Part shown: one piece after another, positions 1-64,000 of the stretch
Layout of the letters: each line of letters begins with the position of its first letter
How positions within the stretch are numbered: the stretch's first letter is position 1
Source: Asanoa ferruginea
GTDB taxonomy: Bacteria; Actinomycetota; Actinomycetes; Mycobacteriales; Micromonosporaceae
Length of the DNA stretch: 64,000 nucleotides
Direction: 5' to 3'
NCBI RefSeq assembly: GCF_003387075.1
Contig: NZ_QUMQ01000001.1
Location: forward strand, 5,208,001-5,272,000
The notes under the pieces: generated by a model
What the model saw: the letters and a program-made list of their open reading frames with translations, nothing else
What the model was told of the DNA's origin: nothing
Database searches by the model: none
Program-made: the position numbers and the translations under genes

Positions 1-112
1 TTTTCATCCTATTGCGTTAGCCGGAAAGGGCATGGTCACCTGTCCACCCGGCCAGCCGGGGTAGGCCGTTGGGCATGATTGCTAGGCATCCGCAGCCAGG
101 GGAGGCCACAGG

Positions 113-1306
113 ATGGATCATGAGTCCGCGCTGATGTCGCTGTTCCAGCCCGAGGGACGACTGGATCCCTATCCCGCCTACGACGCGATCCGCGAGCACG
201 CCGGAATCTTCCAGGCGCTCGACGGCCGCTGGTTCGTCACCACCCACGCACTCACCAGCCGCCTGCTGCGCGACTCGAGCCTGCGGGTCGCCGACGCCGC
301 CGACTACGACCGGACCTGGGCTGACTGGCGGGAGAACCGCGGTGTCGCCTCGGTCGTGCTGTCGATGCTGCAAACCAACCCGCCGGACCACACCCGGGTA
401 CGCCGCGCGGCCGCCGCCACCTTCACCGCCCGCCGGGTCGCCGCCCTTCGCGACGTCATCGCGGCCCAGGTCGAAGAACTGATCGAGGCACTGCCGGCGC
501 GTACGGAGTTCATGAACGCGTTCGCGTACCCGTTGCCGATCGGGGTGATCTGCGCTCTGCTCGGCATCCCGGAGGCCGACCGGCCGTGGTTCCGGCAGCG
601 CGCCGCCGACCTGACCGTGGTGCTCGAGCCGATCAGCACCGAGGAGGAGATGCACCGCGCCGACCTGGCCGGCCGCGACCTCGAGGACTATTTCATCGGC
701 CTGATCGCCGACCGGCAGCGGGCGCCGCGCGAAGACCTGACCAGCGCCCTCGTCGCGACGGCGGGCGACACCGGGCTGACCGGCGCCGAACTGCTGGCCA
801 ACCTCGTGCTGCTGCTGGTCGCCGGCTTCGAGACCACTACCAACCTGCTCGGCACCGGCCTGCGGATCCTGCTCGACCACCCGGAGCAGGCCGACCGGCT
901 GCGCGCCGATGCCGACCTCGCGCCCGCGTTCGTCGAGGAGATGCTGCGCTACGACTCGCCGGTGCAACTGACCTCGCGGTTCACCGCCGGCCCGGTGGAT
1001 CTCGGCGACGACGGACAGATCCCCGGTGGCGAGATGCTGACGCTGCTGCTCGGTTCGGCCAACCGCGACCCGGCCCGCTATCCCGATCCGCACCGCTTCG
1101 ACCCGGACCGGCCGAGCATCCAACCGGTCTCGTTCGGCGGCGGCGCGCACTATTGCCTCGGCGCGCCGCTGGCCCGGCTCGAGGCCCAGGTCGCGTTCCC
1201 GCTGCTGCTCACCATGCTGCCGGGGCTGAGCCTGGCCGGCCCGGCCGAGCGCCGTGACCGCCTGGTGCTGCGCGGCTATGCCACCCTGCCCGTCAGCACC
1301 GGCTGA
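113..1306 (+). CDS. Cytochrome P450
   Basis: Soluble bacterial class I P450 monooxygenase of 397 residues, a normal length. The I-helix oxygen-activation motif AGFETT lies near residue 237, a K-helix E-x-x-R (EEMLRY region) follows, and the haem-binding loop FGGGAHYCLG at about 341-350 supplies the axial Cys348. The ATG at 113 has a strong Shine-Dalgarno (AGGGGAGG) 7 bases upstream. Its stop overlaps the start of aroA (TGATG), so the two are probably co-transcribed. No ferredoxin or reductase gene is adjacent, so redox partners must come from elsewhere. The substrate cannot be deduced. Confidence 0.95.
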   Translation: MDHESALMSLFQPEGRLDPYPAYDAIREHAGIFQALDGRWFVTTHALTSRLLRDSSLRVADAADYDRTWADWRENRGVASVVLSMLQTNPPDHTRVRRAAAATFTARRVAALRDVIAAQVEELIEALPARTEFMNAFAYPLPIGVICALLGIPEADRPWFRQRAADLTVVLEPISTEEEMHRADLAGRDLEDYFIGLIADRQRAPREDLTSALVATAGDTGLTGAELLANLVLLLVAGFETTTNLLGTGLRILLDHPEQADRLRADADLAPAFVEEMLRYDSPVQLTSRFTAGPVDLGDDGQIPGGEMLTLLLGSANRDPARYPDPHRFDPDRPSIQPVSFGGGAHYCLGAPLARLEAQVAFPLLLTMLPGLSLAGPAERRDRLVLRGYATLPVSTG

Positions 1307-2571
1307 TGGCACACTTCGGAGCCGTGCCCGACTTCATCGCCGTCGCCCCGCTGACCGCACCGCTCGACGCGACCGTGCGTCCGCCGGGCTCGAAGAGCAT
1401 CACCAACCGGGCGCTGCTGTGCGCCGCGCTGGCGCCGGGCACCTCGACGCTCACCGGCGCCCTGTTCGCCGACGACACCCGGGCGATGCTGGGCGCGATC
1501 GCCGCGCTCGGCGCCACGGTCGAGGCCGACCCGGCGGCCGCGACGGTCACCGTGGCCGGGGTGGATCCGCGCGCCGGCCGGTCCGACGCCGTGGTCGACG
1601 CCCGCTACTCCGGCACCACGTCGCGGTTCATCCTGCCGGCGGCCGCACTGCGGCCCGGCCGCACGGTGGTCGACGGCACGCCGCAGTTGCGGGCCCGCCC
1701 GTTCGGGCCGGTGCTCGACGCCCTGCGCGACCTCGGCGCTCTCGTATCAGCGAATGGCTTCCTGCCAGCGACGGTCAGCGGCCCGTTGCGGGGCGGACCG
1801 GTCCGGCTCAGCGGCCACATCTCCAGCCAGTTCCTGTCCGGGCTGCTGATGGCCGGCCCGCTGATGACCGACGGCCTGTCCGTCGAGCTCACGTCCCCGC
1901 TGGTGTCGGTGCCCTACGTGGAGATGACCAAGGCGGTCATGGCGGCCTTCGGGGTCACCGTCGACGGGCTCGAGGTGGCGCCCGGCTCCTACCGCGCGAC
2001 CGACTACGCCGTGGAGCCCGACGCGAGCGCGGCGTCCTACTTCCTGGGCGCGGCCGCGATCGCCGGCGGCACGGTGACCGTGCGCGGCCTCGGCACCGGC
2101 AGCCTGCAGGGTGACGTCGGCTTCGCCGACGTGCTCGAGCGGATGGGCGCCAAGGTCTCCCGGACGGCCGACTCGCTGACGGTCAGCGGCGGAGGCACCC
2201 TGACCGGCGTCGACGTCGACATGGCTGACATCTCGGATACGGCCCAGACGCTGGCCGCGGTCGCCGTGTTCGCCGATTCGCCGACCCGGGTGCGCGGGAT
2301 CGGCTTCATCCGCGGCAAGGAGACCAACCGGGTCGCCGCGGTGGTGACCGAGTTGCGCCGGGCCGGCATCGACGCCGTGGAAGACGCCGACGGCTTCACG
2401 ATCCATCCGGGCCCGCCGCGACCGACCCGCTTCGCGACGTACGATGATCATCGGATGGCGATGAGCCTGTCGCTGCTGGGCCTGCGCGCGCCGGGCATCG
2501 AGATCGCCGACCCGGGTTGCGTCGCCAAGACCTACCCGGACTTCTTCTCGGCACTTGCCGCGCTGTCCTGA
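1306..2571 (+). CDS. aroA: 3-phosphoshikimate 1-carboxyvinyltransferase (EPSP synthase)
   Basis: Sixth step of the shikimate pathway: joins shikimate-3-phosphate and phosphoenolpyruvate to EPSP in the cytoplasm. The protein has 421 residues, the usual size. The N-terminal substrate motif PPGSKSITNR is at residues 26-35, the YSGTTSRF segment stands for the conserved aGTt.R region, and GKETNR and YDDHRMAMS near the C-terminus are family hallmarks. The start overlaps the P450 stop. A GTG at 1324 is a possible alternative start. The pairing with a P450 is unusual, but the gene itself looks like housekeeping aromatic biosynthesis. Confidence 0.95.
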   Translation: MAHFGAVPDFIAVAPLTAPLDATVRPPGSKSITNRALLCAALAPGTSTLTGALFADDTRAMLGAIAALGATVEADPAAATVTVAGVDPRAGRSDAVVDARYSGTTSRFILPAAALRPGRTVVDGTPQLRARPFGPVLDALRDLGALVSANGFLPATVSGPLRGGPVRLSGHISSQFLSGLLMAGPLMTDGLSVELTSPLVSVPYVEMTKAVMAAFGVTVDGLEVAPGSYRATDYAVEPDASAASYFLGAAAIAGGTVTVRGLGTGSLQGDVGFADVLERMGAKVSRTADSLTVSGGGTLTGVDVDMADISDTAQTLAAVAVFADSPTRVRGIGFIRGKETNRVAAVVTELRRAGIDAVEDADGFTIHPGPPRPTRFATYDDHRMAMSLSLLGLRAPGIEIADPGCVAKTYPDFFSALAALS

Positions 2572-2581
2572 GAGAGTTGGC

Positions 2582-3133
2582 ATGGAGTTCTTCGTCTACC
2601 ACCGCGACCGGGCCGGCTCGGTGCCGCTGCGCGAGAAGCTCGCGGAAGCGCACTGGTCCTACATGGACGGTTTCGCGGAGCAACTGATCGCCCGCGGCCC
2701 GACCTTCCACGCCGACGGCGAGACCCCGAGCGGCAGCGTGCACATCGTCGACCTGCCCAATCCGGCCGCGGCCCGGGCGTTCGCGCTCGACGAGCCCAAC
2801 AACCAGGCCGGGGTCTACACGCCCGACGTGCTGGTCCGCCGGTGGCGCAACACGCTGGGCCGCACGATGTGGGAGTTCACCGGCGACCGCACCGAGGGCA
2901 CCCACTACCTGGTGCTCGGTCACGGCCAGGGTCCGGCCGCCGACCTGACGCCGCCGGCCGACCAGGGCCGGCTGATCGCCTACGGCCCGCTGCTGGCCTA
3001 CGACGGCACCACCTGGCTCGGCACGGCGGCGCTGCTCCACGCGGCGAACACGGAAGAGGCGCGCGCGGTGCTCACCACCGACCGCTACGCAGACGTCGAG
3101 GTGCACAGCTGGACCTTCGGCGGGCGGCGGTAA
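2582..3133 (+). CDS. Tandem YciI-like protein
   Basis: A 183-residue protein made of two YciI-like (dimeric alpha/beta-barrel) units. The first (about 1-100) begins EFFVYHRDRAG and keeps an AHWSYMD segment like the His-Asp pair of YciI, with a GSVHIVDLPNPAAA strand-helix. The second (about 110-183) repeats the plan, with HYLVLGHG at its start and an EEARAVLTTDRYADVEVHSW end, but lacks the His-x-x-x-x-Asp region. YciI proteins are usually about 100 residues, so this is a pseudo-dimer. The ATG at 2582 follows a GAGAG ribosome site 11 bases after the aroA stop, suggesting one transcript. Function unknown. Confidence 0.75.
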   Translation: MEFFVYHRDRAGSVPLREKLAEAHWSYMDGFAEQLIARGPTFHADGETPSGSVHIVDLPNPAAARAFALDEPNNQAGVYTPDVLVRRWRNTLGRTMWEFTGDRTEGTHYLVLGHGQGPAADLTPPADQGRLIAYGPLLAYDGTTWLGTAALLHAANTEEARAVLTTDRYADVEVHSWTFGGRR

Positions 3134-3144
3134 CCAGGGCCGCC

Positions 3145-3534
3145 GTGAAGAAGAAAAGCTTGCTGGCGGCCGTGCGGAGCGGAGACGCGGCGGCTGTCAC
3201 TGCTTGCCTGCGCCGCGGAGCGGACCCCAACGCGGCCAACAGTGAGGGCTCGACGCCGCTCTACCACGCGTCCGTGCACGGCGCGGTCGACCTGGTGCGG
3301 CTGCTGCTCGCCGCCGGCGCCGCGCCGGACACCGAGAGTGGGCACGGCGAGGAAGGAACGCCGCTGTGCGCCGCGGCGGCCTGGGGACACACCGAGGTCG
3401 TCCGGGAACTTCTGGCCCACGGCGCGGACCCGAACCTTCGTGAGGACCACGGAACCGGCTACTCCCCGATGGAGTGGGCCTCCCGTGGCAACCACCTCGC
3501 GACTGTCGAATTGCTCCTGCTTCACGTGAGCTGA
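3145..3534 (+). CDS. Ankyrin-repeat protein
   Basis: A 129-residue cytoplasmic protein with about three and a half ankyrin repeats: one from the N-terminus ending in RRGADPNAA, then STPLYHASVHGAVDLVRLLL, GTPLCAAAAWGHTEVVRELL and YSPMEWASRGNHLATVELLL. No signal peptide or catalytic domain is visible, so it probably acts as a protein-binding module. The start is a GTG 11 bases after the YciI stop; no ATG fits, because an upstream start would run through the YciI gene. Its last 13 bases overlap the end of the convergent SARP gene. Confidence 0.75.
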   Translation: MKKKSLLAAVRSGDAAAVTACLRRGADPNAANSEGSTPLYHASVHGAVDLVRLLLAAGAAPDTESGHGEEGTPLCAAAAWGHTEVVRELLAHGADPNLREDHGTGYSPMEWASRGNHLATVELLLLHVS

Positions 3535-6494
3535 GCGCGGGCCAGCCTGGCGTCGAGCCGGTCGACGTCGTCGATGACGTGTTGGACCGCGGTGGCCAGG
3601 TCGTCGGCGGTGTCCAGGATGCGTCGAGCCGTGCCGAGGTCACCGCTGTCGGCCGCCACCCGGGCAAGTGCGTCCAGGGTGAGCACCTCGGCCTCGCGGT
3701 CGCCGGCTTCGCGGGCCTCGGCGAGCACGGCCTCCAGCGCGTCGCGATCCGCTGCCAGCGCCGCGAGCAGGCAGCGGGTGAGCAGGGCGCCCTCGCCGCC
3801 GCCGGACGCGCGATACCAGCGGTCGTTCTGTTCGAGGAGCGACCGGGCGCTGTCGTGGTCGCCGGCCGCGCGCCGCAGCCGGGCCTGGTGCACCCGCGCG
3901 GTCGCCGCGACGCGCGGGTCGCCGCTGGTGTTGGCGGCCGCGATCGCCCGGTCGAGGGTGTCGACGGCGGCAGCGTCGTCGCCGGCCCGCTGCTGGACGC
4001 GGCCGAGCGTGGTCAGGTGCAGCGCCGCCTGGCCGAGGAAACCGAGCCGCTCGGACGCCGCCGCGGCCCGGGACAGCGACCGGGCCGCGTCGTCGAAACG
4101 GTGCTCGGCCTGCGCGATGGCGCCGAGCATGGCTTCGCCGTGCACCTGGCCCCAGGAGTCACCGATCGGGGCCAGCAGGTCGAGCGCCTCGTTCGCGGCA
4201 GCGGTGGCCCGGTCGGTGTCGCCCAGCATGATCGACCCGTACGCGGCCAGCAGCAGGCTCGCCGCCGTCTCCCAGGCCAGCCCCTGATAGCCGGCCAGGC
4301 TCGCGGTGGCCAGGTCGATGACGTCGCGCGGGCGGCCCTGCTGGATCCGCAGGAAGGCCAGGTGCCGTTGGGCGTCGGCGCGGAGCCGGTCATCCGCCAA
4401 CCCGGTCGCGAGCCGCAGCGCACTGTCCAGATCGGACTCCGCCCGCGCCACGTCGCCGGCGGAGGCCTCCAGCCAGCCGGCCAGCAGCAGGCCCGTCGCC
4501 CGCTCCCGTGGTGTGGTGGGCGCTGATTCCAGGGCGCCGCGGACGCGGGTCGCGCCGGCCACGCCGTCGCCGAGGACCACCCAGGTCCAGCCGAATCCGT
4601 TGGCGATCCGCACCCCGAGCGGCGGGTCGTGCATGGCGGTCCAGGCCAGGGCGGCGTCGATGTTGGCGCGTTCGGCCCGCACCAGTGCGACGCACGCCGG
4701 CTGGTCGGCGCCGCGCACGGTGGCCGCGCACCGGTCGGCCGCCCCGGCGAACCACCGGGCGTGGGCAGCGGCCGCGTCGTCGTGCGCCCCGGCCGCGCGG
4801 AGGCGGTCGTGTGCGAACGCGCGGATGCTGTCCAGCAGGCGGTAGCGGACCGCACCCTCGCCGGTCACCTCGACGCTGACCAGCGACCGGGCCACGAGCC
4901 GGTCGGCAACGTCCACAGCGGACGCTTCCGGGACGCCCAGCGCACCCAGCACATGCTCGGCCCCGGCCAGCGGGGCGCCGTCGGCAAAGCAGGACAGGGC
5001 CCAGAGCCCGCGCTGGTCGTCGGGGAACAACAGGTCGTAGCTCCAGCCGATCGCCGCGGCCAGGGCGCGCCGGCGTTCCGGGCGCCGGCTGGTCGGGTCG
5101 CGCAACAGCACGAACCGGTCGTCGAGCCGGCGGGCGATCTCGCGTACGGACAGCGACCGCACCCGGGCCGCGGCGAGCTCGATGGCCAGCGGCAGGCCGT
5201 CGAGCGACCGGCAGACCTCCTCGACGGTGGCGGCGGTGTCGGCGTCGAGCACGAACTGGCGGCGGGTCTCGGTGGCCCGTGCGGCGAACAGCGCGGTCGA
5301 GTCGGCGATCGACAGTGGTTCGAGGGCATAGACCGCCTCGCCGTCGATCCCCAGTGGAACCTGGCTCGTCGCCAGCACCCGCAGGTCGGTGGACGCATCG
5401 AGCAGGCGCCCGGCCAGCTCGGCCACGGCGTCGACAACATGCTCGCAGTTGTCGAGCAGCAGCACGGTCGGTGCGCCGGAGAACCGTTCGACCAGGGTCA
5501 CCGCGCCGCCGGCGAGGTGCAGCGTCTCGGCGACCGCCTGGGGGAGTGACGTGGTGGCGTCGGTCGCGTCGAGGCGCACGAGCCAGACGCCACTCGGAGC
5601 GTCGAGCCGGCGGGCCACCTCGATCGCGGTGCGGCTCTTGCCGACGCCGGCCGGGCCGACCAGCGTCACCAGCCGCCGGTCGCGCAGGAGCCCGTCGAGC
5701 GCGTCGAGTTCGGCGCCGCGGCCGACCAGCGGCGCGGTCAACCCGGGCAGGTTGCCCACGCTCGGCTTGTGACCGAGGGCGGGGCTCTGGCGCAGCACTT
5801 GCCGTTCCAGTGCGCGCAGGTCGGGTCCGGGCTCGACGGCCAACTCGTCGACGAGCACCTGACGGACCCGGGCGTACGCCGCCAGCGCGTCGGCCTGCCG
5901 CCCGGCCCGGTAGAGCGCGGTGATCAGCGAGGCCCACAGTCCTTCGCGCAGCGGATGCCGGTCGACGAGTCCCTCGAGCTCGCCGATCACGTCGCCGCCG
6001 GTGCCCAGGTCGACCCGCGCGGCGAGGTGGTCCTCGAGGAGCCCGAGGCGGATCTCCTCCAGCCGCACCCGGTGTGGCACGAGCCAGTCGCCGGCCGGCA
6101 GGTCGCCGCGAAACAGCGCCAGCCCGCGCGCGGCGAGGTCCAGGGCCGCCCGGGCGTCGCCGGACCGCCGTGCGTCACCGGCCGCTGCGGCCAGCCCGAC
6201 GACGTGCAGCGCGTCGACAGTCTCCGGCTCGACGCACAGGGTGTAACCGCCGTTGCCGCTGACGACCAGGTCGGCATCGCCGAGTGCCCGGCGGAGCTGG
6301 GACACCTTGGACTGCAACGTGTTCCTGCCGGCGTCGAGGCCCCAGAGATCTTCGATCAAGCGGTCGGTGCGCACCACCCGTCCCGCGTCGAGGGCGAGCC
6401 GGACGAGCACCTCGGTGGTCTTGCCCGACGGCAACGGCAGGCGTACGCCATCGCGGTGGATCTCGACCGGGCCCAGCACCGCCACAGTGAGCAT
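3522..6494 (-). CDS. AfsR/SARP-family regulator with NB-ARC ATPase and TPR domains
   Basis: A 990-residue transcriptional regulator. Residues 1-90 form an OmpR-type winged helix (SGKTTEVLVRLALDAG to GNGGYTL). Residues 95-240 form the bacterial transcriptional activation domain (BTAD), ending near EPGPDLRALERQVL. A STAND/NB-ARC ATPase follows with P-loop VGPAGVGKS at about 279-287 and Walker B VLLLDNCEHV, and the C-terminal half is TPR-like helices. This matches AfsR-type activators, which need ATP-driven switching. It faces the operon starting at 6578; three CGTCAG repeats at 11-bp spacing in the gap are a likely binding site. Ends overlap with the ankyrin gene. Confidence 0.92.
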   Translation of the reverse strand: MLTVAVLGPVEIHRDGVRLPLPSGKTTEVLVRLALDAGRVVRTDRLIEDLWGLDAGRNTLQSKVSQLRRALGDADLVVSGNGGYTLCVEPETVDALHVVGLAAAAGDARRSGDARAALDLAARGLALFRGDLPAGDWLVPHRVRLEEIRLGLLEDHLAARVDLGTGGDVIGELEGLVDRHPLREGLWASLITALYRAGRQADALAAYARVRQVLVDELAVEPGPDLRALERQVLRQSPALGHKPSVGNLPGLTAPLVGRGAELDALDGLLRDRRLVTLVGPAGVGKSRTAIEVARRLDAPSGVWLVRLDATDATTSLPQAVAETLHLAGGAVTLVERFSGAPTVLLLDNCEHVVDAVAELAGRLLDASTDLRVLATSQVPLGIDGEAVYALEPLSIADSTALFAARATETRRQFVLDADTAATVEEVCRSLDGLPLAIELAAARVRSLSVREIARRLDDRFVLLRDPTSRRPERRRALAAAIGWSYDLLFPDDQRGLWALSCFADGAPLAGAEHVLGALGVPEASAVDVADRLVARSLVSVEVTGEGAVRYRLLDSIRAFAHDRLRAAGAHDDAAAAHARWFAGAADRCAATVRGADQPACVALVRAERANIDAALAWTAMHDPPLGVRIANGFGWTWVVLGDGVAGATRVRGALESAPTTPRERATGLLLAGWLEASAGDVARAESDLDSALRLATGLADDRLRADAQRHLAFLRIQQGRPRDVIDLATASLAGYQGLAWETAASLLLAAYGSIMLGDTDRATAAANEALDLLAPIGDSWGQVHGEAMLGAIAQAEHRFDDAARSLSRAAAASERLGFLGQAALHLTTLGRVQQRAGDDAAAVDTLDRAIAAANTSGDPRVAATARVHQARLRRAAGDHDSARSLLEQNDRWYRASGGGEGALLTRCLLAALAADRDALEAVLAEAREAGDREAEVLTLDALARVAADSGDLGTARRILDTADDLATAVQHVIDDVDRLDARLARAQLT

Positions 6495-6527
6495 TTCGCG
6501 AGCCTATGCCCGGTCCCGGCGCGGTGC

Positions 6528-6555
6528 CGTCAGATCGTCGTCAGCGCATCGTCAG
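6528..6555 (+). promoter_or_regulatory. Probable SARP operator: three CGTCAG direct repeats, 11-bp period
   Basis: CGTCAG occurs at 6528-6533, 6539-6544 and 6550-6555, exactly one helical turn apart. SARP activators are known to bind direct heptamer repeats with 11-bp spacing just upstream of the -10 box. A GACAGT at 6566-6571 would be the -10, placing transcription start at or near the ATG at 6578. No Shine-Dalgarno precedes that ATG, so the mRNA may be leaderless. Positions are read directly; binding by the adjacent SARP is inferred. Confidence 0.6.
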
Positions 6556-6577
6556 CGCCCACGCCGACAGTGCTCCT

Positions 6578-6907
6578 ATGCCCGATGACATCGAGAACCT
6601 GGTCCGCCGGCTGGTGGGCGGCGACAGCACGGTCGCCCCGGAGCTTCTCGACCTGGCCAAGACGGACAATTCGCCAATATTGCTGGTCGCCGCCGCGCTC
6701 GTCGCCGGCGCGCCCGGCGACCTGCTCACCCGTGCGACGGCCAGCGCCGCCACGACCCGGGACCGCCAACTCGTCGCCATCGCCACGGCCCACCTCGACG
6801 GCGACGAGGACCGCCTCGACGGGTTCGTCCGCGACCACCTCGCCGAGCATCCCGACAACGTGCTCGTGGCCTGGATCGCCGCACAGCACATCGACCCGCA
6901 GCGTTAG
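6578..6907 (+). CDS. Small hypothetical protein, first gene of operon
   Basis: A 109-residue acidic, probably all-helical cytoplasmic protein, which I do not recognise. It has alternating leucine/alanine-rich helices (PELLDLAKTD, ILLVAAALVAGAP, RDRQLVAIATAHLDG, DNVLVAWIAAQHID) that resemble two or three TPR/HEAT-like hairpins. The ATG at 6578 has no ribosome-binding site and lies 7 bases after a plausible -10, consistent with a leaderless transcript. It heads a five-gene run (6578-10014) with short gaps or overlaps. Regulation by the divergent SARP protein is likely from the repeats upstream. Confidence 0.65.
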   Translation: MPDDIENLVRRLVGGDSTVAPELLDLAKTDNSPILLVAAALVAGAPGDLLTRATASAATTRDRQLVAIATAHLDGDEDRLDGFVRDHLAEHPDNVLVAWIAAQHIDPQR

Positions 6908-6915
6908 GAGCGATC

Positions 6916-7491
6916 ATGCGAGACCTCGCGATCAGACAGCAACGGCAGACCACCGTGGTGCTGCGGTGGCTGGTGTCCTTCCTCGGCTTCCCGCTCGGCG
7001 GCTTCCTCGCCGACCTGCTCTTCGGCCCCGTCGACGGCCCGCTACCGGCCGTCCTAGGTGGACTGATCACCGGCGCGGTCCTCGGCGCGGCGCAGGCGTG
7101 GGCGCTCGGCCGGAACCGGCCGTCCCCGGTCGCCTGGATCGTGGCCACCGCGCTCGGACTCGCGGTCGGCCTCTCCATCGGCGCCGCCGCGGTCGGCTAC
7201 GAGAGCACCCTCACCGCGCTCGCCATCCAGGGCGTCATCTCCGGAGCGGCCGTCGGTGCCGCACAGGCGGTCCTGCTCTGGCCGCGCCTGGGCCGACTGG
7301 CCCTTCTCTGGCCCGTCGCGCTGGCCGCCAGCTGGGCGCTGGGTTGGATGATCACCACCTCGATCGGCGTGCTGGTCAACGAGCAGTTCACCGTGTTCGG
7401 TTCCAGCGGCGCGATCGTCGTCACCGCCCTCACCGCGGTGCTCCCGCTGGCCCTCAACCGCGCCGCCGCGGCACAGGCGAGCCGGGCATGA
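6916..7491 (+). CDS. Hypothetical integral membrane protein
   Basis: A 191-residue protein with about five hydrophobic segments, including VVLRWLVSFLGFPLGGFLADLL, GLITGAVLGAAQAWAL, IVATALGLAVGLSIGAAAVG and VVTALTAVLPLALN. The repeated glycine/alanine-rich GA.LGAAQA pattern appears twice (GAVLGAAQAWAL and GAAVGAAQAVLL), which suggests an internal duplication. A good Shine-Dalgarno (TTAGGAG) precedes the ATG. Its stop overlaps the next start (ATGA). No known transporter signature is visible; function unknown. Confidence 0.75.
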   Translation: MRDLAIRQQRQTTVVLRWLVSFLGFPLGGFLADLLFGPVDGPLPAVLGGLITGAVLGAAQAWALGRNRPSPVAWIVATALGLAVGLSIGAAAVGYESTLTALAIQGVISGAAVGAAQAVLLWPRLGRLALLWPVALAASWALGWMITTSIGVLVNEQFTVFGSSGAIVVTALTAVLPLALNRAAAAQASRA

Positions 7492-8420
7492 CCCGCCACG
7501 TCGTGTTCGGGACCGGCCAGGTCGGCCGCCCGCTCGTCGAGCAACTCGTCCGCCAGGGCAGCAAGGTCGTGGCGGTCAACCGCAGCGGCCGCGCCGACCT
7601 GCCCGGCGCCGAGGTGGTCGGCGGTGACGCCACCGACCCGTCCTTCACGACCCGGGTCGCCGCCGGCGCCGGCGCGGTCTACTTCTGCCTCAACGCGCCG
7701 AATTACGACCGCTGGACCGACGAGTTCCCGCCGCTGCAACGGGGTGTGCTCGCCGGCGCCCGGGCGGCGGGTGCCCGCCTCGTGGTGCTCGACAACCTTT
7801 ACGCCTACGGCCTGACCGGCGGCGCCGACCTCGTCGAGACCCTCGGGGCCAACCCGACCTCGGCGAAGTCGGCCACCCGGGCGGCGATGACCGAGGAACT
7901 GCTGGCCGCGCACCGGGCCGGCGACGTCGAGGTCGTCATCGGGCGGGCCTCGGACTATTTCGGCCCGGGGACTACCCGATCGGCGCTCGGCGAGACCGTC
8001 TTCGGCACGGCGCTGACCGGGCGCACCGCTCAGGTCATGGGCGATCCGGACCAGCCGCACAGCTACTCGTACACCCGGGATGTGGCCGCTGGGCTCATCG
8101 CTCTGGCCACCCGACCCGGCGCCACCGGATCGATCTGGCACCTGCCGATCGCCGAAACCCGCACCACCCGGCAGGTCGTCGACCACGTCTACCGGCTTGC
8201 CGGCCACCGGCCGCGCAGCTTCGCGGCCGGCCGCACGACGCTGCGGCTGCTCGGCGTCGCCAAGCCGGCGATGCGCGAATACCTGCACACGCTCTACCAG
8301 TTCACCGACCGATGGGTCGTCGACGACACCAGGTTCCGCACCACGTTCGGCGACCACACCACCCCGCTCGACGACGCACTTGCCGCCACCCTCGCCTGGT
8401 ATCGGAAGGAAACCCGATGA
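7488..8420 (+). CDS. NAD(P)-dependent epimerase/dehydratase-type protein
   Basis: A 310-residue atypical/extended SDR protein with a Rossmann fold. The dinucleotide motif FGTGQVGRPL is at the N-terminus, followed by an NRSG segment that suits NADP(H) recognition, and an acidic DATDPS loop. The usual catalytic Y-x-x-x-K is not obvious: the equivalent region reads LDNLYAYGLTGG, so it may be a reductase-like or NmrA-like member rather than a true epimerase. It overlaps both neighbours by 4 bases (ATGA), so it is translationally coupled inside the operon. Substrate unknown. Confidence 0.85.
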   Translation: MTRHVVFGTGQVGRPLVEQLVRQGSKVVAVNRSGRADLPGAEVVGGDATDPSFTTRVAAGAGAVYFCLNAPNYDRWTDEFPPLQRGVLAGARAAGARLVVLDNLYAYGLTGGADLVETLGANPTSAKSATRAAMTEELLAAHRAGDVEVVIGRASDYFGPGTTRSALGETVFGTALTGRTAQVMGDPDQPHSYSYTRDVAAGLIALATRPGATGSIWHLPIAETRTTRQVVDHVYRLAGHRPRSFAAGRTTLRLLGVAKPAMREYLHTLYQFTDRWVVDDTRFRTTFGDHTTPLDDALAATLAWYRKETR

Positions 8421-9103
8421 ACAGACTCGTCGCCGCGTTGATGGCCTCGGCCGCCGCGCTCGCCATCGCCGGCTTCACCGCGCTCGGCTCCGTCTTCGAC
8501 TATCCCGGGATCCTCAAGGAGCCCACCGCCGAGATCCTCGCCAGCTTCCGGGCACACCAGGGCGCCGTCATGTTCTGGTTCGCCGTCCTGGTTGTCAGCG
8601 CCGCGCTGCTCGCTCCGGTCGGCCTGCTGCTCGGCCGGCTCGCCGGCGGCACCCGCGGCCGGTGGATCGCCGGCGTCGGCATCGCCGCCGCGCTCGTGCA
8701 GGTCGTCGGGCTGTCACGGTGGTTCCTGTTCGTGCCGGGCCTCAGCGCCGACGCCACGGATCCGGCCAGGACCGCCGGCGCACACCACACCTTCGAACTG
8801 CTGCACACCTGGCTGGGCGAGATCATCGGCGAGACCATCGGGTACGCGCTCACCGCGACGTTCACCATCTTGGTCGCCCGCGCGCTCGCCACGCGTTGGC
8901 TCGCCGTGCTCGGATTTGTCTCGGCAGCGCTGATCGCGACCGGGGTGCTCATCCCGCTCGGCCTCGAGGCCGCCAGCCTGTCCAACTTCGCCGGATACGT
9001 CGCCTGGTGCCTGTGGCTCATCGCCATGGCCGTCGTCCTCTGGCGCCGGGTGGAGCCACGCGTTGTAGCGTCGGCGACGGTGAGGCAGGGACAGGAGGCT
9101 TGA
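8417..9103 (+). CDS. DUF4386-like membrane protein
   Basis: A 228-residue membrane protein with six predicted hydrophobic spans. The N-terminal MNRLVAALMASAAALAIAGF is a membrane anchor, and the arrangement of spans with a loop containing HTFELLHTWLGEIIGE resembles DUF4386-family proteins. It starts with an ATGA overlap after the epimerase-like gene and ends overlapping the nuclease gene (TGATG). Biochemical role unknown; family assignment is from the overall pattern only. Confidence 0.7.
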   Translation: MNRLVAALMASAAALAIAGFTALGSVFDYPGILKEPTAEILASFRAHQGAVMFWFAVLVVSAALLAPVGLLLGRLAGGTRGRWIAGVGIAAALVQVVGLSRWFLFVPGLSADATDPARTAGAHHTFELLHTWLGEIIGETIGYALTATFTILVARALATRWLAVLGFVSAALIATGVLIPLGLEAASLSNFAGYVAWCLWLIAMAVVLWRRVEPRVVASATVRQGQEA

Positions 9104-10014
9104 TGCGTCGACCCGCGGCGGTGGCGACGCTGCCCGAGGAACCTGGCGTCTATCGGTTCCGGGGTGCCAACGGTCGCGTCCTCTATCTCGGCCGGGCCAG
9201 CAACCTGCGCCGCCGGGTCGCCTCCTACTGGGGCACCCTCGCCGACCGCCGGCACCTCAGGAAGATGGTGCCGGCCGTCGAGCGGATCGAGGCGATCGTC
9301 TGCGCCTCGGAACACGAGGCGGCCTGGGCCGAGCGCAACCTCCTGGAGCGGTCGCTGCCACGCTGGAACCGCACTAGAGGCGGCCAAGAGTCGCCGGTCT
9401 ACCTCCTGCTCGACACGTCAGCCGCGGCTCCCGGCCTCACCTTGACGCACGAGCCCGGTGCGCGGGCCGGTGTCAGGTTGTTCGGGCCCTACCTCGGCGG
9501 CAACAAACTCCGCTTGGCGGTGTCGGCGCTGCACCGCGTGTATCCGCTCCACTACGCGGGCACCGGGCTCACCGGCTCCGGGCGGGAAATGGGCCGGCTG
9601 CGCCGGGTCGACGCGGACAGCAGGGTGGAGTTGACGGCGGCCATCGTCGCCGTGCTGGAGCGTGAACCCGCGGCGGCGAGCGCGTTGGGCGACGAGTTGG
9701 CCCGGCGCCGGGACGCCGCGGCCCAGGTCGAGGCGTTCGAACTCGCCGGTCGGTTGCACGAGGAGATCGCGGCAATTGCCTGGGTTGCGGCAATTCAGCG
9801 GGCAACCACGCTGGCGGCACCGGACGTCGCGTTCTCCGGCTGGTCCGACGGGATGGAACTGCGGTTCGACATCCGCGCGGGACGGCTCGACGGTTGGCGG
9901 CAGCGCGCGGTCGCCAAGCCCGGATCGGGCGCCGCGGGGCCGCCCGGCTGGGCCGAGTTCGCCCATCGCAACGCCGCCCTGGCCGCCACACTGGCGCGGC
10001 ACCCGGTTCGCTGA
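9103..10014 (+). CDS. GIY-YIG endonuclease, UvrC N-terminal/Cho-like
   Basis: A 303-residue protein matching the N-terminal half of UvrC. The GIY-YIG nuclease is at about 15-100: GVYRFRGANGRVLYLG, then LRRRVASYW and the catalytic-Glu helix SEHEAAWAERNLLE. A UVR-like helix (AFELAGRLHEEIAAI) lies near residue 210. The RNase H-like second nuclease and helix-hairpin-helix domains of full UvrC are absent. E. coli Cho (about 295 residues) has this same short form and makes the 3' incision in UvrABC repair, so a Cho-like role is the best inference. It is the last gene of the operon, far in function from its neighbours. Confidence 0.85.
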   Translation: MRRPAAVATLPEEPGVYRFRGANGRVLYLGRASNLRRRVASYWGTLADRRHLRKMVPAVERIEAIVCASEHEAAWAERNLLERSLPRWNRTRGGQESPVYLLLDTSAAAPGLTLTHEPGARAGVRLFGPYLGGNKLRLAVSALHRVYPLHYAGTGLTGSGREMGRLRRVDADSRVELTAAIVAVLEREPAAASALGDELARRRDAAAQVEAFELAGRLHEEIAAIAWVAAIQRATTLAAPDVAFSGWSDGMELRFDIRAGRLDGWRQRAVAKPGSGAAGPPGWAEFAHRNAALAATLARHPVR

Positions 10015-10059
10015 TCTGGTTGACTGTGCAGCGGCTAGCGCACGTGGGAGGACGACGAA

Positions 10060-11301
10060 GTGGCATGGACGGGGTCCAACCTGCCCGCGGTCGGTGAATA
10101 CAACCAGACCGTCGTGCTCGACGCGATCCGCCGCCACCCCGACGGCAGCACCCGCTCGAAGCTCGCCTCCGTCACCGGCCTGAGCTCCATGACGGTCGCC
10201 AATGTCTGTCGCCGGCTGCTGGCCAGCCGCCTCATCGACGAGCACGGCACCCGGGTCAGCGGGCCCGGCAAGCCGGCAGGCATCCTGCGGCTCAACCCCG
10301 ACGGCGGCTACTCGGTCGGCGTGCACATCGACCCCGCGGTCGTCACCTACGTGCTGGTCGACCTCGCGGGGGAGGTGCGCGACCACACCCGCAGCGGCAC
10401 GCCCTCGGCGCAAGACCCGCGGTCGGTGATCGACGAGATGGCCCGCTCGATCGACGCGCTCATCACGACCTCAGGCGTCGACCGGTCCCGGGTGCTCGGC
10501 ATCGGCATCGCCACCCCCGGCCCGGTCAACATCGAAGACGGCATCGTGCTCAACCCGCCGATGTTGCCGCACTGGCACAAGGTTCCGCTGCGGGCGGCGT
10601 TGAGCGAGGCCACCGGCCTGCCGGTGGTGCTGGAGAAGGACGTGACGGCCGCGGCCGTCGCCGAACTCTGGTACGCCGAGCCATCCGACAGTCGGGATTT
10701 CGCGTTCGTCTACTACGGCACCGGTCTGGGCACCGGCATCGCGGTCGCGGGCGAGGTCGTGCGCGGGATCAGTTCCAACGCCGGCGACCCCGGCCACATG
10801 ACGGTCGACCCCAACGGGCCGGTCTGCGTCTGCGGCCGCCGGGGCTGCGTCGGCTACAGCGTCGTGCCCCGCGCGCTCGTCGAACGGGCCCAGCGCGAGG
10901 GCATCATGAGCGGCACGCTCCCGGCCGGTCCCGCCGGGATCGCCGAACTCGACGAGGCCTTCTCGCGCCTGGCGGCCATGGCCACCGGCGGTGACCAGCG
11001 CGCACACGCGGTGATCGTCGACGCGGCCCGGCAACTCGCCCGCGCGGTCGTGGTCATCGTCAACCTGCTCGACATCGAGCGCGTCATCTTCGGCGGCCCG
11101 TTCTGGTCGCGCATCGCGCCGATCGTCCTCGACGTGCTGCCCGGCGTCGTACGCGACGACCCGGCCCTGGTCCCGCCGCACGCCGTGCGGTTCACCGAGT
11201 CGGCGATCCCGGTCGACGTAGCGGCCGTCGGTGCCGCGAGCCTGGTGTTCGACAGCACGTTCTCGCCACGTGCATCAACCCTGCTTATCTCCGCGGACTA
11301 G
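10060..11301 (+). CDS. ROK-family transcriptional regulator
   Basis: A 413-residue ROK repressor. Residues 10-65 form a winged helix-turn-helix (VLDAIRRHP, SKLASVTGLSSMTVANVCRR). The ROK sugar-kinase-like domain follows, with GIATPGPVN, VLEKDVTAAAVAELW, the GTGLGTGIAV phosphate loop and the zinc motif CVCGRRGC near residue 255. The start is GTG at 10060 behind GGGAGG. It stands directly upstream of the GH38/ABC operon. Paired operator-like sites before 11449 and 19006 make it the likely regulator of the whole glycan locus, with a sugar or oligosaccharide as inducer. Confidence 0.92.
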   Translation: MAWTGSNLPAVGEYNQTVVLDAIRRHPDGSTRSKLASVTGLSSMTVANVCRRLLASRLIDEHGTRVSGPGKPAGILRLNPDGGYSVGVHIDPAVVTYVLVDLAGEVRDHTRSGTPSAQDPRSVIDEMARSIDALITTSGVDRSRVLGIGIATPGPVNIEDGIVLNPPMLPHWHKVPLRAALSEATGLPVVLEKDVTAAAVAELWYAEPSDSRDFAFVYYGTGLGTGIAVAGEVVRGISSNAGDPGHMTVDPNGPVCVCGRRGCVGYSVVPRALVERAQREGIMSGTLPAGPAGIAELDEAFSRLAAMATGGDQRAHAVIVDAARQLARAVVVIVNLLDIERVIFGGPFWSRIAPIVLDVLPGVVRDDPALVPPHAVRFTESAIPVDVAAVGAASLVFDSTFSPRASTLLISAD

Positions 11302-11351
11302 CTTCAATCCGGCGGATCGGACTCGGTCCCAGCAGGTTCACACAACGCGGT

Positions 11352-11373
11352 TACGAACTCGTTGCGTCGAGTT
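11352..11373 (+). promoter_or_regulatory. Putative ROK operator upstream of the GH38 operon
   Basis: An inverted repeat AACTCG (11356-11361) / CGAGTT (11368-11373) separated by six bases, preceded by TTAC. The same TTAC-N-AACTC-N6-TCGAG pattern recurs at 18976-18996 before the GH95 gene. It lies about 75 bases before the GH38 start. That the ROK protein at 10060 binds here is inferred from position and conservation. Confidence 0.55.
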
Positions 11374-11448
11374 TGAAAACATGATTTGCTAATTGCCGAT
11401 CTTGCCACGGCACCCCTCCGGGCCGTCATCGAAAGGCCATCGGCACCA

Positions 11449-14148
11449 ATGCAGAGCTACGCCGTCTTCGTCCCGCACTTCCACTGGGATCGCGAGTGGT
11501 ACGAGCCGTTCCAGGTCTTCCGCCACCGTCTCGTGGAAGCGCTGGACATCGTGCTGGACACCGCGGAGCGGGACCCGGAGTTCCGCTTCACCGTGGACGG
11601 GCAGACGGCCGCGATCCTCGACTACCTGGAGATCCGGCCCGAGCGACGGCCGCAGGTGCGCAAGCTCGCCGAGGAGGGCCGGCTGGCCCTGGGCCCCTGG
11701 TACATCCTGCTCGACGAGTTCCTCTGCTCCGGCGAGACGATCGTGCGTAACCTGCGGTTCGGTTGGGCCGACGCCCAGGCGCTGGGCCGGGCGATGCCGG
11801 TCGGCTACCTCCCCGACATGTTCGGCCACGTCGCGCAGATGCCGCAGATCCTCAAGCGCGCCGGCATCGCGCACGCCGCGTTGTGGCGCGGCGTGCCGGG
11901 CAGCGTCGCCGGCCACGCGTTCACCTGGGCCGCGCCGGACGGCTCCGCGGTGCGCACCGAGTTCCTCTTCGACGGTTACGACAACGGCCTCGACGTCATC
12001 CTGGTGCCCGCCGTCATCGACCGCGCGCTCGACGACTACACGCGGATGACCGCCGAGCGGTGGGGCACCGACCCGGTGCTCGCCATGGTCGGCACCGACC
12101 ACAGCGCCCCCGACCCGCGGCTCGGCGAGTGGATCAGAGCCGGTCGGGACATCCGGATCGCGACCATCGAGGAGTACGTGACCGCGCACGCCCGGGCCGA
12201 GGTCGGCGAGACCGTGCGCGGCGAACTGCGCAGCCACGTGCGCGGCAACATCCTGCCGGGCGTGCTGTCGGTGCGCGGGGAGCTCAAGCGCGCGATGGCC
12301 GCCGCCGAGCGGACCGTCGACCACGCCGAGCGCTTCCTCGCGACCTGGGGCGGCCCGGACGCGGCCGGCGAGACACCGTTCCTCGACCTGGCCTGGCGCA
12401 AGATTGTCGAGTCGTCGGCGCACGACTCGGTCGTCGGCTCCGGCACCGACGAGACGTCGGAACAGGTCGGCGCCCGGCTGGCGGAAGCCGAGCAGGCCGC
12501 CCGCGGGGTGCGTGACGGTGCCCTCGACCGCCGCGCGGCCGTCGTACCCTCGAATGCTCATCTGGTCGCGAACCCGCTGCCCTACGACCGGACGGCCGTC
12601 GTCGAGGTCGCGGCCGAACTCGCCGCCGACAGCTACGCGGCGCGAACCGGGGACGGGACGCTGCTGGCCGCCCAACCGGTCGCCGCCGCGCCGACCGTGC
12701 TCGGCGACGAGACCGTGCCAGCCGGGGAACTCGACCGGGTGCTGCGCCGGATCCACCGCCGCGAGCTGTTCGGCAAGCTGATCGACCGTTACACGCTCGA
12801 CAACGGCCTGCTGGAGTTCCACCTGGCCGACGTACCCACGACGCCTGATTTCGATCTGATCGCGCTGCGGGCCGAAGTCGCCGAGGCCGCGCGACAGCAC
12901 CCCGGGCCGTGGCAGGTCCGCACGCTCGCGGCGCCGGTCGTCACGGTCGCCGTGGCCGTGCCGACGCCGGCGTCCGGGTCGACGGCGATCCGCGTCGTGT
13001 CGGGAACCGCCCCGCAGAACGGCGCCGTCCGGGTCGACCGGAGCACCCTCGCCAACGGCCGGATCACCGTGACGGTCGAGCCCGACGGCACGCTCGAACT
13101 CGTCGGGGAGGACGGCACGCGGCTGACCGGCGTGGGCCGGCTCGTCGACGGCGGTGACCGCGGCGACACCTACAACTACGGGCCGCCGCGGCACGACGTG
13201 CTGGTGGAGAAGCCGACCCGGGTCACCGTCGAGGTGCTCGAGCAGGGGCCGGTGCGCGGCGGCATCCGGGTGCGGCGCGACTACGACTGGCCGGCCGCGC
13301 TCGCCGGCGACGTCGACCGCCGCTCGCCCGACACCCGCCCGGTCACCGTCGAGACGCTGGTGCGGTTGCACGCCGGCGAGCCGTTCGCCCGGGTCACCAC
13401 GAGCTTCGTCAACCCGGCCGCCGACCACCGGCTGCGCTTCCATATCCCGCTCCCGGAACCGGTCACCGGCTCCGCCGCCGAGGGCCAGTTCGCGGTCACC
13501 GAGCGCGGGCTGACCAGCGAGGGCGGCTGGGGTGAGTTCCCGCTGCCGACCTTCCCGGCGTCGAGCTTCGTGACCGCCGGCCCGGCGACGGTGCTGCTCG
13601 AACACACCACGGAGTACGAAGTCGTCGCCGACGAGCTGGCGGTGACCCTGCTGCGGGCCGTCGGTGCGATCAGCGTCAACCTGCATCCGTTGCGCGACGA
13701 GCCCGCCGCACAGCACCTGCCCGCACCGGGAGCGCAGTCGCTCGGCCGCGAGGTGGCCGTGCGGCTCGCGATCCTGCCGTCGGCGCACGCCTGGCGGGGG
13801 GCTGGGGCGGTGCGCGCGGCGGAGCTGTTCCGCAACGACGCCTCGGTCCGGCGCGGCACCGCACCGGCATCGACGCCACTGCCGGTCGCCGACGCAGGGG
13901 TGCGGGTCACCGGCGCCGATGTCGCGGTCTCGGCCGTGCGCCCGGTCGACGGCGGAACCGAGATCCGGCTCGTCGCGATGGCCCCCGAGCCGGTGCGCGC
14001 CGTGCTCAGCGGGGCGTTCCAGTCGGTCGCGACAACCAACCTGCTCGGCGAGGGCGAGGGCGACCCGGTGGACCGCGCCGTGGCGGCGGGCGAGGTGGCA
14101 CTGGAGCTGAGTCCGTGGGAGATCCGCACATTGCGCCTCGAGCGCTGA
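11449..14148 (+). CDS. GH38-family alpha-mannosidase
   Basis: An 899-residue cytoplasmic glycoside hydrolase of family 38. The zinc-binding segment PHFHWDREW (H10, H12, D14) opens the protein and GYLPDMFGH at 119-127 carries the catalytic nucleophile Asp123. GLDVILVP and HDSVVGSGTDET are further family regions, and the C-terminal half is the beta-sandwich found in GH38. No signal peptide. I chose ATG 11449 (ribosome site GAAAGG) over a TTG at 11386, because homology starts right after it. First gene of an operon with a sugar ABC importer, so it trims imported mannose-containing oligosaccharides. Confidence 0.92.
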   Translation: MQSYAVFVPHFHWDREWYEPFQVFRHRLVEALDIVLDTAERDPEFRFTVDGQTAAILDYLEIRPERRPQVRKLAEEGRLALGPWYILLDEFLCSGETIVRNLRFGWADAQALGRAMPVGYLPDMFGHVAQMPQILKRAGIAHAALWRGVPGSVAGHAFTWAAPDGSAVRTEFLFDGYDNGLDVILVPAVIDRALDDYTRMTAERWGTDPVLAMVGTDHSAPDPRLGEWIRAGRDIRIATIEEYVTAHARAEVGETVRGELRSHVRGNILPGVLSVRGELKRAMAAAERTVDHAERFLATWGGPDAAGETPFLDLAWRKIVESSAHDSVVGSGTDETSEQVGARLAEAEQAARGVRDGALDRRAAVVPSNAHLVANPLPYDRTAVVEVAAELAADSYAARTGDGTLLAAQPVAAAPTVLGDETVPAGELDRVLRRIHRRELFGKLIDRYTLDNGLLEFHLADVPTTPDFDLIALRAEVAEAARQHPGPWQVRTLAAPVVTVAVAVPTPASGSTAIRVVSGTAPQNGAVRVDRSTLANGRITVTVEPDGTLELVGEDGTRLTGVGRLVDGGDRGDTYNYGPPRHDVLVEKPTRVTVEVLEQGPVRGGIRVRRDYDWPAALAGDVDRRSPDTRPVTVETLVRLHAGEPFARVTTSFVNPAADHRLRFHIPLPEPVTGSAAEGQFAVTERGLTSEGGWGEFPLPTFPASSFVTAGPATVLLEHTTEYEVVADELAVTLLRAVGAISVNLHPLRDEPAAQHLPAPGAQSLGREVAVRLAILPSAHAWRGAGAVRAAELFRNDASVRRGTAPASTPLPVADAGVRVTGADVAVSAVRPVDGGTEIRLVAMAPEPVRAVLSGAFQSVATTNLLGEGEGDPVDRAVAAGEVALELSPWEIRTLRLER

Positions 14149-14167
14149 ACTAGTCGGTGAGGCAGCA

Positions 14168-15082
14168 ATGACGACAACCAGCACAGCCCGGCGCCGCCGG
14201 CCGATGCTCCGCGAGCGCAGACGCGAGACGTGGTACGCCATCGCGTTCGTGCTGCCCGCCGCGATCGGCTTCGTCGCCTTCTACCTCGTGCCCGCGGTTC
14301 GGGGTGTCTGGCTCAGCTTCACGAACTACGACCTGTTCTCGCCGGGCGAGTTCGTCGGCGGCGAGAACTACGCGAAGATCGTCGACGACCACGTCTTCTG
14401 GAACGCCCTGCTGGTCACACTCGAATACGTCGTCGTCAACATCGGGCTCCAGACGGCGGTGGCGTTGCTGCTGGCGGCGCTGATGCAACGGCTGGCCCGG
14501 TCGCTGGTGATCCGCGGCATCCTGCTGGTGCCCTACATGGTCTCCGGCGTCGTGGTCGCCCTGCTGTGGCAGTGGTTGCTCGACTACCAGATCGGCATCG
14601 TCAACAACGCGCTCGACTTCATCGGCCTGCCGCGGCAGTCGTTCTTCGGCGACCCGGCGTTGGCCATCTTCACGGTCGCGTTCATCAACGTGTGGAAGAG
14701 CATGGGCTACACGGCGCTGTTGCTCTTCGCCGGGCTACAGGCCATTCCCAAGGATGTGTACGAGGCCGCGGCCATCGACGGCGCCTCGGAGGTGAAGGCC
14801 TTCTGGCGGGTCAGCCTTCCGCTGCTGCGACCCGTACTCGCGCTGGTGTTGATCATTTCTTTGATCGGGTCGTTCCAGATCTTCGACACGATCGCGGTGA
14901 CCACCAAGGGCGGGCCGGTCAACGCGACCCGGGTCATCTACTACTACATCTACGACCTGGCCTTCAACCGATACGACTTCGGTTATGCCTCGGCGATCGC
15001 GCTGGTGCTCTTCGTGATCCTGATCGGGATCACGCTCATCCAGCTCCGCCTCACCCGCGCCAACAAGTCTGACCTCGCGTGA
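14168..15082 (+). CDS. Carbohydrate ABC transporter permease (MalF/UgpA type)
   Basis: A 304-residue inner-membrane permease of the CUT1 class. Six membrane spans begin with AIAFVLPAAIGFVAFYLVPA. The EAA loop that contacts the ATPase reads YEAAAIDGASEVKAFWRVSLP. It lies 19 bases after the GH38 gene and is followed by the partner permease. No ATPase gene is present in the cluster; actinomycete CUT1 importers often share a common MsiK-type ATPase encoded elsewhere. Confidence 0.93.
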   Translation: MTTTSTARRRRPMLRERRRETWYAIAFVLPAAIGFVAFYLVPAVRGVWLSFTNYDLFSPGEFVGGENYAKIVDDHVFWNALLVTLEYVVVNIGLQTAVALLLAALMQRLARSLVIRGILLVPYMVSGVVVALLWQWLLDYQIGIVNNALDFIGLPRQSFFGDPALAIFTVAFINVWKSMGYTALLLFAGLQAIPKDVYEAAAIDGASEVKAFWRVSLPLLRPVLALVLIISLIGSFQIFDTIAVTTKGGPVNATRVIYYYIYDLAFNRYDFGYASAIALVLFVILIGITLIQLRLTRANKSDLA

Positions 15083-15099
15083 GCCGGCTGGAGAACAGA

Positions 15100-15993
15100 A
15101 TGACAACCACCGCCACCCGGCGGATCCCGGTCGGCCGGATCATCGCCTGGATCGTCGTCGGATTCTTCTTACTGGCCACGCTGTTCCCGTTCTACTGGAT
15201 GCTGCGCACCTCGTTCTCCACGAACGGCGCGCTGCCCAGCCATTCCAACAGCCTGCTGCCGGCCGACACGACCGTCGACGCCTACCGCAGGGTGCTGGGC
15301 CTCTCCAGCGTCAGCGAGTCGTTGGCGAAGGGCGGCTCCACCGCGTCGGTCAACTTCTGGCTCTATCTGCGCAACTCGTTCGTCGTCGCGATCTCCACAA
15401 CGGTGGTGCAGACCATCTTCTCTGCCCTCGCGGCGTACGCGTTCGCGCGGATGCGCTGGCCCGGCCGCAACGTGGTGTTCACCATCTTCCTCTTCGCGCT
15501 GATGGTGCCGCCGATCTTCACGACCCTGCCGAACTTCGTGCTCATCCGGGATCTGGGCCTGCTCAACACGTTCCTCGGCATCGTGCTGCCCAACCTGCTG
15601 ATGTCACCGTTCGCGGTCTTCTTCCTGCGGCAGTTCTTCCTCAACATCAGCAACGAGGTCGAAGAGGCCGCGCGGCTCGACGGCGCCGGGCATCTGCGCA
15701 TCTTCTTCCGCATCATCGTGCCGATGAGCGCGGCCCCGATCACCACCCTGGCGATCCTGACGTACGTCGCCTCGTGGAACGACTACTTCTGGCCGTTGCT
15801 CGTCGGCCAGGACGAGAACGTCCGGGTGCTCACCGTCGCACTCGGCATTTTCAAGGCACAGACGCCCAACGGCGGGCCGGACTGGGCCGGACTCATGGCG
15901 GCGACCGTCATCGCGGCGCTCCCGGTCATCGTGCTCTTCTCCCTCCTCGGCAAACGGGTCATCAACTCGATCCAGTTCTCCGGGGTCAAGTAG
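15100..15993 (+). CDS. Carbohydrate ABC transporter permease (MalG/UgpE type)
   Basis: A 297-residue second permease of the same importer. It has an N-terminal span (IIAWIVVGFFLLATLFPFYW), six spans overall and the EAA loop EEAARLDGAGHLRIFFRIIVP. I prefer ATG 15100, which has a GGAG site 6 bases upstream; a GTG at 15079 overlapping the previous stop is the alternative. It would form a heterodimer with the 14168 product and receive sugar from the lipoprotein encoded next. Confidence 0.93.
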   Translation: MTTTATRRIPVGRIIAWIVVGFFLLATLFPFYWMLRTSFSTNGALPSHSNSLLPADTTVDAYRRVLGLSSVSESLAKGGSTASVNFWLYLRNSFVVAISTTVVQTIFSALAAYAFARMRWPGRNVVFTIFLFALMVPPIFTTLPNFVLIRDLGLLNTFLGIVLPNLLMSPFAVFFLRQFFLNISNEVEEAARLDGAGHLRIFFRIIVPMSAAPITTLAILTYVASWNDYFWPLLVGQDENVRVLTVALGIFKAQTPNGGPDWAGLMAATVIAALPVIVLFSLLGKRVINSIQFSGVK

Positions 15994-16034
15994 CGACTTT
16001 TTCTCTCACCCCTACAGTGAAAGGAACCACGCAC

Positions 16035-17378
16035 GTGAAGTTGCGTAAAACTGCCGTCATCGCGGCGGCGGCGCTGGCCACGGCGAGCCTGCTCGCGGCC
16101 TGCGGCTCCTCGGACTCGGACTCCGGTTCCGGTTCCGGTTCCGGCTCTGGCGAGAAGGTCAACCTGAGCTACTGGCTCTGGGACGCCAACCAGCAGCCTG
16201 GTTACCAGAAGTGCGCCGACGCGTTCACGGCCGCCAACCCCAACATCAGCGTCACGGTCAAGCAGTTCGGCTGGGACGACTACTGGAGCGGCATCACCAC
16301 CGGTCTGGTCAGCGGCACGGCCCCCGACGTGTTCACCGACCACGCCTCCTACTTCCCGACCTTCGTCGAGAAGCACCAGATCCTGCCGATCGACGACCAG
16401 CAGGTCGACGTCTCCGCCTACCAGAAGGGCCTTCCCGAGCTCTGGGTCGGCACCGACGGCAAGCGTTACGGCCTCCCGAAGGACAACGGTCTCGTCGGCC
16501 TCTACGTCAACAGCGGGTTGCTTTCGAAGGCTGGCAAGACTGACGCGGACCTGGGCGACCTGACCTGGAACCCGACCGACGGCGGCAGCTTCGAGAAGCT
16601 CATCGCCCACCTGACGGTCGACAAGGCCGGCAAGCGCGGCGACGAGGCCGGTTTCGACAAGAACAAGGTCGACGTGTACGGCCTGGGCCTCAACGGTGCC
16701 GGCGACGGCGCGGGTGAGTCGATCTGGGCGCAGTACGCGCTGTCGAACGGCTGGACCTACTACTCCGGCGACACGTCGAAGCCGCACTTCAACTACGACG
16801 ACCCGAAGTTCCTCGACACCATGAAGTGGTTCAAGGGCCTGTCCGACAAGGGCTTCATGCCCTCGCTCAAGATCGCAACGAGCGGCGTCGGCATGCAGCA
16901 GACCTACGGCGCCGGCAAGTACGCGATGACCACCGACGGTGTCTGGAGCGCCCAGTCCTACGCCGAGCTCAAGGACGTCAAGACCACCATCGCGGCGCTG
17001 CCGACCGGCCCGGCCGGCCGCCAGTCGACGGCCAACAGCCTCGGTGACGCCGTGACGGCCACGACGAAGCACCCGGCCGAGGCCAAGAAGCTGCTCGTCT
17101 TCCTCGGTGGCAAGGACTGCCAGTCGATCATCGGCCAGGCCGGTGTGGTGCTGCCGGCGATGACCAGCGCGCTGGAAGACGCCAAGGCCACCTTCCAGAA
17201 GAACGGCATCGACATCGCGCCGTTCCTCGCGCCGACCACCCACACCGAGCCGGTCGTGCCGCAGTGGGCCGACGCCATGGCGATCTTCCAGCCCGCCATG
17301 CAGGCCTACCTCAACGGCCAGGGCGACGTGAACGCGTTCGTCGGTGTGAACGACCAGATCAACAAGCTCTACCAGTAG
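16035..17378 (+). CDS. Sugar-binding lipoprotein of ABC transporter
   Basis: A 447-residue family-1 (MalE-like) solute-binding lipoprotein. The signal peptide ends in a lipobox SLLAACGSS, so Cys about residue 24 is lipidated. A Ser/Gly-rich linker follows, encoded by a hexanucleotide repeat, then the mature domain begins VNLSYWLWD. Motifs typical of CUT1 binding proteins include TAPDVFTDHASYF and QTYGAGKYAMTTDGVW. The start is GTG at 16035 behind AAAGGAACC. It ends 39 bases before the convergent GH110 gene, with a strong terminator between them. Confidence 0.94.
   Translation: MKLRKTAVIAAAALATASLLAACGSSDSDSGSGSGSGSGEKVNLSYWLWDANQQPGYQKCADAFTAANPNISVTVKQFGWDDYWSGITTGLVSGTAPDVFTDHASYFPTFVEKHQILPIDDQQVDVSAYQKGLPELWVGTDGKRYGLPKDNGLVGLYVNSGLLSKAGKTDADLGDLTWNPTDGGSFEKLIAHLTVDKAGKRGDEAGFDKNKVDVYGLGLNGAGDGAGESIWAQYALSNGWTYYSGDTSKPHFNYDDPKFLDTMKWFKGLSDKGFMPSLKIATSGVGMQQTYGAGKYAMTTDGVWSAQSYAELKDVKTTIAALPTGPAGRQSTANSLGDAVTATTKHPAEAKKLLVFLGGKDCQSIIGQAGVVLPAMTSALEDAKATFQKNGIDIAPFLAPTTHTEPVVPQWADAMAIFQPAMQAYLNGQGDVNAFVGVNDQINKLYQ
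16122..16145 (+). repeat. TCCGGT hexanucleotide repeat in lipoprotein linker
   Basis: Three exact TCCGGT units (16122-16139) and one TCCGGC unit encode alternating Ser-Gly in the flexible linker that separates the lipid anchor from the sugar-binding domain. It is in frame, so changes in copy number would only alter tether length. Confidence 0.6.
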
Positions 17379-17387
17379 GTGTGCTTT

Positions 17388-17413
17388 GGGGCGAGGCCGT
17401 TGTGCCTCGCCCC
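17388..17413. terminator. Bidirectional transcription terminator
   Basis: A perfect 10-bp stem GGGGCGAGGC / GCCTCGCCCC with a 6-base loop, followed by TTT on the plus strand and by AAAG-flanked sequence on the other. It sits between the convergent sugar-binding lipoprotein gene and the GH110-like gene and should end both transcripts. Confidence 0.8.
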
Positions 17414-17417
17414 TTTG

Positions 17418-18950
17418 CTACTCCTTGATGACGACGTGCGGCTCGGTGCAGTCGACGAACCGATTATGCTCGATATCTATTCCACTGTGCACTTTGCCGC
17501 CGGCGATCGTCGGCTCGACCAGGATCGCCGGCGCGGTCAGCCGGCGAAACTCGTTGGCGCGGATCGTCAGGTCCTTGACCGGTCCGGACTCGAACCACTC
17601 GTTGGCGTCGCCGGAGACGAAGATGCCCGCCATCCCCATCTCGTCGAAGACGTTGCCCTCGATCACGCAGTGGCCGCGGGCGGTCAGCAGGACGCCGCGG
17701 GTCGGTATACCGGTGAACACGTTGCCGGTGACGGTGACGTCGGGGGAGTAGCTGATGTTCTCGGCGGCCCAGCGCTCGTTTTCCAGGTGCACCGGCCGGT
17801 CCAGGGTGACCGTCGTGGTGAACGGATGTTCGGGGGTCGGATCCGTCACCGCGACGACCCGGGCCTGGATCGCGGTGTCGCTGGAGAGGGTCGCCCGTTC
17901 GATGAACTCGATCTCGTCGCCGGCGTGGAACGCGGGGAAGCCGGCGGTCTCCGGGTGGCGGTATTCCAGGACGACCGTGCGCTCGTCGGGCCGTTCCTTC
18001 ACCACGAGGTAGGTGCCGTGCACGTTGATCGCGTCGTCGTGGGCGCCGTCGAAAAGGCAGCGTTCGATGGTGACCTGCCCGCCCACGTTCGAGAGGTTGA
18101 CGAAGTCGGCGTAGCTCGCGGTCTTCCGCCCCCGCTCGGGATCGGCCTGGAAGCGGATGTCGCGCAGCACCAGGTCGCGGCTGAGTTGGCCGAGGATGCC
18201 GAAGCCGTGCAGATAGTGCAGGTCGAGGTTGTCGAGGGTGACCCGTTCGCTTTCCCAGACGAACACGCCGGGGTGGTCCCGGACGGTCGGTCGCATCTGA
18301 TAGACGAGCCCGGTGTCGTCGTCGATGGGCCCCCCGTATTCGATCCGCAGGTCGTCGCTGATGGCTGTCACGTTGACGAAGAGCGGGTTGTCGCAGCGCC
18401 TGACCGTGCCCGTTCGCGGGTCGTAGACCTGCGCGTAGTCCAGGCCGTCGCGCCCGCTCCAATAGGACCGCTCGCCCTCCCAGTTGATGTGCGTCCCGTC
18501 GACCCGCGCCGTCACGTCGGCGGGCACGGCGAGTTGGCGCCAGGTGGGCCCGGCGGCGACGACGGTGGCCTCTACGAGGCTCGGCGCGTGGTAGTCGACC
18601 GCGAACCCGTGCCAGCGCACGTCGTGCGAGTCGATGACGGCGAAGGCCGTCTGGAACCCGTGCAGGGTGAGCTTCGCACCGGTGCCGTTGACGACCAGGC
18701 CGTTCGCGTGCTCGACAAGCATCGCGATGGTCTTCGTGCGATAGCGCGGGTCCGCGCCCACGGTGTTGGAGACGAACAGGTCGCGGCGCTCGGCGTGCTC
18801 GGGATAGAGCGTGTAGTCGCCCGGCGGGATCCGCACCTCGGACGGCTGCGGGTGCGCGGACGCGGCCCGGAAGGCTGCGGCGAACGCGGCCGCCGAGTCG
18901 CTGCGCCCGGTCGGATCGGCACCGTAGGCGACTACGTCGAAGACGGCCAT
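17418..18950 (-). CDS. GH110-like alpha-1,3-galactosidase, right-handed beta-helix
   Basis: A 510-residue parallel beta-helix protein. It opens with the pectate-lyase-like VFDVVAYGADPTGRSDS, then GDYTLYPEHAERRDLFVSNT and an acidic DDAINVHGTY near residues 305-314. This order matches family GH110, which removes alpha-1,3-linked galactose from blood-group-B or linear alpha-Gal glycans. No signal peptide is visible, so it would act in the cytoplasm. The ATG has a GAGGAGCGAG ribosome site. It is divergent from the GH95 gene. A different beta-helix glycosidase cannot be excluded without comparison. Confidence 0.75.
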   Translation of the reverse strand: MAVFDVVAYGADPTGRSDSAAAFAAAFRAASAHPQPSEVRIPPGDYTLYPEHAERRDLFVSNTVGADPRYRTKTIAMLVEHANGLVVNGTGAKLTLHGFQTAFAVIDSHDVRWHGFAVDYHAPSLVEATVVAAGPTWRQLAVPADVTARVDGTHINWEGERSYWSGRDGLDYAQVYDPRTGTVRRCDNPLFVNVTAISDDLRIEYGGPIDDDTGLVYQMRPTVRDHPGVFVWESERVTLDNLDLHYLHGFGILGQLSRDLVLRDIRFQADPERGRKTASYADFVNLSNVGGQVTIERCLFDGAHDDAINVHGTYLVVKERPDERTVVLEYRHPETAGFPAFHAGDEIEFIERATLSSDTAIQARVVAVTDPTPEHPFTTTVTLDRPVHLENERWAAENISYSPDVTVTGNVFTGIPTRGVLLTARGHCVIEGNVFDEMGMAGIFVSGDANEWFESGPVKDLTIRANEFRRLTAPAILVEPTIAGGKVHSGIDIEHNRFVDCTEPHVVIKE

Positions 18951-18975
18951 CCTCGCTCCTCTGACTAATATGTCC

Positions 18976-18996
18976 TTACAAACTCACCCTATCGAG
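18976..18996 (+). promoter_or_regulatory. Putative ROK operator between GH110-like and GH95 genes
   Basis: TTAC-N-AACTC-N6-TCGAG, the same pattern and spacing as at 11352-11371. It lies in the 55-base gap between the divergent glycosidase genes, so one bound repressor could silence both. The second half-site is less symmetrical here (AACTCA / CGAGAG). Confidence 0.5.
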
Positions 18997-19005
18997 AGAC
19001 TTTTG

Positions 19006-21279
19006 ATGAGCTCGGACGACCCCGCCCACGTGCACACCTGCACCGCACCGGCCCGCGAGTGGCTCGAGGCTTTTCCGCTGGGAAACGGTCGGCTGGGCGG
19101 AATGCTGTTCGGCGATCCGTTGCGGGAGCGGGTGGCTCTCAACGACGGCACCGCGTGGTCGGGCGACGTGTCCAGCGAGGCGCGGCAGCGGGTGATCGAC
19201 CCTTCGGCTGCTGCTGAGGCGGTGGCCGCCGCCCGGGCATCCTTGGCCGGGCTTGATTTCTCCGGCGCGACCGCGTCGGTCCAGCGGCTCCAGAGCGACT
19301 ATTCGCAGAGCTACCTGCCGTTCGGTGATCTGCATTTGGACGTCACGCACGGCTCGGCGCCGACGGACTACCGGCGGCGGCTTTTGCTGCGGGATGCGTC
19401 GGCAGTCGTCGACTACCGGGTCGGCGGTTCCCGCGTCACCCGGCGGGCCTTCATCTCCGCGCCGCATCAGGCATTGGTGCTCAGCATCGAAGTCGACGGC
19501 GACGAGACGGTCGACGTCTCGCTGGGGCTGGACAGCCCACTCGCCGTCCTGGGGCGCGGTCCGGGCTGGCTGACGGTGCGCCTCCCGAGCGACGCGGCGC
19601 CGCCGCACGAGCCCGACCTACAGTCACCGGTCTACGATTCCCGGCCGTCCGTCCGGGGCGCGATCGTCGCGCGCTGGTCACACGACGGCGTGTCCGAGGG
19701 TGATCTGCGGGCCGGCGGCGTGCGTCGGCTGCTGCTGGTGGTGACCACCGCGACCACCTTCACCGGCATCGGCCGGGCGCCTGCCGGTGACGAGAACACG
19801 GCGTTGGCCGCGGCGTCGGCCGCCGCGGATGCCGCCCTCGCCCGCGGTGCCGAGCAGCTCTACGCCCGGCACCGCGACGCGCACCACTCCCTCTACGATC
19901 GCGTGTCGCTGGACCTGGCCGGCGACACCGGGCTCACGCCATACCTGTTCCACTTTGGACGATATCTGCTGATCAGCTCGTCCCGACCGGGTGGCTTGCC
20001 CGCGACGTTGCAGGGTCTCTGGAACGACTCGATGCGTCCACCATGGAGCGCCAACTACACGGTCAACATCAACACCCAGATGAACTACTGGGCGGCGGAG
20101 ACGACCAACCTGGCAGAGTGCGCGTCGCCGCTGTTCGACCTGATCGCGGCGCTCCGGGTGCGGGGCGCCGAAACCGCCCGGCTCCTTTACGGCGCACGGG
20201 GCTGGTGCGCGCACCACAACACCGACGCATGGGCCTACACATCGCCGGTCGGGCGGCGCCGGGCCGATCCGGCGTGGGCGTTCTGGCCACTGGCCGGCGT
20301 GTGGTTGTGCCGGCACCTGGTCGAGCATGTCCGCTTCGGCGCCGACCGCGCGTTCGCGTCCGACGTAGCCTGGCCACTCGTCTCGTCGGCGGCCGAGTTC
20401 CTGCTCGACTGGCTGGTCGAACAGCCCGACGGAAGCCTCGGCCTGTCCCCGTCGACGTCGCCGGAGAACCACTTCACGTTCGGCGACGGTGCCTACGCGG
20501 TCGACCTCACCTCGACGATCGACCTGAGCCTGGCCCGCGAACTGCTCGCGTCGGTCGCCGAACTGGCGTCCCTGCTGGCCATGACCGGCTCACCGATCGT
20601 CTCGTCGGCCGCCGCGGCTCTGCACCGGCTGCCGGCGCTGCCCGTCGGTGCGGACGGCCGCGTACAAGAATGGATCGTGGATCGTGCACTTCCGGAAATG
20701 CACCATCGACACCTCTCGCACCTCTACGCCCTCTTCCCCGGCGACGACACCTCGGCGCGCTTGGCCGAAGCGGCGGCGAACTCACTGGACGCGCGCGGCG
20801 ACGACTCGACGGGCTGGTCGCTGGTGTGGAAACTGGCGCTGCGGGCCCGGTTGGGCCACCGCGAGCGGCTGCCCGCGCTGATCGACCTGGTGCTGCGCCC
20901 GGCGGGCCCGGACAGCACGGGGGAGCAAGGCGGCCTTTACCCCAACCGCTTCGCCGCGCACCCGCCCTTCCAGATCGACGGGAACCTCGGCTTCACGGCC
21001 GCGGTAGCCGAGTTCGCGCTCCAGAGCCACGCGGGCGCGATCGACCTGCTGCCGGCCATCCCGGCCAACTGGCCGGCCGGCAGCGTGCGCGGCCTGGTCG
21101 CCCGCCCCGGCGTAGTCGTCGACATCTCCTGGGATGAGCGGCACTGCCTGACCGAGGCGCGGTTGTCCGGGTCGACGGCCGTCGACGTCCGTTGGCGCGA
21201 CTCAACCCTGCGCGTCGACCTCGCCCGGAGAGACGTGCGGCTGGCGCCCGACGCCGCCGGCCGGCTCGCGCTCGGGTGA
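19006..21279 (+). CDS. GH95-family alpha-L-fucosidase
   Basis: A 757-residue glycosidase of family 95, which removes alpha-1,2-linked L-fucose (or L-galactose) by inversion. The N-terminal beta-sandwich begins WLEAFPLGNGRLGGMLFG. The catalytic (alpha/alpha)6 barrel includes WSANYTVNINTQMNYW, HNTDAWAY near residue 402 and the C-terminal DGNLGFTAAVAEFALQSH near 658. No signal peptide: cytoplasmic. I use ATG 19006 after a GAGAG site; an ATG at 18970 lies upstream of the operator-like repeat. The last 78 bases overlap the convergent XRE regulator gene. Confidence 0.92.
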   Translation: MSSDDPAHVHTCTAPAREWLEAFPLGNGRLGGMLFGDPLRERVALNDGTAWSGDVSSEARQRVIDPSAAAEAVAAARASLAGLDFSGATASVQRLQSDYSQSYLPFGDLHLDVTHGSAPTDYRRRLLLRDASAVVDYRVGGSRVTRRAFISAPHQALVLSIEVDGDETVDVSLGLDSPLAVLGRGPGWLTVRLPSDAAPPHEPDLQSPVYDSRPSVRGAIVARWSHDGVSEGDLRAGGVRRLLLVVTTATTFTGIGRAPAGDENTALAAASAAADAALARGAEQLYARHRDAHHSLYDRVSLDLAGDTGLTPYLFHFGRYLLISSSRPGGLPATLQGLWNDSMRPPWSANYTVNINTQMNYWAAETTNLAECASPLFDLIAALRVRGAETARLLYGARGWCAHHNTDAWAYTSPVGRRRADPAWAFWPLAGVWLCRHLVEHVRFGADRAFASDVAWPLVSSAAEFLLDWLVEQPDGSLGLSPSTSPENHFTFGDGAYAVDLTSTIDLSLARELLASVAELASLLAMTGSPIVSSAAAALHRLPALPVGADGRVQEWIVDRALPEMHHRHLSHLYALFPGDDTSARLAEAAANSLDARGDDSTGWSLVWKLALRARLGHRERLPALIDLVLRPAGPDSTGEQGGLYPNRFAAHPPFQIDGNLGFTAAVAEFALQSHAGAIDLLPAIPANWPAGSVRGLVARPGVVVDISWDERHCLTEARLSGSTAVDVRWRDSTLRVDLARRDVRLAPDAAGRLALG

Positions 21280-22089
21280 CGCGTGCCAACTCGCCAGCAT
21301 GGCCAGGCGCTCGGCGGTGGGTGAGCCGGGCTCGGCGGTGTAGGCGATCAGCGTCCGCTGGTCGTCGTCGGCCAGCGCGAGCCGCTCGTAGGTGAACACC
21401 AACTCGCCGACGACCGGATGACGCAGGCGTTTCGAGCCCTGCGTCTTCTCCTTGACGTTGTGGTCCGCCCACAGTGTCCGGAACTCGGCGCTCTTGATGC
21501 ACAGCTCGCCGATCAGGGCCGTCAGCCACTCGTCGTCGGGGTGGCGGGCCACCTGCACGCGCAACTCGGCCGCGATCGTCTCGGCGTCGCCCTGCCAGTC
21601 CGGGAAGAACTCGCGCGACGCCGGGTCGAGGAAGAACGCGCGGGCGCGGTCGCGGCTGCGCGGGTCGTCGGTCAGGCCGAACACCGCCGTGCCGAGGCTG
21701 TTGGCGGCGACGATGACCATCCGGTAGTCGACCACGATCGCCGGCACGTCGCGCATGCTGTCGAGCAGCAGCCGCACGCTGCTCCGAACCGGTTCCTGCG
21801 GCGCCCGGTCGCCGGCTCGCCGCGGGCGCGCGAGATCGTGCAGGTAGGCGTGCTCCGCCGGGTCGAGGCGCAGCGCCCGGCTGACCGCGTCGAGCACCGA
21901 GTCGGACACGTGCCGCCCGTGGCCCTGCTCGAGCCGGATGTAGTAGTCGGTGCTGACCCCGGCCAACTGGGCGACCTCTTCGCGGCGCAGCCCCGGCACC
22001 CGGCGCCGGCCGCGCTCGGGCAGGCCGACGTCGCGCGGGCCAAGGCGCGCCCGGCGGGAGCGGAGGAAGTCGCTGAGCTGGCCGTTCAT
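21202..22089 (-). CDS. XRE helix-turn-helix regulator with MmyB-type domain
   Basis: A 295-residue regulator. The N-terminal helix-turn-helix covers about 30-75 (GLRREEVAQLAGVSTDYYIRLEQ). The C-terminal MmyB-like ligand-binding (PAS-like) domain includes IVVDYRMVIVAANSLG and FFLDPASREFFPDW. This family commonly controls an adjacent redox gene, here the divergent aldo/keto reductase at 22190. The C-terminal 26 residues are rich in Pro/Gly/Glu and are encoded opposite the end of the GH95 gene, so they may be a late extension. Confidence 0.9.
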   Translation of the reverse strand: MNGQLSDFLRSRRARLGPRDVGLPERGRRRVPGLRREEVAQLAGVSTDYYIRLEQGHGRHVSDSVLDAVSRALRLDPAEHAYLHDLARPRRAGDRAPQEPVRSSVRLLLDSMRDVPAIVVDYRMVIVAANSLGTAVFGLTDDPRSRDRARAFFLDPASREFFPDWQGDAETIAAELRVQVARHPDDEWLTALIGELCIKSAEFRTLWADHNVKEKTQGSKRLRHPVVGELVFTYERLALADDDQRTLIAYTAEPGSPTAERLAMLASWHASPEREPAGGVGRQPHVSPGEVDAQG

Positions 22090-22189
22090 CAGTCGAGTCT
22101 AGGCACGGCGTACACCGGCAACGTGGTTCTGCCAGACCTATGTTGAAGGGCCATTGGTTGCCACTGGCGGGCGGTGCCAGCGTGGGGTG

Positions 22190-23194
22190 ATGACCGATTT
22201 CAAACTCGACCAGGTACGCCTCGGCACCGGCGGCCCACTCGTCGGCCAGCAGGGTTTCGGCGCCATGGGCATCAAGACCGACTACTACGGCACGACCGAC
22301 GAGACCGAGGCGCGGGCCGCCCTGGAGCGGGCCCTCAGCCTCGGAATCACCCTTTTCGACACGGCCGACGCGTACGGCAACGGCGCCAACGAAAAGTTCC
22401 TCGCCCCGTTCCTGGCCGCGCACCGCGACGAGGTGGTGATCGCCACCAAGTTCGGCCTCGACAACGAACGCCCGGGGATCTTCAATGACCCGGCCTACAT
22501 CCGCGCGGCCGTCGACCGCAGCCTGCGCCGTCTGGGCGTCGATCACATCGATGTCTACTACCTGCACCGTCGCGACGTGAACGTCCCGATCGAGCAGACC
22601 GTGGGTGTCATGGCCGAACTGGTCGCGGCGGGCAAGGTGCGGCACCTGGGCCTGAGCGAGGTGACCGCCGACGAGTTGCGGGCCGCCTACGCCGTCCACC
22701 CGATCGCCGCCGTCGAGTCGGAGTGGTCGCTGTTCAGCCGCGACATCGAGAACCGGGTCGTCCCGGCCGCAGCCGCGCTCGGGACGGCGCTCGTGCCGTA
22801 CTCCCCATTGGGTCGCGGCATTTTGACCGGCCAGGTCCCGTCGGTGCAGGGCCTGGAAGCCGGCGACGTCCGCCGGGGGATGCCCCGTTTCGCCGGTGGC
22901 AACGACCGGGCAAACCACGATCTGCTGGCACCGGTACGCGAGGTCGCGGCGGCACACGAGGCCACCCCGGCCCAGATCGCGCTGGCCTGGCTGCACGCGC
23001 AGCAGGAGGTGCGCGGCCTGCCGGTCGTGCCGATCCCTGGCACCCGCACCCGCGCGCGCGTGACCGAGAACGCGGCCGGCGCCCGGATCGCCCTCACGGC
23101 CGACGAGCTGAAACTGCTGGACCCGCTGGCGGCCCAGGTGGCCGGCGAACGTTACGCGGACATGACCTTCGCGTCCGGCGGCCGGGAGAACTAG
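22190..23194 (+). CDS. Aldo/keto reductase
   Basis: A 334-residue NADPH-dependent TIM-barrel reductase. The catalytic tetrad regions are visible: FDTADAYGNG (Asp and Tyr), ATKFG (Lys) and YYLHRRD (His). The NADPH-binding end has VVPIPGTRTRARVTEN. Sequence layout is that of the AKR13/yakc group, which reduces aldehydes and methylglyoxal-like carbonyls. ATG 22190 follows GTGGGG. The promoter region is shared with the divergent XRE/MmyB regulator, the likely controller. Physiological substrate unknown. Confidence 0.92.
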   Translation: MTDFKLDQVRLGTGGPLVGQQGFGAMGIKTDYYGTTDETEARAALERALSLGITLFDTADAYGNGANEKFLAPFLAAHRDEVVIATKFGLDNERPGIFNDPAYIRAAVDRSLRRLGVDHIDVYYLHRRDVNVPIEQTVGVMAELVAAGKVRHLGLSEVTADELRAAYAVHPIAAVESEWSLFSRDIENRVVPAAAALGTALVPYSPLGRGILTGQVPSVQGLEAGDVRRGMPRFAGGNDRANHDLLAPVREVAAAHEATPAQIALAWLHAQQEVRGLPVVPIPGTRTRARVTENAAGARIALTADELKLLDPLAAQVAGERYADMTFASGGREN

Positions 23195-23202
23195 ACGCAC
23201 CA

Positions 23203-23219
23203 CACTCCTCAAAGGAGTG
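23203..23219. terminator. Stem-loop between convergent genes
   Basis: A perfect 7-bp stem CACTCCT / AGGAGTG with a CAA loop lies between the ends of the aldo/keto reductase and metallophosphoesterase genes. Flanking bases extend the pairing with a 2-base bulge (23198-23222). TCCTTTCC follows on the plus strand. Position suggests a terminator. Confidence 0.5.
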
Positions 23220-23257
23220 GTGATCCTTTCCGACCGACCGACGCGGACGGCTGACGG

Positions 23258-24079
23258 TCAGTCGGAGAAGACGCGCTCCTCGGCGTACACGATGAGTTCG
23301 TCCGGGGTCGGCGGCTCGCGCAACAGTTCGGCGATCCGGTCCCGCGCCGGGTCGTCGCTGCGCTTCAGTGCGGCCAGATGGGCTTCGACGTCATAGGGCG
23401 TGCGGCGGAACTCGACGCCGTCGGCCGTGACCCGCGCCCAACGCGCCCCGGGCTCGCCCGCGTGGTAGGGCAGCCCGACGCTGCCCGGGTTGATGTGCCG
23501 GCGCACCCGGCCAACGGCCAGCGCGCGATCGAACTGGAGATGCGTGTGTCCGGTCACCAGGACGTCGGCGTCGACTCCGGCCACGGCGGCCGCGACGCGG
23601 TCCATCGGCGTACCCGGCGTCATGATCTCGATGTCGGCCCGTGGCGACCCATGGCAGATCCGCAGCGTGCCGACGCCGGGCACCTCGACGTCGACCTGGA
23701 ACAGCGCGTCGCGCAGAAAGTCGACGTCGCCGGCCCGGTGCCGGTCGCGCATCCAGGGTTCGCGCGGGGTGGCAGGCGGGCGCACCTCGTCGGCCAACTC
23801 GAGCACGGCGCGGTCGGCGTTGCCCCGGACGAGAAGCCGGCGGGGCAGGCTGTTGATCAGGTCCACGGTCTCGGCCGGGAAGGTGCCCCACGTGGTGTCG
23901 CCACCGAAGACCACCAGATCAACCGGCGCCCGGTCGAGCTCGTCGAACACGGCGCGCAGCGCATGGATGTTGGCGTGCACGTCGGACAGCAACGCCACCG
24001 ACCCGGCGACCGCGCGCGGTATCCGGGGTTCTTTCGCAGCCGCCGCGGTGCCAGCGATCTCGTCGAATCGATCTGGCAT
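23258..24079 (-). CDS. Calcineurin-like metallophosphoesterase
   Basis: A 273-residue cytoplasmic metallophosphoesterase. Its dinuclear metal motifs appear in order: LLSDVHANIHAL (D-x-H), VVFGGDT (G-D), LVRGNADR (G-N-x-D, where many relatives have G-N-H-[DE]), ICHGSP, and VTGHTH (G-H-x-H). This resembles YfcE/MJ0936-type enzymes that hydrolyse phosphodiesters. I use ATG 24079, next to the first conserved sequence; an ATG at 24193 would overlap the lsr2 gene. The gap to the Lsr2-like gene is 16 bases, so they may share a transcript. Confidence 0.88.
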   Translation of the reverse strand: MPDRFDEIAGTAAAAKEPRIPRAVAGSVALLSDVHANIHALRAVFDELDRAPVDLVVFGGDTTWGTFPAETVDLINSLPRRLLVRGNADRAVLELADEVRPPATPREPWMRDRHRAGDVDFLRDALFQVDVEVPGVGTLRICHGSPRADIEIMTPGTPMDRVAAAVAGVDADVLVTGHTHLQFDRALAVGRVRRHINPGSVGLPYHAGEPGARWARVTADGVEFRRTPYDVEAHLAALKRSDDPARDRIAELLREPPTPDELIVYAEERVFSD

Positions 24080-24095
24080 CCCGCGCCGGCGTCTC

Positions 24096-24500
24096 TTACG
24101 AGTTGGGAGCCAGGAAGGGCGACGCGAGGGCGGTGCGGGGAGCGCGGCCCTCGTGCTTCTCGTAGGCCTCGCGGACCCGCTGTGGGATGGCACCGCGGTC
24201 GCCGACGGTGTCGAGGCCGAGTTGCGGGCCGTATTTCTGGCCCCAGGCGCGGATCGCGCGGGTTTCCTCGCGGAGGCTGGCGCCTTCGGCGGAGATCACC
24301 GTCCGGGTGTGGCGGGTGCCGTCGGCGGTCACCCTCGTGCCGGCTTCGACGAACGGCTTGAGCGTCTGCCGCAGCTTCCCGGCGTTTTCGTCGGACAGGT
24401 CGATCTCGAACATGACGCCGTCGAGAGCGAACATCACCGTTTGGTCGGCGGTGCTGCCGTCGATGTCGTCGACGAGCTTCACGATGGTCTCTTTGGCCAC
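24096..24500 (-). CDS. Lsr2-family nucleoid-associated protein, altered AT-hook
   Basis: A 134-residue Lsr2-like DNA-bridging xenogeneic silencer. The N-terminal dimerisation domain reads AKETIVKLVDDIDGS and FALDGVMFEIDLSDENAGKLR. The C-terminal DNA-binding domain includes RAIRAWGQKYG and ends REAYEKHEG. In Lsr2 the minor-groove contact is made by an Arg-Gly-Arg hook; here the codons give D-R-G-A-I-P, so the second Arg is Ala. The GTG start at 24500 fits the usual Met-Ala-Lys beginning. DNA binding may be weaker or altered. Probably a paralogue rather than the main Lsr2. Confidence 0.9.
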   Translation of the reverse strand: MAKETIVKLVDDIDGSTADQTVMFALDGVMFEIDLSDENAGKLRQTLKPFVEAGTRVTADGTRHTRTVISAEGASLREETRAIRAWGQKYGPQLGLDTVGDRGAIPQRVREAYEKHEGRAPRTALASPFLAPNS

Positions 24501-24584
24501 TGAGAGCGTCCCTAACCTGGTAGAACGAGTGTCCACGCGCCCATACCGTATCCGATCACCCTCCACGACCGCCGGTTGCGTCGG

Positions 24585-24917
24585 TCAGACGAGCCGCAGT
24601 TCCTGATCGAGAACCGCCGAATGGATGCCGATCGAGGTTTCGCGGATGTATGCCTGGCGGAGTTCGTGGGCCCGCCGGTAGCTCTCCGCCTTCGGTGCCT
24701 CCGCCATCTCCTCGCGCGACTCGAAACTGATCCGCACGATCGCGTCGATCGGCGGCTCGGCGCCGTCGGTCATCACGTCCGACAGGTAGTACTGCACGTA
24801 CTCCCTGGTTTGCGGCAGGCCGACGTAGGTCGGGCCGTACTCGTGCTCCATGAAGTGCCGGAAATCCTCCGTCGAGATCTCCGGCTTCTTCCTGATGACG
24901 GTCAACATCGTGAACAT
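24585..24917 (-). CDS. EthD-domain protein
   Basis: A 110-residue dimeric alpha/beta-barrel protein of the EthD type, marked by MLTVIRKKPEISTEDFRHFM, EHEYGP near residue 24 and a central SFESREEMAEA. EthD proteins support or catalyse small-molecule conversions, often beside oxidoreductases. It starts 12 bases after the quinone oxidoreductase stop, so both come from one TetR-controlled transcript. Substrate unknown. Confidence 0.85.
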   Translation of the reverse strand: MFTMLTVIRKKPEISTEDFRHFMEHEYGPTYVGLPQTREYVQYYLSDVMTDGAEPPIDAIVRISFESREEMAEAPKAESYRRAHELRQAYIRETSIGIHSAVLDQELRLV

Positions 24918-24929
24918 CCGTGTGGCTCC

Positions 24930-25907
24930 TCAGGGTGTCAGCAGGATTCGGCGGCCGACCGCGCCGGTTTCCAGGCGGCGGTGCGCCTCGGCCGCGTCGG
25001 CCAGCGGCAGCGTCTCGGTGCGGATGTCGACCAGGCCCTGGCTGATCGCGTGCAGCCCAGCCTCCGCGGCGGGCCGCGCCTTGTCGAGATGATTCGGCAG
25101 GTAGAAGCCGATGCTGAAGCCGAGCAGGGCCAGGTTGCCGCCCCACAGCGCGTTGGTCGGCACCGAATGCTGCCAGTCTCCGCTGGCGTTGCCGACCAGC
25201 AGCATCCGCCCCTGACGATTCATCACCTGGAGGCTGTCGGTGCGGAGCTGGCCACCGACCGGGTCGACCACGACGTCGAAGCGTTGCGTGGCGAGAGCCA
25301 GGTCCTCGCTGGCGATGATCTCGTCGTAGGGGAGGGCCGAGGCCCGCGCGGCGGCGAGTGAGGAGCGCCGGGACGTGCCAACCACAACCGAGGCGCCGAG
25401 GGTGCGGGCGACGCCCGGGAAAGCCGACGCCAACCCGCCCAGCGCACCGTGCACGAGGACCCGCTCGCCCGGCTTGAGGTGCGCGATCTCGGTCAGTGCC
25501 AGATAGGCCGTGGCAGCGTTGGGCAGCGCCGCGACGGCGAGGGCCGGATCGACGCCGGTGCCCTCCAGGCTGACGGTTACCCGGGCGTCCGCGACCTCCA
25601 CCGAGGCATAGCCACCGACGGCGCCGGTGCCGGACAGCGTCACGACCGACTCGCCGACCCGGAAGTCGGTCACGCCCTCGCCGAGCTCGCGGATGGTGCC
25701 GGCGACTTCGAGGCCGGGCACGTAGGGCGGCTGCGGCAACCCGGCCCGCTCCTTGTAGAGGCCCTGCCGGATGTAGACGTCGACCAGACCGACGGCGGCG
25801 TGGGTGACGTCGATCGCCACCTGCCCCGGCCCCGGCCGCGGATCCGGCAACTCCTGGACTTCGAAGACCTCAGGCTCTCCGAACCGGGTGACGACTGCTG
25901 CGCGCAT
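24930..25907 (-). CDS. Zinc-independent quinone oxidoreductase (MDR superfamily)
   Basis: A 325-residue medium-chain dehydrogenase/reductase. The start MRAAVVTRFGEPEVFEV and the region YVPGLEVAGTIRELGEGV are typical. The Rossmann fold includes VLVHGALGGLASAFPGVAR, and the structural-zinc cysteines and catalytic-zinc ligands are missing, which places it with NADPH:quinone reductases. I use ATG 25907, after TCTGGAGG-like purines (ribosome site AGAGGAGCCCACC). The divergent TetR gene and two matched operators in the gap indicate induction by a small electrophile or substrate. Confidence 0.9.
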   Translation of the reverse strand: MRAAVVTRFGEPEVFEVQELPDPRPGPGQVAIDVTHAAVGLVDVYIRQGLYKERAGLPQPPYVPGLEVAGTIRELGEGVTDFRVGESVVTLSGTGAVGGYASVEVADARVTVSLEGTGVDPALAVAALPNAATAYLALTEIAHLKPGERVLVHGALGGLASAFPGVARTLGASVVVGTSRRSSLAAARASALPYDEIIASEDLALATQRFDVVVDPVGGQLRTDSLQVMNRQGRMLLVGNASGDWQHSVPTNALWGGNLALLGFSIGFYLPNHLDKARPAAEAGLHAISQGLVDIRTETLPLADAAEAHRRLETGAVGRRILLTP

Positions 25908-25924
25908 GGTGGGCTCCTCTGGTC

Positions 25925-25945
25925 TAACGCACGAAGGTTGCGTTA
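25925..25945. promoter_or_regulatory. TetR operator 1 (TAACGCA-N7-TGCGTTA)
   Basis: A perfect 7-bp inverted repeat with a 7-base spacer, 17 bases before the quinone oxidoreductase start. The same core AACGCA-N7-TGCGTT recurs exactly 40 bp away. Paired dyads between divergent regulator and target genes are the standard layout for TetR-family autorepression. Confidence 0.8.
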
Positions 25946-25964
25946 TCTTCGACGCTAGCACCGA

Positions 25965-25985
25965 CAACGCACGTTGATTGCGTTA
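25965..25985. promoter_or_regulatory. TetR operator 2 (CAACGCA-N7-TGCGTTA)
   Basis: Second copy of the AACGCA-N7-TGCGTT dyad, one mismatch at the outermost base. Its right arm runs into the ATG at 25985, so a bound dimer would cover the regulator's transcription or translation start. Confidence 0.75.
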
Positions 25986-26638
25986 TGGTGGTCACCATGC
26001 ATCGTCGGGCCCGTTCCCCCGAGGCGAAGCTCCAGCGCGCCGAAGACCTGCTGGCCGCCGCCCGGGTGCTCGCGGCCGAGTCCGGCGGAGTGCGCCACCT
26101 CACCCTCGCGGCCGTCACCGAGGCCGCCGGGCTGCACCCGTCGGCCGTCCGGCGCTACTTCGCCAGCAAGGAAGAACTCCTGCTCGAGCTGGCCGAACGC
26201 GGCTGGGAAGACTGGCGCGACGCCCTCGCGGCCAGGCTGGCCGGCGCCCACGACCTCACGCCGCCGCAGACCGCCGCCGCCATGAGCAGCACGCTCGCGG
26301 CTCTGCCGCTCTTCTGCGACCTGCTCACCCACGTGCCGCTGAGCCTCGAAGGCGACGTCGACCTCGACCGCGCCCGCCGATACAAGACGCGATCGTTCGC
26401 CGCCTACGACGCCATCGTCGAGACGCTGGCCGCCACCGGCACGATGCAGACCGACCAACTCCACGACCTGATCGCGACGGCGCTCGGGTTGGCCGCCAAC
26501 CTCTGGCAACTCTCCCACCCCACCGCCACGTTGCGCGAGCTCTACGCGCAGGAGCCCCGCTGGGCCCACGCGGCCCTCGACTTCGAGCCGCGGTTGACCC
26601 GCCTGCTCCAGGCCACCGCCACCGGTCTCACGGTCTGA
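25985..26638 (+). CDS. TetR-family transcriptional regulator
   Basis: A 217-residue repressor. The TetR helix-turn-helix covers about 20-65, with LTLAAVTEAAGLHPSAVRRYFASKEELL as the recognition region (the string is continuous in the protein). The C-terminal ligand domain has no recognised sub-family signature. The ATG at 25985 overlaps operator 2; an in-frame ATG at 25997 is an equally good or better start. No ribosome site precedes either, so the message may be leaderless. Target: its own promoter and the divergent oxidoreductase-EthD operon. Confidence 0.9.
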   Translation: MVVTMHRRARSPEAKLQRAEDLLAAARVLAAESGGVRHLTLAAVTEAAGLHPSAVRRYFASKEELLLELAERGWEDWRDALAARLAGAHDLTPPQTAAAMSSTLAALPLFCDLLTHVPLSLEGDVDLDRARRYKTRSFAAYDAIVETLAATGTMQTDQLHDLIATALGLAANLWQLSHPTATLRELYAQEPRWAHAALDFEPRLTRLLQATATGLTV

Positions 26639-26723
26639 CCCAGTCGGGCAGCGGCTCGCGGGCCGCCAGCCATGCGGGCGCCCATTGGCCGACTTGATCG
26701 GGGAAGCAGCGAGAGGGGACCGG

Positions 26724-27524
26724 TCAGTCGGTGACGTTGACTCCGTAGCGGGCGGCCAGGTCAGCAATGTGGAGAGCCTGCCCGGTAAGCGACATGAGCT
26801 GTGGGTCGACCGCGAGGGCAGCAACGCACCGACCGACGCCTTCGGGCGTTTGCGCGCTCGACAGGTCGAGGTGCTCGGCGAACTGCATCACCCCCTCGGT
26901 GCGCACCAGGCCGGGGTAGACCGCGACAGAGGCGACACTGTCGGCGGCGAGCTGGCCGGCCATCGCTGCCGCGAGGCGGTCGTCGGCCGCCTTCGCGACG
27001 CTGTAGGCGACGCCCTGGTGTGGATCGTGGCGGGCGCCCACCTCCATCGAGACGGTGACGATCGCGCTCGGGGCGGTGCGGCGCAGCAGCGGCGCGCACA
27101 CCGCACTGGTGACGTAGTGAGTGCGGACCCCGCCGTCGAACATCGCATCCCAGAGGGCCAACGGTTGTTGCCAGAACGGGGCGTTCCACTCGGTCCACTC
27201 GCCCGCGTTGAGCCGTTCGTAGCCGGCCCAGGCGTTGTTGACCAGCAGGTGCAACGCGCCGCCCTCGGCCTCGATCCGGTCGGCGAGCGCGCGGACCTGG
27301 TCGTCGTCGCGGTGATCGCAGACCACCCCGATGCCGCGCCCGCCGGCGTCGGTGATCGCCTGCGCGGTCTCCTCCACGCTCCCGGGAAGGTGCGAGGTTG
27401 ATCCGGCTGCCCGCCCCGAGCGGGCGCTGACCCACACCGTCCAGCCCGCGCGGCCCAGCGCCACCGCGATGCCACGCCCGACGCCGCGACTCCCGCCGGT
27501 CACCCATGCCGTCTTGCGGTCCAT
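26724..27524 (-). CDS. Short-chain dehydrogenase/reductase
   Basis: A 266-residue classical SDR. The cofactor loop is VTGGSRGVGRG at residues 8-18, NNAW stands for the structural NNAG motif, and the catalytic YSVAK (Y-x-x-x-K) follows an ST(V)S segment. An Asp after DHRD in the second loop and the SAR segment after strand 2 suit NADP(H). I use ATG 27524; a GTG 7 codons upstream is possible. The layout resembles DHRS1-like SDRs. The 85 bases between its end and the TetR gene hold nothing that I can identify. Confidence 0.88.
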   Translation of the reverse strand: MDRKTAWVTGGSRGVGRGIAVALGRAGWTVWVSARSGRAAGSTSHLPGSVEETAQAITDAGGRGIGVVCDHRDDDQVRALADRIEAEGGALHLLVNNAWAGYERLNAGEWTEWNAPFWQQPLALWDAMFDGGVRTHYVTSAVCAPLLRRTAPSAIVTVSMEVGARHDPHQGVAYSVAKAADDRLAAAMAGQLAADSVASVAVYPGLVRTEGVMQFAEHLDLSSAQTPEGVGRCVAALAVDPQLMSLTGQALHIADLAARYGVNVTD

Positions 27525-27564
27525 GGGCGTGACGCTATCGGCCACGTACGACAGAAAATCGCGG

Positions 27565-28395
27565 TCAGAGCTTGATGTCGCCCAGCCCGTGCAACTCCGT
27601 CGGCATCGGTTCCTCGGCGTCGCCGGGCGGTGGCTCGAGCGGGTCGTAGCCGCGCAGCACGCCGAAATTCACGCCCGTCAGGGATTCGATGTGGCGGACG
27701 TTGGTCTGGTAGGTGCGGTAGGCGCCCAGCGGCCCTTCTTCCGCTGACCGGCCGAGGGTGTCGAGAAGGTTGGTCTGCTCGATCAGGTAGGCCGTCGCGT
27801 GCAGCCGATCCACGGTGGCCACCGCGACGACCTTCCAGAACGCGCGCGGGATGCGCACCCCGCGATAGATCGGATCGCTGTCGTCGAAGATCGGTCCGGT
27901 GTAGACATTGGCGCGCAGCCGGTGGTCGCCGACCGTGACGAGGATGTAGTTTTCCAGGCCCTGCCAGGTCGTGTCGTTCTGGTTGAAGTCACGGTGTTGC
28001 GGCGCGCAGTTGGTGTAGTGGTAGGTGTCGGCGACCGCCGCGCTCGCCTCTGCGGCCGTGTCGCCCCACAGCATGTCGGCGCGCCGGGTCAGGTGCCCGC
28101 GGTCGAGATCGTTGCCTGTGTAGAGAGCGTTGCCGGCCTGGGCATCTGGCAACCGCGGGTCGATGATCCAACGGTCGGAGTGAGGGACCTGGGCAAAGCG
28201 GCGCCGCCCGTCGAGGTTGGCCGCGCTGAAGATCGCCAGCCGGCGGGCGCTATTCATGATGACGCTGAAGTGGTGGTAGTGCAGGACCCCGTCGGCGGCA
28301 CCGGGCCCGACCGCGACCGAACCGGAGACGCCGGGCAGCGGCACGTCGGCCCCGAGGAACCCCGCGTCAAACCCCCGCCGATCGGAATAGTCCAT
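27565..28395 (-). CDS. DNA/RNA non-specific endonuclease (NUC1 type)
   Basis: A 276-residue beta-beta-alpha-metal nuclease. The catalytic motif DRGHL is near residue 97, the magnesium-binding Asn is in NCAPQHRDFNQ, and the family strand LENYILVTVGD follows. NUC1 enzymes cut single- and double-stranded nucleic acid. Most are secreted or periplasmic with an inhibitor, but I see no signal peptide, transmembrane segment or immunity-like small gene beside it, so its target and control are unclear. It lies 51 bases after the esterase gene on the same strand. Confidence 0.88.
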   Translation of the reverse strand: MDYSDRRGFDAGFLGADVPLPGVSGSVAVGPGAADGVLHYHHFSVIMNSARRLAIFSAANLDGRRRFAQVPHSDRWIIDPRLPDAQAGNALYTGNDLDRGHLTRRADMLWGDTAAEASAAVADTYHYTNCAPQHRDFNQNDTTWQGLENYILVTVGDHRLRANVYTGPIFDDSDPIYRGVRIPRAFWKVVAVATVDRLHATAYLIEQTNLLDTLGRSAEEGPLGAYRTYQTNVRHIESLTGVNFGVLRGYDPLEPPPGDAEEPMPTELHGLGDIKL

Positions 28396-28446
28396 GGCAG
28401 GGACTCTACGGCCGCCCCCCGACAGTTTCTGTCGGCCAGACGCCAG

Positions 28447-29343
28447 CTAATAGGCCAACGCCCGCCGCAGCACCGCCCCGAGTTCCGCGTTCTGCCGCTG
28501 CGACACCTCCGCCGACAGGATCGCCTGCGAACCATGGAACGTCCCGGCCCACTGATGCAACTCGACGGGCACACCCGATTGCAGCAGGCGCAGCGCGTAC
28601 ACGATGTCCTCGTCCCTGTTCGGGCACAGCTCCGCGGTCGCGATGTAGGCCGGCGGCAACCCCGACAGGTCCTCGGCCCGCGCCGGCGCCGCGTAGGGCG
28701 ACGAGTTCGGCCCGCCCAGATAATGCCCCCACGCCTGCGTCACCTTGCCACGCGTCATCCACGGCGTGTCGGTGAAGGTCCGCGCCGACCACGTCTCCTG
28801 CCGGTCGTCGAGCTGTGGCTGGTTGAGCAACTGGAAGCGGATCGGCGGCCCCTGCTCGTCGCGCGCTGACAACGCCAGCGCGGCCGCGAGCCCGCCGCCG
28901 GCGCTGTGCCCGCCGACCGCGATCCGTTCAGGATCGACGCCGAGAGCCTGAGCATGTTCAAAAGCCCAGGTCAACACGGCGTACGCGTCGTCAAGCGCCG
29001 CCGGGAACCGATGTTCCGGTGCCAGCCGGTAGGCCACCGAGATCACCACGGCGCCGGAGTTGCCGGCGAGCCGGGCCGCCCACGGGTGCTCGGTTTCCAG
29101 GTTGCCCATGACGAAGCCACCGCCGTGCAGCCAGACGATGGCGCCCTCGGCGTGCTGGGGACGGTAGATCCGCACCGGCACGTCGGGATCGGCCGGCACC
29201 ATCAGGTCTTCGACCTCCATGCCGGTGGTGTCCGGCGCGGGGACCGACGTGGCCAGCCCCATCAGGCCCTTGCGCGCGGTGATCGGGTCGCTCAGGTCGC
29301 CACGGGGAAACAACGGTACGAAGACTTCCAGCTCGGGATCCAT
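28447..29343 (-). CDS. Alpha/beta-hydrolase esterase, hormone-sensitive-lipase family
   Basis: A 298-residue esterase. The oxyanion-hole motif WLHGGGF is near residue 72, the nucleophile elbow GGHSAGGG near 144, and the acid and base residues fall in the DEDIVYA and GTFHGSQ regions. This is the HSL (family IV) esterase pattern, acting on short acyl esters. ATG 29343 begins MDPELEVFVP, the usual first helix; upstream in-frame ATGs at 29379 and 29397 are less likely. The divergent PucR-like regulator may control it. Confidence 0.9.
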   Translation of the reverse strand: MDPELEVFVPLFPRGDLSDPITARKGLMGLATSVPAPDTTGMEVEDLMVPADPDVPVRIYRPQHAEGAIVWLHGGGFVMGNLETEHPWAARLAGNSGAVVISVAYRLAPEHRFPAALDDAYAVLTWAFEHAQALGVDPERIAVGGHSAGGGLAAALALSARDEQGPPIRFQLLNQPQLDDRQETWSARTFTDTPWMTRGKVTQAWGHYLGGPNSSPYAAPARAEDLSGLPPAYIATAELCPNRDEDIVYALRLLQSGVPVELHQWAGTFHGSQAILSAEVSQRQNAELGAVLRRALAY

Positions 29344-29438
29344 GCCGACCATCCTCCCGAGCATCCGGGACGAGGTCATCCGCCAGCCGTCGCGCATCGG
29401 GCCCGATAGACGCACCGATCGGCGCGTACCCTGCTGTC

Positions 29439-30473
29439 ATGGAGGCGGTGGCACAACGACTCTCCCAACTCGACACGGAATCCGAAGGCGCGATCCGGGT
29501 CGTCATGTTCTACGACACGCTGATGCGCCGCCGGGTCGACCTCGCCGCCCTGGCAAGGTCGTCGGCGGGCCTGGCCGAGTGCACCGCCGGGATCCGGCTG
29601 CACAGCACCGGCCGGGTGATCCGGATGACGCCCGACGGCCGCGACGCGCCCGGACCGCCGCCACCCCCGTCGACCACGGAGCCGATCACCCTCGACGACG
29701 AGGAGATCGGCACGGTGTGGCTGGAACGCACCGGCCCGGCCCGGCGCCTCGACCTGGTGCTGGTCGACCGGCTGGCGATCGCCGCCGCGGCGGTCGTCGA
29801 ACGCTACGGCCCGGCCCGCACCACGATGGCCGACCCCGCCCTGGTCGAGTTGGTGATCAGTGCCGACACCGACGAGGCGGCCCGGACCCGCGCGCTGCGG
29901 CTGTTGGGCTTCGCCACCGACCTGCCGGTCCGCGTCGTCGCGGTGCGCGCGGAGTTTCCGCTCGACCAGATCGGCCGGCTGCTCTGCCCCGCCCGCCCGG
30001 TGAAGGCGGCGACCCTCGCCGACGTCGGCGTCGTGCTGGCCTCCACTGTGGACTCACAACGAATCCCGGCGGGCGTCCGCGCGGGCATCGGCGCGTCCGA
30101 GCGCCCCGACCGCGCCTGGCGCGAGGCCCGCACCGCGTTGCGTTTCACCGGCCCGCGCGAGCCGGTCATCCGCTTTGCCGACCTGGGCGCGCTGGCGCTG
30201 CTGGCCGAGATCCCGCCACAGGCCGCACGTGACAACCCCGACGTGGCCGCGATCGCCGGCCTGGCCGGCAATCCGGAAGACCTGGACACCTTGGACGCCT
30301 ACTGCGCGACCGGTTCGCTGCGCCAGGCCGCCGATCTGCTGCACCTGCACCACAGCAGCGTCGCCCGCCGGCTCGACCAGATCGGCAAGGCGCTGCGCAT
30401 CGAGCTCACCGAGCCGGCCGGCCTGACCCGCGCCCGGCTGGCCCTCGCCGCCCAGCGGCTACTCGCCAACTGA
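29439..30473 (+). CDS. PucR/CdaR-like helix-turn-helix regulator
   Basis: A 344-residue regulator. The C-terminal helix-turn-helix is of the PucR type: DTLDAYCATGSLRQAADLLHLHHSSVARRLDQI. The middle part (about 130-250) resembles the degenerate GGDEF-like domain of CdaR proteins. No membrane segment. It is divergent from the esterase gene, and its last 15 bases overlap the end of the convergent response regulator gene. Effector unknown. Confidence 0.8.
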   Translation: MEAVAQRLSQLDTESEGAIRVVMFYDTLMRRRVDLAALARSSAGLAECTAGIRLHSTGRVIRMTPDGRDAPGPPPPPSTTEPITLDDEEIGTVWLERTGPARRLDLVLVDRLAIAAAAVVERYGPARTTMADPALVELVISADTDEAARTRALRLLGFATDLPVRVVAVRAEFPLDQIGRLLCPARPVKAATLADVGVVLASTVDSQRIPAGVRAGIGASERPDRAWREARTALRFTGPREPVIRFADLGALALLAEIPPQAARDNPDVAAIAGLAGNPEDLDTLDAYCATGSLRQAADLLHLHHSSVARRLDQIGKALRIELTEPAGLTRARLALAAQRLLAN

Positions 30474-31115
30474 CTCTCGCAGGTAGGCCAGCACGGCCAG
30501 CACCCGCCGGTTGGTGTCGTCGGTCTGTGGCAGGTGGAGCTTGGCCAGAATATTGCCGACGTGTTTGCCGACTGCCGCGTCGGAGACGAAGAGCTTGCGC
30601 GCGATCGCGGCGTTGGAATGCCCTTCCGCGAGAAGCGCGAGAACTTCGCTCTCCCGACCCGACAAAGACGAGAGCGGATCACGACGACGGCGTACGAGTT
30701 GGCTGATGACCTGTGGGTCGACGGCCGTGCCGCCGGCCACCACCCGGCTCAGGGTCGCGATGAAGTCTTCGACGTCGACGATCCGATCCTTGAGCAGATA
30801 GCCCACCCCGCGGCCGTCGCCGGAATCGAGCAACTCCGTGGCAAAGCGGTGCTGCACATACTGGCTGAGCACCACGACGGCCAGGCCCGGGTGGTTGTGC
30901 CGCAGTTCCACCGCCGCCCGCAGGCCCTCGTCGGTGAAGCCCGGCGGCATCCGGATGTCGGTCAGCACCAGGTCGGGCGCATGCTCGGCGACGGCGGCCT
31001 TGAGCGCCTCGGCGTCGCCAACGGCCGCGACGCACTGGAAGCCGAACCGTTCGAGCAGGCCGGCCAGCCCCTCCCGGAGCAGCAGGGTGTCCTCGGCGAT
31101 GACTACGCGGTGCAC
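30459..31115 (-). CDS. NarL/LuxR-family response regulator
   Basis: A 218-residue response regulator. The receiver domain has the acidic pair EDTLLL, the phospho-acceptor Asp in LVLTDIRMPP (near residue 52) and the Lys in LLKDRI. The GerE-type helix-turn-helix is at 150-210 (LSGRESEVLALLAEGHSNAAIARKL split around the turn, then VGKHVGNILAKL). Its start overlaps the histidine kinase gene by 13 bases, so the pair is translationally coupled. The divergent ABC exporter at 32525 is the likely target. Confidence 0.93.
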   Translation of the reverse strand: MHRVVIAEDTLLLREGLAGLLERFGFQCVAAVGDAEALKAAVAEHAPDLVLTDIRMPPGFTDEGLRAAVELRHNHPGLAVVVLSQYVQHRFATELLDSGDGRGVGYLLKDRIVDVEDFIATLSRVVAGGTAVDPQVISQLVRRRRDPLSSLSGRESEVLALLAEGHSNAAIARKLFVSDAAVGKHVGNILAKLHLPQTDDTNRRVLAVLAYLRESVGE

Positions 31116-32389
31116 GGCAACTCCACCCGCAGCAGGGTCGGGCCGCCGGGCGGGCTGGACAGCAGCATCCGCCCGCCGGTCACGGCGACCCGGTCGGCCA
31201 GCCCGGTCAGGCCGGTGCCGCGGCCAGGATCGGCGCCACCGCGGCCGTTGTCGCTGATCTCGATGGTCAGCAGCGCGCCCTGCTGGTGCGCGGTCACAGT
31301 CGCGCGGGTGGCGCCGCTGTGCTTGGCGACGTTGGTGAGGGCCTCGGCCGCCGCGAAATAGGCCGTGCCCTCGTGCTGCCGGTCGTGCAGGCGGGTCTGC
31401 ACGGTCACCGGGATCGGCGCGTGGTCGGCCAGTTCGTCGAGCGCGGCGGCCAGGCCGAGGTCGGTCAGGATCTGCGGCTGGATGCCGTGAATCAGCCCGC
31501 GCAGGTCGCCCATGAGCTGCTTGGCCTGCTCGTGCGCGGCGGTGAGGCTGGCCGCGGCGGGGGAGTCGGGGGGCAGGTCGATGCGGGCGAGGCCGAGTTG
31601 CATCGTCAGGCTGACCAGCTTCTGCTGCGCGACGTCGTGCAGGTCACGCTCGATCCGGCGGCGCTCGACCTCGAACGCGTCGACGAGCCGGGCCCGGGAG
31701 TGGGCGACCTCGACGAGTTCGGCGCGCAGCCGCTCGGCCGCACCGCCGACGAGCAGCGCCCGCGCGACCGCGGCGTGCGCGCCGGCCACCAGCGTCAGCA
31801 GATAGCCCAGAGCGGGGAGCAACAGCACACCGACGATGGCGTACGGGATGGTCTGCGGCACCGTGGTCGCCTGGCCGAAGCCGAGCGCGACCGGGCCGCC
31901 GTCCGGCTGCTGGGCGAGCACCAGGAACGGGCTCGCGACGAACGTCACGGCCAGCAGCACGGCGAGGAGGGCGGCGATCGAGAGCACGGGAGCCGCGGTG
32001 GCCATGAGGCAGGTGTAGCCGACCTCACGCCAGGTGGCCGGGTCGGTGTAAAGGCCGCTCTTCCGCCGGCGGAGGCCGACCGCCCGGTTGTCGACCAGCC
32101 GGAGCCGGCGCCGTTCCACGTTCGCGAGCGGGACCGCGATCACCGGGCCGAGCGCCCCGACCAGCGCGGTGCCGAGCAGGATCAGCAACACGATCGGGCC
32201 GAGCCGGCGGTCATCCCCGCCGATCCGGTCGACGAGCACCAGCCACGGGATCGCGAGCACCGCGAAGGCCACCCCCGCGAGCGGGAGGGTGCTGAACAGG
32301 AAGCCCACCGACCGCCACGGCCAGCGGCTGACCAGCAGCCGGCGCGAGGCGAGGGCCTCGAGCGCGGTCTGCGGGCTGCTCACGGACAT
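31103..32389 (-). CDS. NarL-type sensor histidine kinase
   Basis: A 428-residue membrane sensor kinase. The N-terminal half has four to six hydrophobic spans (LPLAGVAFAVLAIPWLVLV, IVLLILLGTALVGALGPVIAV, IAALLAVLLAVTFVASPFLVL and others). The HisKA_3 domain carries the phospho-acceptor His in ERDLHDVAQQK near residue 250. The ATPase domain shows NVAKHSGA, ISDNGRGG and GTGLTGLADRV. With few extracellular loops it likely senses membrane stress, in the LiaS/DesK manner. ATG 32389 gives a sensible N-terminus. Confidence 0.92.
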   Translation of the reverse strand: MSVSSPQTALEALASRRLLVSRWPWRSVGFLFSTLPLAGVAFAVLAIPWLVLVDRIGGDDRRLGPIVLLILLGTALVGALGPVIAVPLANVERRRLRLVDNRAVGLRRRKSGLYTDPATWREVGYTCLMATAAPVLSIAALLAVLLAVTFVASPFLVLAQQPDGGPVALGFGQATTVPQTIPYAIVGVLLLPALGYLLTLVAGAHAAVARALLVGGAAERLRAELVEVAHSRARLVDAFEVERRRIERDLHDVAQQKLVSLTMQLGLARIDLPPDSPAAASLTAAHEQAKQLMGDLRGLIHGIQPQILTDLGLAAALDELADHAPIPVTVQTRLHDRQHEGTAYFAAAEALTNVAKHSGATRATVTAHQQGALLTIEISDNGRGGADPGRGTGLTGLADRVAVTGGRMLLSSPPGGPTLLRVELPCTA

Positions 32390-32524
32390 GCACCACACGG
32401 TAGCCGGCAATGCCCGAATGCCAGGTATGCCTAGCCCTACCTCCGCTCCGGTGCCTGGTAGTAGTGATCGCCCACCCGCCCGGTGATTGCCTGAGGACCG
32501 GCATCACCGCGCTCAGGAGGATCC

Positions 32525-33406
32525 ATGCGGCTGGAGATCAACGACGTCAGCAAGACCTACCGCGGCGGCAAGCGCGCCATCGCCGGCGTCAATATGAGCA
32601 TCGGCACGGGAGTGCTCGGCCTGCTCGGCCCCAACGGCGCCGGGAAGTCGTCGCTGATGCGGATCATCGCGACCATCACCCGCCCGACCGGCGGCCAGGT
32701 CACCTGGAACGGCACCGACATCGTGGCCCGGCCCGACGCGCTGCGCCGCGACCTCGGCTACCTGCCGCAGGACTTCGGCGTCTACCCGCACCTGAGCGCC
32801 CGGGAGTTCCTTTCCTACCTCGCGGCCGTGAAGGGCATGCCGGCCAAGGCGGCCCGCAACCGGATCAGCGAACTGCTGGAGATCTTCAACCTGACGGGTG
32901 CGGGCCGGCGGCCGTTGGGCCGCTATTCCGGCGGGATGCTGCGCCGGGTGGGCATCGCCCAGGCGCTGCTGGCCGACCCGAAGCTGCTGATCGTCGACGA
33001 GCCCACCGCAGGCCTCGATCCCGAGGAACGGATGGTGTTCCGCAACCTGCTCAGCGAACTCGCCGCAGACCGGGTGGTGCTGCTGTCGACGCATATCGTC
33101 TCCGATGTGGAATCGGTGGCCGCCGACATCGCCATCATGGCGCACGGGACGCTGGTCAGCCGCGGCAGCCCGCAGGAGTTGCTGAACCACGCCTGGGGCC
33201 AGGTGTGGGAGCTGACTGTCGCGCCGGCAGCGCTCGCCGGCCTGCGGGAAAGACATGTGGTCAGCCGGATGGTACGCACGGAGGCCGGCGTGCGGATCCG
33301 CGCGCTGGCGGCGGAACCACCCGGCCCGGGTGCGGTGCCGGCCCAGCCGGACCTGGAGGACGCCTATCTCGCCACCGTCCACAGCCGACCGATGGCGGTG
33401 CGATGA
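32525..33406 (+). CDS. ABC transporter ATP-binding protein
   Basis: A 293-residue ATPase of the drug/peptide-export type. Walker A GPNGAGKSS is near residue 36, the Q-loop is LPQDFG, the signature YSGGMLRR, Walker B LLIVDEPTAGLD and the switch His in LSTHIVSD. The C-terminal extension is typical of ATPases paired with large ABC-2-like permeases. An excellent AGGAGG lies 4 bases before the ATG. The stop overlaps the permease start (ATGA). Flanked by two two-component systems, as bacitracin- or lantibiotic-type exporters often are. Confidence 0.94.
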   Translation: MRLEINDVSKTYRGGKRAIAGVNMSIGTGVLGLLGPNGAGKSSLMRIIATITRPTGGQVTWNGTDIVARPDALRRDLGYLPQDFGVYPHLSAREFLSYLAAVKGMPAKAARNRISELLEIFNLTGAGRRPLGRYSGGMLRRVGIAQALLADPKLLIVDEPTAGLDPEERMVFRNLLSELAADRVVLLSTHIVSDVESVAADIAIMAHGTLVSRGSPQELLNHAWGQVWELTVAPAALAGLRERHVVSRMVRTEAGVRIRALAAEPPGPGAVPAQPDLEDAYLATVHSRPMAVR

Positions 33407-35139
33407 GAGCGCTGACGGCGCTGGCGGTCGCCGACTTCCGCGAACGCACCCGGCGCCCCGCCTACCTGGTCATCCTCGCCGCCGCGGTCGCGCTGGCCTG
33501 GCTGACGATCCCGCCGGCCGACTCGCTCTGGGTAATCATGAATGCGGGCGGCTACCGGGGCGTCTACAACAGCGCCTACGTCGGCACGGCCACCGCGCTC
33601 GCCGGCGCCCTCTGGCTGATGATCGGCGGGTTCTACGTCGTGCGGGGCGCGGTCGCCCGCGACGAGACAACCCGCGTCGGCCACATCCTGGCCGCCACGA
33701 CCCTGAGCCGCGCCGGCTACCTGGCCGGCAAGTTCATCAGCAACCTGATGGTGCTCGCCTCGATGGCCGGCGTCCTCGCGGTGACCGCATTCGTCCTCCA
33801 ACTCGCCCGCGGCGAGTCGCGGTCGGTCGACCCGGTGGCCCTGCTCGCGCCCTACCTGGTGCTGACACTGCCGGTGCTGGCAGCGACCGCAGCCGCCGCG
33901 ATCGTGTTCGAGACGGTCCCGGCGCTGCGCAAGGGTCTGGGCAACATCGCCTGGTTCTTCGTGTGGATGACCGCACTGATCGCCGGCGCGGGTTCGCCTT
34001 TCGGTGGCCTGGCCGAGGTGGCCGCGTCCATGCGGCAGGCGGTGGCCGCCCAACATCTGTCCCGGGCCGGCGAGTTCAGCATCGGTTTCACCCAGGTCGA
34101 CCATCCGCTGGCCACCTTCGCCTGGTCCGGCTTCCACCCGGACGGCGGCTATCTTGTTGGCCGGCTGACGCTGATCGTGCTCGCCGCCTGCGTGGCGGTG
34201 CTGCCGGCACTTTGGTTCGGCCGCTTCGACCCCGCCCGCGGCCGCGCGGTGGCGGACCGCGCCGCGCGCGGCGATCGCGTGGCTGGCGCTGAGCGGGTGG
34301 TTGGCGCTGAGCGGGTGGCTGGCGCTGACCGGGTGGTTGGCGCCGGGCGGGTGGTTGGCGCGGATCGCGTCGCTGGCGCCGACCGGGTGGTTGGCGCCGG
34401 GCGGGTGGTTGGCGCTGACCGGGTGGCTGGCGCCGACCGCGGCGCCGACGGCATGCCGGTGCTGGCCTATGCACCGCCGCGGCCGCGCCCCTATCCGAAG
34501 CTGTCGGCGGTCAGAGCCCAGCGGCGGCTGGCCACCGTCCGGTTGCTCGCCGGCGAGGTCCGCATCCTGATGCAGGGCGTCTCCCGCTGGTGGTGGCTGG
34601 TCATCGCCGCGATCACCGCCGCGAGCGTGGCCATCCCACTCGACGCGGGCCTACCGGCGGGCGTGCTGCTGTGCGCCGCGTGGATCTGGCCGATCCTGAT
34701 CTGGTCGCGGCTGGGCACCCAACGGCACGAGAACGGCCTGGAGCCGCTGCTCGCCTCCTATCCCGCCCGGCGCCGCCAGCTCGCGGCCGAGTGGCCGGCC
34801 GGCGTGCTGCTCACCGCGTTGACCGGCGCCGGCCCGCTGCTCCGGATGACGTTCGCGGCTGACGGGGCCGGCGTGGCCGCATGGGTGGCCGGTGCCCTGT
34901 TCATCCCGTCGCTCGCGCTTCTGCTGGGCGTCGCCACCCGCACGCACCGCGTCTTCCAGGTCACTTACGTCATCCTCTGGTACGCGGTGGTCAACCAGAT
35001 CGCCGCAGCCGACTACATGGGCGTGGTCCTCGTCGACGGCCACCGCGCCGGACCGCCGCCAGCGGCGCTGGCCGGCGTCGCGGCCGCCCTGCTCGCGACC
35101 GCGGCCACCATCCGCGCGGCCAGGCACGCGGCACGATGA
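33403..35139 (+). CDS. ABC-2-like permease with hexapeptide-repeat loop
   Basis: A 578-residue permease. The N-terminal half (1-280) has about six membrane spans, starting YLVILAAAVALAWLTI, and the C-terminal half another six (WWWLVIAAITAASVAIPL onward). The two are joined by a loop (about 285-385) containing nine near-identical hexapeptides of consensus A-[DEG]-R-V-[VA]-G, residues 290-343, then a degenerate tenth. The loop is preceded by basic residues after a span, so it is probably cytoplasmic. It pairs with the 32525 ATPase. The repeat array at 34270-34449 looks unstable and in frame. Confidence 0.88.
   Translation: MRALTALAVADFRERTRRPAYLVILAAAVALAWLTIPPADSLWVIMNAGGYRGVYNSAYVGTATALAGALWLMIGGFYVVRGAVARDETTRVGHILAATTLSRAGYLAGKFISNLMVLASMAGVLAVTAFVLQLARGESRSVDPVALLAPYLVLTLPVLAATAAAAIVFETVPALRKGLGNIAWFFVWMTALIAGAGSPFGGLAEVAASMRQAVAAQHLSRAGEFSIGFTQVDHPLATFAWSGFHPDGGYLVGRLTLIVLAACVAVLPALWFGRFDPARGRAVADRAARGDRVAGAERVVGAERVAGADRVVGAGRVVGADRVAGADRVVGAGRVVGADRVAGADRGADGMPVLAYAPPRPRPYPKLSAVRAQRRLATVRLLAGEVRILMQGVSRWWWLVIAAITAASVAIPLDAGLPAGVLLCAAWIWPILIWSRLGTQRHENGLEPLLASYPARRRQLAAEWPAGVLLTALTGAGPLLRMTFAADGAGVAAWVAGALFIPSLALLLGVATRTHRVFQVTYVILWYAVVNQIAAADYMGVVLVDGHRAGPPPAALAGVAAALLATAATIRAARHAAR
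34270..34449 (+). repeat. 18-bp minisatellite in permease gene
   Basis: Ten 18-bp units in the permease reading frame, coding GDRVAG, AERVVG, AERVAG, ADRVVG, AGRVVG, ADRVAG, ADRVVG, AGRVVG, ADRVAG and a degenerate ADRGAD. A higher-order 54-bp unit (ADRVVG-AGRVVG-ADRVAG) is duplicated head to tail at 34324-34377 and 34378-34431. Because 18 is a multiple of 3, slippage would change loop length without breaking the gene. Confidence 0.9.
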
Positions 35140-35144
35140 GCCGA

Positions 35145-35798
35145 TCAGATCAGGCCGGCGTCGTGGGCGAGCATGGCCACCTGGGTGCGGTTGGTCAGGT
35201 CGAGCTTGGTGAGGATGTGCGTGACGTGCGCCTTGACCGTGGCCACGCTCATCTCGAGCCCACCCGCGATCTCCGCGTTGGTCTGCCCCTTCGCGACCGC
35301 CAGGGCGACCTCCCGCTCCCGCGGGCTGAGCGCCGCCAACCCGGCGCGGGCCCGTTCATAGGCCGCAGCCCCCGTCGACACCCGCTCCATCAGCCGCCGG
35401 GTGACCGCCGGCGACAGGATGGGCTCGCCGGCCGCGACCGACAGGATCGCGTCGACGATCCGCGCCGGCGCGGTGTCCTTCAGCAGGAAGCCGCTGGCTC
35501 CGGCCCGCAACGCCCGCACGACGTGGTCGTCGGTGTCGAAGGTCGTCAACACGATGACCTCCGGCGGATGGGGGCGCGCCCGCAGGCGGCGGGTGGCCAC
35601 GATCCCGTTGACCCGCGGCATGCGGATGTCCATCAGCACCACGTCGACGCCGTGCCGGTCGACGGCCGCGGGTACCTCGTCGCCGTCGGCCAGGGTCGCC
35701 ACGACCGTGATGCCCTTCGCGCCGTCGAGCATCATCGTGAGGGCCGAGCGCACCAGTGGGTCGTCGTCGACGACGATGACGCGTACACCGTTGATCAT
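35145..35798 (-). CDS. NarL/LuxR-family response regulator
   Basis: A 217-residue response regulator. The receiver has VVDDDPLVR, the phospho-acceptor Asp in VVLMDIRMPR and Lys in FLLKDTAP. The GerE helix-turn-helix begins LSPREREVALAVAKGQTNAE. ATG 35798 overlaps the kinase stop (ATGA at 35795-35798), which decides the start. It is convergent with the ABC permease, ending 6 bases away. Its regulon is not evident from the sequence. Confidence 0.93.
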   Translation of the reverse strand: MINGVRVIVVDDDPLVRSALTMMLDGAKGITVVATLADGDEVPAAVDRHGVDVVLMDIRMPRVNGIVATRRLRARPHPPEVIVLTTFDTDDHVVRALRAGASGFLLKDTAPARIVDAILSVAAGEPILSPAVTRRLMERVSTGAAAYERARAGLAALSPREREVALAVAKGQTNAEIAGGLEMSVATVKAHVTHILTKLDLTNRTQVAMLAHDAGLI

Positions 35799-36928
35799 GT
35801 GCGCCACGGTAACCGGGCGCGGAGCCGGAACTCTCCGTCGGCGTCGATCTCGTGGTCGAGCTGGCCGCCGGCCAGGCTGACGCGTTCGGTGAGGCCGATC
35901 AGCCCCACCCCGGCGCCGGGCAACTCCGGCAGGCCGGAGGAGAGCGGGTTGTGCAGCTCGATGGTCAGCTCACCGCCCGGCGAGCCGGCCAGCGTGACGG
36001 TCACCGGCTGGCCCGCGGCGTGCTTGCGGGCGTTGGTCAGCCCCTCCTGCACGACCCGGTAGGCCGTGCGCCCGACCACGGCGGTCGCCTCCGCCGAATG
36101 GTCGGTCCGGTCGTCGAACCCCACCGCCAGCCCGGCCTCCCGCGCCTCGTCGACCAGCCGTCCGACATCGCCGAGACCCGGGCCGGCCGGGCCATCCGGA
36201 TCCGCGGGGTCCTCGCGCAGCACGGTGATCACCTCACGCAACTCGTCGAGGGCCTGGTGCACGCCGCTGCGGATGATGCCCGCGGCGGCCGCCAGCCGCT
36301 CCGGTGGCGAGTCGGGCCGGTATTCGAGCGCGCCGGCATAGGTCGCCAGCAGCGACAACCGGTGGGCGAGCACGTCGTGCATCTCGCGGGCGATCAGGGT
36401 GCGCTCGGCCAGCCGCGCCTCACTGACCCGCCGGCCCTGCTCGGCCTCGGCGCGCCGGGCGCGGTCGACCAGTGACTGCATGAGCGCCACCCGGGCCTGG
36501 CCCCAGGTGCCCCAGCCGAGCAGAGCGGCGTAGGCGAGCGCCATCAGCAGCAGCCACCACCCGTAGGACAGCCCACCGAACGGCCGCCACAGGCCTTGCA
36601 GGGCGTGCCCGACCACCCCGGCCACGGCGACCGTGAGCGCGGGTCCGAACCGGCGCTGCCGGGCCGCGTTGAGGGCCGCGAAGGTGGCCGCCGGCGTCGC
36701 GACCGGCGACAGGATGACGAGCGCGCTCAGCAGCAGACCACCGGCGACCGGGCGGCGCAGCGCGACCGGGACGAGCACGGCCGAGGCCACCGCGATGGCG
36801 ATGTCGAGCCAGCGCGGCCCGACCGGGCCCGACGACAGCGTGGCCCACAGCGTCGTGCCGATCAGCGCGGTGATCGCGATCGTGGAGATCACCGCGATCG
36901 CGCGTGGCGGCCGCCTGTCCAGGGTCAT
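35795..36928 (-). CDS. NarL-type sensor histidine kinase
   Basis: A 377-residue sensor kinase. The N-terminal 145 residues contain about five membrane spans (AVISTIAITALIGTTLWATL, LLLSALVILSPVAT and others), with no large outside loop. The phospho-acceptor His is in IAREMHDVLAHR near residue 182, followed by HATPase_c motifs NARKHAAG and GAGVGLIGLTERV. ATG 36928 or GTG 36937 could be the start; neither has a clear ribosome site. Coupled to the response regulator by overlap. Confidence 0.92.
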   Translation of the reverse strand: MTLDRRPPRAIAVISTIAITALIGTTLWATLSSGPVGPRWLDIAIAVASAVLVPVALRRPVAGGLLLSALVILSPVATPAATFAALNAARQRRFGPALTVAVAGVVGHALQGLWRPFGGLSYGWWLLLMALAYAALLGWGTWGQARVALMQSLVDRARRAEAEQGRRVSEARLAERTLIAREMHDVLAHRLSLLATYAGALEYRPDSPPERLAAAAGIIRSGVHQALDELREVITVLREDPADPDGPAGPGLGDVGRLVDEAREAGLAVGFDDRTDHSAEATAVVGRTAYRVVQEGLTNARKHAAGQPVTVTLAGSPGGELTIELHNPLSSGLPELPGAGVGLIGLTERVSLAGGQLDHEIDADGEFRLRARLPWRT

Positions 36929-37046
36929 GGTGCTCACGCGGCCAGGCTAGATGCCGAGGCCATGGCCCGACCACCGACCAAAGTCGTAGTCCGGCGGGCA
37001 CCGGGATCGATGCCGGGCACCGCCGCCCACCCCGAAACTCATCGGC

Positions 37047-37442
37047 ATGACAGACCTGAAAGCACATTCCCGGGTACGCGGCGCGGCCGTCGTCGGCGCC
37101 ACCGTGGTCGCCGCCGAACTGGTGTTCCTCGCCGTGCACGAGGCGGCGGGCGTCGACCTGGCGGTCCGCAGCGGCGGCACCGTGACCCACGTCGGCGCCG
37201 CGGCGGTGGCCGCCGTCTCCCTCCTGGTGGCGCTGGCCGCCTGGGGGCTGCTGGCCCTGCTCCAGCGGATGAGCGCCCGCGGCCGGCGGATCTGGACCAT
37301 CGTGGCGACGGTGATCTTCGTCGTCTCACTGCTCGGCCCGCTGGGCGCCGAAACCGCCGGCGCGACCCTCGGCCTGGCGGCTCTGCACCTGATCGTGGCC
37401 GCGGTCGTCATTCCTGGTCTTCGATGGGAGAGTGCGCGATGA
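37047..37442 (+). CDS. DUF6069-like small membrane protein
   Basis: A 131-residue protein with four hydrophobic segments (AAVVGATVVAAELVFLAVH, AAAVAAVSLLVALAAWGLLALL, IVATVIFVVSLLGPL, LAALHLIVAAVVIPGL). The layout, with a charged RMSARGRRIW loop in the middle, is that of DUF6069-type proteins common in actinomycetes. Its stop overlaps the next gene (ATGA). Function unknown. Confidence 0.75.
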   Translation: MTDLKAHSRVRGAAVVGATVVAAELVFLAVHEAAGVDLAVRSGGTVTHVGAAAVAAVSLLVALAAWGLLALLQRMSARGRRIWTIVATVIFVVSLLGPLGAETAGATLGLAALHLIVAAVVIPGLRWESAR

Positions 37443-37900
37443 TCACCACTCAGTCACTGAGCCTCCGCAAGCGCCGCGGCGCCTGGGTGCTCGACGGCAG
37501 CCATTCCGCGCTGCGCACGGGCGTGTCGATGCGCCGCGGCGAGATCAGCACCGACTGGGGCCGCTGGCAGGTCGACATCACCGACTTCCACCGCACGGGC
37601 GTGGTCGCCCGGGCGGGGGAGCGGCCGGTTGTCCGCCTGCACCCGAACGGCACGCAGGTCCCCGGCCCCGGCGAGCCCGCCCAGTGGCGGCTGAGCCGGC
37701 ACTCGGGCGAGCTCATCCGGGGGCAGAGCCGGATCGTGGTGCACCCGGCGGGCTATTTCACCTCGCGGCTCCAGGTCGAGGTCACCGGCCCCTGGGCCAA
37801 CCTCGACCTGGTGGCGCTGACCGCGTGCTTCGCGATCCTGACCCGCCGCCGCAAGCGGACGTTCACCATCATGGCCATCGCCGGCGCCACCGGCGGCTGA
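37439..37900 (+). CDS. Hypothetical beta-rich protein
   Basis: A 153-residue protein that I do not recognise. It is rich in short strands (LSLRKRRGAWVLDG, WGRWQVDITDF, RIVVHPAGYF, RLQVEVTGPW) and ends with one hydrophobic, possibly membrane-associated stretch (LDLVALTACFAILTRRRKR). The pattern resembles LURP-one/phospholipid scramblase-like barrels with a final buried helix, but this is only a suggestion. It is translationally coupled to the membrane protein before it and ends 5 bases from the convergent propeller gene. Confidence 0.6.
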   Translation: MITTQSLSLRKRRGAWVLDGSHSALRTGVSMRRGEISTDWGRWQVDITDFHRTGVVARAGERPVVRLHPNGTQVPGPGEPAQWRLSRHSGELIRGQSRIVVHPAGYFTSRLQVEVTGPWANLDLVALTACFAILTRRRKRTFTIMAIAGATGG

Positions 37901-37905
37901 CCGGG

Positions 37906-39210
37906 CTAGGGGGTCGGTCGTCGGCGGCGGGCGAGCACGACGAGGGCGGCAACGCCGCTCACCAGGGCGACGGCCACTCCGGCCAGCAACGTGGTCAGGA
38001 GCCCGCCGATGCCGTGCGGCGGACGGCCCACCCGGCCCTGACCGCTCGCGATGACGCTGTCGGCCACGTCGATCGAGAGCACCTGCTGGTCAGGCGCCGA
38101 CAGCAGGGTTCGCTCGACGCCCGGCCCGACGGCGAGCACCTTGGCCGCGCGGACCCACTCGTAGTCGGTGAACTGTAGATGCGACAGCGACAGGGTCCGC
38201 GCTTCGGTCTCGAAGCCGACGACGGCGATGTCCGGCTCGGGATAGAACGCCGCCACGACAGCCTCGCCCGAGGGTGCCCAACCGAGCAGGCGGACGGCCA
38301 CCAGGCCGGCCAGTTCGGGCAACACGGGCGTGGACCGCGAGTCTCCGGTGGCCGGGTCGACCACCCGAAGTTGCCAGCGGGACGGGTAGGAGTCGCCGGC
38401 GCAGCACCGGCGTTGCCCTACGAGCGTGAGTCCCTCGGCGTCGGGCGTCCAGGCACCCTTGCCGGCCAACTGGTCACCGTCGGCGACGACGAACCGGCTG
38501 ACTGTCTTTCCGGTGAGGGTGGCGACGGTGACGGTTCGCGCCGACTGGTAGGCCAGCCGCGCGCCGACCGGTGCGAACGCGACCATATATCCATCATGGA
38601 CGCTGCCGAGATCGAGATCCGCGATGCGGTGCTGCGCGCCCGATCCGGGGTCGAGCACGTACAACGTCGCTCGGCTGGGTGTTGGCACCTCGGAGCCGTC
38701 GGGTTGAAGCGTCAACGGCGCGTCGTAGGCGATGGCGGCCAGCCAACGACCATCCGGCGACCACGCCTGCGGCACGACGACGCTGGCGCCGAGTTCGGGA
38801 AGCAGCAGCGAGGTGCCGGTTTCGAGGTCGGTGACGCGACCGACCGAGGCCAGCCGCCGGCCGTCCGGCGACAGGACCGCCTGCTCGCCGGCGAAGTGAT
38901 AGTGGTCGTCGAGGTGCTGGGTGACCCGATAATCGTCGCGGCCCGCGCCGATCACGGCCAGCACGCCCTTGCTGCCGGTGAGCCACCAGGTGGGCGCGCC
39001 GAAGACCACACCGGCCGGGCCGGCGGGCGACGAGGTCACCGACGCGGTGCCCCAGTGTGGCGCGCCGACCCGGTCGGGTAGGGACGGCAGCACGACCGAG
39101 GATGCCGCTGGAGTCGCCCCTGGACGGGACACCGCCCATGGCACGGTCAAGCCGAGCAGGACGGCGACCAGCGGCAGCGCCCACCGGCGACGTCGAGGGG
39201 ATCGGTTGAT
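37906..39210 (-). CDS. Secreted/anchored beta-propeller protein with apparent ATC start
   Basis: A 434-residue protein: basic N-terminus and signal sequence (RSPRRRRWALPLVAVLLGL), a TolB/WD-like propeller with AVLSPDGRRLASV, AWSPDGRWLAAI and GWAPSGEAVVAAF blades, then a C-terminal span LTTLLAGVAVALVSGVAALVVLA and basic tail. So it is tethered to the cell surface. Upstream, the frame closes at a TGA 13 codons before position 39210, and no ATG, GTG or TTG exists before a TTG at 39150, which would delete the signal peptide. A perfect GGAGG lies 6 bases before an ATC codon at 39210. Function unknown. Confidence 0.75.
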   Translation of the reverse strand: MNRSPRRRRWALPLVAVLLGLTVPWAVSRPGATPAASSVVLPSLPDRVGAPHWGTASVTSSPAGPAGVVFGAPTWWLTGSKGVLAVIGAGRDDYRVTQHLDDHYHFAGEQAVLSPDGRRLASVGRVTDLETGTSLLLPELGASVVVPQAWSPDGRWLAAIAYDAPLTLQPDGSEVPTPSRATLYVLDPGSGAQHRIADLDLGSVHDGYMVAFAPVGARLAYQSARTVTVATLTGKTVSRFVVADGDQLAGKGAWTPDAEGLTLVGQRRCCAGDSYPSRWQLRVVDPATGDSRSTPVLPELAGLVAVRLLGWAPSGEAVVAAFYPEPDIAVVGFETEARTLSLSHLQFTDYEWVRAAKVLAVGPGVERTLLSAPDQQVLSIDVADSVIASGQGRVGRPPHGIGGLLTTLLAGVAVALVSGVAALVVLARRRRPTP

Positions 39211-39221
39211 GGTGGACCTCC
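39208..39221 (-). promoter_or_regulatory. GGAGG ribosome site followed by ATC codon
   Basis: On the minus strand GGAGG (39221-39217), six spacer bases and ATC (39210-39208) are the only sensible initiation signal for the propeller protein. ATC is a very rare but functional start codon that needs a strong Shine-Dalgarno. A sequence error or point mutation of ATG would look the same. Confidence 0.6.
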
Positions 39222-39276
39222 GGTGCGATGCGAGGCGCTGACGCTCTCACACCGCACCGGGAATCTCCATCGTCCG

Positions 39277-40878
39277 TCAGGCCGCCACGATCCGGGACGT
39301 GCCGGCGGCGACCGCGAAGGAGGCCTGCGTGCGTACCGGCGAATCCCGGGTTTCGATCGAATCGACGGTGCGCACATCGGTGCGCCAGGCGTCACGGCCG
39401 ACGGAGCACCGCAGGTAGCCGCGCTTGAGCCCGTCGAAATACTTGACGTGCGGGTTGAGCAACGGGTTGGCCGCCTTGACCGGAGCGTCGAAGGCGGCGG
39501 GGAAGTCGGAGCTGATCGACGTCGAGACGAACTCGACGGCGACCGGCGCGAGGTCCGGGCGGTCGAAGTCGCGGTGCAACTCGCTCAACCAGGTCGAGTG
39601 GATGTCGCCCGCCAGCACGACCGGGTTGGCCACCCGGTGGTCGGCGAGCAGGCCGAGCAGGCGGTCCCGCTGCGGCGCGTAGCCGTCCCACTGGTCGAGG
39701 TTGGCCATCGTCGGCGGGACCAGGGCCGGGTTGGGCAGCAGCGTGCGGCTCATCATCACCTGCTGTGCGACGACGTTCCACCGGGCCGGCGAGCCGAGCA
39801 GCCCGGCGGCCAGCCAGCGCTCCTGGTCGCGGCCGGTCAGCGTGCCCGTGGTGTTGGCCTCGCCGACCTCGGCCGGGCCGAAGTCGCCGGGAATGCCGCC
39901 CGGCTGGTCGGAGCGGTACTGGCGGGTGTCGAGCACGTTGAGCCGCACCAGCCGCCCGTAGTCGAACCGGCGGAAGATCCGCAGGTCGGGGCTGCCGGGC
40001 TTCAGGTTGGCCCGGATCGGCATGTGCTCGTAGTAGGCCTGGTAGGCCGCGGCCCGCTGCTTCGCGAACTGCGCCGCCGTCTGGTGCTTCGCGCCGGTGT
40101 CGTCGATCTCGTCGACCAGCGACGCGTAGTTGTTCTCGGTCTCGTGGTCGTCCCAGGTGACCACCCACGGGAACGCGGCGTGGGTGGCCCGCAGCGCCGG
40201 GTCGGTCTTGTATTGCGCGTGCCGGTTGCGATAGTCGCTCAGCGTGCGGAGCTGGTCGAGCCCCACCGTCTGCGGCGCCACGTGCGCCCGGTCGGGGAAG
40301 CGGCTGTCCGGGTCGTACTCGTAGATGTAGTCACCGAGATGGACGACCAGGTCCAGGTCCTCCTCGGACATCGCGGTGTACGCGGGCCAGTAGCCGTTCT
40401 GGAAGTCCTGGCAGTTGGCGATCGCGAAGCGCAGCGAGCGCGGGTTGTCCCACGGCGCCGGCGCGGTGCGGGTGCGGCCGACCGGGCTGAGCTCGCCCAG
40501 CGCCCGGAACCGGTAGAAGTAGTCGTGTGCCGGTGCGAGCCCGACCGCGTCGACGTGCACCGAGTGGGCCAGTTCCGGGCGGGCGAGCGTCCGGCCTCGG
40601 CGCACGACATGCCGGAACCGCTCGTCGGTGGCGACCTCCCACTCGACCTCGACCGGGCGGCGGGACAGTCCTTCGGGCGCGTAGAGGTCGCGCGCGAGGC
40701 GGGTCCACAGGATCACGCTGAACGCGGTGGGGTCACCGCTGGCCACGCCGAGCGGGAACGGGTCGGCGGTGTCGTGCGAGCTGTGCGCGGCGGCGGGTGA
40801 GCCGGCCACGACCACGGCGCCGGCGGCAGCCGCCGCCGTGGTGAGCACCTGGCGGCGGCTGACGGTGAAGTCGGACAA
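39277..40878 (-). CDS. phoD: PhoD-type alkaline phosphatase/phosphodiesterase
   Basis: A 533-residue Tat-exported PhoD. The twin-Arg signal SRRQVLTTAAAAAGAVVVAG begins at residue 7. The Ca/Fe-binding active-site segments are visible: NCQDFQNGYWPAY, HLGDYIYEY, VTWDDHETENNY and VVLAGDIHSTW. The start is a TTG (40878) with GGAGG 5 bases upstream; it lies 14 bases after the PHP gene's stop. PhoD enzymes release phosphate from mono- and diesters such as teichoic acid, outside the cell. Likely expressed with the PHP hydrolase under phosphate limitation; I see no clear PHO box. Confidence 0.92.
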   Translation of the reverse strand: MSDFTVSRRQVLTTAAAAAGAVVVAGSPAAAHSSHDTADPFPLGVASGDPTAFSVILWTRLARDLYAPEGLSRRPVEVEWEVATDERFRHVVRRGRTLARPELAHSVHVDAVGLAPAHDYFYRFRALGELSPVGRTRTAPAPWDNPRSLRFAIANCQDFQNGYWPAYTAMSEEDLDLVVHLGDYIYEYDPDSRFPDRAHVAPQTVGLDQLRTLSDYRNRHAQYKTDPALRATHAAFPWVVTWDDHETENNYASLVDEIDDTGAKHQTAAQFAKQRAAAYQAYYEHMPIRANLKPGSPDLRIFRRFDYGRLVRLNVLDTRQYRSDQPGGIPGDFGPAEVGEANTTGTLTGRDQERWLAAGLLGSPARWNVVAQQVMMSRTLLPNPALVPPTMANLDQWDGYAPQRDRLLGLLADHRVANPVVLAGDIHSTWLSELHRDFDRPDLAPVAVEFVSTSISSDFPAAFDAPVKAANPLLNPHVKYFDGLKRGYLRCSVGRDAWRTDVRTVDSIETRDSPVRTQASFAVAAGTSRIVAA

Positions 40879-40892
40879 CGGTTCCTCCGGGA

Positions 40893-42395
40893 TCAACGGG
40901 TCTTGCCGAGGAAGATCGGGTTGGTCAGGGCGACCATCGTGTCCGCGGTCGTCGCGGTGGGCTGGAGGCGACGAACCTCCGCGCGTACGTAGCGGGAGTT
41001 GCGCGGCGTCGTGGTCCACGACACGGTGGCCTCGCCGCTGGCGGGCAGCGGCATGACCAGCCGCTGCCCCTGATCGGTGACGAAGCGGGCGACGCAGCCG
41101 GGCGCACCGTTAACGGTCAGGGTGGCGGTCACCGCGGTGTCCTCGGCGACGTCGAGCCGCTCGCCGATGCCGGCGCGGCGGCCGCTGACGGTGGCCACCT
41201 CGAAGCTCAGGTCGACCGCGGCGGACTCGGCGATCCAGGACCGTCCGGCGCGTACGCCCGACAGGATCGACCGCCGGTCGAGGCCGTCGGCGTGCACGAC
41301 CGTCTGCGGGAGCCCGATCACCTGCGGCTCGCTGTGCGCGTCGCTGTTGCCGACCGCCGGGATCCACCGGTCGCTGCGGCCGGCGGCGACCAGCAGGTTG
41401 TCCCAGTTGCCGAGGACCGCCTCGTCGTCGAGCGTCCACGGACCGTTCCACACCTCGACGGCGTCGAGCCCCTCGAAGCCGAACTTCCAGCCGCAGCCGA
41501 CGCACGGTGCCAGCGGGTGCGCCGCGACGGCCAGCGCGCCGGCCTTGTGGATGTCGCGCACGAAGCGGTCGAGCGCACCGTCGGCGGCCCGGTAGCGCCA
41601 GTCGATCCAGGTGCCCGGAGGCAGGCCGAGCGCGGTGTAGTGACCGTTGCGGGTGGTGATCTCCTCACCATTGATGATCAGAAGATCGGGTCCGGCGTAC
41701 GCGCCCCAGACGCCGGCCGCGCTCGACGTGTTGTGGTCGGTCGAGACGATGAAATCCAGTTTGGCGGCCCGGGCACCGGCGGCGACCTCAGCCGGCTGGC
41801 GGCGGCCGTCGGAGTGCACGGTGTGCAGGTGCATGTCGCCGCGATACCAGGCTTTGCCCCGACCGGCGGCGTGGTCCGGCGAGTGGTTGGGCACGAACGG
41901 CGGCCCGTCGGCACCGAACTCGAGCGTCACGGTGACCGTCCACTTCAGGCCCTGCGGCACCACCCGGTAGGGCCCGAGGATGAGGTGCCACCGGCCCCGC
42001 CGGACCGGCCCCGGCAGGTAGCCCGGGGTGGCGTCCGACGCGCTGATCGTGAAGCTGTCCCGGAACCCGCCCGACCAGCCCCGGAACCCGGCCCGCTCGC
42101 CCAGGTCGTGGCCGCTCTCGTCGAACACACCGATGTCGAGCGCGTTGCCCTCGGTCCCCGGTGGCGGGGTCGGTCGGTCGTAGCTGTAGGTGACGGACAG
42201 GCGGTTGACCCCGCCCGGAATGTCGAGCGGGATGTAGACCCAGTCGGGGGCACCGTAGGCGATGGTGCCGGTGAGCGTGCGGGTCTGCGGGCCAGGCCCG
42301 GCGGCGGCCGCGAAGCTCACGGGATCGAGCACGACGGAGGCCGCGCCCGCGGACACGGCGGTGATCAGAAGCTGACGACGATTGACCGGCGACAT
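40893..42395 (-). CDS. CehA/McbA-type PHP-domain metallohydrolase, Tat-exported
   Basis: A 500-residue secreted hydrolase. The Tat signal NRRQLLITAVSAGAASVV is at residues 5-22. After a beta-sandwich (about 40-175), the PHP metal centre begins DMHLHTVHSDG near residue 187, with VSTDHNT, INGEEIT, AAHPLAP and VGNSDAHSE. This is the CehA/McbA layout, whose members hydrolyse phosphoesters, phosphonate or carbamate esters. Operon with phoD 14 bases downstream, which argues for extracellular phosphate scavenging. ATG 42395 chosen because the Tat motif follows at the usual distance. Confidence 0.88.
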   Translation of the reverse strand: MSPVNRRQLLITAVSAGAASVVLDPVSFAAAAGPGPQTRTLTGTIAYGAPDWVYIPLDIPGGVNRLSVTYSYDRPTPPPGTEGNALDIGVFDESGHDLGERAGFRGWSGGFRDSFTISASDATPGYLPGPVRRGRWHLILGPYRVVPQGLKWTVTVTLEFGADGPPFVPNHSPDHAAGRGKAWYRGDMHLHTVHSDGRRQPAEVAAGARAAKLDFIVSTDHNTSSAAGVWGAYAGPDLLIINGEEITTRNGHYTALGLPPGTWIDWRYRAADGALDRFVRDIHKAGALAVAAHPLAPCVGCGWKFGFEGLDAVEVWNGPWTLDDEAVLGNWDNLLVAAGRSDRWIPAVGNSDAHSEPQVIGLPQTVVHADGLDRRSILSGVRAGRSWIAESAAVDLSFEVATVSGRRAGIGERLDVAEDTAVTATLTVNGAPGCVARFVTDQGQRLVMPLPASGEATVSWTTTPRNSRYVRAEVRRLQPTATTADTMVALTNPIFLGKTR

Positions 42396-42479
42396 ACCCG
42401 GGAAGCCTTCGCTTCGATGGTTGCCGGCAGCCGACCGGCGGCCAGACAACCGATGGCGCTCGATAGGACTCTAAGGGGT

Positions 42480-42980
42480 ATGCGAACGACGCGCTGGACG
42501 TCCTGCCTGGTCACCGCCGTGGCGATGGTCGCGATCGCCGGCTGCGACGGCGGCGGTGCCGCCGTGGTCGGTGCGCCGACGCCGAGCGTGCTCGGGCACC
42601 CGGCGCCGCGAACCATCGGCCTCGCCGGGTTGCCGGATTACCTGCGACCCACCGGCGTCACTCCCGGCCCGGCGTTTCGCCTGCCGGCCGGCACCGAGCG
42701 GACGTCCTACTCGGCGGCCGCCGGCGCTCCGGTCGCCGGGCTCGTCTGGGTGCGCCAGCCCGTGGACCCGTTCGGGCTCCCGGGCGGCGTTGTCGAGTTG
42801 CGGCCGGGCCTGCTCAACGACGGCACCCGGCTGCTCGTCACCGACGACACCGCAACCGACGCGGCACACCTGCGGGCCTGGTCCCCGTCGGGCGACTCCG
42901 ACTACCTGCTCGTCTACGGCGGCGACGCCGCCGCCCGCCGGTCGGTGCTCGAGTCGATCGTCGCCGCCACGTTCGGATAG
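42480..42980 (+). CDS. Hypothetical lipoprotein
   Basis: A 166-residue lipoprotein. The signal peptide ends VAIAGCDGGG, with Cys about 22 as the lipidation site. The mature part (about 140 residues) is beta-rich and without a family that I know; it has RLPAGTERTSYSAAAGAPV and a C-terminal SDYLLVYGGDAAARRSVL helix. The ribosome site AAGGGG precedes ATG 42480. It abuts the convergent FHA-HTH gene (0-base gap). Function unknown. Confidence 0.75.
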   Translation: MRTTRWTSCLVTAVAMVAIAGCDGGGAAVVGAPTPSVLGHPAPRTIGLAGLPDYLRPTGVTPGPAFRLPAGTERTSYSAAAGAPVAGLVWVRQPVDPFGLPGGVVELRPGLLNDGTRLLVTDDTATDAAHLRAWSPSGDSDYLLVYGGDAAARRSVLESIVAATFG

Positions 42981-43564
42981 CTAGCGGAGGTCGGCGCGGG
43001 TGATGGCGCCGCGGGTCATCGCCTCGTTGGCCAGCCGCACCCGGCGTCGTTCGCCCTCGCCGGGGATGTCGAACTTCTCGTAGAGGCGCAACAGGTGCTG
43101 TTTGACCGCGGCCTCGGTGACCACGAGTGCGGCCGCGATCTCCCGGCTGGAGGCCGGCTCGGTGAACATCGCGCCGGCCAGCAGCGGGCGGCACAACTGC
43201 ACGAGGACGTCGCGTTCGCGGGCCGTGAGGTCGGGCGGCGGTGCGCCGGCCTCGGTCGGCTGGCCGGCGGGCACGCGGCCGGAGCGCAGCACGAAGCGCG
43301 ACGTGCCGGCGCGGACCTCGTCGCCGTCGGTCAGCGCGTGTTCCTGCCAGATCCGTTGGCCGTTGACGAAGGTTCCGTTGCGGGAGCCGAGGTCGCGCAC
43401 GCACCAGCCGGCCGGATAGCGCTCGAAGACCGCGTGCAGGCGGGACAGGCGGCGGTCGGTGGGCACGGCTAGGTCGTTGGAGTCGGCGCTGCCCAACGTG
43501 ATCCGGTCGCCGTCGAGCGGGATCATCGACGCGCCCGCGGCGCCCCACATCTCCAGGTAGGCGG

Positions 43565-43568
<4 letters not shown>
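42981..43568 (-). CDS. FHA-domain protein with LuxR-like helix-turn-helix
   Basis: A 195-residue fusion. Residues 10-95 form an FHA phosphothreonine-binding domain: ITLGSADSNDLAV, LSRLHAVFERY, VRDLGSRNGTFVNG. Residues 125-185 form a LuxR/GerE-like helix-turn-helix (LTARERDVLVQL, SSREIAAALVVTEAAVKQHL). It would bind a phosphorylated partner and DNA. ATG 43568 overlaps the kinase stop (43565-43568), so kinase and FHA-HTH are made together; the kinase is the likely partner. Confidence 0.88.
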
Positions 43569-45034
<1,466 letters not shown>

Positions 45035-45053
45035 CGGCCGCATTCTACGACCG

Positions 45054-45956
45054 TCAATGCACTGGTACGCGCAGCCCGCCCTTTTCATACCGGAACCAGG
45101 AGAGCAGGTAGGTGCCGTTGGCCGGCGCGGGCACCAGGAAGCAGGCGAGCCCTCCGTCCACCTTGCCGTGTGGCGGTGGGTAGATCTGCGCCCGGCTGCA
45201 GTTGTCGGCGGTGCCGAGCGAGGTGCCGTCGGGCATCTTGAGGTGCAGGTCGCGGTCGAACACCCAGGCGAAGCCGGCATCGGTGTTGTTGGTGGCCGAG
45301 AAGGTCAGCCGGAGAAACTCCTGACCGGCCGGCGCCTGGCCGTGTAGGTAGGGCTCGTCGGACCGCACCTCGACCGCCGAGACGGTCATGAAGACACCGC
45401 CCGACTTCGACGCCAGCACCTTACCGGTGACCGGCACCGGCTCGGGCTCCAGCGCGACCAGCCCGTCGGGGCCGCTGAACGGGATCGTCGCCTGCCGGTT
45501 GGCCGGTTTCCCGACGATCAGGACGGCCTCGGGAAGCACGAAATGCTCGTCGACCTCGAACGCGTAGGTGCCGTGCTGGCTGCGCTGTGCCGGCACCTCG
45601 GCCAGGTCGAGCAGCGGGCGGTCGACCGCGGCGTAGCTGCGGTCGCCGACGGTCACCAACGCGTCTTCGGTCGGCTCCCGCTCGTACTCCGTGCTCAGGT
45701 TTTGGAAGACGCCCTCGATCGTCACGCTCTTCCCGCCGCCGGCGGACGCGTCGACCACCCGCGCCGTGCCCAGGGTGACCTTGAAGCCGGCGTACCAGTA
45801 GGACTTGTTGATCTGGATCTCGGTCACCGCCGCGGGCGCTTGGCTCTCCGACGGTGCGGGATCGGTTCCCCCGCCACCGCCGGACGGGGTGACACAGCCG
45901 GCCAGGGCCAGCCCGGTCGCCGTCGAGACGACCAGTAACCGCAGCAACTTCCTCAT
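45054..45956 (-). CDS. Hypothetical lipoprotein
   Basis: A 300-residue lipoprotein. The lipobox LALAGCVTP puts the anchor at about Cys21, followed by a Gly-rich linker. The mature part looks like two immunoglobulin-like (DUF4352-type) beta domains: YWYAGFKVTLGTARVVDA with VTIEGVFQNL, and TVSAVEVRSDEPY with LRLTFSATNNTD. It ends 20 bases before the kinase gene on the same strand, so it may supply an outside signal to the kinase. Function unknown. Confidence 0.78.
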   Translation of the reverse strand: MRKLLRLLVVSTATGLALAGCVTPSGGGGGTDPAPSESQAPAAVTEIQINKSYWYAGFKVTLGTARVVDASAGGGKSVTIEGVFQNLSTEYEREPTEDALVTVGDRSYAAVDRPLLDLAEVPAQRSQHGTYAFEVDEHFVLPEAVLIVGKPANRQATIPFSGPDGLVALEPEPVPVTGKVLASKSGGVFMTVSAVEVRSDEPYLHGQAPAGQEFLRLTFSATNNTDAGFAWVFDRDLHLKMPDGTSLGTADNCSRAQIYPPPHGKVDGGLACFLVPAPANGTYLLSWFRYEKGGLRVPVH

Positions 45957-46053
45957 GTGCACCAATATGGCGTCTGGTCGATGGCCGACGATATGGCCGG
46001 GAGGTGAGCTTTCCGGACCGACGGGACAGGCCGGGCTTACCTTCCGGTAAGGG

Positions 46054-46434
46054 TCAGCCGAACGCCTCCGGCCCGAACCGACCCCAGGCGACGAACACGG
46101 CGACGGCGAGATAGATCAGGTCGGCCGCGATCGTCGCCCGCTCGCCCCGGCGCAACCGCATGATCACCGCCCCGGTGAACAGCGCCGCCACGCAGGTGGC
46201 GGTCACCGGCACGAGGACCGGCGCGATGTCGAGCGCGGCCGGCAGGATCAACCCCGCCGCGGCCAGGATCTCGAGGGATCCGATGGCTCGCAGCGCGCCG
46301 GGGCTGAAGTCGAGCACCCACTCCGCGGCGCGACCGAAAGTGGCGATCTTCTCTCGGGGCACGAACATCTTCGAGGTGCTGACCAGGAGTACGGCGGCCA
46401 GCAGTCCGGCGGCGATCCATAACGCGACGTTCAT
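46054..46434 (-). CDS. DoxX-like membrane protein
   Basis: A 126-residue protein with four membrane spans (LWIAAGLLAAVLLVSTSKMF, ALRAIGSLEILAAAGLILP, VLVPVTATCVAALFTGAVIM, IAADLIYLAVAVFVAWGRFG), the DoxX-like pattern. Genes of this type accompany ECF41 sigma factors; here the sigma gene is divergent, and the DoxX gene has its own TGTCACA-N16-CATC element at 46476-46502. A predicted redox- or stress-related membrane protein; mechanism unknown. Confidence 0.85.
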   Translation of the reverse strand: MNVALWIAAGLLAAVLLVSTSKMFVPREKIATFGRAAEWVLDFSPGALRAIGSLEILAAAGLILPAALDIAPVLVPVTATCVAALFTGAVIMRLRRGERATIAADLIYLAVAVFVAWGRFGPEAFG

Positions 46435-46475
46435 GATCAGGCTCCTTGGTCCGGGCGGCGTCGTATCGACATTCA

Positions 46476-46502
46476 GATGCCGGCCGGTCGATCCCTGTGA
46501 CA
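46476..46502 (-). promoter_or_regulatory. ECF41-type promoter element of doxX-like gene
   Basis: On the minus strand TGTCACA (46502-46496), 16 bases, then CATC (46479-46476), 42 bases before the DoxX start. ECF41 sigma factors recognise TGTCACA with a short -10 (reported CGTC) at 16-base spacing. The identical element faces the other way at 46527-46553. Confidence 0.7.
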
Positions 46503-46526
46503 GTGACGCGGGCCACCGCCGGCCCG

Positions 46527-46553
46527 TGTCACAAACCGAGGTGCGGCGGCATC
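46527..46553 (+). promoter_or_regulatory. ECF41-type promoter element of the sigma gene
   Basis: TGTCACA (46527-46533), 16 bases, CATC (46550-46553), 43 bases before the sigma factor start. It is the mirror copy of the DoxX element, with the same spacing and the same CATC in place of CGTC. This indicates autoregulation. Confidence 0.7.
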
Positions 46554-46595
46554 TCGTGTGTGGCAGCGTCGGAAGCGGAGAGGCAGGAGCCAGCC

Positions 46596-47489
46596 ATGAG
46601 CGAAGGCACGACCGACTCGGCGACCGAGGCGTTCGTCGCACACCGCAACCTGCTCTTCACGGTCGCCTACGAGATGCTCGGCTCCGCCGCCGACGCGGAA
46701 GACGTGCTGCAGGAGACCTGGCTCAAGTGGGTCGGTGTCGACCTTCCCTCGATCCGCGACGAGCGCGCCTACCTGGTCCGGATCACCACCCGTCAGGCGC
46801 TGATCCGGCTGCGCACGCTGCGCCGCCGCAAGGAGTCCTACGTCGGCCCGTGGCTGCCCGAGCCGCTGCTGACCGCACCCGACGTGGCCGACGACATCGA
46901 GTTGGCCGACAGCGTCTCGATGGCCATGCTGCTGGTGCTGGAGACGCTGACCCCGACCGAACGCGCGGTCTTCGTGCTGCGCGACGTGTTCGACCTGGAA
47001 TACGACGAGATCGCCGCGGCCGTCGACAAGACACCGGCCGCCGTCCGCCAGATCGCCCACCGGGCCCGCGCCCACGTCGCCGCGCGCCGCCCCCGCGGCG
47101 AGGTCACGCAGGCACAGACCCGCGACGCGCTGGAGGCGTTCCAACGCGCCAGCGCGACCGGCGACCTGCAACACCTGGTCGACATCCTCGCGCCCGACGT
47201 CGTCTTCCTCGGTGACGGCGGCGGCGTCGTGCAGGCCGTGCTGGTTCCGGTCACCGGCGCCCACAAGGTCTCCCGCCTGCTGGCCGCCGGCCTGAGCCGG
47301 ATCGCGACCATGGGTTCGCTGGAGCAGACCCAGGTCAACGGCCACCCGGCCCTGGTCTTCCGGGTCGATGGCGACATCGACACGGTCCTCGTCGTCCGCG
47401 TCGGCGACGGCCTGGTCACCGGCATCTACGCGGTCCGCAACCCGGAAAAGCTGTCCCGCATCGACCAGCAAACCGCCGTCAGCCGCTGA
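46596..47489 (+). CDS. ECF41-family RNA polymerase sigma factor (SigJ-like)
   Basis: A 297-residue extracytoplasmic-function sigma factor. Region 2 is at 12-80 (YEMLGSAADAEDVLQETWLKW), region 4 at 115-165 (LTPTERAVFVLRDVFDLEYDEIA). The C-terminal SnoaL-like extension (175-290) replaces an anti-sigma factor and contains the family motif in VRNPEKL (N-P-[DE]-K-L). These traits define ECF41, in which the extension controls activity. No anti-sigma gene is present. The Shine-Dalgarno AGGCAGGAG precedes ATG 46596. Confidence 0.93.
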   Translation: MSEGTTDSATEAFVAHRNLLFTVAYEMLGSAADAEDVLQETWLKWVGVDLPSIRDERAYLVRITTRQALIRLRTLRRRKESYVGPWLPEPLLTAPDVADDIELADSVSMAMLLVLETLTPTERAVFVLRDVFDLEYDEIAAAVDKTPAAVRQIAHRARAHVAARRPRGEVTQAQTRDALEAFQRASATGDLQHLVDILAPDVVFLGDGGGVVQAVLVPVTGAHKVSRLLAAGLSRIATMGSLEQTQVNGHPALVFRVDGDIDTVLVVRVGDGLVTGIYAVRNPEKLSRIDQQTAVSR

Positions 47490-47614
47490 CTGGGGCCTCT
47501 GGCGTCACCCCGGTCGCAGCGGCCCCAATGCTCGGCATCGCCGAACCTCGGCGCGCGGCGGTGCGCACGCACGAGACTGGGGATGTGGGGCTTGCGGAGG
47601 AGCGGTTCGAGCCG

Positions 47615-50158
47615 ATGATCCGGACTCCGGATCAGCGGTTGCGGGTTTTCGTCAGCTCGACGCTGCGCGAACTGGCCGACGAGCGGGTGGTGGTGGCGCA
47701 GGCCATCGGGGATCTGCGGCTGACCCCGGTGATGTTCGAGCAGGGTGCCCGCCCGCACCCGCCGCAGGCGGTCTACCGCGCCTATCTCGAACAGAGCGAC
47801 ATCTTCATCGGCCTTTACTGGAAGCAGTACGGATGGCTGGCGCCCGGCATGGCGGTCTCGGGCCTGGAAGACGAGTTCGAGCTGGCGGGGGCACTGCCGC
47901 GGCTGGTCTACGTCAAGGACGCGGCCGCCGAGCGCGAGGCGCGGCTCGACCAGCTGCTTGACCGCATCGGCGGGGAAGGCTCGACCTCGTTCCGCTACTT
48001 CCGCGACGGCGCCGAGCTGAGCCGGCTGGTCCGCGACGACCTCGCCGTGCTGTTGAGCGAGCGGTTCGCCGCCACCCGGCCCACCGTCGCGGGCGGCACG
48101 GGGCCGAATCCGTTGCCGGTCGGGCGGACCTCGCTGGTCGGGCGGGAGCGGGCCATCGACGAGGTGGCCGGCCTGCTGGGGCGGCCCGACGCGCGGCTGG
48201 TGACGCTGACCGGGACGGGCGGCGTTGGCAAGACCCGGCTGGCGGTCGCCGCGGCCGAGCGGTTGCACGAGCGCTTCTCCGCTCGGGTGGTGTTCGTGCC
48301 GCTGGCCGGGCTGACCGAGCCCGACCAGGTGATGGCCGCGATCGCCCGCAACGTCGGTGCCGACCTGGCCGGGGCGGTGGCGCCGTTGCACGCGCTGGCC
48401 GGTCAGCTCGGCGACGAACAGTGGCTGCTGGTGCTCGACAATCTGGAGCAGGTGGTCAGTGCGGCCGGTGAGCTCGGCGAGCTGCTCGCCGGGTGCCCGG
48501 GTGTCACGATCCTGGCCACCAGCCGCACGGTGCTGGATCTGCGGGCCGAGCGCGAATACCCGGTGCCGCCGCTGCCGCTGCCCGCCGCGGCCACCGAGCT
48601 GCCGATCGAGGAGCTGAGGGCGAACCCGGCGGTGGCGTTGTTCGTCGACCGGGCCCGCGCGGTGCACTACAACTTCGCCCTCACCGACGACAACGCCGCG
48701 GCCGTGGTGCGGATCTGTCGCCGGTTGGAAGGCCTGCCGCTGGCGATCGAGCTCGCCGCCGCGCGTACCCGATTGCTCGATCCTGCTGCCTTGTTGGCCC
48801 GGCTGACCACCTCGCTGGACGCGCTCGGCTCCGGCGCCCGAGACCTGCCGGCCCGGCAACGCACGTTGCGCGACACGGTGGAGTGGAGCGTCGACCTGCT
48901 CGAAGCGCCCGAGCGGTCGCTGCTGGAGACCGCGGCCGTGTTCGTCGACGGCTGGACCATCGACGCCGCGGCCGATGTCGCCGGTCTCGACGAGAACGAG
49001 ACGCTCGACCTGACCGACGCGCTGGCCCGGCACAGCCTGATCCAGCTCGAGCACACCGGTCTGGGCCTGCGCTGCCGGATGCTGGAGACCGTTCGCACCT
49101 ATGTCGCCGAGCGGCTGGCGGCCCATCCCGACGTCACCGCCATCCGGCACCGGCACGCCGACCACTACCAGGCGCTGGCCCGGCAGGCCGACCGGCCGCT
49201 GCGCGGCATGGGTCAGCGCGAGTGGGTCGAGCGGTTGCAGACCGAGGCGAGCAACCTGGCCGTCGCGGTGGAGTGGTATCTGGCCAACGATCTCACCCCG
49301 TTGCCGCACCTGTATCGGGTGCTGTGGCCGTTCTGGTCGCAGCGGGACCATCTGGCCGAGGTCCGCACCTGGGTCGACCAGTTGCTGCCCGCCGTCGACT
49401 CGTTCGACCCGCACGCGCAGGCCGAGCTGTTGTGGACGGCCACGGTCACCGCCCGGGAAACCGGTGACGACCCGGCCGCGCTGGCCGCCCGCGAGCGGCT
49501 CGAACCGCTGCTGCCCGGCATCGAGGAGCCCTATCTGCACGCGGCGACCCAGCTCGCCATGGCGTGGACCTCGACGATGGTCGGCGACGTGCCCGGCGCG
49601 CTGCGCGAGGCCCTGGCGGCGATCGAGGAGTTCCGTGGCCAGGACGAACCGCTCGGCAGCGCCTCGGCCTTCCTGACCGCCGGCTCGCTGGAGACCACCA
49701 CCGGCGATCTCGACGAGGCGCACGAGCACCTGACCATCGCCAACAACCTCGGGTTCGAGCTCGACAACGCCTGGCTGGCGGCCACCTCCCAGGTGCTGCT
49801 GGGCACCCTGGCCCTGGTGCGCGGTCGCCCGGCCGACGCCCGGGCGCTGTTCGACGAGGGCCTCGAGCTGAGCCTGGCCGCCTACAGCACCCAGCTCGTG
49901 ACGCTGTGCCTGGCCATGTTCGCTCAACTGTCCGTCGTGGATAGTCAGCCCGAACGCGCGGCGCTGCTGTTGGGCGCGGCCGACGGGCTGCGCCGGCGGG
50001 CCGGGCTGCGGGTCTATCCGTCGCTCCGGGCCCGCGAGACCGAGCTGGCCAACCGGCTTCGCGAGGCGCTCGGCGAGCCCACGTTCGAGCGCGTGCACGC
50101 CGCGGGCGCCCGGCTCAACCGCCCGGAGGCCGTCGCCGCCGCACACGAGCGGCAATGA
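47615..50158 (+). CDS. DUF4062-STAND ATPase
   Basis: An 847-residue multidomain protein. Residues 8-100 form a DUF4062 domain (RVFVSSTLRELADERVVV, SDIFIGLYWKQYGW, GLEDEFELAG), a Rossmann-like fold related to TIR/nucleoside-processing domains. A STAND/NB-ARC ATPase follows, with P-loop LTGTGGVGKTR near 200, Walker B LLVLDNLEQV and GLPLAIELAAARTR. The last 400 residues are TPR-like helices. The whole resembles NLR-type sensors. ATG 47615 follows GGAGGAG; a GTG at 47585 or an ATG at 47528 are alternatives. No partner effector gene is visible. Confidence 0.88.
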   Translation: MIRTPDQRLRVFVSSTLRELADERVVVAQAIGDLRLTPVMFEQGARPHPPQAVYRAYLEQSDIFIGLYWKQYGWLAPGMAVSGLEDEFELAGALPRLVYVKDAAAEREARLDQLLDRIGGEGSTSFRYFRDGAELSRLVRDDLAVLLSERFAATRPTVAGGTGPNPLPVGRTSLVGRERAIDEVAGLLGRPDARLVTLTGTGGVGKTRLAVAAAERLHERFSARVVFVPLAGLTEPDQVMAAIARNVGADLAGAVAPLHALAGQLGDEQWLLVLDNLEQVVSAAGELGELLAGCPGVTILATSRTVLDLRAEREYPVPPLPLPAAATELPIEELRANPAVALFVDRARAVHYNFALTDDNAAAVVRICRRLEGLPLAIELAAARTRLLDPAALLARLTTSLDALGSGARDLPARQRTLRDTVEWSVDLLEAPERSLLETAAVFVDGWTIDAAADVAGLDENETLDLTDALARHSLIQLEHTGLGLRCRMLETVRTYVAERLAAHPDVTAIRHRHADHYQALARQADRPLRGMGQREWVERLQTEASNLAVAVEWYLANDLTPLPHLYRVLWPFWSQRDHLAEVRTWVDQLLPAVDSFDPHAQAELLWTATVTARETGDDPAALAARERLEPLLPGIEEPYLHAATQLAMAWTSTMVGDVPGALREALAAIEEFRGQDEPLGSASAFLTAGSLETTTGDLDEAHEHLTIANNLGFELDNAWLAATSQVLLGTLALVRGRPADARALFDEGLELSLAAYSTQLVTLCLAMFAQLSVVDSQPERAALLLGAADGLRRRAGLRVYPSLRARETELANRLREALGEPTFERVHAAGARLNRPEAVAAAHERQ

Positions 50159-50173
50159 TCTAGCATCACCCGC

Positions 50174-50827
50174 GTGTATCGGGCCGTGCTGCTGGACGTC
50201 TATGGCACGCTCCTGCGTGACGACGGTGCCTGGGAGGCCGAGGCCGCCGCCCTGATCGCCGGTCTCGCCGGTGTCGAGCCCGATGTTGTGGCCGCCGAGT
50301 GGTCCACCCGGCTCTGGGCGATGGCCGACCATGCGCACGGCACAGACTTCCGCCCGTTGGCCGACCTCAACCGCGACAGTCTCAATGAGACAGCGACCCA
50401 TTTCGGGGTACGCGTGGACGCGCGCGAGCTGTCCCGACCCCGTCCACACCCGTCGCTGTTCCCCGACAGCCTGCCGTTCCTGGCCGCCCTCGACGTGCCG
50501 GTCTGCCTGGTCTCCGACGCGGACCGCGACAGTCTGATGGCCGCGCTCGACCACCACCGGATCACAGTGGACGGTGTCGTCACCAGTGAGGACGCCCGGG
50601 CCTACAAGCCGCGCCCGGAGCCGTTCCTGCTCGCCCTGCGCCGGCTCGACCTGGCACCCTCCCACGTCATCCATGTCGGTGACTCTCCGGAGTGTGACGT
50701 CGCCGGTGCCGGCGCGCTGGGCATCCACACGGCCTTCCTCCGGCGCGAGGGCCGCCCTCTGCCGGCGCACCTGACCGCCACCCACACGATCGACAGCTTG
50801 ACCGCGTTGCTGCCGATCTTCGGCTGA
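50174..50827 (+). CDS. HAD-superfamily hydrolase
   Basis: A 217-residue haloacid-dehalogenase-type phosphatase. Motif I is LLDVYGTLL, with Tyr in place of the usual Asp-Gly pair's second position (D-x-Y-G-T), a form seen in dehalogenase-like members. Motif II is LVSDAD, the Lys is in YKPRPEPF, and motif IV HVGDSPECDVAGA. GTG start, 15 bases after the STAND gene, so it may be co-transcribed with it. Substrate unknown. Confidence 0.88.
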   Translation: MYRAVLLDVYGTLLRDDGAWEAEAAALIAGLAGVEPDVVAAEWSTRLWAMADHAHGTDFRPLADLNRDSLNETATHFGVRVDARELSRPRPHPSLFPDSLPFLAALDVPVCLVSDADRDSLMAALDHHRITVDGVVTSEDARAYKPRPEPFLLALRRLDLAPSHVIHVGDSPECDVAGAGALGIHTAFLRREGRPLPAHLTATHTIDSLTALLPIFG

Positions 50828-50843
50828 TCCGAGGTTGCCTCTT

Positions 50844-50861
50844 GAACGGAAGGATCCGTTC
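50844..50861. promoter_or_regulatory. Dyad GAACGGA-N4-TCCGTTC
   Basis: A perfect 7-bp inverted repeat with a 4-base spacer upstream of the TIGR03086 gene. A second dyad with the same arm sequence is centred exactly 40 bp downstream. They look like paired repressor operators, but no regulator gene is adjacent. Confidence 0.6.
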
Positions 50862-50881
50862 CGTTAGAGTTGTGGTTAGAA

Positions 50882-50903
50882 CGGAACGGGGCACTCCGTT
50901 CCG
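50882..50903. promoter_or_regulatory. Dyad CGGAACGG-N6-CCGTTCCG
   Basis: A perfect 8-bp inverted repeat with a 6-base spacer; it also contains GAACGGA-N9-TCCGTTC (50879-50901), matching the arms of the dyad at 50844. It ends 24 bases before the start at 50927 and would block transcription or early elongation. Confidence 0.65.
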
Positions 50904-50926
50904 AATGCGAGACCAAGGAGTCGGTC

Positions 50927-51523
50927 ATGAACAGCAACATCACCATCAGCGGCTGGGACGTCATGGACGAGGCGCACCGGGTGCTGCGCGCGACGGTCGC
51001 GGGCGTCTCCGCCGGCGACTGGGACCGGCCAACCCCGTGCGCGGAGTGGACCGTCACCCAGGTGCTCCAGCACGCGGCCGGCGACCAGCTCGGCTACGCC
51101 GCGGCGATCACCGGGGAGGGCGGCCCGACCGAGAACCCGTTCGCACCGTCCGGCCGCCTCACCGAGGACCCGATGGACTTCCTCAACCCGACCCTCAACG
51201 CGGCGGCCGCCGCCTGGGCGACGGTCGGCAAAGACGTCGAGACCGCGCTGACCCCGCTGCCGCTGGGCCCGCTGCCCACCTGGGTCGGCTCCGGTGCCGC
51301 AGCCCTGGATGCCGCCGTGCACGCGTGGGACATCGCCGTCGCCACCGGGCAGCCGTCGCCACTGACCGACGAGCTCGCCGCGAGCCTGATGAAGGTCGCG
51401 CTGGAGATGGTCGAGCCGCTGCGCGCCTTCGCCTTCGCACCGGCGATCGCGCCGGAGCCCACCGACACCGACGCCGCCGCGCTGCTGAAGTTTCTCGGCC
51501 GCCGCCCCGACTGGGCCGCCTGA
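50927..51523 (+). CDS. TIGR03086-type DinB-like metal-binding protein
   Basis: A 198-residue helical-bundle protein of the TIGR03086/mycothiol-dependent maleylpyruvate isomerase-like group. It has WDRPTPCAEWTVTQVLQHAAGDQ near the N-terminus, and AAVHAWDIAVATGQ, where metal-binding His residues normally fall. These proteins bind a metal and often use mycothiol, the actinomycete thiol. Ribosome site AAGGAG. Two matched dyads in its promoter show it is tightly regulated by an unlinked factor. Confidence 0.85.
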   Translation: MNSNITISGWDVMDEAHRVLRATVAGVSAGDWDRPTPCAEWTVTQVLQHAAGDQLGYAAAITGEGGPTENPFAPSGRLTEDPMDFLNPTLNAAAAAWATVGKDVETALTPLPLGPLPTWVGSGAAALDAAVHAWDIAVATGQPSPLTDELAASLMKVALEMVEPLRAFAFAPAIAPEPTDTDAAALLKFLGRRPDWAA

Positions 51524-51615
51524 ATAGATGAGCGTCCGGTCGGCCGATGCCCCGGCGCGCCGGCCGGGGTCGAGACTGACTATTGACGCTCCTCCATGGT
51601 GAAAGAGGAATCGCA

Positions 51616-52125
51616 GTGAGAATACGGGGTCTCATTGCCGCCGGCGTGCTGGTGGCGACCGTGATCGGCACGTTGGTGCCGGCCAGCGCCGCGAGCGCGG
51701 CCAACTCCTACGGCTTCCGCAACAGCAACTCGCTGCTCTGCATGGCTGCCCGGGCGGGCAGTGGCGAGCGGCCGGTGGTCCAGACCACCTGTGACTTCAC
51801 TGTCCCGGCCTACTGGGCCGACCAGCACTGGCTGTTGCCCGGCTACCTACAGCGCACCCAGATCAAGAACGTCGCCCTCGGGCTGTGTCTGGTGGCCCGC
51901 GGCAGCGGCGAGACCGCGGTGGTCGCGACGGGCTGCGGGTCCTACGAAGACCAGGTCTGGACGGCGGTCTACGACGCCAACACCAGCACCTACCAATACT
52001 TCAACAACAACTCCGGTCTTTGTCTGGCCGCACGCGGCTCGGGCGAGTCGCGGGTCATCGTGACCACCTGCGACGACGCGGTCGGCCAGTTCTGGCGCGA
52101 CCAGCATTGGTATTCGACCGCCTAG
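51616..52125 (+). CDS. Secreted ricin-type beta-trefoil lectin-like protein
   Basis: A 169-residue exported protein. The signal peptide (about 1-30, ending PASAASAA) is followed by three repeats that make a beta-trefoil: LLCMAARAGSGERPVVQTTC, LCLVARGSGETAVVATGC and LCLAARGSGESRVIVTTC, each ending in a W-containing strand (DQHW, QVW, FWRDQHW). Two conserved Cys per repeat would form disulphides. This suits carbohydrate binding outside the cell. GTG start with AAGAGGA upstream. It lies 13 bases before the lysozyme gene, so the two are secreted together. Confidence 0.82.
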   Translation: MRIRGLIAAGVLVATVIGTLVPASAASAANSYGFRNSNSLLCMAARAGSGERPVVQTTCDFTVPAYWADQHWLLPGYLQRTQIKNVALGLCLVARGSGETAVVATGCGSYEDQVWTAVYDANTSTYQYFNNNSGLCLAARGSGESRVIVTTCDDAVGQFWRDQHWYSTA

Positions 52126-52138
52126 CGATGAGGTAGCC

Positions 52139-53677
52139 ATGGCACGCAGGGGTGTGGCGGTGCTGCTGGGTGTGACCCTGGCAGCGGCGGGTCTGACCAT
52201 GGTCGCGGCGCCGGCACAGGCGCTGCCGCCACCACCCGGCTATGCCATCCGCGGCGTCGACGTGTCCTATTTCCAGGGTCCGGCGCTCGACTGGGCCGCG
52301 CTGGCCCGCGGCGGCACGAAGTTCGCCTACATCCGGGTCAGCGAGCAGGACGGGCGGCCCCTGTCCAACAACAACCCGGATCCGTTCTTCGCCACCAACT
52401 GGGCCGGCGCGCGGGCCAACGGTGTCTACGCCGGTGCCTACCACCGCGCCCGGCCCGGCCTCAGCAGCGGCAAGCAGCAGGCCGACGTGCTGCTCGACCT
52501 GGCGCCCTACGCGGCCGACGGGCTCAGCCTGCCGCCCATGCTCGACATCGAGTGGCCGCGGGCCGACTGGGGCCTGGGCGACTGCTACAACATGACGCCG
52601 GCCCAACTGGTGGCCTGGGTCCAGGAGTTCGTCACCGAGATCGCCGTGCGCACCGGGCGCCAGGCCATGATCTACACCAACACCAACTGGTGGAACCCGT
52701 GCACGGCCAGCAGCACCCGGTTCGCCGCCAACCCGCTGTTCCTCGCCAACTATTCGCAGAACCCGCCACCGCTGCCGGCCGGCTGGCCGTCGTTCGCCAT
52801 CTGGCAGCACGCCGCCGGCACCGCCATCCCCGGCTCCGACTGGTCCTCACCCGACCTCGACGTGTTCAAGGGCGACTACCCGGCGCTGGCCCGGTTGGTC
52901 GGGGGCCCGGCGACCAGCCTCCAGGCGACCATCAACAACCGGTATGTCACCGCGGCCAGTGCCGGTGCCGCACCGCTGATCGCCAACCGCACCGCGATCG
53001 GGCCGTGGGAGCAGTTCGACCAGATCGACGTGGGCGGCGGGTTCGTCGCGTTGCGGGCCCGCGTCAACGGTCGCTTCGTCACCGCCGACAAGGCCGGCGC
53101 GGCGCCGCTGATCGCCAACCGCACGGCGGTGGGCGCCTGGGAGAAGTTCGCGATCGTCACCAACGCCGACGGCACGATCAGCCTGCGCGCCAACGCCAAC
53201 AACAGGTTCGTGACGGCCGAGAAGGCCGGCGCCGCCGCGCTGATCGCCAACCGCACGGCGATCGGCCCCTGGGAGAAGTTCCGCGCCGTCCGGCCGCCGC
53301 CGCTGATCAGCCTGCTGGCCAACGCCAACCTCCGCTACGTCAACGCGGCGAGCGCGTTGACCGCCAACCGTGCCGAGATCGGGCCGGGGGAGCAGTATGA
53401 CCGGATCGACGCCGGTGGCGGGCTGGTCGCCTTCCGCTCCCGGCTCACCGGCCGCTACGTGACCGCCGAGAAGGCCGGCACCCAGCCGCTGATCGCCAAC
53501 CGCACCACGATCGGCGCCTGGGAGAAGTTCACGGTCGTCACCAACGCCGACGGCACGATCAGCCTGCGCGCCAACGCCAACAACAAATACGTGACCGCCG
53601 ACAAGTCCGGCGCCGCACCGCTGATCGCCAACCGCACCGCGATCGGCTCCTGGGAGCGGTTCTTCGTGGTCAGCTAG
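52139..53677 (+). CDS. Secreted GH25 lysozyme with fascin-like beta-trefoil repeats
   Basis: A 512-residue exported muramidase. Signal peptide 1-28. The GH25 domain (about 35-250) starts GVDVSYFQG and carries the catalytic D-x-E in MLDIEW near 134; it cuts the MurNAc-GlcNAc bond of peptidoglycan. The C-terminal 260 residues are six fascin-like units of pattern N-x-[RK]-[YF]-V-[TN]-A-x-x-[AS] ... LIANRTAIG-x-W-E-x-F, that is two beta-trefoils, the likely wall- or glycan-binding part. Unit 4 is shortened and loses the LI.NRT consensus. The domain pairing is uncommon. Confidence 0.9.
   Translation: MARRGVAVLLGVTLAAAGLTMVAAPAQALPPPPGYAIRGVDVSYFQGPALDWAALARGGTKFAYIRVSEQDGRPLSNNNPDPFFATNWAGARANGVYAGAYHRARPGLSSGKQQADVLLDLAPYAADGLSLPPMLDIEWPRADWGLGDCYNMTPAQLVAWVQEFVTEIAVRTGRQAMIYTNTNWWNPCTASSTRFAANPLFLANYSQNPPPLPAGWPSFAIWQHAAGTAIPGSDWSSPDLDVFKGDYPALARLVGGPATSLQATINNRYVTAASAGAAPLIANRTAIGPWEQFDQIDVGGGFVALRARVNGRFVTADKAGAAPLIANRTAVGAWEKFAIVTNADGTISLRANANNRFVTAEKAGAAALIANRTAIGPWEKFRAVRPPPLISLLANANLRYVNAASALTANRAEIGPGEQYDRIDAGGGLVAFRSRLTGRYVTAEKAGTQPLIANRTTIGAWEKFTVVTNADGTISLRANANNKYVTADKSGAAPLIANRTAIGSWERFFVVS
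52911..53674 (+). repeat. Six fascin-like repeats, duplicated in blocks of three
   Basis: Six units of about 40 residues encode two beta-trefoils. Units 2-3 and 5-6 are closely alike at DNA level: the segment around 53157-53206 recurs almost base for base at 53536-53585, 379 bp away, showing recent block duplication or gene conversion within the gene. Confidence 0.75.
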
Positions 53678-53696
53678 GCATTCACGCGGCCTTCGT

Positions 53697-54272
53697 TCAG
53701 AGGTGCGACACCACCAGCGTGGCCAGCTTCGTGGTGTCGGGCTGGCTGCGCCCGGTCTGCGGCGCGTCCTTGACGCCCGTGGAGATGAGCAGCAGGTCGT
53801 CGCCGACCAGCACCAGGATCTGGCCGTTGGGCGTGTCCCAGTAGGCGTCGTCGCCGAGGCCGGGGATGCCCACGGCGTCGGCGGTCCGCTGGTTGCTGAA
53901 CTGCGACTTGTTGTCGGCCGCGCCGGCCGCCGTCAGCGCCTCGCGGTGGCCGACGTTGGCGTAGCGGGTGCCGTCGGCGGTCCAATAGACGCACGACAGG
54001 AACTTGGTGTCCTTGGCGCCGGGCTCGACCTCGCTGGTGCGCGGCTCGGGGTTCATCGGCGCGTTCAGCACCGCCGTGGCGTCTTCGATGCGGTGGAACC
54101 CGCAGCCGGCCGCGGGCGAGGCGGGAGCCGCGGTGGCCGCGGGCGCGGTCGCGCTCGCTGCCGGCGCGCTGGGCGCCGCCGGGGCCGGTGCCGCTGGGTC
54201 GCCCGACGTGGTGTCGGCACACCCGGCCAGCACGACGACCGTGGCGAGCGCGGCGAACCTGATCAATCGCAT
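53697..54272 (-). CDS. Hypothetical lipoprotein (DUF3558-like)
   Basis: A 191-residue lipoprotein. The lipobox VVVLAGCAD anchors it at about Cys18; a long Ala/Pro/Thr linker (to about 56) follows. The mature domain has two Cys (AGCGFHRIEDA, FLSCVYWTADG) and DAYWDTPNGQILVLVGDDLLLIS, which resembles DUF3558 cell-surface proteins of actinomycetes. It is convergent with the lysozyme gene and divergent from the Liv operon. Function unknown. Confidence 0.78.
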   Translation of the reverse strand: MRLIRFAALATVVVLAGCADTTSGDPAAPAPAAPSAPAASATAPAATAAPASPAAGCGFHRIEDATAVLNAPMNPEPRTSEVEPGAKDTKFLSCVYWTADGTRYANVGHREALTAAGAADNKSQFSNQRTADAVGIPGLGDDAYWDTPNGQILVLVGDDLLLISTGVKDAPQTGRSQPDTTKLATLVVSHL

Positions 54273-54430
54273 GGCGTCCTCCGTCCTATGTGCCCGCCAA
54301 GGTAGGCAGCGCCGGCGCCGGTGCCACGGATCAGTCGGTTGCACGACTAAGAGCGTTATGCTTATCGATCTCTTTCCGGCCGCCGCGACCCGGCCGTACA
54401 CCCTCTTGTAACGACCCTGCAACGAGGGCA

Positions 54431-54467
54431 TTGACGACGCTCGCGAGAAAAGTACACTCCCAGTGTA
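54431..54467 (+). promoter_or_regulatory. Liv-operon promoter with palindromic operator
   Basis: TTGACG (54431-54436), 16 bases and TACACT (54453-54458) form a sigma-70-like promoter. The -10 is the left arm of a perfect palindrome TACACT-CCC-AGTGTA (54453-54467). A dimeric repressor there would block RNA polymerase; the TetR gene at the operon's end (59482) is the best candidate. The rest of the gap 54273-54501 shows only an imperfect CCCTC...GAGGG inverted repeat (54401-54428). Confidence 0.65.
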
Positions 54468-54501
54468 AATAGCTGAGCGTCGCTGCTGGTGGGAGGTGAA
54501 C

Positions 54502-55296
54502 ATGACGTCGCAACCCACCGGCGGAACCGTCCTTGAGCTGCGCGGCGTCGGGGTCAGCTTCGGTGGTCTGGTCGCGCTCGAAGACGTCTCGCTGGCCGCC
54601 GCGGCGGGCACCGTCGTCGGGGTCATCGGGCCCAACGGGGCAGGCAAGACGACCCTGTTCAACGTGGTCTGCGGGTTCGTCGAGCCCAACGCGGGTGCTG
54701 TCCTCTTCGAAGGTTCGCCGCTGCGGCCCCGCCCGCACCGGCTCGCCTCCCAGGGCATCGCCCGCACGCTCCAGGGTGTCGGCCTGTTCCGCGGCCTCAC
54801 CGTGCTGGAAAACGTGATGGCCGGCGCGACACACAGCGCCCGCGCGGGCCTGGTGTCGGCGATGCTCGGGCTGCCGCGCAGCGACCGCGACGAGCGCCGG
54901 TTGCGCGACGAGGCGATGACCCTGCTCGACGAGTTGGGCGTCGCCGAGCACGCGCGGGCCTGGCCCGACACGCTGCCCTACGCGGTCGGCAAGCGGGTCG
55001 CGCTGGCCCGCGCGCTGGTCGCCCGCCCACGCCTGCTGCTGCTCGACGAGCCGGCCGGCGGCCTCGGCGGCGACGACGTCGACGAGCTCGCGGCCTTGAT
55101 CGTCGACCTGCCGGCACGGGCGTCCGCCGGCTGCTCGGTGATGCTCGTCGAGCACCACATGGACCTGGTGATGAAGGTCTGCGACCAGATCGTGGTCCTC
55201 GACTTCGGTCGCGTCGTCGCCTCCGGCACCCCCGGCGAGATCCGCGACAACCCGGCCGTGGCCGAGGCCTACCTCGGTGCGGAGGTGCAGTCGTGA
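54502..55296 (+). CDS. Liv-type ABC transporter ATP-binding protein (LivG-like)
   Basis: A 264-residue ATPase of the branched-chain amino acid/amide importer class. Walker A GPNGAGKTTL, Walker B LLLLDEPAGGL and switch His in LVEHHMDLV are present. The signature is ALPYAVGKRVAL-like (TLPYAVGKRVAL), where the usual LSGGQ is replaced by YAVGK, as in some LivG proteins. ATG 54502 has GGAGG 5 bases upstream. Its stop overlaps the LivF-like GTG. Substrate not shown by sequence. Confidence 0.93.
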   Translation: MTSQPTGGTVLELRGVGVSFGGLVALEDVSLAAAAGTVVGVIGPNGAGKTTLFNVVCGFVEPNAGAVLFEGSPLRPRPHRLASQGIARTLQGVGLFRGLTVLENVMAGATHSARAGLVSAMLGLPRSDRDERRLRDEAMTLLDELGVAEHARAWPDTLPYAVGKRVALARALVARPRLLLLDEPAGGLGGDDVDELAALIVDLPARASAGCSVMLVEHHMDLVMKVCDQIVVLDFGRVVASGTPGEIRDNPAVAEAYLGAEVQS

Positions 55297-56015
55297 GCGA
55301 AGCCGACGTGCTGGTCGTCGACAAGGTCAACGCTGGCTACGGTGCCGTGCCGGTGCTGCGCGACGTCGACCTCACCGTGCCGGCCGGCACGATCACGGCC
55401 GTGCTCGGCGCCAACGGCGCGGGCAAGACGACGTTGCTGCGCACGATCACCGGCCTGGTCAGGCCGAGCGGTGGCCGCATCCTGTTCAGCGGCGCCGACC
55501 TGCGGGCCGTCAAGGTCGAGCAACTCGTCCGCCGTGGGATCGCACACGTGCCCGAAGGGCGCGGTGTGGTCGCCGAGCTGACCGTCGACGAGAACCTGCG
55601 GCTCGGCGGGCTGTGGCGCAGCGACAAGGCCGACGCGAAGAAGGCGACCGCCGAGGTCTACGAGCTGTTCGAGCCGCTGGCGCGCCGGCGCAACCACCTC
55701 GGCCACCAGCTCTCCGGCGGCGAGCGGCAGATGCTCGCCCTCGGCCGGGCGCTGGTCGCCCGGCCCACCCTGCTGCTGCTCGACGAGCCCTCGCTCGGCC
55801 TCGCACCCAAGGTGACCGCGCAGATCATGGCGCTGCTCAAGCAGCTCCGCGACACCACCGGGCTGACCGTGTTGCTGGTCGAGCAGAACGTGCGCGGCGC
55901 GCTGTCCATCGCCGACCGGGGGGTGGTGATGTCGCTCGGCCGGATCGTCTTGTCCGCCGACGCCGACCAACTGCTCGCCGACGACCGCTTGCGCCACGCC
56001 TACCTCGGCTTCTGA
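55293..56015 (+). CDS. Liv-type ABC transporter ATP-binding protein (LivF-like)
   Basis: A 240-residue second ATPase. Walker A GANGAGKTTLLR, RRGIAHVPEGRGV Q-loop region, intact signature LSGGERQML, Walker B LLLLDEPSLGLAP and the LVEQNV switch region are all as in LivF. It starts at GTG 55293, overlapping the LivG stop by 4 bases. It would form the asymmetric ATPase pair with LivG. Confidence 0.95.
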   Translation: MSEADVLVVDKVNAGYGAVPVLRDVDLTVPAGTITAVLGANGAGKTTLLRTITGLVRPSGGRILFSGADLRAVKVEQLVRRGIAHVPEGRGVVAELTVDENLRLGGLWRSDKADAKKATAEVYELFEPLARRRNHLGHQLSGGERQMLALGRALVARPTLLLLDEPSLGLAPKVTAQIMALLKQLRDTTGLTVLLVEQNVRGALSIADRGVVMSLGRIVLSADADQLLADDRLRHAYLGF

Positions 56016-56050
56016 CCTGCACCGCCCCGCTGCGCGAAAGGAGCCGCGGT

Positions 56051-56929
56051 TTGGACCGCTTCATCTTCCTCACCTTCGACGGGTTGTCGCGGGGAGCCGT
56101 TTATGCCGCGTTCGCACTCGCGCTGGTGCTGATCTGGCGCGCGGCGCGGGTGGTCAACTTCGCGCAGGGTGCGATGGCCGTCGTGACCGCCTATGCGGCG
56201 TACACCATCTCCGATGCCGTCGGCTCTTATCTCGTCGGTTTCATCGTCGCGCTGGTCGGCGGGCTGGCGCTGGGTGCGCTGGTGGAGCGCGGCCTGATGC
56301 GGTTCGTCGGCCATGCCAACCCGCTCAACGACGTGATCGTCGCGCTCGGCCTGGTGCTGTTCCTGACGGCCGTCGTCGGCATGATCTTCGGCGGTGAATA
56401 CCGCGCGGCCAACCAGCCGTTCGACACGTCGGCGATCGAGGTCGGCGGCATCCCGCTGATGAGCAGATACGACCTGTTCATCTGGGGTTCGGTGGCCACG
56501 ATGGTGGTGCTGCTGGCGCTGCTGTTCACCCGCACGGCCATCGGGCTGCGGATGCGGGCGGCGGCGTTCGCGCCCGAGGTGTCGCGCCTGCTCGGCGTCA
56601 ACGTGGGCCGGATGCTCACCCTCGGCTGGGCGCTGGCCGCGGCCGTCGGTGCGGTCGCCGGCGTGCTGATCCTGCCGACCGAGCTCGGCCTCCATCCACA
56701 TGCGATGGACATCGTGTTCGCGTCGTCGTTCGCGGCGGCCATCGTGGGCGGCCTCGACAGCCCGGTCGGCGCGGTGGTCGGCGGGATCATCGTCGGCCTG
56801 ATCCTGTCCTACGTCAGTGGCTATTTCGGCGCGGCGCTCACGCCGATCGCGGTGCTCGTCGTGCTGCTCGCGGTGCTGTTGCTCCGGCCGGGCGGGATCT
56901 TCTCGAGCGTACGGGCGAGGACGGTATGA
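56051..56929 (+). CDS. Liv-type ABC transporter permease (LivH-like)
   Basis: A 292-residue permease with about eight membrane spans. Typical LivH sequences are GLSRGAVYAAFALALVLIW, VVNFAQGAMAV and AAIVGGLDSPVGAVVGG. I use the TTG at 56051, because a strong AAAGGAG lies 7 bases upstream and it gives the standard N-terminus (LDRFIFLTFDGL); no ATG is suitably placed. The stop overlaps the LivM start (ATGA). Confidence 0.93.
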   Translation: MDRFIFLTFDGLSRGAVYAAFALALVLIWRAARVVNFAQGAMAVVTAYAAYTISDAVGSYLVGFIVALVGGLALGALVERGLMRFVGHANPLNDVIVALGLVLFLTAVVGMIFGGEYRAANQPFDTSAIEVGGIPLMSRYDLFIWGSVATMVVLLALLFTRTAIGLRMRAAAFAPEVSRLLGVNVGRMLTLGWALAAAVGAVAGVLILPTELGLHPHAMDIVFASSFAAAIVGGLDSPVGAVVGGIIVGLILSYVSGYFGAALTPIAVLVVLLAVLLLRPGGIFSSVRARTV

Positions 56930-58056
56930 GCACGACCAAGCCGGCTGAGCGCAAGACCGTGCCCGTCCAGGCCACCCGGTCGCGGATGAGCCGGTTCGTG
57001 GTGCCCAGCCCGCTGCGGCCCGGCGAAGGATCGACGCTGTTGCGGCACCTGCTCTGGGTGGCCGTCGCCGCGGTGGTGGTCTACTTCGTCAGCTACGGCA
57101 TCGACCCGTTCCGCAACTACCAACTCGCGACCGTCGCGGCCTACCTGTGCGTGACCGCCGGCCTGACGATGCTCACCGGCCTCAACGGGCAACTCTCGCT
57201 CGGGCACGGCGCGCTGATGGCCTGCGGCGCCTACACGGTGGCCCTGGCGCAAAACGAGTTCAGCGACCGCGACCTGTTCGGGCCCTGGCGGTTGCCCATC
57301 TCGCTCGCTCTCGGCGTGCTCGTCGCGGCGCTGGCCGGCGCGCTGATCGGCGTGTGCGCCGCCCGGCTCCGCGGGCCCTACCTGGCCGGCGTCACGCTCG
57401 CGGTCGCCCTGGTCGTGCCGGCGTTCACCACCCGGTTCGCCGACCTCTTCAACGCCGACCAGGGTTTGTCGGTCTATGTGGACTCACCGCCCGCCGGGCT
57501 CGGTCCCTACTTCCCGCCGGAGCGGTGGCAGGCGTGGATCGCGATCGGCGCCGCCATGCTGTCGCTGCTGATCGTCGCCAACCTGGTCAACAGCCGGTTC
57601 GGCCGGGCCTTCAAGGCGGTCCGCGACGACGAGGTGGCGGCCAAGCTGGTCGGCATCCACGTCGCCCGCACCCAGGTGCTCGCGTTCGTGGTCAGTGCCG
57701 GCTGCGCCGGCCTCGGCGGCGGCGTGCTGGCCGTCATCTCGCAGAGCGTGTCACCGAGCGTCTTCGGGCTCACGCTGTCGCTCAACCTGCTGCTGGCCAT
57801 CGTGCTCGGCGGCCTGGGCAGCCTGTTCGGCGCCGCGTGGGGCGCGCTGCTGCTCGTGCTCCTGCCTTATCTCACCACCGAGGTCACCCGCGGGTTCGAG
57901 CTGAGCCCGCGGCTGGCAAACAAGTTGGAAGGCAACCTCCCGCTGGCCATCTTCGGCCTGACGCTGATCATCGTGATGCTCGTCGCGCCCGGCGGCATCC
58001 AGGACGCCTTCCGCGCCTTGGGCCGGACGGTCCGCCGCCGGTGGCGCCGGACCTGA
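56926..58056 (+). CDS. Liv-type ABC transporter permease (LivM-like)
   Basis: A 376-residue permease with a long hydrophilic N-terminus (about 45 residues) and some nine spans. Family markers are TGLNGQLSLGHGALMACGAY, the ATPase-contact region AVRDDEVAAKLVGIHVAR and VLGGLGSLFGAAWGALLL. Partner of the LivH-like permease. Overlaps it by 4 bases and precedes the binding protein by 51 bases. Confidence 0.94.
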   Translation: MSTTKPAERKTVPVQATRSRMSRFVVPSPLRPGEGSTLLRHLLWVAVAAVVVYFVSYGIDPFRNYQLATVAAYLCVTAGLTMLTGLNGQLSLGHGALMACGAYTVALAQNEFSDRDLFGPWRLPISLALGVLVAALAGALIGVCAARLRGPYLAGVTLAVALVVPAFTTRFADLFNADQGLSVYVDSPPAGLGPYFPPERWQAWIAIGAAMLSLLIVANLVNSRFGRAFKAVRDDEVAAKLVGIHVARTQVLAFVVSAGCAGLGGGVLAVISQSVSPSVFGLTLSLNLLLAIVLGGLGSLFGAAWGALLLVLLPYLTTEVTRGFELSPRLANKLEGNLPLAIFGLTLIIVMLVAPGGIQDAFRALGRTVRRRWRRT

Positions 58057-58107
58057 CGGCCTCGCACCGCACCCCTATCCCGAGTCCACCATCCGAACAG
58101 GAGAGCC

Positions 58108-59403
58108 ATGCTTCGCAACGCACGTCGCGGCATAGTGGTCGCCGCATGTCTCGCACTGATCGCCACCAGCGCCGCATGTTCCGACGACGCGCCGAGCACC
58201 GGCGGGGGTGGGACCGCGGCCGCCGTGCCGGGTGTCACCGACACCGAGATCACGCTCGGCACGCACATGCCGCTGACCGGCCCGGCCGCCGCCGGCTACT
58301 CCAAGATCGCCCCGGCGTCCAAGGCCTTCTTCGACTACGTCAACGCCAACGGCGGCGTCAACGGCCGCAAAATCAAATACCTGATCGAAGACGACGGCTA
58401 CAACCCGGCCAACACCCAGACCGTCGTACGCAAGCTCGTCCTCGAGGACAAGGTCTTCGCGATCCTCAATGGACTCGGCACGCCGACGCACACCGGTGTG
58501 CTCGACTTCCTGAAGACCCAGAAGGTGCCGGACCTCTTTGTCGCGTCGGGCAGCCGGAGCTGGAACCAGCCGGAGAAATACCCGACGACGTTCGGCTACC
58601 AGCCCGACTACACGGTCGAGGGCAAGATCATCGCCGACTACGTCAAGAAGAACTTCCCCGGCAAGGTCGTCTGCCACATGGGCCAGGACGACGACTTCGG
58701 CCGCGACAGCCTGGCCGGTGTGGAGCAGGTGCTCGGCGCCGACGGCGTCAAGTCGAAGCAGAAATACGTCACCAGCAACACCAACATCACGCCCCAGATC
58801 CAGGCCTTCAAGGCGGCCGGCTGCCAGGTCGTCATCTCCGCGACGATCCCCGCCTTCACCGCGCTGTCCCTCGGCACCGCGGCCAAGCTCGGCGGCTTCC
58901 GGCCACAGTGGATCCCGTCCAGCGTCGGCGCCGACTACACCACGCTCGCCGGCCTGCTCGGCGACGGCAAGGTCCTGCTCGAGGGCCTGATCGCCCCCGG
59001 CTACCTGCCCGTCTCGACCGACGCCGCCAACCCGTGGATCCAGCTCTTCCAGAAGGTCAACAAGGAATACAACGGCAACGCACCCTTCGACGGCAACGTC
59101 GTCTTCGGCATGAACGTCGCCTACCTGACCGTGCAGTCCCTGCTCAAGGCCGGCAAGGACCTGACCCGCGAGAGCCTGATCGCGGCGGTCGAGTCGGGCG
59201 GCTTCAAGAACGCGGCGGTCGGCCCCTACCGCTACTCGAAGACCGACCACTCCGGCATCGGCGGCATGCAGATGGGCAAGGTCACCGCCGGTGTGCAGGC
59301 GGCCTTCGGCCCGGTCGTGCAGACCGACGACGCGGCCGGCCCGGTCACCGAATACACGGAGGCGGCAGCCCCGCCGCCGGCGAACGGCATCCCGACGGCC
59401 TGA
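58108..59403 (+). CDS. Liv-type substrate-binding lipoprotein (LivK-like)
   Basis: A 431-residue family-6 binding protein. The lipobox ATSAACSDD anchors it at about Cys24. The mature domain begins VTDTEITLGTHMPLTGPAA, and KIKYLIEDDGYNPANTQTVV and GQDDDFGRDSLAGV are typical of the LivJ/K fold. Sequence resemblance is to branched-chain amino acid or amide binders, but the ligand cannot be read. It is last in the transporter operon and followed by a strong hairpin. Confidence 0.94.
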   Translation: MLRNARRGIVVAACLALIATSAACSDDAPSTGGGGTAAAVPGVTDTEITLGTHMPLTGPAAAGYSKIAPASKAFFDYVNANGGVNGRKIKYLIEDDGYNPANTQTVVRKLVLEDKVFAILNGLGTPTHTGVLDFLKTQKVPDLFVASGSRSWNQPEKYPTTFGYQPDYTVEGKIIADYVKKNFPGKVVCHMGQDDDFGRDSLAGVEQVLGADGVKSKQKYVTSNTNITPQIQAFKAAGCQVVISATIPAFTALSLGTAAKLGGFRPQWIPSSVGADYTTLAGLLGDGKVLLEGLIAPGYLPVSTDAANPWIQLFQKVNKEYNGNAPFDGNVVFGMNVAYLTVQSLLKAGKDLTRESLIAAVESGGFKNAAVGPYRYSKTDHSGIGGMQMGKVTAGVQAAFGPVVQTDDAAGPVTEYTEAAAPPPANGIPTA

Positions 59404-59415
59404 CCGCCGTCAGCC

Positions 59416-59452
59416 CGGTGTCGGGCCGCCGCCCCTCGGCGGCCCGGCACCG
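59416..59452 (+). terminator. Terminator-like hairpin after the Liv operon
   Basis: A 16-bp stem (left arm CGGTGTCGGGCCGCCG, right arm CGGCGGCCCGGCACCG, one G-U pair) with a 5-base loop, 13 bases after the binding-protein stop. No T-run follows, as is common in actinomycetes. It would end or reduce transcription before the TetR gene. Confidence 0.75.
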
Positions 59453-59481
59453 CGCTGCCACCCGGATGACCGGAGGTCGGC

Positions 59482-60084
59482 ATGGACGGCCGAGTGGCCC
59501 GTTCCGAACGCAGCCGGCGCGCGATCGTCGCGGCCCACCTGGCCCTCATCGACGAGGGCGACCTGCGCCCGACCGGCGAACGCATCGCCGGACGCGCCGG
59601 CCTCTCGGTCCGTTCACTATGGACCAATTTCAAGGACATGGAATCGTTGTACGCGGCCACCGGCGCACTGGTGAACGAACGCCGCGACGCCCTGCACCGG
59701 CCGGTTCCGGCGGACCTGCCGCTCGCGGAGCGGGTCGCGTTGTTCTGCGCCCAACGGGCCGAGGCCCTGGAGATGCTGGCGCCCTCGGCCCGGGCGTCGG
59801 CGCTACGCGAGCCGTTCTCCGCGGCGCTGCGTGCCAATCGAGCGGCCAATGTCGCCCGGGTCCGGGCTCACGTCGAGGAGACCTTCGCAGCGGAGTTGGC
59901 GCTGGCCGGCGTGGGCCGTGAGCCGCTGGCTGATGCCCTGACGGTGGCGTGCACCTGGTCGACGTGGTCGATGCTGCGCGACATCCTGCACCTGTCGATC
60001 GCCGACGCCCGTGCCAACATGCACCGGACGATGTGGGGCCTGCTGATGGCCCCGATCCCGACGGGAGCCACGCCGAGCCGTTGA
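59482..60084 (+). CDS. TetR-family transcriptional regulator
   Basis: A 200-residue regulator. Helix-turn-helix region at 10-60: RRAIVAAHLALIDEGDL and ERIAGRAGLSVRSLWTNFKD (second helix pair). The C-terminal domain has HLSIADARANMHRTMWGLL. It follows the Liv operon, and is the nearest TetR gene to the TACACT-CCC-AGTGTA operator at 54453. ATG 59482 is preceded by GGAGG. Ligand may be the transported compound. Confidence 0.9.
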   Translation: MDGRVARSERSRRAIVAAHLALIDEGDLRPTGERIAGRAGLSVRSLWTNFKDMESLYAATGALVNERRDALHRPVPADLPLAERVALFCAQRAEALEMLAPSARASALREPFSAALRANRAANVARVRAHVEETFAAELALAGVGREPLADALTVACTWSTWSMLRDILHLSIADARANMHRTMWGLLMAPIPTGATPSR

Positions 60085-60100
60085 CCGCTAGCGTGCACCC

Positions 60101-60568
60101 ATGCGGCTTCTGATGGCTGGCACCGTGGAACGTGTGGTCGTGCTGTTCGGTTCGGAGGTCGATCCTGATCCGGAGCTGACCTGGGCGCGCGGGATAACGC
60201 TCGTCGGTGACGACGGCACCGAGGTGGATCAACCTGGGCCGTTTGGCGTCGTCGGCTGGTCGGTCGCCGGGCTGGATGCGTTGGCGTTCGCCGCTCGTCA
60301 CCCCGGGCTGGTGGATCGACTCGCATTGGTCGCGACCCCGATCCCGGACGACGAGGCCGCGCTGGGGTTCGAACTGTCCGACATCACCGCCAAGACCTTG
60401 CTGCTGTTCGGCGCCAAGGACCCGCTGACCGGCTCCCGGCATGGCACCTGGTGGCAGCGGCGACTACCCGACGCGCGGCTGGAGATATACCCGCAAGGCG
60501 GGCATGACCTGCTGGTGCCCGCCTGGAAACGGACCCTGTCCCACCTCGCCCCGCACTGCAAGCGCTAG
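60101..60568 (+). CDS. Small alpha/beta-hydrolase
   Basis: A 155-residue compact hydrolase. The nucleophile elbow GWSVAG is near 52, an acid residue lies in LFGAKDPLTG and the base in QGGHDLL, so the triad is complete although the protein is much shorter than usual (230-300 residues); it lacks a cap and the N-terminal HGGG strand region is minimal. An ATG at 60113 is a possible alternative start. Its last 4 bases overlap the end of the convergent MFS gene. Substrate unknown. Confidence 0.75.
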   Translation: MRLLMAGTVERVVVLFGSEVDPDPELTWARGITLVGDDGTEVDQPGPFGVVGWSVAGLDALAFAARHPGLVDRLALVATPIPDDEAALGFELSDITAKTLLLFGAKDPLTGSRHGTWWQRRLPDARLEIYPQGGHDLLVPAWKRTLSHLAPHCKR

Positions 60569-61806
60569 TCGACCGCGAGGCGTAGCCCGCGCACAGGTGA
60601 GGCATAGACCAGGACGATGCTCAGCGCGGCCGGCACTGCCAGCAGCAGGTAGGCGGTCCGGACGCCGTAGGCGTCGGCACTCAGACCGCCGAGCAGAGCG
60701 CCGAACGGGGTGCCGCCCCAGGCGAGCATGCGTCCGGTGGTGTTGACCCGGCCCTGCAACTCGTCGGGCGTGAGCAACTGCCGCACCGTGATGCCGTTCG
60801 CGTTCACCGCGAGCCGGGCCACCGACCAGATCCACCACACACCGAGTGCCAGGATGAACGTCGACGTGCCGGCCAGGCCGACCACGGCCGCCACGAACAG
60901 GACCAGCCCGCCGAGCGACACCAGGCCCTGACCGGCCCAGCGGCTGACCCGGGGGAGGATGACGGCGGCGACCAGCGCGCCGACCGCTCCGGCGGCGTAG
61001 AGCAGGCCCAGGCGCTTGTCTTCCGAGCTCAGGCCCAAGGCCTGGTCGGCGTGCACGACGAGCAGGCCCAGCACGCCGCCGACCCCCACGTTGAGGCCGA
61101 AGCCGGCGGCGGTGAGGGTGCGCAGGACCGGCGTACGCCAGAGGTAGCGGAGCCCTTCGGCGATCTCGGCGGTCAGCTTCCGGGCCACGGTCGGGCCGGT
61201 GTCCAGCGGCGTCCGGATTCCGGCCAGCAGCACGGCCGACGCCAGGTAGGTGGCGGCGTCCGCGGCCAGGACCAGGCTCGGATCGGCGAGCGCGGCCAGC
61301 AGTCCGGCGGCAGCCGGTGCGGCGATCTCCAGCACTATCTCGGTTGTCCAGATGACGCTGTTGGCCCGGGTGACCCGGGACCGGCCGACCACGCGGACGA
61401 AGGCGCCCCAGGCCGCCGCGTCGAACCAGCAGAAGCCGCAGCCGACGCCGAACGCCACGAGCAGCACGTGCCAGGACGCGAGCGCGTCGAACGCCGCGGC
61501 GACCGGGACGGTGACGAGCAGCAGGGCGCAGCAGATGTCTGCGGCGATCATCATGCGTTTGCGCCGCAGCCGGTCGGCGGCGGCGCCGGCGAAGAGGCCG
61601 AACAGCAGGTAGGGCAGGGCTTCCAGGCCGACCACGGCGGCGGTCAGCGCCGGGGACGCGCTCGTGCGGTAGACCAGCAGCGGCAGGGCGACGGCGCTGG
61701 CGGCGGTGCCGGCGATGGAGATGGACCGGGCGAGATACCAGCGGGTGAAGTCGTGGTCGAACAGCCGGCGCCTTTCGACGCCGGCTGTCTCGATGCTTGG
61801 GGTCAC
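60565..61806 (-). CDS. MFS exporter of the RiPP-like operon
   Basis: A 413-residue major facilitator with 12 hydrophobic segments, of the MFS_3/enterobactin-exporter type: LARSISIAGTAASAVALPLLV, AADRLRRKRMMIAADI as the loop 2-3 motif A and WWIWSVARLAVNANGITVRQ. The GTG start at 61806 overlaps the stop of the Cys/His-rich peptide gene (61803-61806), so the two are translated together. By position it would export, or give immunity to, the modified peptide made with the YcaO enzyme. Confidence 0.9.
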   Translation of the reverse strand: MTPSIETAGVERRRLFDHDFTRWYLARSISIAGTAASAVALPLLVYRTSASPALTAAVVGLEALPYLLFGLFAGAAADRLRRKRMMIAADICCALLLVTVPVAAAFDALASWHVLLVAFGVGCGFCWFDAAAWGAFVRVVGRSRVTRANSVIWTTEIVLEIAAPAAAGLLAALADPSLVLAADAATYLASAVLLAGIRTPLDTGPTVARKLTAEIAEGLRYLWRTPVLRTLTAAGFGLNVGVGGVLGLLVVHADQALGLSSEDKRLGLLYAAGAVGALVAAVILPRVSRWAGQGLVSLGGLVLFVAAVVGLAGTSTFILALGVWWIWSVARLAVNANGITVRQLLTPDELQGRVNTTGRMLAWGGTPFGALLGGLSADAYGVRTAYLLLAVPAALSIVLVYASPVRGLRLAVD

Positions 61807-62075
61807 GGTGTGAGCGTCGCGAGGTGCCGCTCGTCGATGCCGGTGAGGGCGAGGTGCAGGTCGACGGCCAGGTCGTTGTCGGCCGGGTGGTAGCAGCAGT
61901 TGACGTCGTCGGAGGGGTGGAAGCAGCCGGCGCCGTTGCCGGGTTCGGCCGCGTGGTGGCAGAGGTTCACGCCGGCGTCCTCGCCGGGATGGAAGCACGG
62001 CGAGACGGAACCGCCGCGCAGAGATGGCTGGTCGGCCGGGTGGAAGCAGAAGAAGGCTTCGCCGCGTTTGAACAT
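61803..62075 (-). CDS. Candidate multicore RiPP precursor, Cys/His-rich
   Basis: A 90-residue peptide with no homologue that I know. It has five copies of C-[FYH]-H-[PA]-[AGS]-[DE], at residues 10-15 (CFHPAD), 27-32 (CFHPGE), 39-44 (CHHAAE), 51-56 (CFHPSD) and 61-66 (CYHPAD). All six Cys lie at 10-61. The N-terminus before the first copy is just 9 residues; the Cys-free tail 67-90 (AVDLHLALTGIDERHLATL) could be an amphipathic helix. It follows a YcaO gene by 33 bases and overlaps the exporter gene. GAGGAG lies 5 bases before ATG 62075. A metal-binding peptide is the main alternative. Confidence 0.7.
   Translation of the reverse strand: MFKRGEAFFCFHPADQPSLRGGSVSPCFHPGEDAGVNLCHHAAEPGNGAGCFHPSDDVNCCYHPADNDLAVDLHLALTGIDERHLATLTP
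61878..62048 (-). repeat. Five CxHP-type core repeats
   Basis: Motif copies on the minus strand: 62048-62031, 61997-61980, 61961-61944, 61925-61908 and 61895-61878. Start-to-start spacing is 17, 12, 12 and 10 residues. Only Cys, the second His and a small residue plus acid after it are fixed; copy 3 swaps Phe for His and Pro for Ala. Confidence 0.85.
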
Positions 62076-62108
62076 GTTTCTCCTCGTCTCAAAGCGTTGG
62101 ACGGTTGC

Positions 62109-63257
62109 TCAGCCGACCGGTGCCGGCCAGAGGTGCCACCCCCTTCCGGTGGGTATGACGGGCACGCCGTGCCGCACCAGGCTGAAGCGCTCCAGGCCCG
62201 GCGCGATCGTGGTGGCCACGGCGATCAGTGAGTCAACCGGCGCGACCTCGCACACGTGAAACCCGACGCCGCGCCGAGCCAACGCCTGCCGGACCTGGTC
62301 GAGCCCCCATGACGGGCTCCCGTCTCCCGCCGGGTCGGCGCGCAACGGCACTGAACGTGACCGCAGCCCGTCGAGCGGCATGGCCGCACACCGCTGCAAC
62401 GCCGGCCACCCCGCGAGCCGTTCGACCGCACTCGACGAGGCCGACGACGGCAGCGTGCACGACTGGATCAGCTCGCCGAGAGCGCGCTCCGCCGCATCCG
62501 TCGCCCAGATGGAGGCGCCGGCACCGAACCCGCCCGCCCCGCTGACCGCGAGGTAGACCGGGACGTCCAGGTCGGTCGTGACGTCGAGCAGCCGCACGGG
62601 CGAACCGGCCGCGCGCGTGGCCTGCTCGTGCAGCGGGCGCAATCCGGCCGGCAGGTCCACGACGTCGACATCCGGTACGCCGGACACATACCAGCGCAGC
62701 AGTGCCTGCCCCAGCCCGTCATGCTCGATGAGCTCGCACAAGCCGTGGTAGACGGCCTCGTCGAGGTCGCTGCCCGCCGCGGTGCCCAGGCTCGACGAGT
62801 AGCGCAGCAGGCTCCGGTAGGGCCGCACGTCATCACCGGGTGCCGGCCACCGGTAGTAGCGCGGGTCGGCGAGGAACGTGGGATAACGAACGCCGCCGTA
62901 GGAGGCGCACGCCGCCATCGCGGAAGGAAACTCCGCCGCCCACCGCTGCACGACCCGATCGGCGGCCAGTGCGGGTTGCTCCGCCACCGTGGAAGACGCC
63001 AGCACCTCGAAAGCGGCCCACCGCCGGTTGTCCCGGGCCGACATCAGATAACGCTCGAGCGCCTCGAAGTGGGCGCTCGCCGCACCTTGCGCACCCGCGC
63101 CCTTGCCGGCACCGACCGCGACCGGCTGGCTCCCGCGCGACAGCGTGACCCGCATCGTGGTGTCGAAGACCTCCGCGTGCGGCACCAGGCCGAGCCGGTC
63201 GATTTCGGCCGACGCGGTGGCGAGAGCACGCTCGGCGGGCACGGATCGAAACGGCAC
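62109..63257 (-). CDS. Stand-alone YcaO-family enzyme
   Basis: A 382-residue YcaO protein. YcaO enzymes use ATP to activate a peptide amide and install azolines, thioamides or amidines. Visible motifs: VGAGKGAGAQGAASAHFEALERY-type ATP site (GKG at 51-53, E65, E68), SSSLGTAAGSDLDEA at 154-168 and ELIEHDGL with E175, E178, D180. The C-terminus reads HLWPAPVG, a short form of the Pro-rich tail of cyclodehydratases. No E1-like/Ocin-ThiF partner or dehydrogenase is nearby. GTG start with AAGGGGAA upstream. First gene of the YcaO-peptide-MFS operon. Confidence 0.88.
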   Translation of the reverse strand: MPFRSVPAERALATASAEIDRLGLVPHAEVFDTTMRVTLSRGSQPVAVGAGKGAGAQGAASAHFEALERYLMSARDNRRWAAFEVLASSTVAEQPALAADRVVQRWAAEFPSAMAACASYGGVRYPTFLADPRYYRWPAPGDDVRPYRSLLRYSSSLGTAAGSDLDEAVYHGLCELIEHDGLGQALLRWYVSGVPDVDVVDLPAGLRPLHEQATRAAGSPVRLLDVTTDLDVPVYLAVSGAGGFGAGASIWATDAAERALGELIQSCTLPSSASSSAVERLAGWPALQRCAAMPLDGLRSRSVPLRADPAGDGSPSWGLDQVRQALARRGVGFHVCEVAPVDSLIAVATTIAPGLERFSLVRHGVPVIPTGRGWHLWPAPVG

Positions 63258-63345
63258 GGATTCCCCTTCAATGCGGGGACTGCGGTCGACTGTGGACAGT
63301 GTCAGCCTCGATCCCCGCTGTCAAGACCCGTGATAGAAAGGCCTG

Positions 63346-64000
63346 ATGGACCGAACCACAAACCCCTTCGCCGACCTCGACGCGTACGTCCGGCTGCCCA
63401 GGTTGGGTGGTTTGTGGCTTTCGCCCGACGGGCGCCGGCTCGTCGTCGCCGTGGCGACACCGGATCGCAAGAACACCCGCTACAGCACGGCCTTGTGGGA
63501 GGTCGACCCCGAAGGGGAGCGGCCCGCGCGCCGGCTGACCCGCAGCGGCAAGGGTGAGTCGGCCGCCGCCTTCACACCCGCCGGCGACCTGTTGTTCACC
63601 TCGGCCCGGCCGGACCCGGACGGCGACGACGACGAGGAGCCACGGGCCGCGCTCTGGCTGCAACCGGCCGGCGGCGGCGACGCCCGGGTGATCGCCAACC
63701 CGCCCGGCGGCGTGCGCGGCGTGGTGGTCAGCGAGACCGGGACGCTCGTGGCCGGTTCGATGCTGTTGCCGGCATCGGCCGACCCGGCCGCCGACAAAGA
63801 TGCCCGCAAGCAGCGCAAGGACACCGGGACCGCGGCGATCCTGCACGAGGAATACCCGATCCGCTTCTGGGACCACGACCTCGGCCCCGACCGCCCCCGC
63901 CTGCTGACCGCCAACGTGGCCGGCGACGACGATCTCGAGTTGCGCGACCTCACCGGCCACGCCGGCCGCGCCCTCGACGGCGACCCCGACTGGGATCTCG
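63346..64000 (+). CDS. S9-family peptidase, N-terminal part (runs off the window)
   Basis: The first 218 residues of a prolyl-oligopeptidase-like protein; the gene is open at the window edge. It starts MDRTTNPFADLDAYVRLPRL and shows beta-propeller blades (LWLSPDGRRLVVAVATPD, AAAFTPAGDLLFTSARPD) and HEEYPIRFWDHDLG, as in S9C acylaminoacyl-peptidase-type enzymes. The catalytic hydrolase domain lies beyond the window. It is divergent from the YcaO operon with an 88-base gap. A role in trimming the peptide is possible but not shown. Confidence 0.85.
   Translation, partial: MDRTTNPFADLDAYVRLPRLGGLWLSPDGRRLVVAVATPDRKNTRYSTALWEVDPEGERPARRLTRSGKGESAAAFTPAGDLLFTSARPDPDGDDDEEPRAALWLQPAGGGDARVIANPPGGVRGVVVSETGTLVAGSMLLPASADPAADKDARKQRKDTGTAAILHEEYPIRFWDHDLGPDRPRLLTANVAGDDDLELRDLTGHAGRALDGDPDWDL

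Follow-up and report, generated by a model that had tools for sequence, protein, structure and literature searches.

A YcaO operon that appears to turn a single repeat-built precursor into several small modified peptides with cysteine

What does a stand-alone YcaO enzyme make of a short peptide that carries one cysteine motif five times? The question is raised by three genes in the window, i.e., the stretch of 64,000 nucleotides of Asanoa ferruginea DNA that was analysed here. As listed in Table 1, genes for a YcaO, a 90-residue peptide, and an MFS transporter lie on the same strand. The first two are separated by a 33-base spacer (62076-62108) and the last two overlap by 4 bases (61803-61806), which is the layout that the initial annotation had given, as confirmed by re-reading the coordinates. 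The operon appears to convert one precursor into several small modified peptides. Very probably the peptide is some form of RiPP precursor, as a short peptide stands beside a modifying enzyme and has variable cores and a conserved tail. With a confidence a little above even, we favor a multicore pathway with thiazolines at the cysteines, a follower as guide, and export by the MFS protein.

Table 1. Features of the operon, in window positions
Feature	Position	Strand	Basis
Stand-alone YcaO, 382 aa, GTG start	62109..63257	-	
Putative multicore precursor peptide gene, 90 aa	61803..62075	-	
MFS transporter, 413 aa, proposed exporter	60565..61806	-	Pfam/NCBIfam matches, relatives
GAGGAG, ribosome-binding-site-like, 5' of the peptide ATG	62080..62085	-	sequence read
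-35-like TTGACA 5' of ycaO	63319..63324	-	upstream alignment
-10-like CACTGT, 17-base spacing, hand-counted	63296..63301	-	relatives: CACAGT or similar
Core 1, CFHPAD, residues 10-15	62031..62048	-	
Core 2, CFHPGE, residues 27-32	61980..61997	-	
Core 3, CHHAAE, residues 39-44, GVNL directly before	61944..61961	-	
Core 4, CFHPSD, residues 51-56	61908..61925	-	
Core 5, CYHPAD, residues 61-66; its Cys is the second of a CC doublet	61878..61895	-	
Conserved C-terminal tail, residues 68-90, proposed follower/recognition element	61806..61874	-	near-invariant columns, dN/dS

The enzyme (P0002) matches PF02624 at E 2.6e-29, above the gathering score, and the YcaO fold is confident in its predicted model; an earlier model from 10 rows scored poorly (pLDDT 57.3) and was set aside. 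The protein contains GKG and two acidic ExxE helix motifs, which we take to be the hallmark motifs of YcaOs. G51, K52, G53, E65, E68, E175, and E178 are invariant over 10 rows, and in a wider alignment of 50 rows E65, E175, and E178 are invariant and K52 is kept in at least 90%. Its FEALER and CELIEHD segments align with motifs of LynD and MJ1094. In structure searches with the model, VIA-align places stand-alone YcaOs first, the closest solved structures being methanogen YcaOs, and Foldseek places LynD first.

Among 354 genomes of the family, which includes Micromonospora, 21 have a YcaO match at E ≤1e-15, and in 11 of these the match reaches ≤1e-70. Ten of the 11 contain the peptide, i.e., homologues occur at the equivalent position in nine genomes besides that of the window. 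At a threshold of 0.001 the peptide profile matched 13 of the 354 genomes, ten at E ≤1.7e-14 and three weakly. The weak matches (G104, G121, and G014; E 5.9e-5 to 8.6e-4), considered as possible peptides without a YcaO, were rejected because no CxH repeats were seen on reading. Since the profile was built from the same ten peptides, with 12 candidates per genome scored, their recovery is given by construction; the informative result is that no further strong match appeared away from a YcaO. The initial annotation had held that homologues mostly without a YcaO gene would speak against its proposal; all ten strong matches, from which the profile derives, adjoin a close YcaO. Nine of the ten genomes with the peptide have the order YcaO-peptide-MFS (the window genome, G206, G217, G275, G138, G262, G266, G268, and G025). 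In the tenth, G002, which belongs to the genus of the window genome, ycaO and the peptide gene overlap by 4 bases and no MFS match lies within 16 kb. The G002 pair (L025:4682-6372) lies immediately before 17 tRNA genes that are arrayed on its own strand, a setting that is unusual for chromosomal DNA and brings mobile elements to mind. The eleventh genome, G229 (M. humi), lacks the peptide gene; at L052:8930-9979, residues 1-252 of the YcaO (approximately two thirds) are fused to the last 63 residues of the MFS protein in another frame. This locus can be read as a decayed copy of the operon, left by a deletion that took out the peptide gene and fused the front of ycaO to the rear of the MFS gene.

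Outside this group the peptide was not recognized. Of 394 genomes sampled from the class, seven had a match to the YcaO profile at 1e-25, namely that of the window and six of one other family, and no Cys-repeat peptide was recognized beside the YcaOs of those six. Likewise, none was recognized among the same-strand ORFs around more distant YcaOs (G495, G655, G762, G605, G270, G347, and G011), and a genus search around G025 found G025 alone. One Streptomyces plasmid encodes a YcaO with 32% identity, and no match to the peptide was found on it. Two side observations concern other YcaOs. Near two other stand-alone enzymes (L108 and L109), short reading frames end in AQHL[ST]xxExxLLAxLLA and form a possible further precursor group; in G270 (L054:8600-11027), two YcaO-like genes stand side by side, followed by a B12-binding radical SAM-like gene (by eye).

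All five copies of C-[FYH]-H-[PA]-[AGS]-[DE] described by the initial annotation are present in the peptide. Shuffling its 90 residues 100,000 times gave at most two copies of C[FYH]H[PA], compared with the five observed, and never three or more. For the peptide (P0001), neither Pfam nor NCBIfam gave a listed match up to E 10, a limit to be read with the HMMER filters, which discard most matches above E ~0.1. Each of the ten peptides carries between 1 and 6 core Cys. Their 36 Cys form 33 sites, three of them CC doublets, and none lies outside a core-like site; as the sites were chosen by their Cys, 33 of 33 is partly a matter of definition. After the Cys, position +1 is F in 23, R in 6, H in 2, and Y and L in 1 each; +2 is H in 24, T in 4, R in 3, and N in 2; +3 is P in 23, A in 5, S in 3, and T and G in 1 each; and +5 is Asp or Glu in 26 of the 33. 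The strictly invariant Cys was abandoned on a recount that did not require it: 27 of 32 copies of [FLYH][HR][PAST][GASD] have the Cys, which together with the six of six cores in G025 makes 33 of 38. The other five are the first copies, at residue 7, in G217, G275, G138, G262, and G268, in which R, S, P, F, or H stands where the Cys would be, and some of these N-terminal copies seem to be decayed cores. Counting them lowered our confidence in the thiazoline multicore reading slightly.

The cores of G025 are CRTA, CRTA, CRTA, CRNS, CRNS, and CRTG, and their flanks GVNLC, GSVSAC, and VNMC match GVNLC and GSVSPC of the window peptide; in G025, GVNLC goes with a CRTA core. Thus the core Cys is apparently held together with what precedes it, whereas the residues after it are exchanged between peptides. 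CxHP therefore does not define the core, since G025 has other cores within the same flanks. Of the multicore proposal in the initial annotation, the precursor beside its YcaO and exporter-like gene stands, and CxHP as the defining core falls. G025 also bears on the possibility that the peptide remains unmodified and serves as a small protein that binds metal or regulates, with Cys and His of CxHP as ligands and the YcaO acting elsewhere. His at +2 in 24 and the acidic residue at +5 in 26 of the 33 sites would suit such a protein, and the YcaO, as the sole PF02624 match in the genome (G000; 9.07 Mb, one contig), could have another substrate. However, none of the six core Cys of G025 is followed by His at +2, the core number varies from 1 to 6, and strong matches away from a YcaO were absent from the 354 genomes (12 candidates each); we consider this reading very improbable. 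Because the G025 cores keep the Cys without the His, and with five N-terminal copies lacking the Cys, the obligatory form of the Cys/His metal binding that had been suggested is unsupported. Metal regulation was also considered and set aside: the alignment upstream of ycaO looks promoter-like, with TTGACA in 9 of 11 rows (absent in G002 and G025; counted by eye), and no palindrome was seen by eye.

The best-conserved part of the peptide is its C-terminal tail, which has near-invariant columns, and the alignment showed no conserved leader. The median dN/dS is 0.35 for the last 25 codons (20 pairs) and 0.62 for the entire peptide (21 pairs), compared with 0.29 for the YcaO (21 pairs) and 0.23 for the MFS gene (21 pairs; read from an internal motif onward); the pairs come from seven genomes, six of the Micromonospora genus group and G138. 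The tail of G025 aligns poorly to the others, so the argument for a follower is weaker for that genome. We infer that the peptide is the substrate of the adjacent YcaO.

Which reaction the YcaO would perform is a separate matter. Methanogen YcaOs are linked to thioamidation, and the structural likeness to them counts against thiazolines. The same multicore RiPP might instead carry thioamides or amidines. However, TfuA (PF07812), the partner of thioamide-forming YcaOs, had no match in the whole of G000 at E 0.001, no AmiB-like partner is found among the genes conserved beside the operon, and G025 keeps its Cys despite different following residues, which suits Cys chemistry. We therefore regard thioamides or amidines as rather unlikely and prefer thiazolines because the Cys is kept, TfuA is absent, and bottromycin provides a precedent. 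The whole genome was also searched for a SagB-type dehydrogenase (TIGR03605; no match at E 0.001) and for an E1-like partner (TIGR03882). The cluster has none of the latter; the one match, a weak one interrupted by a stop (39.3 bits against a cut-off of 36.9), is 2.0 Mb distant in the genome, so the YcaO may yet depend on a partner. This match, the Cys-less copies, the methanogen likeness, and the missing MFS match in G002 are among the points that weigh against the thiazoline pathway.

The MFS protein matches PF07690 (E 2.4e-25), PF05977 (E 1.3e-22), and TIGR00900 (E 1.7e-53, yet under the cut-off of that model), is 78-82% identical to its counterparts in seven relatives, and had no match among PDB sequences at 0.001. 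Across relatives, the flanks share no further gene (ORFs of ≥80 codons, high GC3), and no conserved protease gene adjoins the operon among the ORFs compared. A divergent gene beside the start of ycaO (63346-64000) looks S9-type peptidase-like by eye; truncated by the end of the window, it is absent from the window ORFs with matches in relatives. The YcaO itself might also cleave the precursor, as an ATP-dependent peptidase of the kind named in the MusD structure title, so that enzyme and peptide alone would release the cores. This seems to us very unlikely: the fold match is common to all YcaOs listed and hence unspecific, and the thiovarsolin cluster, in the part of its description available, has no specific protease, endogenous peptidases being assumed (PMC6511847).

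In a tree of 50 YcaOs, the nine of CFHP type group together (100/99) with G025 beside them (99/96). Nine further enzymes form their sister group (100/99), and the placement of long branches such as G270 is uncertain. A short gene lies 5' of ycaO in eight of the nine sister genomes (G631, G695, G952, G947, G917, G816, G942, and G376) at L078:9160-9300 (+), L053:8350-8493 (+), L079:10869-11021 (-), and L086-L090 near 1352-1495 (+). Its product combines [MV]GNSN[SP]NG with a tail, for example EDNFSVTLSERVLLDQFF; in the ninth, G908, no such peptide was found on the appropriate strand. All four sister genomes that were checked for an MFS gene have one after ycaO, G631 and G695 by Pfam and G376 and G908 by eye. 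Because six of the eight peptides have no Cys, YcaOs of this type are not bound to chemistry at Cys. The sister enzymes likely catalyse another reaction or act on another residue, and the clade may be a RiPP family of its own whose core is N-terminal. A motif common to the tails of both clades was too weak for a claim.

In the thiazoline pathway that we prefer, the C-terminal tail would be recognized as a follower, and at each core Cys the YcaO would activate the preceding backbone carbonyl with ATP and close the ring to a thiazoline. Proteases encoded outside the operon would cleave between the cores, and the MFS protein would send the products out of the cell. A bolder scheme, which we think quite unlikely, is a minimal reprogrammable RiPP system: a leader-independent YcaO, guided by a C-terminal follower, would modify Cys in any number of cores and release them, the residues after the Cys (FHPG, HHAA, RTAG, and RNSA) being swapped without a change of enzyme type, and the MGNSN[SP]NG clade would be a second chemistry on the same YcaO-MFS-follower platform. 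Because the layout persists among relatives whose repeats differ in both number and sequence, the operon probably marks an uncharacterised family of peptide natural products. If the thiazoline pathway is correct, a YcaO and a peptide suffice for several Cys-heterocycle peptides from one gene, guided by the C terminus; the pair would be a compact test case for substrate choice by stand-alone YcaOs that have neither a recognition domain nor a partner, and the exchange of FHP for RTA in natural cores would reveal which positions the enzyme tolerates. One clade of actinobacterial stand-alone YcaOs thereby gains a substrate candidate.

The cyanobactin heterocyclases LynD and TruD have a fused recognition domain and act on leader peptides; the window YcaO is 20-21% identical to them. 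The bottromycin precursor is of the follower type. It has one core, and its pathway uses two YcaOs and many tailoring enzymes, whereas the window operon has several cores and one YcaO. The two are alike in their stand-alone YcaO and, as proposed here, in the Cys thiazoline and the follower; in bottromycin biosynthesis, one YcaO converts Cys to thiazoline without a partner protein, and precursors of this type have a model, NF033414, according to the available part of a mining study of actinobacterial stand-alone YcaOs (PMC8442711). The same part reports many peptide networks and states that the function of most of these enzymes is unknown; we recognized no description of CxHP or MGNSNSNG peptides in the literature searched, and the supplementary networks of that study may include the window peptide unnamed. 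Its Network 1, the streptamidine family, likewise combines an actinobacterial stand-alone YcaO with a short peptide, in which motifs occur one to three times; as described there, however, these peptides have no Ser/Thr/Cys-rich regions and AmiB and other genes are used, whereas the cores of the window operon contain Cys (PMC8442711). The closest architecture is that of the thiovarsolin pathway, in which, from the portion of the report available, an actinobacterial YcaO-TfuA pair acts with a precursor (VarA) of imperfect core repeats, none to five by species, and an MFS gene lies in the cluster (PMC6511847). The window operon resembles it in the YcaO, the repeat-core precursor of varying copy number, and the MFS gene; thiovarsolin has a leader, TfuA, and further enzymes, whereas the window operon has no TfuA match, Cys in its cores, and a conserved C-terminal tail.
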